From Candidatus Jorgensenbacteria bacterium CG23_combo_of_CG06-09_8_20_14_all_54_14 (GTDB lineage Bacteria > Patescibacteriota > Minisyncoccia > UBA6257 > GWB1-50-10): a stretch of 12,088 bases of DNA. The position numbers and the translations under genes were made by a program. Under the pieces are notes generated by a model that saw nothing but the letters and a program-made list of their open reading frames with translations, was not told where the DNA came from and searched no databases. The stretch's first letter is position 1, and every line of letters starts with the position of its first letter. The DNA is taken from the NCBI GenBank assembly GCA_002772205.1, contig PCRZ01000015.1:1-12088 (forward strand), in the 5' to 3' direction. This document shows, piece by piece, positions 1 through 12,088 of the stretch.

Positions 1-63
1 TCCGACTTTGGTCGGAGCGGTGCGCGGGTAAATCTTTCTGTTGGTAGGCGGAAATTTCGCTCG
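1..63. other. Window-edge segment with small hairpin
   Basis: This stretch lies downstream of the release factor gene. Positions 1-16 form a hairpin with 6-bp arms TCCGAC and GTCGGA around TTTG. There is no T-run after it on the minus strand within the window, so I do not call it a terminator. All three minus-strand frames stay open to the edge, so the beginning of a following gene may be cut off here, but no start codon is visible. Confidence 0.3.
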
Positions 64-807
64 TTACGCGCGCTTCACCTCTTGAAATGCCGCAATAATT
101 TTATCCATATTCCCCTGTAAAATATTTTCTATATTGCTCCATTTCTTCCCAATCCGATGGTCGGTAATGCGATCGTCAGGAAAATTATACGTCCGTATCT
201 TCTCCGCCCGCTCTCCGCTCCCGATCTGGGATTTCCGAAGCTCCGAGACTGACCCCACTGATTGTTCCCGCTTGGCTTCGTAGAGCTTCGCGCGGAGAAC
301 TTCCATCGCCTTCTCACGGTTTGCGTGTTGCGAGCGCTCCTCGCGCGAACCCACCACCATGCCAGTCGGCTTGTGGGTGATGCGTACCGCGGTCTCCACT
401 TTGTTCACATTCTGCCCGCCGGGACCGCCCGCGCGTGAGAACGTCACCTCCAAGTCGCTCTCCTTTACCTCCACCGCTTTTGCTTCCACCGCAGGCAACA
501 CCGCGACCGACGCGGTAGAGGTGTGTATCCTCCCCTGCCGCTCCGTAACCGGTACCCTCTGCACGCGGTGCACGCCCGATTCCTGTTTTAAAGCGTCGTA
601 CACTCCCATGCCAGACACCTCGGCAATAAGCGTTTTATATCCTTTCGCGCCTGATTCACTCGCGTCCAAAATAGAAAACGACCAACCGCGCTTCGCCGCG
701 TATTTCTGGTACATCCGCGCGAGGTCGCCCGCGAAAAGCGATGCCTCATCGCCCCCCGCCCCGGCCCTTATCTCAAGGATTACTTTATTAACCTTGCTTA
801 CATCCAT
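64..807 (-). CDS. prfA: Peptide chain release factor, RF1 type, lacking domain 1
   Basis: This is a class I translation release factor that frees finished protein from the ribosome at stop codons. The PCRF core starts at once (residues 10-25, [16 protein letters not shown]). The RF1 decoding tripeptide PVT is at 86-88 within [14 protein letters not shown], so UAA/UAG recognition is expected. The catalytic GGQ is at 130-132, in the form [15 protein letters not shown], and the C-terminal signature [14 protein letters not shown] is near 206-219. At 247 residues it is about 100 shorter than typical RF1 (roughly 360), and the whole N-terminal helical domain is missing. The start is fixed by an in-frame TAA two codons upstream, so no longer frame exists. 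A domain-1-less form may be normal in this lineage (from memory, not checked). PrfH-type factors also lack domain 1, but the PVT motif and C-terminal tail favour RF1. Confidence 0.85.
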
Positions 808-810
808 AGG

Positions 811-930
811 TTAAAAATTATATGTCAAAGGGATGGGGCGAGGCTCGCCATAGCTTTCGCGGAGGCGGCCCGTCCCCGCGCGGACTTCCAGAATTATTTT
901 ATTGATTGAACCCAATTCCATATACACCAT
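811..930 (-). pseudogene. In-frame leader ORF echoing the release-factor start
   Basis: A 39-codon ORF starts with ATG at 930, ends in TAA at 813-811, and is in the same frame as the release factor, which begins after one further codon. Residues 8-21 read SINKIILEVRAGTG, close to residues 5-18 of the downstream protein ([14 protein letters not shown]). The codons differ at many third positions, so this is not a recent tandem copy. After that point the similarity stops. It could be the remnant of an older or replaced release-factor gene, or a leader peptide ending in a stop codon that RF1 itself reads. No Shine-Dalgarno site is evident. Confidence 0.5.
817..822 (-). promoter_or_regulatory. Possible -10 box for prfA, leaderless transcript
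   Basis: On the minus strand a perfect TATAAT lies 10 bases before the release-factor ATG, so transcription would begin almost at the start codon. A TTGACA-like word directly abuts it with no spacer, and no good -35 is seen at normal distance. The match may be chance in a TA-rich stretch. Confidence 0.3.
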
Positions 931-965
931 TAAAACCTACCGCGCCGCATAAATCAAACCGTGCG

Positions 966-991
966 GTGAAATTCAACATGTAGTGAAATTC
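966..991. repeat. Short direct repeat GTGAAATTC x2
   Basis: GTGAAATTC occurs at 966-974 and 983-991, spaced 17 bp apart. It lies in the gene-free stretch 931-1150, which otherwise holds only the 36-bp palindrome and a weak terminator. No function can be assigned. Confidence 0.35.
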
Positions 992-1058
992 GACTGAATG
1001 AAGAATGAAGTTTCGTCCCGCAGAAGAAAACTTAATTCTAAAAATCACTTTTTCTACC

Positions 1059-1094
1059 GCCTCAATTTATACTCATATGAGTATAAATTGAGGC
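1059..1094. repeat. Perfect 36-bp palindrome, family A, downstream copy
   Basis: The half-site GCCTCAATTTATACTCAT is followed by its exact reverse complement, centred on CATATG. It lies 56 bp past the stop codon of the Cas2/PaaX-like gene at 1151-1666. It matches the imperfect palindrome 1705-1740 upstream of that gene at 29 of 36 positions. No T-run follows on either strand, so a terminator is unlikely. A binding site for a dimeric protein or a REP-like element fits better. Confidence 0.85.
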
Positions 1095-1109
1095 ACACGG
1101 AAACGTACC

Positions 1110-1131
1110 AAAAATACATGGGGAAACATGT
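1110..1131 (-). terminator. Weak terminator candidate after the Cas2/PaaX-like gene
   Basis: Reading on the minus strand, ACATG-TTTCCC-CATGT forms a 5-bp stem followed by ATTTTT. It is about 20 bp past the stop codon. The stem is short and AT-rich, so efficiency is doubtful. Confidence 0.3.
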
Positions 1132-1150
1132 CCAAAAAAAACTCCGAATT

Positions 1151-1666
1151 CTACGCTTGAGGTAATTTGAAAATTCTTCTCAACTCTTCATCCCCTTCTA
1201 TTATTTCCACCAGCATTACCTTGCAATATCCTTCCAAATCGTACTCCACAATCAACTTCCAAAATTCCTCGCTCATGTGACTCGGACACACATACACGCT
1301 TTTCTGAAGTTGGTGGAAACCAAACCTCTTGAGAAAATATCTTAATTGTTGGCGCTTTTCATCGGAACGCACCGGCACGTCAAAGCTCACCAAGCGCCAT
1401 TTCCCGTCCCACTTCTTCGTGTGAACGGTGTTCCGCAACCGCTTGAGCAAATAAATAAATCCTTTTGGAGTAACTGAAAATTTTCCCTCTTTCCTTTGTA
1501 CAATGCCGTTTGTAATAAAGCGGCGGAGTGATTGCCTTAAATATTTATTCTTCCGATGGCGCTTTATAAATTCCTCAACTACTGCATCTGCAACGACATG
1601 GGCATCGTGAAAAAATTCCGACCACTCTCTAATATGTCTCGCTGCGTCACGTGAAGTTTTAGCCAT
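1151..1666 (-). CDS. Stand-alone winged-helix/Cas2-like (PaaX-type) protein A
   Basis: A 171-residue protein. Residues about 22-78 look like a winged-helix DNA-binding domain (helices to RRFITNGIVQRKEGKFSVT, then GFIYLLKRLR). Residues about 87-160 are Cas2-like: KWRLVSFDVP with Asp96 at the end of strand 1, where Cas2 nucleases keep their key Asp, then RYFLKRFGFHQLQKSVYVCP. This layout is that of the PaaX repressor family, whose central domain has the Cas2 ferredoxin-like fold. Automatic pipelines often label such proteins Cas2. There is no cas1, effector gene or CRISPR array in the window, so an adaptation role is unlikely. A DNA-binding regulator is inferred. The start ATG at 1666 follows an extended -10 promoter and a 36-bp palindrome, which suggests autorepression. 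GC is lower than in the neighbouring metabolic genes. It is clearly related to the second copy at 10114-10680. Confidence 0.75.
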   Translation of the reverse strand: MAKTSRDAARHIREWSEFFHDAHVVADAVVEEFIKRHRKNKYLRQSLRRFITNGIVQRKEGKFSVTPKGFIYLLKRLRNTVHTKKWDGKWRLVSFDVPVRSDEKRQQLRYFLKRFGFHQLQKSVYVCPSHMSEEFWKLIVEYDLEGYCKVMLVEIIEGDEELRRIFKLPQA

Positions 1667-1704
1667 AGATACAAGTTAATGGTAAATAAAAGTGTTTTTA
1701 CCCA

Positions 1705-1740
1705 ACCTCAAAATGTACCCATATGCGTACAAATTGAGGC
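1705..1740. promoter_or_regulatory. Imperfect 36-bp palindrome, family A, likely operator
   Basis: This is the same element as 1059-1094, with 14 of 18 base pairs intact around the CATATG centre and outer arms CCTCAA/TTGAGG. It begins about 10 bp downstream of the TATAAT box at 1750-1755 and ends 38 bp before the start codon of the Cas2/PaaX-like gene. A bound protein would cover the transcription start and early leader, a classic repression position. Confidence 0.7.
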
Positions 1741-1749
1741 CATTAAAAA

Positions 1750-1758
1750 ATTATAGCA
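1750..1758 (-). promoter_or_regulatory. Extended -10 promoter for Cas2/PaaX-like gene A
   Basis: The minus strand reads TGCTATAAT, a perfect extended -10 (TGnTATAAT). The -35 region 17 bp upstream is only T-rich (TTTTTG). The predicted transcription start is near 1743, immediately before the palindrome. Confidence 0.6.
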
Positions 1759-1800
1759 TACACGACGAGGTGCAAAAAAATGTCACACCCTTTATGCTAT
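1753..1800. repeat. 8-bp inverted repeat after the aldolase gene
   Basis: ATAGCATA at 1753-1760 pairs with TATGCTAT at 1793-1800, directly after the aldolase stop codon. On the minus strand the loop contains a run of seven T. It could act as a poor terminator, but it overlaps the next promoter's -10 box. Confidence 0.35.
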
Positions 1801-2703
1801 TTATAATTTACTGAAAAGCCGCAGCCGCCGCTCCACCACGCTCTCCATCGCCGCGAGCGCCTCGGGCATCAGTTTGTATGGCGCCACTTCCTCGGGGTGC
1901 GCTTTGAGTGAGTGTTCTAAACCGATGCGCCACGCCACGCGGAGTTCTGTAGAAATGTGGATGACCGAAATGCCCGCGTCAATCGCCTCAAAGAAGTCGG
2001 AATCCGAAATACCGGAACCGCCGTGGAGCACGAGAGGAACCCCCGCCGCCTTGCGAATTTCCCTGATGCGCGCGATGTCCAAAGGCGGATTTCCCACGCC
2101 CTTCACCATCCCGTGGATGTTCCCTACCGCGGGCGCCAAAAGGTCCACGCCGGTTTCTCTCACGAACCGCACGGCATCCTCCGGCCTCGTCAGTTCCTCG
2201 GGCCGCACTGCCGCTCCCTTGGGAACGGTTTCTAAAATCTCCGAGGAGCCGCCGATATACCCCAATTCCCCCTCCACAAGAATGGTGGGGTTTATGGATT
2301 TTACCAGTTTCACCGCCACGCGCGTCTGCGCTATGTGATCATCGAAGGAAAGTTCTCTGCCCTTACCCCGAGCCTCGCCGAGGGGGTCAAAAAGAACGGC
2401 GTGAAATCCCACGCGCGCCGCTTCTTTTACATGCTCAAGCGAATGGGTATGGTCGGCGTTTATGAAAAGGCGGAATCCGTGGGGGCTGGCATGTTCGGTG
2501 TTATAGCTCGCCACAAGATCGCGGAAGTGGTGAAGACCGAGATAGGCGCGCTCGCCCTCCGAAACCCCCACGATGACGGGCACTTGGAGCCGCATCCCCG
2601 CGTGCGCCACCGCCTTCAACTGCTCCAGATTAGCAACATTGAAATGGCCGATGGCAATTTTTTTCTTTTCTGCTTCTTGAATTGCCTGTTTTAGGGTTTT
2701 CAT
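1801..2703 (-). CDS. fba: Class II fructose-bisphosphate aldolase
   Basis: A cytosolic zinc-dependent aldolase that interconverts fructose-1,6-bisphosphate with dihydroxyacetone phosphate and glyceraldehyde-3-phosphate. The closely related tagatose-bisphosphate aldolases cannot be excluded. It has 300 residues when started at ATG 2703 (MKTLKQAIQEA), which matches the family N-terminus. An ATG 27 bases earlier would overlap the upstream gene. Visible active-site pieces: GHFNVANLEQ (19-28), NADHTH (82-87, catalytic Asp84 and zinc ligand His85), EGELGYIGG (144-152), GNIHG (194-198, His197), LHGGSG (226-231, His227), and the phosphate-binding STE (251-253). It is the last gene of the run starting at 4926, four bases after the membrane-protein stop. 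There is no clear Shine-Dalgarno site, so it probably depends on translation of the gene before it. It supplies triose phosphates to the pentose phosphate enzymes elsewhere in the window. Confidence 0.9.
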   Translation of the reverse strand: MKTLKQAIQEAEKKKIAIGHFNVANLEQLKAVAHAGMRLQVPVIVGVSEGERAYLGLHHFRDLVASYNTEHASPHGFRLFINADHTHSLEHVKEAARVGFHAVLFDPLGEARGKGRELSFDDHIAQTRVAVKLVKSINPTILVEGELGYIGGSSEILETVPKGAAVRPEELTRPEDAVRFVRETGVDLLAPAVGNIHGMVKGVGNPPLDIARIREIRKAAGVPLVLHGGSGISDSDFFEAIDAGISVIHISTELRVAWRIGLEHSLKAHPEEVAPYKLMPEALAAMESVVERRLRLFSKL

Positions 2704-2707
2704 AAAT

Positions 2708-3052
2708 TTAAAATTTAATGCCGCCGACAAACAAAATAATGAATCCGACGACTATAATTATTAAAATTGCCCAACCAACAAATTTTAAAATTTTCTTTGG
2801 TATTAACGCTATGAGAGAAGCAAGAATATAAAACAAAATAATTGCGACTACTAATTTAACCCAATTTAAACCAAGCCTGCTACAAATTAATCTGCCATCA
2901 CCCTCCATCCCAATTGTGGCAGAAAGTATAGGGGAACAAAAATAATTATAAAAGCTGAATTGCGGCTGTCCAAAACTAATAAAATTATCAATAAGCAAGA
3001 AAAAAAACGTTGTTAAAATTTTCCAAATTGTCGGTTTTAAAAATTTCTTCAT
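2708..3052 (-). CDS. Small membrane protein of unknown function
   Basis: A 114-residue hydrophobic protein that I do not recognise. Three membrane segments are likely: about 8-28 (WKILTTFFFLLIDNFISF), 64-86 (WVKLVVAIILFYILASLIALI) and 90-112 (FVGWAILIIIVVGFIILFVGG). Between the first two is a 35-residue loop with two cysteines (FCSP and LICSR) that could form a disulfide if it faces outward. The DNA is strongly AT-rich compared with the aldolase downstream. It sits 9 bp after the preceding gene's stop and 4 bp before the aldolase start, so it is cotranscribed with them. Start ATG at 3052; no Shine-Dalgarno site is visible. Confidence 0.65.
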   Translation of the reverse strand: MKKFLKPTIWKILTTFFFLLIDNFISFGQPQFSFYNYFCSPILSATIGMEGDGRLICSRLGLNWVKLVVAIILFYILASLIALIPKKILKFVGWAILIIIVVGFIILFVGGIKF

Positions 3053-3061
3053 ACGTAAAGT

Positions 3062-3322
3062 TTACAGAACTTTTAACACGTCGGCTATGGTTTGCTGTCT
3101 CACATACACTTTTGCAATTTCTTCTCTGAGGGAGAGCAGGAAACACAAGTTCACCCGCCACTTGGGGTCAAGGAGGAACATGTCAATCAAATTCAGAGCT
3201 CGTTCAAGTGAGGCGGTAAATTTCCCGAGATCGCTCTGCCACTCTCGCGCCCGCAAGAGTTCAGAAACGACATTGAGAACCTGCTGGTATTGAGAGAGTT
3301 TAAAAATGGCATCGGGTACCAT
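3062..3322 (-). CDS. Small helical protein of unknown function
   Basis: An 86-residue protein if started at ATG 3322, one base after the stop of the DUF5674 gene. A TTG at 3355 would add 11 residues but overlaps that gene. It is predicted to be almost entirely helical, with leucine-rich stretches (QVLNVVSELLRA, RALNLIDMFLLD, FLLSLREEIAKVYV), no membrane segment and no recognisable catalytic motif. The tight spacing on both sides supports a real gene in the operon. Helical assembly or partner binding is conceivable, but nothing in the sequence shows a role. Confidence 0.55.
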   Translation of the reverse strand: MVPDAIFKLSQYQQVLNVVSELLRAREWQSDLGKFTASLERALNLIDMFLLDPKWRVNLCFLLSLREEIAKVYVRQQTIADVLKVL

Positions 3323-3323
3323 G

Positions 3324-3653
3324 TTAAAAGAGTAACGTATGAATAATCTCCTCAAGACGTTTTCTCACCACTAGATCGGTGATATCCATAGAACGACTGA
3401 ACGGCGGCTTTATATTCACGAGCGAGATAAAATCGATTCGGCCATCTGTTGGGTAAAAATTAGCTCCCCACAAATCCTTCGGCTGTGACCCATCCTCTAA
3501 CAGCTTCTCATAGCAATCAATATGGAGAAAACATCCGAGTGATAGCGTTCCCCTTGCAACATCCACAACGAGTTTAACCATTGCAGACGATTCTTCTCTA
3601 ATCTTTTTCAGTACTTCTTCCGAAATTTTTTCTTTTATAAGTAAGGTGTCCAT
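3324..3653 (-). CDS. DUF5674 family protein
   Basis: A 109-residue protein whose core matches what I remember of DUF5674, a family of unknown function common in CPR genomes. Matching pieces: MVKLVVDVARGTLSLG (25-40), a short segment around HIDCYEKLLEDGS (44-56), PKDLWGANFYP (59-68), IDFISLVNIKPP (73-84), RSMDI (87-91), and a C-terminal helix RKRLEEIIHTLL. The start at ATG 3653 gives the usual family beginning (MDTLLIKEKISEE). Earlier ATGs would overlap the upstream gene's stop region. It lies 40 bp after the 410-residue hypothetical gene and 1 bp before the next start, within the same operon. Function is unknown. Confidence 0.75.
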   Translation of the reverse strand: MDTLLIKEKISEEVLKKIREESSAMVKLVVDVARGTLSLGCFLHIDCYEKLLEDGSQPKDLWGANFYPTDGRIDFISLVNIKPPFSRSMDITDLVVRKRLEEIIHTLLF

Positions 3654-3693
3654 TTCTATATTGTATAATCTTCTCATTCCCACCGTCTGAATC

Positions 3694-4926
3694 TCAAAAC
3701 GCGATTGCACCTCTATCAAAATTCTCAATCAAAAGTTTCTCCATCTCCCCCTCCCCGCCCATGTATTCCATGAATAGTTTTGTCCAGAGCGCTTCCCGCT
3801 GGTGATAGTTGAACGATTCGTTTTTCCCTTCCATGAAGGAGACGAGAGACATTGCGTTATCCTCCAGGTCAAAACTCACCACCTCTCCCCTATCACCGTC
3901 AAAAACACCGCCAACCCAATCCAAGTCGTTCCAAAGATCCAAGGCGGGAGTAAAAGTGGCACCGGTGAAATTTGCGAGGTCGCGCTCACCGCGGCTCCAG
4001 TGGAGCGATTCGGGATTCACGTGCGGCATCGCGAGGCGCGGGTCGGAGGGATCATCCTTCGCCAGATACCGCTGGATGATGAGCCACGCGCCGTCGCGCG
4101 CCGCGTCCGCCGCCGGTATGTCTCCGCGGAGGAGCGCCTTCAGACGCTCGGCAAAATCGCTCCGGTCCGCATAGCGGAGGAAGAGCTTCGCGTAGAAACG
4201 TATCTCGTGGCAGTAGTGGAGGAGAAGCGCAAAATCGCGGAGGAATTTCCCCGGAACGTGCTCACGGACGGGATTGAGAAAAATAACGCCCAGTTCCTTG
4301 AGGTGACTCACATTGTGGTGCTTGTGCGCCACAAATTGCTTTGCGGTCCCACGCCATGCGGGACCCAAAACCCGTATCTCTATCTCCCGCTCCTCAAAGT
4401 CGGACGTGGTGAGCGCCGCATACGCCTTCGCGAACGTTTCGTGCATCCACTCGTCCGATTCCATGAAGCGGAGCGCCGCGAACACTTCCGTCACATCGTG
4501 CCGCGCGAGGAGCGCCTCCACGGAACCAAGCTTTAAATATTCGAGCACATGCCCGGGCGGGCGCGTCAAGAGAATGGTGGATGCTCTCTCTCTCTTAAGG
4601 AACCATCCGCGACGCTCCGGCACGATCTTGCGCGCCAGCGTTGCCGCGCGCTCGAACTCGTCGGCTCCGGAAGCCGTCTCAAGAAATCTCATGAACTGCT
4701 CCTCGTGCGCAAGAATGGTCTTCCGGAGGATGCTCCGCACGTGCGGTGCGGAACGGAGATTTGAGTTGAGAAGGTTGAGCGTCGTTTCTATGCGCTCCTC
4801 GTTCTCCTGCGCCACCGCCCCGAGGACGCCGGCGGGCCTCCCTGCGCGCACCATCGCTGTATCCAATCGTTCCAGCACACCGGGGTCGGTTCTTAAAATC
4901 TTTCCCAACTTTTCTGTGGCGGTCAT
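3694..4926 (-). CDS. Conserved hypothetical protein, 410 residues
   Basis: I do not recognise a named family, although the style resembles large conserved hypothetical proteins of Parcubacteria. Started at ATG 4926 it begins MTATEKLGKILRTD; a TTG 12 bases earlier is less likely. The protein is soluble, mostly helical and charged, with no signal peptide or membrane segment. Conspicuous stretches are ESDEWMHETFAKAY, EREIEIRVLGPAWR, a histidine-rich AHKHHNVSHLKELGVIFLNP and LLHYCHEIRFYAKLF. His clustering (HKHHNVSH) could bind metal, but no known motif is satisfied. It is the first gene of the run ending in the aldolase. Coding GC is high, unlike the AT-rich small genes that follow. Ends in TGA. 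Confidence 0.75.
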   Translation of the reverse strand: MTATEKLGKILRTDPGVLERLDTAMVRAGRPAGVLGAVAQENEERIETTLNLLNSNLRSAPHVRSILRKTILAHEEQFMRFLETASGADEFERAATLARKIVPERRGWFLKRERASTILLTRPPGHVLEYLKLGSVEALLARHDVTEVFAALRFMESDEWMHETFAKAYAALTTSDFEEREIEIRVLGPAWRGTAKQFVAHKHHNVSHLKELGVIFLNPVREHVPGKFLRDFALLLHYCHEIRFYAKLFLRYADRSDFAERLKALLRGDIPAADAARDGAWLIIQRYLAKDDPSDPRLAMPHVNPESLHWSRGERDLANFTGATFTPALDLWNDLDWVGGVFDGDRGEVVSFDLEDNAMSLVSFMEGKNESFNYHQREALWTKLFMEYMGGEGEMEKLLIENFDRGAIAF

Positions 4927-5030
4927 AATGTAAATCAAAAATCAAAATTCAAAACTCAAAATTGAGATTAAAATTCAAAATTTTTGAATTTTACATTTTC
5001 ATTTTTCATTTTGAGATTTACATTTTGCAT
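4927..5030. other. AT-rich low-complexity spacer
   Basis: About 100 bases made almost wholly of variants of AAAATTCAAAA, TTTTGAATTTT and CATTTT words. Around 4969-4992 a near-palindrome (AAAATTCAAAA then TTTTTGAATTTT) can fold. It separates the sugar kinase from the operon starting at 4926 and must contain that operon's promoter if there is one. I cannot pick a convincing -35/-10 pair. Confidence 0.4.
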
Positions 5031-6035
5031 TTATAATGGCTCCACCCCCAAATCCACGTACCGCCAGCGCTTGCCGCCGAAATCCTTCTGCCGCAGTATC
5101 CCCGCTTCCGCCCCCACCCGCTCCACCACCGAGGCCGCGTTCGCCGCGGCGAGGCGGAGCGCGTAGTGCACGTCGTGCTTCCGCATGAGCCCAGCCACGA
5201 ACCCTGACCCGAACGCGTCCCCCGCGCCGGTGCGGTCAACAAGCTTTTTCTCCTTGAAAATGCCAGCGCTGTAGAGGTACCTGCCGTCGGAGGCAAAGGC
5301 GCCGCGCGGTCCGTCGGTCATGACGGCGATCCCCGGCACGAGGTCATCAAACTTCTTGAAAATGCCCCGCACGTTCCGGTACTCCACCCCCGTGAGGAGC
5401 GAGGCCTCCTCGCGGTTCACCACCACCACGTCGAGCAGGGCGAGGAGCGGCTTCAATCGCACGGCTCCCATCGCCGCGTAGGCGCCCGAGGGGTTCATCG
5501 CCACCTGTATCCCCCGCACCTTTGCCTGGCGTACCACCTTTTGCATGAGGTTTAAAGGGACGTTCCCGGGAGCGATGTAGAGCCACCGCGCCTGGAGCTT
5601 CCGCGGAGGGATATCCCGCTCGCGCCATCCTTCGGAGGCGCCGCGGTACACGAGCACTGTGCGCTCACCGGCACCGGTGAGGAGAATGGTGGAATATGCG
5701 GTGTGCTTCTGCGCATCCTTCACCGCGAGTACCTTCACTCGCTCGGCGCCGAGGTGCCGGATAACCGCCTCACCCGCCTCATCATCCCCCACGCGGACGA
5801 GCGCCGCGGTTTTCCATCCCTGCCGCGCGAAGGTTACCGCCACATTCGCGGCGCCGCCGCCAACGGTGAAAATCGGTTCGCCCACCTCCAACTTCGCCCC
5901 GAGCGCGAAGCATTCCGCCTCGCCTTCAATAAAACCGATTTCCTTCAAATGCTCGGGGTCCTTGAGCACTTTGATAGCCGCCCCGGTCAAAAACACGTCC
6001 CGGGTCGCCGTCCCGATGGTGATGATATCAAACAT
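5031..6035 (-). CDS. PfkB-family carbohydrate kinase
   Basis: A ribokinase-fold sugar or nucleoside kinase that transfers phosphate from ATP to a hydroxymethyl group. It has 334 residues when started at ATG 6035 (MFDIITIGTATRDVF), which aligns with the family N-terminus. An upstream frame extension to 6104 adds 23 unrelated residues. Signature 1 region: VGGGAANVAVTFARQG (58-73) and RVGDDEAGE (81-89). Signature 2: DRTGAGDAFGSGFVAG (267-282), with Asp273 as catalytic base and GAGD as the anion hole. NREEASLLTG (207-216) and VMTDGPRGA (238-246) are the usual late strands. The substrate cannot be decided; ribose, fructose-6-phosphate and nucleosides are all possible. It stands alone, with two 24-bp palindromes upstream at 6146-6169 and 6228-6251 that may control it. 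Confidence 0.85.
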   Translation of the reverse strand: MFDIITIGTATRDVFLTGAAIKVLKDPEHLKEIGFIEGEAECFALGAKLEVGEPIFTVGGGAANVAVTFARQGWKTAALVRVGDDEAGEAVIRHLGAERVKVLAVKDAQKHTAYSTILLTGAGERTVLVYRGASEGWRERDIPPRKLQARWLYIAPGNVPLNLMQKVVRQAKVRGIQVAMNPSGAYAAMGAVRLKPLLALLDVVVVNREEASLLTGVEYRNVRGIFKKFDDLVPGIAVMTDGPRGAFASDGRYLYSAGIFKEKKLVDRTGAGDAFGSGFVAGLMRKHDVHYALRLAAANAASVVERVGAEAGILRQKDFGGKRWRYVDLGVEPL

Positions 6036-6145
6036 GCCAATCTCGTTGAAATTTGAACATGGGTAAATGTTACCACAAAATCGGGTGCCCCGCACCAATT
6101 TCATCGGCCGCGGAAACTTCGGAATTGTTATTCTTATTCGTCGAG

Positions 6146-6169
6146 GGCGCTATACCATAGTATAGTGTC
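6146..6169. promoter_or_regulatory. Imperfect 24-bp palindrome upstream of the sugar kinase
   Basis: It differs from the perfect palindrome at 6228-6251 in 3 of 24 positions. On the minus strand it covers a TATACT word (6159-6164) that could be the kinase's -10 box, although no good -35 is present. The two copies start 82 bp apart, close to eight helical turns, suiting cooperative binding or looping. Confidence 0.55.
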
Positions 6170-6227
6170 GTTTCTTTTGCGCGCCGAAAAAAATAATGAG
6201 GGGCGCGAGGTATAATCATCTACTCCG

Positions 6228-6251
6228 GGCGCTATACCATGGTATAGCGCC
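6228..6251. promoter_or_regulatory. Perfect 24-bp palindrome centred on CCATGG
   Basis: GGCGCTATACCA is followed by its exact reverse complement. It starts 11 bp after a plus-strand TATAAT (6211-6216) that has no -35 partner. The core ACCATGGTATA is shared with the operator at 10018-10055. Confidence 0.75.
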
Positions 6252-6256
6252 TCCTA

Positions 6257-6271
6257 TGGCGGCAACCGCCA
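6257..6271. repeat. Hairpin TGGCGG-CAA-CCGCCA
   Basis: A perfect 6-bp GC-rich stem with a 3-base loop, five bases after the perfect 24-bp palindrome. No T-run follows on either strand. Confidence 0.5.
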
Positions 6272-6319
6272 GGTTATTGCGTCGCATTATAAATCGCGGA
6301 AATCTCGGCGGCGGAGACA

Positions 6320-6346
6320 CCGTTAGATAGCTCGCGTATCTAACGG
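6320..6346. repeat. 10-bp inverted repeat, 7-base loop
   Basis: CCGTTAGATA pairs perfectly with TATCTAACGG around GCTCGCG. It is part of the gene-free palindrome cluster 6146-6628. No T-run follows. Confidence 0.6.
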
Positions 6347-6366
6347 GGCATGGGGCGCGGATTTGG

Positions 6367-6391
6367 ATTATGGACTTGCAACGTCCATAAT
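6367..6391. repeat. 9-bp inverted repeat, 7-base loop
   Basis: ATTATGGAC pairs with GTCCATAAT around TTGCAAC. On the plus strand the right arm runs into TTTT, but the stem is AT-rich and nothing is transcribed toward it in a known gene. Confidence 0.55.
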
Positions 6392-6403
6392 TTTAGATAT
6401 GAT

Positions 6404-6457
6404 GTTACGCTGCAGCATAACACTATGACGCGTCATAGCGCTATGCTATAGCATAGC
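6404..6457. repeat. Three adjacent palindromes of different sequence
   Basis: 6404-6421 is an 18-bp palindrome around CTGCAG with one mismatched pair (arms GTTA/TAAC). 6423-6438 is a perfect 16-bp palindrome, CTATGACG and its complement. 6440-6457 is a perfect 18-bp palindrome, GCTATGCTA and its complement. The block is flanked by CATAACACTAT (6416-6426) and CATAACGCTAT (from 6461). Confidence 0.65.
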
Positions 6458-6524
6458 AGGCATAACGCTATTAGAAAATTATTGAGGTTCAACCTAAGTA
6501 GTACAACTCTTTCTTAAATCTAAT

Positions 6525-6564
6525 ATGTCACGTAAAAAAAGCCATGGCTTTTTTTACGTGACAT
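6525..6564. repeat. Perfect 40-bp palindrome, family B, distal copy
   Basis: The outer arms ATGTCACGT/ACGTGACAT enclose A7-GCCATGGC-T7; every base pairs. The inner 38 bp (6526-6563) have the same layout as the sites around the second Cas2/PaaX-like gene: TGTCAC, 10 bases, CCATGG, 10 bases, GTGACA. The A7/T7 tracts resemble a bidirectional terminator, but there is no loop and the arms match family B, so a protein-binding or REP-like role is preferred. It lies 108 bp past the second transketolase subunit gene. Confidence 0.85.
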
Positions 6565-6570
6565 CTCTAC

Positions 6571-6596
6571 GGAGGACACGATAGGAGGACACGATA
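6571..6596. repeat. Tandem 13-bp repeat x2
   Basis: GGAGGACACGATA occurs twice head to tail, at 6571-6583 and 6584-6596, just after the 40-bp palindrome. Each unit contains a GGAGG word, but no start codon with an open frame follows. Confidence 0.7.
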
Positions 6597-6613
6597 TTAG
6601 ATATCAAGTTCTA

Positions 6614-6628
6614 CGGGGTCTGACCCCG
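6614..6628. repeat. Hairpin CGGGGTC-T-GACCCCG
   Basis: A perfect 7-bp GC-rich inverted repeat 43 bp past the transketolase stop. GGGGTC/GACCCC hairpins are a known style of dispersed REP-like repeat in other bacteria (memory, not checked). No T-run follows on the minus strand, so it is a poor terminator candidate. Confidence 0.5.
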
Positions 6629-6671
6629 GAATGTTTCGTGTTTCAAGTTTTAAGATTTCGAGATTAAAGAT

Positions 6672-7664
6672 TTAGGATTTGCGCTTTTTAGCACACCTCA
6701 CCGCGTCCTTCACCGCACCGACCCCCATGCCGTACTTCTCAATGAGCGCGGCGGGGGTACCCGATTCGCCGAACGTGTCCTGCATCCCCACAAACTCCAT
6801 GGGGAGCGGCAGGCGCGCGGCAAGGAGTTCCGCGACCGCGCCGCCCAACCCGCCTGCTATCTGGTGCTCCTCTACCGTGACCGCCGCACCTGCACGTTCC
6901 GCGTACTCCAAAATCGCTTTTTCATCCAACGGCTTTATGGTATGCACGTTCAATACCATAACGCCTACTTTTTCTTTTTCCAATTCCGCCGCGGCGCGAA
7001 GCGATTGATAAACCATAATGCCGCACGCGATGATGAGAACCTGCGGCCGCTTGGATTCCCACAGCACTATTGCTTTCCCCGGCACGAAAGGGGTTTCCTC
7101 TGTCGTGATGATCGGGGTCTTCTCGCGCGCGAAGCGGAGGTATACCGGTCCCCAGATCTTCGCGGCAGCGAGCGTGGCTTTCTTCGCCTCAATCGCATCG
7201 CACGGCACGAACACCTTCATGTTCGGGAGCGCGCGCATCATAGCGATATCCTCCGTCGCCTGGTGCGTCGCGCCATCTGGCCCCACGGAGATGCCCGCGT
7301 GGTGGCCCGCAATTTTCACGTTGGAGTCGTTGTAGGCGATCGTCGTCCTAATTTGTTCCCAGTTCCTCCCCGGCGAGAAGGTGGCGTAGGAGGAGATGAA
7401 GGGGATTTTCCCGCTGATGCCGAGGCCCGCGGCGATGGTCGCCATCCCCTGCTCCGCCACACCACACTCAAAGAACCGCTCGGGGAATTTTTTTGCGAAC
7501 GCCTCCACGCGCGTGGACTCCGCGACATCAGCGGTCAAAACCACCACATTCGGGTTCTCCGCCCCTGCAATCAAGAGGCCATCGCCATACCCGTCGCGGA
7601 TGGGTTTCTGCTCGACGTCGGCGTCAAACAACTTTGAATTCAACTTTAAGTCTGGATTTAACAT
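6672..7664 (-). CDS. Transketolase, C-terminal subunit
   Basis: The second half of a split transketolase, carrying the pyrimidine-binding and C-terminal domains. It works with the subunit at 8131-9021 to move two-carbon units between sugar phosphates in the non-oxidative pentose phosphate pathway. The 330-residue length fits split forms. The catalytic glutamate that activates thiamine diphosphate is Glu71 in FFECGVAEQGMATIAAGLG. Further family stretches are ISSYATFSPGRNWEQIRT, HHAGISVGPDGATHQATEDIA (substrate-binding histidines), PVYLRFAREKTP, VEEHQIAGGLGG and DTFGESGTP. DXS-like proteins share this fold, but the split arrangement and neighbour favour transketolase. The start ATG 7664 directly abuts the end of the inverted-repeat cassette 7665-8130, and no Shine-Dalgarno site is visible. 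The natural leader of this gene may have been displaced. Confidence 0.9.
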   Translation of the reverse strand: MLNPDLKLNSKLFDADVEQKPIRDGYGDGLLIAGAENPNVVVLTADVAESTRVEAFAKKFPERFFECGVAEQGMATIAAGLGISGKIPFISSYATFSPGRNWEQIRTTIAYNDSNVKIAGHHAGISVGPDGATHQATEDIAMMRALPNMKVFVPCDAIEAKKATLAAAKIWGPVYLRFAREKTPIITTEETPFVPGKAIVLWESKRPQVLIIACGIMVYQSLRAAAELEKEKVGVMVLNVHTIKPLDEKAILEYAERAGAAVTVEEHQIAGGLGGAVAELLAARLPLPMEFVGMQDTFGESGTPAALIEKYGMGVGAVKDAVRCAKKRKS

Positions 7665-7682
7665 GTATCGATGCGAATATAC
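7665..7682 (+). repeat. Left inverted repeat of the cassette
   Basis: The 18-bp end; its last 13 bases (GATGCGAATATAC) are a perfect match to the complement of 8113-8125. Confidence 0.75.
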
Positions 7683-7694
7683 TAATAATACGAG

Positions 7695-8075
7695 TTATAC
7701 GAATTTATGTCTCGCATCTGTTTCTATTTTCACTATGCGCACCGGTTTCAAATACCGATTTCTAAAATTGACGAGCAAACCCAATTTCAAATTTGCGGTT
7801 TGTAGATAACGCTGCACCTGATAAAAATCCTGCTTTTCTATTAGGCGTTTCGCTTTGATTTCAAGAACCACCTTGTTATCAACCACAAAATCAACGATAT
7901 TGCCTGCCCTGTCTATTGGGTATTCTCTCCGGTAAGGCACCTTCTTTTCCTTCAATCGGAGTTCTATTTCATCTCCATATTGTTTCTCCCTCAAAAACCT
8001 TCCCTTTTCATTATGAACACCGAAGCAGATGCCTGTAATCGCGTATGACAGCTCAGGATAGATAATTTTTGTCAT
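7695..8075 (-). CDS. GxxExxY protein, PD-(D/E)XK nuclease fold
   Basis: A 126-residue protein of the GxxExxY family, common in CPR and other environmental bacteria and with no settled function. The start at ATG 8075 (MTKIIYPELSYAITG) fits the family; an ATG at 8102 adds nine residues encoded by repeat-derived DNA. The eponymous region is GRFLREKQYGDEI (25-37). The nuclease-fold core follows as VDFVVDNKVVLEIKAK (61-76), with Asp62, Glu72 and Lys74 as the D...ExK residues, then YQVQRYLQTANLKLGLLVNF. It lies in the same direction as, but unrelated to, the transketolase subunits it separates, inside an inverted-repeat cassette. This points to insertion as a unit. Ends in TAA at 7695. Confidence 0.85.
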   Translation of the reverse strand: MTKIIYPELSYAITGICFGVHNEKGRFLREKQYGDEIELRLKEKKVPYRREYPIDRAGNIVDFVVDNKVVLEIKAKRLIEKQDFYQVQRYLQTANLKLGLLVNFRNRYLKPVRIVKIETDARHKFV

Positions 8076-8112
8076 TCGAGTATTTTCCATCATTCGTATC
8101 ATTAGTAAATTC

Positions 8113-8130
8113 GTATATTCGCATCGCTAC
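8113..8130 (-). repeat. Right inverted repeat of the cassette
   Basis: This is the complement of the 7665-7682 repeat with one mismatch (17 of 18), directly next to the stop codon of the first transketolase subunit. Confidence 0.75.
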
Positions 8131-9021
8131 TCATTCATGTTCACTTTGGATTCTTCTCCCCAGCGTCCTCAATTCGCTCAACGCCTTTTTCGCCTCATCC
8201 CGGTTCGGCGCCCTGCCGTGCCACTCATATTTCTGCTCCATAAAACTCACCCCTTTGCCGGGGATGGTGTGCGCGATGATGACAGTGGGTTTCTCGTAGA
8301 TCGCCTTCGCCTCCGCAACCGCATCCACGAACTCCGTCATGTTGTGTCCGTCAATTTCCAACACATGCCACCGGAACGCCTCGTACTTCTCACGGAGCGG
8401 CTCCAATGGCATCACATCTTCGGTGTACCCACTGATCTGGATATTGTTCCGGTCCACGATGAGGGTGAGATTGGAGAGCCGATATTTTCCTGCGCACATC
8501 ACTGCCTCCCAATGATTTCCTTCCTGATGTTCCGCGTCCGAGGCAATACAGTAGATATGGTGCTTTGCGTTATCCAACCGCGCGGCGAGTGCCATGCCAA
8601 CCACCTGCCCTAAACCAGAGCCGAGCGGCCCCGAGGTGGTTTCCACGCCGGGGAGCGACTTTCGGTGCGGGTGCCCCTGCAAGCGCGAGTTTAGTTTGCG
8701 GAGCGTCTTCAGTTCCTCCAGCGGGAAGTAGCCCGCGTATGCCATCGTTACATACTGCACAGGGCAGATGTGGCCGTTGGAGAGCACGAGGCGGTCGCGC
8801 TTCGCCCAGTCCGGCGCCTTCGGGTTGTGATTTAACACATGGAAATAGAGCGCGGTGAAGATATCCGCCATCCCCAAGGGACCGGCGGAGTGTCCGCTCC
8901 CCGCGTGAAGGAGCATCTCAACGATGGTCTCGCGGATGCGGTTCGCGAGGGATTCCAAATATTGCAGTTTCTTTTCGTGTAATGGCTCCATTGGTAAATC
9001 AAGATTCTTCTCTCGCCCCAT
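8131..9021 (-). CDS. Transketolase, N-terminal subunit
   Basis: The first half of the split transketolase, holding the diphosphate of thiamine diphosphate and its metal. Visible motifs: HAGSGHSAGPLGMADIFTAL (39-58), SNGHICPVQY (81-90), LQGHPHR (114-120), TSGPLGSGLGQVVGMALAAR (129-148), and the cofactor motif region ASDAEHQEGNHWEA (160-173) ending at Asn192-Asn193. The usual GDG at the head of that motif reads SDA (161-163): the metal-binding Asp is kept and both glycines are replaced. It has 296 residues from ATG 9021. An in-frame ATG at 8991 (MEPLHEKKLQYLE) matches the family N-terminus better, but the 9021 ATG has an AGG eight bases upstream. The start lies inside a predicted hairpin (9016-9044). 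It is followed by the GxxExxY cassette and then the C-terminal subunit. Ends in TGA. Confidence 0.9.
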   Translation of the reverse strand: MGREKNLDLPMEPLHEKKLQYLESLANRIRETIVEMLLHAGSGHSAGPLGMADIFTALYFHVLNHNPKAPDWAKRDRLVLSNGHICPVQYVTMAYAGYFPLEELKTLRKLNSRLQGHPHRKSLPGVETTSGPLGSGLGQVVGMALAARLDNAKHHIYCIASDAEHQEGNHWEAVMCAGKYRLSNLTLIVDRNNIQISGYTEDVMPLEPLREKYEAFRWHVLEIDGHNMTEFVDAVAEAKAIYEKPTVIIAHTIPGKGVSFMEQKYEWHGRAPNRDEAKKALSELRTLGRRIQSEHE

Positions 9022-9044
9022 ACAAAACCTGCTTTTGTGCGGGG
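9016..9044 (-). promoter_or_regulatory. Hairpin covering the transketolase start region
   Basis: On the minus-strand RNA, CCCCG-C-ACAAAA pairs with TTTTGT-A-TGGGG, leaving GCAGG in the loop. The AUG at 9021 lies in the stem. Folding would hinder initiation. The CCCC arm can pair instead with CGGG at 9062-9065. Confidence 0.5.
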
Positions 9045-9059
9045 TCGTGGAGCGGTTCC

Positions 9060-9180
9060 ATCCCGTTAGAAGCAGATCGTTTCATAACGACCGTATATGC
9101 ACCACGAGACCTTTGAACGGCACTTGACGATGTTCATTGCTTGAAGCTCCAACATCCCGTTTCGTTGCTTCTAACGGGAT
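9060..9180 (-). promoter_or_regulatory. Leader with mutually exclusive helices
   Basis: ATCCCGTTAGAAGCA (9180 to 9166, minus) pairs perfectly over 15 bp with the complement at 9074 to 9060. The same ATCCCGTT can pair locally with AACGGGAT at 9161 to 9154 (8 bp, 11-base loop). The two folds exclude each other, as in attenuators and riboswitches. After the second arm comes TGGAACCGCTCC, flanked by CGGG and CCCC. Alternatively this is a small repeat with 15-bp inverted ends and no regulatory role. Confidence 0.45.
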
Positions 9181-9199
9181 TCCATTCCTTTTATTGTAC

Positions 9200-9285
9200 C
9201 CGGTAGTAGAACTTCGACCAAGTTGATATTTATCCGCTTCGCGAATCAGTCGAAGTTTCCATGCCTGCGCAGGCAGGACTACCGG
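9200..9285 (-). repeat. Nested inverted repeats at the transketolase leader 5' end
   Basis: The outer arms CCGGTAGT (9200-9207) and ACTACCGG (9278-9285) enclose AACTTCGAC (9210-9218) pairing with GTCGAAGTT (9249-9257), plus a perfect 14-bp palindrome TGCCTGC/GCAGGCA at 9262-9275. The result is a three-way branched fold. It begins at about the predicted transcription start. CCTGC/GCAGG palindromes of this type can also be dispersed repeats. Confidence 0.5.
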
Positions 9286-9291
9286 ATTATA
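9286..9291 (-). promoter_or_regulatory. Possible -10 box of the transketolase operon
   Basis: A perfect TATAAT on the minus strand, just downstream of the terminator at 9316-9348 and 265 bp upstream of the transketolase start. No convincing -35 hexamer is present at 16-18 bp. Its position between terminator and structured leader makes it plausible. Confidence 0.45.
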
Positions 9292-9315
9292 CCCAAAATT
9301 AGAAAAACATGCTCG

Positions 9316-9348
9316 CAAAAACAAAAGCGGCTTCATCTGGGAAGCCGC
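9316..9348 (-). terminator. Rho-independent terminator of the 9387-9800 gene
   Basis: On the minus strand, GCGGCTTC-CCAGAT-GAAGCCGC forms a perfect 8-bp stem with a 6-base loop, followed by TTTTGTTTTTG. It starts 38 bp past the stop codon. It is the clearest terminator in the window. Confidence 0.9.
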
Positions 9349-9371
9349 CTACTCCTTGGTATTTGTCTGTA

Positions 9372-9403
9372 CTGTAGCCGCCTTTCTCACGCCACGGCTA
9401 CAG
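9372..9403 (-). repeat. 9-bp inverted repeat around a stop codon
   Basis: CTGTAGCCG (9372-9380) pairs perfectly with CGGCTACAG (9395-9403). The TGA of the 9387-9800 gene lies in the 14-base loop. It may protect the mRNA end or slow ribosomes; no T-run follows. Confidence 0.5.
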
Positions 9404-9800
9404 ACCTTGAAACAATCTCTTCGAAAAGAGATGCCTCCGGCGTGTTTTTTTCCCTCATACTGAAAAACGGATAGACATCCGACTCCCATTTGAGCAAAAC
9501 GCGCCTGAAACCCTGAAGGTGGTCGGCAAATATGGAACACTCGGCAATAGTCCAACGCCTTTCGTCATCATACCGAGTAAAGCGACCAAAAATGAAGGAC
9601 GATTCCGGCCACCCTACAGGTTTAATTCTCACCATTGCCTCAATCCACACGCCGAGATTTTTTACTACCCCCACGAGTTCCAAGTTCAACCCCTGGTCTG
9701 GCAAACCCCACCCCGGTAAGCGGCCCGCAAAGACGATGTTCAAACGCGTCATCAGACTGCACGCCGCATAGTCCAAAGCATGAATCTCTCTCTTTTCCAT
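9387..9800 (-). CDS. Protein of unknown function with strong expression signals
   Basis: A 137-residue soluble protein that I do not recognise. It has no signal peptide or membrane segment. Aromatic residues are frequent (GWGLPDQG, PVGWPESSFIFGRFTRYDDERRWTIAECSIFADH, KWESDVYPFFSM), giving a mixed alpha/beta look. Expression signals are the best in the window: AGGAAGGAG about nine bases before ATG 9800, a TTGGCA-17-GATAGT promoter, and a textbook terminator after the TGA stop. It is transcribed away from the Cas2/PaaX-like gene at 10114. The complete single-gene unit suggests an independently acquired or accessory gene. No function is proposed. Confidence 0.75.
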   Translation of the reverse strand: MEKREIHALDYAACSLMTRLNIVFAGRLPGWGLPDQGLNLELVGVVKNLGVWIEAMVRIKPVGWPESSFIFGRFTRYDDERRWTIAECSIFADHLQGFRRVLLKWESDVYPFFSMREKNTPEASLFEEIVSRSVAVA

Positions 9801-9834
9801 AAGAAATACTCCTTCCTAAGGCCTCGCGCCTCAA

Positions 9835-9850
9835 GGTTTAGTTTTAAACC
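9835..9850. repeat. Small hairpin in the leader of the 9387-9800 gene
   Basis: GGTTTA-GTTT-TAAACC, a 6-bp stem at about the predicted transcription start. Its significance is uncertain. Confidence 0.35.
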
Positions 9851-9854
9851 TGCT

Positions 9855-9883
9855 ACTATCACGGTAGCGTGAATTGCTGCCAA
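9855..9883 (-). promoter_or_regulatory. Promoter of the 9387-9800 gene with repeated GCTACCGT
   Basis: The minus strand has TTGGCA (9883-9878), a 17-bp spacer and GATAGT (9860-9855), with predicted start near 9848. GCTACCGT occurs twice, 24 bp apart (9885-9892 and 9861-9868), bracketing the -35 and ending in the spacer. This suggests a direct-repeat regulator site. Confidence 0.55.
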
Positions 9884-9892
9884 AACGGTAGC

Positions 9893-10016
9893 ATGCCTAG
9901 CCCCAATCCGTAAAGCCCCTTAGATAGTTCCAGCGGCTCGGGAGTCGTTCTGCGTGCAAACCGATGTCTACAATGTTTATGATGATGTTTATTAATGATA
10001 TTCATGGTTTATGACT
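9893..10016. other. Divergent intergenic stretch
   Basis: This is the remainder of the 313-bp gap between the two divergent genes. AGCCCC occurs twice at 9899-9919. CGGCTC-GGGAGTCG near 9933-9946 can form a short hairpin. The rest is ATG- and TTTAT-rich with no open frame I would call a gene. Confidence 0.3.
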
Positions 10017-10045
10017 TTGTCACCAGAACCTCACCATGGTATAAT
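10017..10045 (+). promoter_or_regulatory. Sigma70-type promoter of Cas2/PaaX-like gene B
   Basis: TTGTCA (10017-10022), a 17-bp spacer and a perfect TATAAT (10040-10045). Predicted start near 10052, about 60 bp before the ATG at 10114. Both boxes lie within the 38-bp palindrome, apart from the first base of the -35. Confidence 0.8.
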
Positions 10046-10055
10046 TCACGTGACA
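10018..10055. promoter_or_regulatory. 38-bp palindrome, family B, operator on the promoter
   Basis: TGTCAC, 10 bases, CCATGG, 10 bases, GTGACA. It spans the -35, spacer, -10 and transcription start of the Cas2/PaaX-like gene, so a bound protein would exclude RNA polymerase. Its outer and central hexamers are identical to those at 6526, 10709 and 10789. Confidence 0.8.
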
Positions 10056-10113
10056 TACCAAACAAGTATAGGCTAAGGGAGTGCGGAACGATTACGCGGA
10101 GGGACACGAGAAC

Positions 10114-10680
10114 ATGAAACTGCGCAAAAATTCCAGGGCATACAAAATACTGAAACGCCTCGCCATCGGCGGCGGCTTCATCGTTCTCTCAACCATTGCC
10201 CCACAGAGCGGCACGCTCATTGTGAGGAGTTTATTAAGGGACTACTTCCGGCGAAAAAGGTTCGAGAGATACCGATGGCTCAATGACCTCAAAAACCTCC
10301 AAAAGAGGGAACTCGTTGATTACCGTGAGCTCGGTGACGGAAGGATTAAAATTACCATTACCAGGCGCGGGAAGATGGAGGTCCTCACCTACCGCTTTGA
10401 CCACCTCAAACTCCAAAGACCGGCGCGGTGGGATAGGAGGTGGCGGTTGGTCATGTTCGATATTCCCAGCGGCTGCAAGAAAGCCCGCGACGCGTTCCGG
10501 CAAAAGTTGAGGAGTCTGGAATTCTATCCCCTCCAAAAGAGCGTTTTCATAACGCCCTTCCCGTGCGAAAAGGAAATAGATTTTCTCGCCTCCATTTTTG
10601 ACGTCCAAAAATATACCCTCCTCCTCTACGTGAGTGGTTTTGAGGGCGAAGAAAAACTAAGGCACCACTTCAAAATCTAA
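10114..10680 (+). CDS. Stand-alone winged-helix/Cas2-like (PaaX-type) protein B
   Basis: A 188-residue protein related to the one at 1151-1666. The start at ATG 10114 has GGAGGG ten bases upstream; a GTG at 10081 would add 11 residues but is poorly spaced from AAGGGA. The N-terminal 15-35 (LKRLAIGGGFIVLSTIAPQS) is hydrophobic. Residues about 35-95 form a winged-helix-like region (RRKRFERYRWLNDLKNLQKR, ELVDYRELGDGRIKITITRRG). Residues 106-188 are Cas2-like: WDRRWRLVMFDIPSG with Asp116 in the Cas2 metal position, FRQKLRSLEFYPLQKSVFITP, and the common CPR ending FEGEEKLRHHF. Such proteins are abundant in CPR genomes and often labelled Cas2, but no cas1 or array is near. The promoter is buried in a 38-bp palindrome and two identical copies follow the gene, suggesting autorepression or a REP-like partnership. 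DNA binding is inferred. Confidence 0.8.
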   Translation: MKLRKNSRAYKILKRLAIGGGFIVLSTIAPQSGTLIVRSLLRDYFRRKRFERYRWLNDLKNLQKRELVDYRELGDGRIKITITRRGKMEVLTYRFDHLKLQRPARWDRRWRLVMFDIPSGCKKARDAFRQKLRSLEFYPLQKSVFITPFPCEKEIDFLASIFDVQKYTLLLYVSGFEGEEKLRHHFKI

Positions 10681-10708
10681 CCGAACGAAACCATCAGCAC
10701 CACAGCCA

Positions 10709-10746
10709 TGTCACCGCAATTCAGCCATGGCGTAATTCACGTGACA
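10709..10746. repeat. 38-bp palindrome, family B, downstream copy 1
   Basis: TGTCAC, 10 bases, CCATGG, 10 bases, GTGACA, 28 bp after the stop codon of protein B. The 44-bp stretch 10708-10751 is identical to 10788-10831. No T-run follows, so it is not a standard terminator. Confidence 0.85.
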
Positions 10747-10788
10747 ATGCCCGACCAAACAAAACCATCGAAATCATAATCATAGCAA

Positions 10789-10826
10789 TGTCACCGCAAT
10801 TCAGCCATGGCGTAATTCACGTGACA
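10789..10826. repeat. 38-bp palindrome, family B, downstream copy 2
   Basis: An exact copy of 10709-10746, starting 80 bp later. Perfect identity over 44 bp while the 36 bp between differ indicates recent duplication or selection on the element itself. Confidence 0.85.
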
Positions 10827-10842
10827 ATGCCAAAAGGACCGC

Positions 10843-10882
10843 GGAAGGGAAGGAAAGGAAAGGAAAGGAAGAAAGAGGGGGA
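10843..10882. repeat. 40-base pure purine tract with GGAAA repeats
   Basis: The plus strand contains only A and G from 10843 to 10882, including about four consecutive GGAAA units. On the minus strand this is a C/T tract 46 bp past the rpe stop codon. The rest of 10827-10927 shows no gene. Confidence 0.75.
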
Positions 10883-10927
10883 CAGGCCCGCAGAGATCTA
10901 GGTGTTTATCAAGAGAAATCTGGGTGC

Positions 10928-11575
10928 TCATAAAAGCTCCCGGTACGCTGCGTGCGGGTTCCTCGCATTAAAAATGTACGACCCCACGGCTACCATGTCG
11001 GCCCCCGCCTCGCTCACCCGCCGCGCCACCGCCGGCGTGACGCCGCCGTCCACCTCAATGAAAAGGTCTGGGTTCCGGAGGCGGAGGTAAGAAACTTTCT
11101 CTATGATTCGCTCGTCAAACGTTTGCCCCGAAGGACCCACCGGCACCGCGAGACACTGCACCGCATACACCACGTTCAGATAGGGAACAATTTCAGCGAC
11201 GGGCGTCCGGGGGGCGAGCGCCACCACCACCTCAGCGCCGTGCTCGGTACCCTGCTCGATCAACACGTTGATTTGCTTCCCCTCCGCACCATCCAACGTT
11301 TCCACGTGAACGATGAGCCGCCGCGCGCCGGCTTCAAACCACGCCTCCGCCACCGCGGCCGGGTTCTTCACCATGAGGTGCACCTCCACATCCGCCTCCG
11401 GATGCGCCGCAATGAGTTTCTTGAGTTCCGCGGGATTCCCCCACGTCGTAACCGGCGCAAATAAACCATCCGCAACGTCAATGTGGATCCACGGCGCTCC
11501 CCACTCCGCCGCGGCGGAAAACCGCTTCGCGGCGCACGCAAAATCGGGGCAATTGATGACGGGCGCTACCTCCAT
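10928..11575 (-). CDS. rpe: Ribulose-phosphate 3-epimerase
   Basis: A cytosolic TIM-barrel metalloenzyme that interconverts ribulose-5-phosphate and xylulose-5-phosphate. It has 215 residues from ATG 11575 (MEVAPVINCPDFACAAKRF). A longer frame reaches 11692 but lies inside rpiB. Metal ligands are in place: His31 and Asp33 in WIHIDVADGLFAP, His66 in VEVHLMVKNPA, Asp176 in IEVDGGVTP. The phosphate-binding end reads GADMVAVGSYIF. The usual P-G-F-G-G-Q loop is altered to LAVPVGPSGQTF (142-153), and the N-terminal serine motif (APSIL) reads APVIN. Divergent but intact. Its ATG overlaps the end of rpiB by 10 bases, which implies translational coupling. Ends in TGA. Confidence 0.87.
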   Translation of the reverse strand: MEVAPVINCPDFACAAKRFSAAAEWGAPWIHIDVADGLFAPVTTWGNPAELKKLIAAHPEADVEVHLMVKNPAAVAEAWFEAGARRLIVHVETLDGAEGKQINVLIEQGTEHGAEVVVALAPRTPVAEIVPYLNVVYAVQCLAVPVGPSGQTFDERIIEKVSYLRLRNPDLFIEVDGGVTPAVARRVSEAGADMVAVGSYIFNARNPHAAYRELL

Positions 11576-12063
11576 GCGATCGGCTTTCCCTGCCACTCGT
11601 CGCGCGGCACGCAGAGCTTCGTCTCCAAATCGGCTACCGCTTTCAAGCGCCGCGCATAGCGGGGTTCTCTTGAGAACGGCGTGGTGAGCCACGTGAGCAC
11701 GATCTGCCGTGTCGCCGCGGCGTCCAAGTAGTTCGCCCCGAGGCAGAGGATGTTCGCATCGTCCTCGTTACGGCTGTCAAATGCCTGGTCGGGGGTTCCC
11801 GCGAGCGCCGCGCGCACATTCGCAAACTTGTTCGCCACCACATCCATCCCCACCCCCGAGCCGCAGATCAAAATGCCGCGGTTCCCCTCGTAGTCCACAC
11901 TTATCTTCTCCGCCACCCGCGCCGCAATGGGGGGGTAGTCATCACTCTCGTCGTAGGCGGCGCTCCCCTCGTCCGCGACCGCATAGCCCTCCCCTTTGAG
12001 GAAGTTGATGAGGTACCGCTTGAGTTCAAACCCGCGATGATCAGCCCCAAGATAGATGACCAT
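11566..12063 (-). CDS. rpiB: Ribose-5-phosphate isomerase B
   Basis: RpiB/LacA-family isomerase that interconverts ribose-5-phosphate and ribulose-5-phosphate, the step directly before the epimerase it overlaps. Motifs: YLGADHRGFELK (4-15, Asp8-His9), DYPPIAARVAE (42-52), GILICGSGVGMDVVANKFANVRAAL (63-87, catalytic Cys67), and DDANILCLGANYL (101-113). Where E. coli RpiB has its assisting His99 in an HNDAN motif, this protein has SRNEDDAN, so that histidine is missing. RpiB enzymes of other groups use different residues there. At 165 residues it is slightly longer than the usual 150 or so, with the C-terminal tail reaching over the rpe start. Start ATG at 12063, 25 bases from the window edge, so its promoter is not visible. 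Confidence 0.9.
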   Translation of the reverse strand: MVIYLGADHRGFELKRYLINFLKGEGYAVADEGSAAYDESDDYPPIAARVAEKISVDYEGNRGILICGSGVGMDVVANKFANVRAALAGTPDQAFDSRNEDDANILCLGANYLDAAATRQIVLTWLTTPFSREPRYARRLKAVADLETKLCVPRDEWQGKPIAWR

Positions 12064-12088
12064 GGAATAACTAATGACGATGACTGAT

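What the first reader, a model, noticed from the sequence alone, without database searches (positions are those of the whole stretch)
10018..10826. Cas2/PaaX-like gene bracketed by three copies of a 38-bp palindrome
TGTCAC-N10-CCATGG-N10-GTGACA occurs on the promoter (10018-10055) and twice after the gene (10709-10746, 10789-10826; 44 bp identical). The upstream copy exactly covers a TTGTCA-17-TATAAT promoter. A protein of repressor architecture next to a site of this kind suggests autorepression. The extra copies past the gene are not explained by simple repression and resemble the layout of REP palindromes around their RAYT genes. To my knowledge the palindrome partners of stand-alone Cas2-fold proteins in CPR bacteria are undescribed.
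Basis: partly seen in the sequence, partly recalled or inferred. Interest (0 to 1): 0.85.

Follow-up and report, generated by a model that had tools for sequence, protein, structure and literature searches.

The report
Private palindromes bracketing small repressor genes
In these tiny-genome bacteria, small DNA-binding genes are boxed in on both sides by copies of a long palindrome that is particular to each gene and is also scattered alone between other genes, a layout reminiscent of the bacterial REP repeats but built on a different kind of protein.

Summary
The window holds four copies of the 38-bp palindrome (one perfect, at 6526-6563), and the second Cas2/PaaX-like gene (1151-1666) is bracketed by its own, different palindrome. 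In this genome and its relatives, 60 of 86 scorable PaaX_M genes carry near-identical long palindromes within 250 bp on both sides, against 0 of 251 other ORFs. In named GTDB loci it is 28 of 78 against 0 of 436. The palindrome is private to each gene. Single copies also lie between other genes, mostly in genomes with the matching gene. Copies differ by complementary changes in both arms. At one conserved locus a congener lacks the gene and keeps one palindrome. TrpR-like genes show the same layout (20 of 47), so a Cas2 nuclease is not required. Best reading: PaaX-type repressors, with a 38-bp dyad close to the published 39-bp PaaX site, bind their own palindromes; the upstream copy probably mediates autorepression, and copies spread like REP elements. 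Binding, autorepression and the agent of spread are inferred.

The parts
10018..10055 (+). upstream palindrome of gene B, over a TTGTCA-17-TATAAT promoter-like site (10017-10045)
   Evidence: outer 6-bp arms and CCATGG centre match, inner arms are imperfect
10114..10680 (+). gene B: 188-aa winged-helix + Cas2-like (PaaX_M) protein (ORF open from GTG 10081)
   Evidence: PF20803 70 bits, PF09827 27 bits; AlphaFold2 model pLDDT 87.5; best Foldseek hit E. coli PaaX 8a39 E 5.4e-5
10709..10746 (+). first downstream palindrome copy
10789..10826 (+). second downstream copy, tandem duplicate (59 nt, 92%)
   Evidence: D3
6526..6563 (+). solo, perfect copy of the same motif with different inner arms, between the pfkB-like gene and a transketolase-like gene (the latter name from reading the ORF, no family call)
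1151..1666 (-). gene A: 171-aa PaaX_M protein of another subfamily
   Evidence: PF20803 71.5 bits
1706..1739 (-). upstream palindrome of gene A (CCTCA...CATATG...TGAGG)
   Evidence: (D6/I1)
1059..1094 (-). downstream palindrome of gene A, perfect 36 bp

Best explanation
Gene B and its kin are PaaX-type dimeric DNA-binding repressors (N-terminal winged helix, C-terminal Cas2-like domain) that recognise their own long palindrome. The upstream copy overlies the gene's promoter, so the protein most likely represses itself. The downstream copy and the scattered single copies are further sites of the same protein that have spread and are renewed as units of about 30-40 bp, much as REP elements accompany RAYT genes. 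Their arms stay self-complementary through a hairpin-dependent process at DNA level (template switching) or because pairing itself matters. Shown: bracketing, private pairing, dispersal, complementary changes, a gene-free orthologous site with one palindrome, and the same layout in TrpR-like genes. Inferred: dimerisation, binding, autorepression, and the agent that spreads the copies.
For: Bracketing in 60 of 86 genes against 0 of 251 control ORFs and 28 of 78 against 0 of 436. Upstream and downstream copies of one gene 87% identical on average, against 43% between genes of one genome. Upstream copy centred a median 38 bp before the start, downstream copy a median 47 bp after the stop (88 pairs). 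Upstream copies more promoter-like: 51 against 19 of 85. Published E. coli PaaX site TGATTC-N27-GAATCA, and paaXY repressed by its own product (passages of the review PMC9493321), against TGTCAC-N26-GTGACA here. Subfamily-conserved outer bases and a nearly invariant C at -3. Single copies go with the gene, lie in unrelated flanks with sharp edges for the CATATG class and favour 3' ends. Compensatory changes. The same layout around TrpR-like regulators.
Against: No binding data. In the strict test 26 of 86 genes lack a pair, window gene B among them, because its upstream copy is a poor palindrome. In the wider GTDB set 50 of 78 lack a pair, and E. coli paaX has none. Single copies are not mainly at promoters, which a plain repressor would not need. 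The CCATGG copies in the window's genome share asymmetric inner arms and some flanking sequence, so that set seems to have spread as a larger unit. In G039 most single copies have a core that no PaaX_M gene found there matches. Promoter enrichment is modest: 13 of 85 upstream copies score 10 or more, against 4 of 85 downstream copies and 7 of 85 upstream copies read outward. The E. coli dyad quoted by the review was not found intact upstream of paaX in K-12 by my scan.
Confidence: 0.5

Rival explanations
1. REP/RAYT-like mobile system: the Cas2-fold protein is itself the nuclease that cuts hairpins of its palindrome and multiplies them; the gene with its two palindromes is the parent element and single copies are its non-autonomous offspring.
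For: Layout, co-variation and compensatory changes match what the RAYT paper reports (PMC2817692, passages and section 5). Patchy carriage within genera. The Asp of the FDIP motif, at the Cas2 catalytic position (role recalled), is invariant in the 59 aligned proteins, whereas E. coli PaaX has Glu in the aligned place (weak alignment, E 0.037). Flank similarity of CATATG single copies stops at the palindrome edge. A decayed gene tail stands before a copy at G000:C28 (by reading).
Against: No transposase domain found in the window proteins. TrpR-like genes share the layout. Copies are more often direct than inverted. An orthologous unit keeps its place next to tRNA-Leu in congeners, no jump was seen, and no target-site duplication was found.
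Confidence: 0.2
2. Plain regulon: all palindromes are operators. The downstream copy is a roadblock or looping site and the single copies control other genes; perfection and symmetry come from ordinary selection for dimer binding.
For: PaaX operator geometry; promoter-like upstream copies; conserved subfamily half-sites.
Against: Of 23 CATATG single copies inspected, 18 could be classified: 8 lie between two 3' ends, 3 between two 5' ends; background in another genome is 38 convergent, 147 tandem and 31 divergent. Inner positions that differ between copies of one genome are still often complementary (219 double against 189 single-arm differences), which dimer binding alone does not demand.
Confidence: 0.2
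3. The palindromes act as RNA hairpins (terminator, stabiliser or target of an RNase-like Cas2 domain) rather than as DNA sites.
For: Compensatory changes and 3' location; Cas2-like fold.
Against: A run of four T within 10 nt after the downstream copy in only 13 of 86 (3 of 86 after the upstream copy). The window's promoter-like site lies inside the upstream copy, so that copy would hardly be transcribed. The central six bases, which would form the loop, are themselves palindromic in 65 of 86 downstream copies.
Confidence: 0.1

Closest known systems
PaaX repressor (E. coli, Jannaschia)
   Same: Winged helix plus Cas2-like domain; dyad of about 38-39 bp with 6-bp half-sites and self-repression (review PMC9493321, passages)
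   Different: 188 aa instead of 316 aa, so no room for the C-terminal domain; no paa gene among the nine window proteins scanned; palindrome on both sides and scattered; E. coli paaX has no such pair
REP elements and RAYT transposases
   Same: Gene flanked by two copies of its own palindrome, scattered intergenic copies, co-evolution, preserved complementarity (PMC2817692, passages and section 5)
   Different: No Y1 transposase domain found; pairs more often direct than inverted; up to 13 copies counted per genome instead of dozens to hundreds; longer palindromes without the GT(A/G)G head
Cas2 of CRISPR systems
   Same: Fold and FDIP motif; some public entries are named CRISPR-associated endonuclease Cas2
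   Different: Extra winged-helix domain; gene B scores below the Cas2 equivalog cut-off (19.9 against 24.5 bits), gene A above it (29.9); no cas gene among the nine window proteins scanned
TrpR/YerC-like regulators of the same bacteria
   Same: Same bracketed layout with private palindromes (20 of 47 scorable)
   Different: Trp_repressor-type domain, no PaaX_M or Cas2 match in the one scanned; shorter palindromes (mostly about 16-36 bp)

Membership tests
PaaX family | PaaX_M domain above the Pfam cut-off | tested here: met
   70 and 71.5 bits against 24
PaaX family | PaaX equivalog TIGR02277 | tested here: not met
   gene A 30.6 bits against cut-off 264.55; gene B not listed
PaaX family | winged helix followed by a Cas2-like domain in one chain | tested here: met
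PaaX family | long dyad operator of about 39 bp with autorepression | tested here: inconclusive
   38-bp dyad on the promoter-like site against TGATTC-N27-GAATCA in PMC9493321; binding not tested
PaaX family | control of phenylacetate genes | tested here: not met
   no paa gene among nine window proteins scanned; only the window was looked at
REP/RAYT | gene flanked by two copies of its own palindrome | tested here: met
   60 of 86
REP/RAYT | flanking copies in inverted orientation | tested here: not met
   17 direct, 6 inverted, 37 undecided of 60; differences mostly small
REP/RAYT | Y1 (HUH) transposase | tested here: not met
   only PaaX_M and CRISPR_Cas2 match in Pfam at E 0.001
REP/RAYT | scattered intergenic copies in the genome | tested here: met
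   copy number lower than in REP families
Cas2 | Cas2 equivalog TIGR01573 above cut-off | tested here: inconclusive
   gene A 29.9 above, gene B 19.9 below 24.5
Cas2 | next to cas1 and a CRISPR array | tested here: not met
   no cas gene among nine window proteins scanned; arrays not searched with a dedicated tool
Insertion sequence | precise empty site and target duplication | tested here: inconclusive
   gene-free site with one palindrome in G011; intergenic flanks too diverged to read the junction

The most novel reading that the evidence does not exclude
A widespread class of minimal selfish cassettes in Patescibacteria: a small DNA-binding gene (PaaX/Cas2-like or TrpR-like) between two copies of its private hairpin palindrome, which spreads and rewrites that palindrome across the genome, swaps recognition sequence quickly, and leaves a single palindrome behind when the gene is lost, much as a solo LTR marks a lost retrotransposon.
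Probability: 0.25. Interest if true: 0.9.

Novelty: new variant of a known kind. Interest (0 to 1): 0.72.

Why it matters
Patescibacteria have very small genomes, yet this one keeps 10 PaaX_M matches and 9 TrpR-like matches (8 over the cut-off) in about 0.5 Mb, many with their own palindrome pair. If the rule holds, it gives a direct route from each such protein to its DNA sites without experiments, explains 'stand-alone Cas2' annotations in these bacteria, and offers a natural series of fast-changing protein-DNA pairs. It also gives the REP question (repressor site, selfish repeat or both) a second, unrelated test system.

Tried and rejected
A Cas2-specific mechanism was weakened by finding the same layout around TrpR-like genes. 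Viral or plasmid carriage: 25 pattern hits in viral contigs, none confirmed; no match in the phage or plasmid collections at E 1e-5. Unit mobility: G010 against G050 at fba-prfA shows presence and absence, but the intergenic DNA is too diverged to read a junction; a flank search of G050 found nothing, which by the tool's own note shows nothing. Pseudogene remains next to single copies: tblastn at E 0.01 gave only a 26-residue match at E 0.005 besides a known gene; it did not recover the decayed tail at G000:C28, which I saw by reading a translation. Two palindromes 496 bp apart (start to start) in G050, a genome without a PaaX_M match, enclose no ORF of 60 aa and no remnant that tblastn found. 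Relation to tRNA genes: present at some loci only. Terminator role of the downstream copy: T-runs in 13 of 86. Sequence search of solved structures with the alignment gave one weak hit, E 0.18. The upstream-against-downstream count is biased because both copies were chosen for being palindromic; avoids this for the inner arms, using the 75 sites printed of 78 found, but its pairwise counts are not independent. Control ORFs are all ORFs of 100 aa or more by a simple rule, so some are spurious, and two loci (L141, L145) enter twice. No separate ORF control was run for the TrpR-like loci. Literature searches were judged from their listings.

Full report
Observation. The motif TGTCAC-N10-CCATGG-N10-GTGACA is at the three stated places and at a fourth, 6526-6563, where the palindrome is perfect; none of 200 shuffles gave a match. 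Upstream of gene B it covers TTGTCA-17-TATAAT. The genome has 12 copies with 0-1 mismatch, none with the reversed pattern. The window's other Cas2/PaaX-like gene (1151-1666, minus strand) is bracketed by a different palindrome with a CATATG centre. Gene names below that carry no family call (fba, prfA, argS, rpmA, xerD, transketolase) are my reading of the sequences.

The rule. The window's genome has 10 PaaX_M matches; 22 of 29 genomes (family and order) and 28 of 42 (same family) have at least one. I scored 91 genes with one script: a palindrome on each side within 250 bp, and at least 65% identity between the two over 38 bp. Five genes were too near a contig edge. Of the other 86, 60 pass, 10 have only an upstream palindrome, 7 only a downstream one, 4 two unlike ones and 5 none. 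Of 254 other ORFs scored, 3 passed and all three are themselves PaaX genes, so 0 of 251 (a few of these ORFs are counted twice). Six of the nine scorable genes of the window's own genome pass; window gene B fails because its upstream copy has imperfect inner arms. Some failures look bracketed by eye, for example G005:C3:38275, whose two CATATG sites at 37951 and 38595 were found by the pattern search. In 80 GTDB loci kept of 275 confirmed by similarity to gene B, 28 of 78 scorable genes pass against 0 of 436 ORFs. E. coli paaX has no pair.

Private pairs. The two copies of one gene are 87% identical on average (60 genes). An upstream copy compared with the downstream copy of another gene averages 43% in the same genome (2 of 128 reach 65%) and 42% in other genomes (66 of 3412). 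Within protein subfamilies some bases are shared: a nearly invariant C three bases from the centre, CCAC and TTA in the arms of gene B's subfamily, CCTCAA in gene A's (subfamilies assigned by motifs of my own choosing, 24 of 86 left unassigned).

Scattered copies. The pattern CTCA-N7-11-CATATG-N7-11-TGAG was sought in 42 genomes: 78 matches in 18 genomes, control pattern 3. By my reading of the proteins, 13 genomes carry the matching subfamily. They hold 64 matches (11 of 13 positive); the other 29 hold 14 (7 of 29 positive; G050 has four and G014 two without any PaaX_M match). Of the 61 printed matches in carriers, I count 18 within about 400 bp of a PaaX_M gene, so 43 are single copies. In G004, G013, G036, G038 and G043 the single copies share the core of that genome's gene palindrome; in G039 most do not, and in G003 the one site does not. 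Flanks of the copies inspected are unrelated: mean identity 0.30-0.36 outside against 0.70-0.93 inside, in five genomes (the G000 set includes two gene-flanking copies). Of 23 sites inspected, 8 lie between two 3' ends, 7 in tandem gaps, 3 between two 5' ends, 3 inside doubtful ORFs and 2 at contig ends. Background gaps in another genome are 38 convergent, 147 tandem and 31 divergent (simple ORF calls). The CCATGG copies behave differently: most share asymmetric inner arms and some flanking sequence, and one follows what reads as a decayed tail of a gene-B-like gene.

Complementary change. In 73 of the 75 printed CATATG matches with equal arms, 561 of 637 inner pairs are complementary (chance 25%), though the pattern did not ask for it; 40 of 73 are perfect. 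Between copies of one genome there are 219 double complementary differences, 189 single-arm ones, 45 in which both sides changed and pairing was lost in one copy, and 18 others (pairwise, not independent). Between upstream and downstream copies (84 pairs) the counts are 96 compensatory and 103 single-arm, with about 6.5 compensatory expected if arms changed independently, subject to the selection bias named above. At an orthologous place in two congeners the outer arms are kept while the inner core differs symmetrically. Template switching during replication can do this (abstract and opening of PMC8794818).

Turnover. Between xerD and tRNA-Leu(TAG), G038 has the gene with two palindromes; G040 has a related gene (52% identity) and downstream palindrome before the same tRNA, its contig starting too late to show xerD; congener G011 has xerD and the tRNA but no gene between them, only a single palindrome close to that of G040. 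Near argS, G038 and G039 have single palindromes in extra intergenic DNA that G040 lacks; G038 also keeps what looks like a decayed palindrome of the other core. The rpmA-side palindrome of G038 and G039 is missing or decayed in G011, which has no gene of that subfamily. In the fba-prfA gap, three of 30 loci read hold a unit; single palindromes of other families stand there in G035, G040 and G037, and those of G035 and G040 resemble the palindrome of a gene elsewhere in the same genome.

Function. PaaX of E. coli binds TGATTC-N27-GAATCA and represses its own operon, according to the review PMC9493321 (passages). The window motif has the same geometry within one base. My scan found no intact copy of that dyad just upstream of K-12 paaX. 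Upstream copies here are more promoter-like than downstream ones in 51 against 19 of 85 (15 ties); exact TATAAT in the gene-facing half occurs in 11 of 88 upstream and 3 of 88 downstream copies, and in 4 of 88 upstream copies read outward. This favours autorepression, but modestly.

Generality. A palindrome pair around a TrpR-like gene in G051 led me to test that family: 49 matches in 42 genomes (11 of them under Pfam's cut-off), 9 in the window's genome. Of 47 scorable, 20 pass the same strict test, and several more have short identical pairs. The layout therefore does not seem to depend on a Cas2 fold.

Conclusion. The finding is a real, general layout that resembles REP/RAYT systems but rests on repressor-like proteins. 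The library searches PaaX+Cas2+palindrom, PaaX+Patescibacteria and PaaX+Parcubacteria found no paper; preprints and most subscription journals are not held. RAYT features are from passages and section 5 of PMC2817692.

Noticed in passing
L338-L387; window's genome G000: TrpR-like (PF01371) genes, 9 matches in the window's genome, are often bracketed by private palindromes too (20 of 47 scorable in 42 genomes).
   Followed up: partly
window 6145-6165, 6228-6251, 6403-6458: A cluster of further palindromes in the gap before the pfkB-like gene; two resemble palindromes of TrpR-like genes elsewhere in the genome.
   Followed up: partly
window 7665-7686 and 8109-8130: 22-bp inverted repeats (91%) bracket the PDDEXK_3 gene 7695-8102; by eye a similar sequence lies in L102 555-609.
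   Followed up: no
L238-L257 (G018, 400 kb): Other scattered palindrome families not tied here to any gene, e.g. TGTTACAGCGTACTAGTACGCTGTAACA-type four times and CTTATTCGCGCGAATAAG-type about five times.
   Followed up: no
prfA locus in G000, G002, G004, G008, G010, G023: PaaX_M genes of different subfamilies sit beside prfA in several genomes.
   Followed up: partly
G038-G040, L304 about 3142-3203: A roughly 60-bp repeat with many copies in the genomes of one genus.
   Followed up: no
G039 solo sites (L302-L307): A TGCATATGCA-type palindrome family with no matching PaaX_M gene found in that assembly (93% complete).
   Followed up: no
public names of homologues: Some relatives of gene B are filed as CRISPR-associated endonuclease Cas2 in Harrisonbacteria, probably a misleading name.
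   Followed up: no
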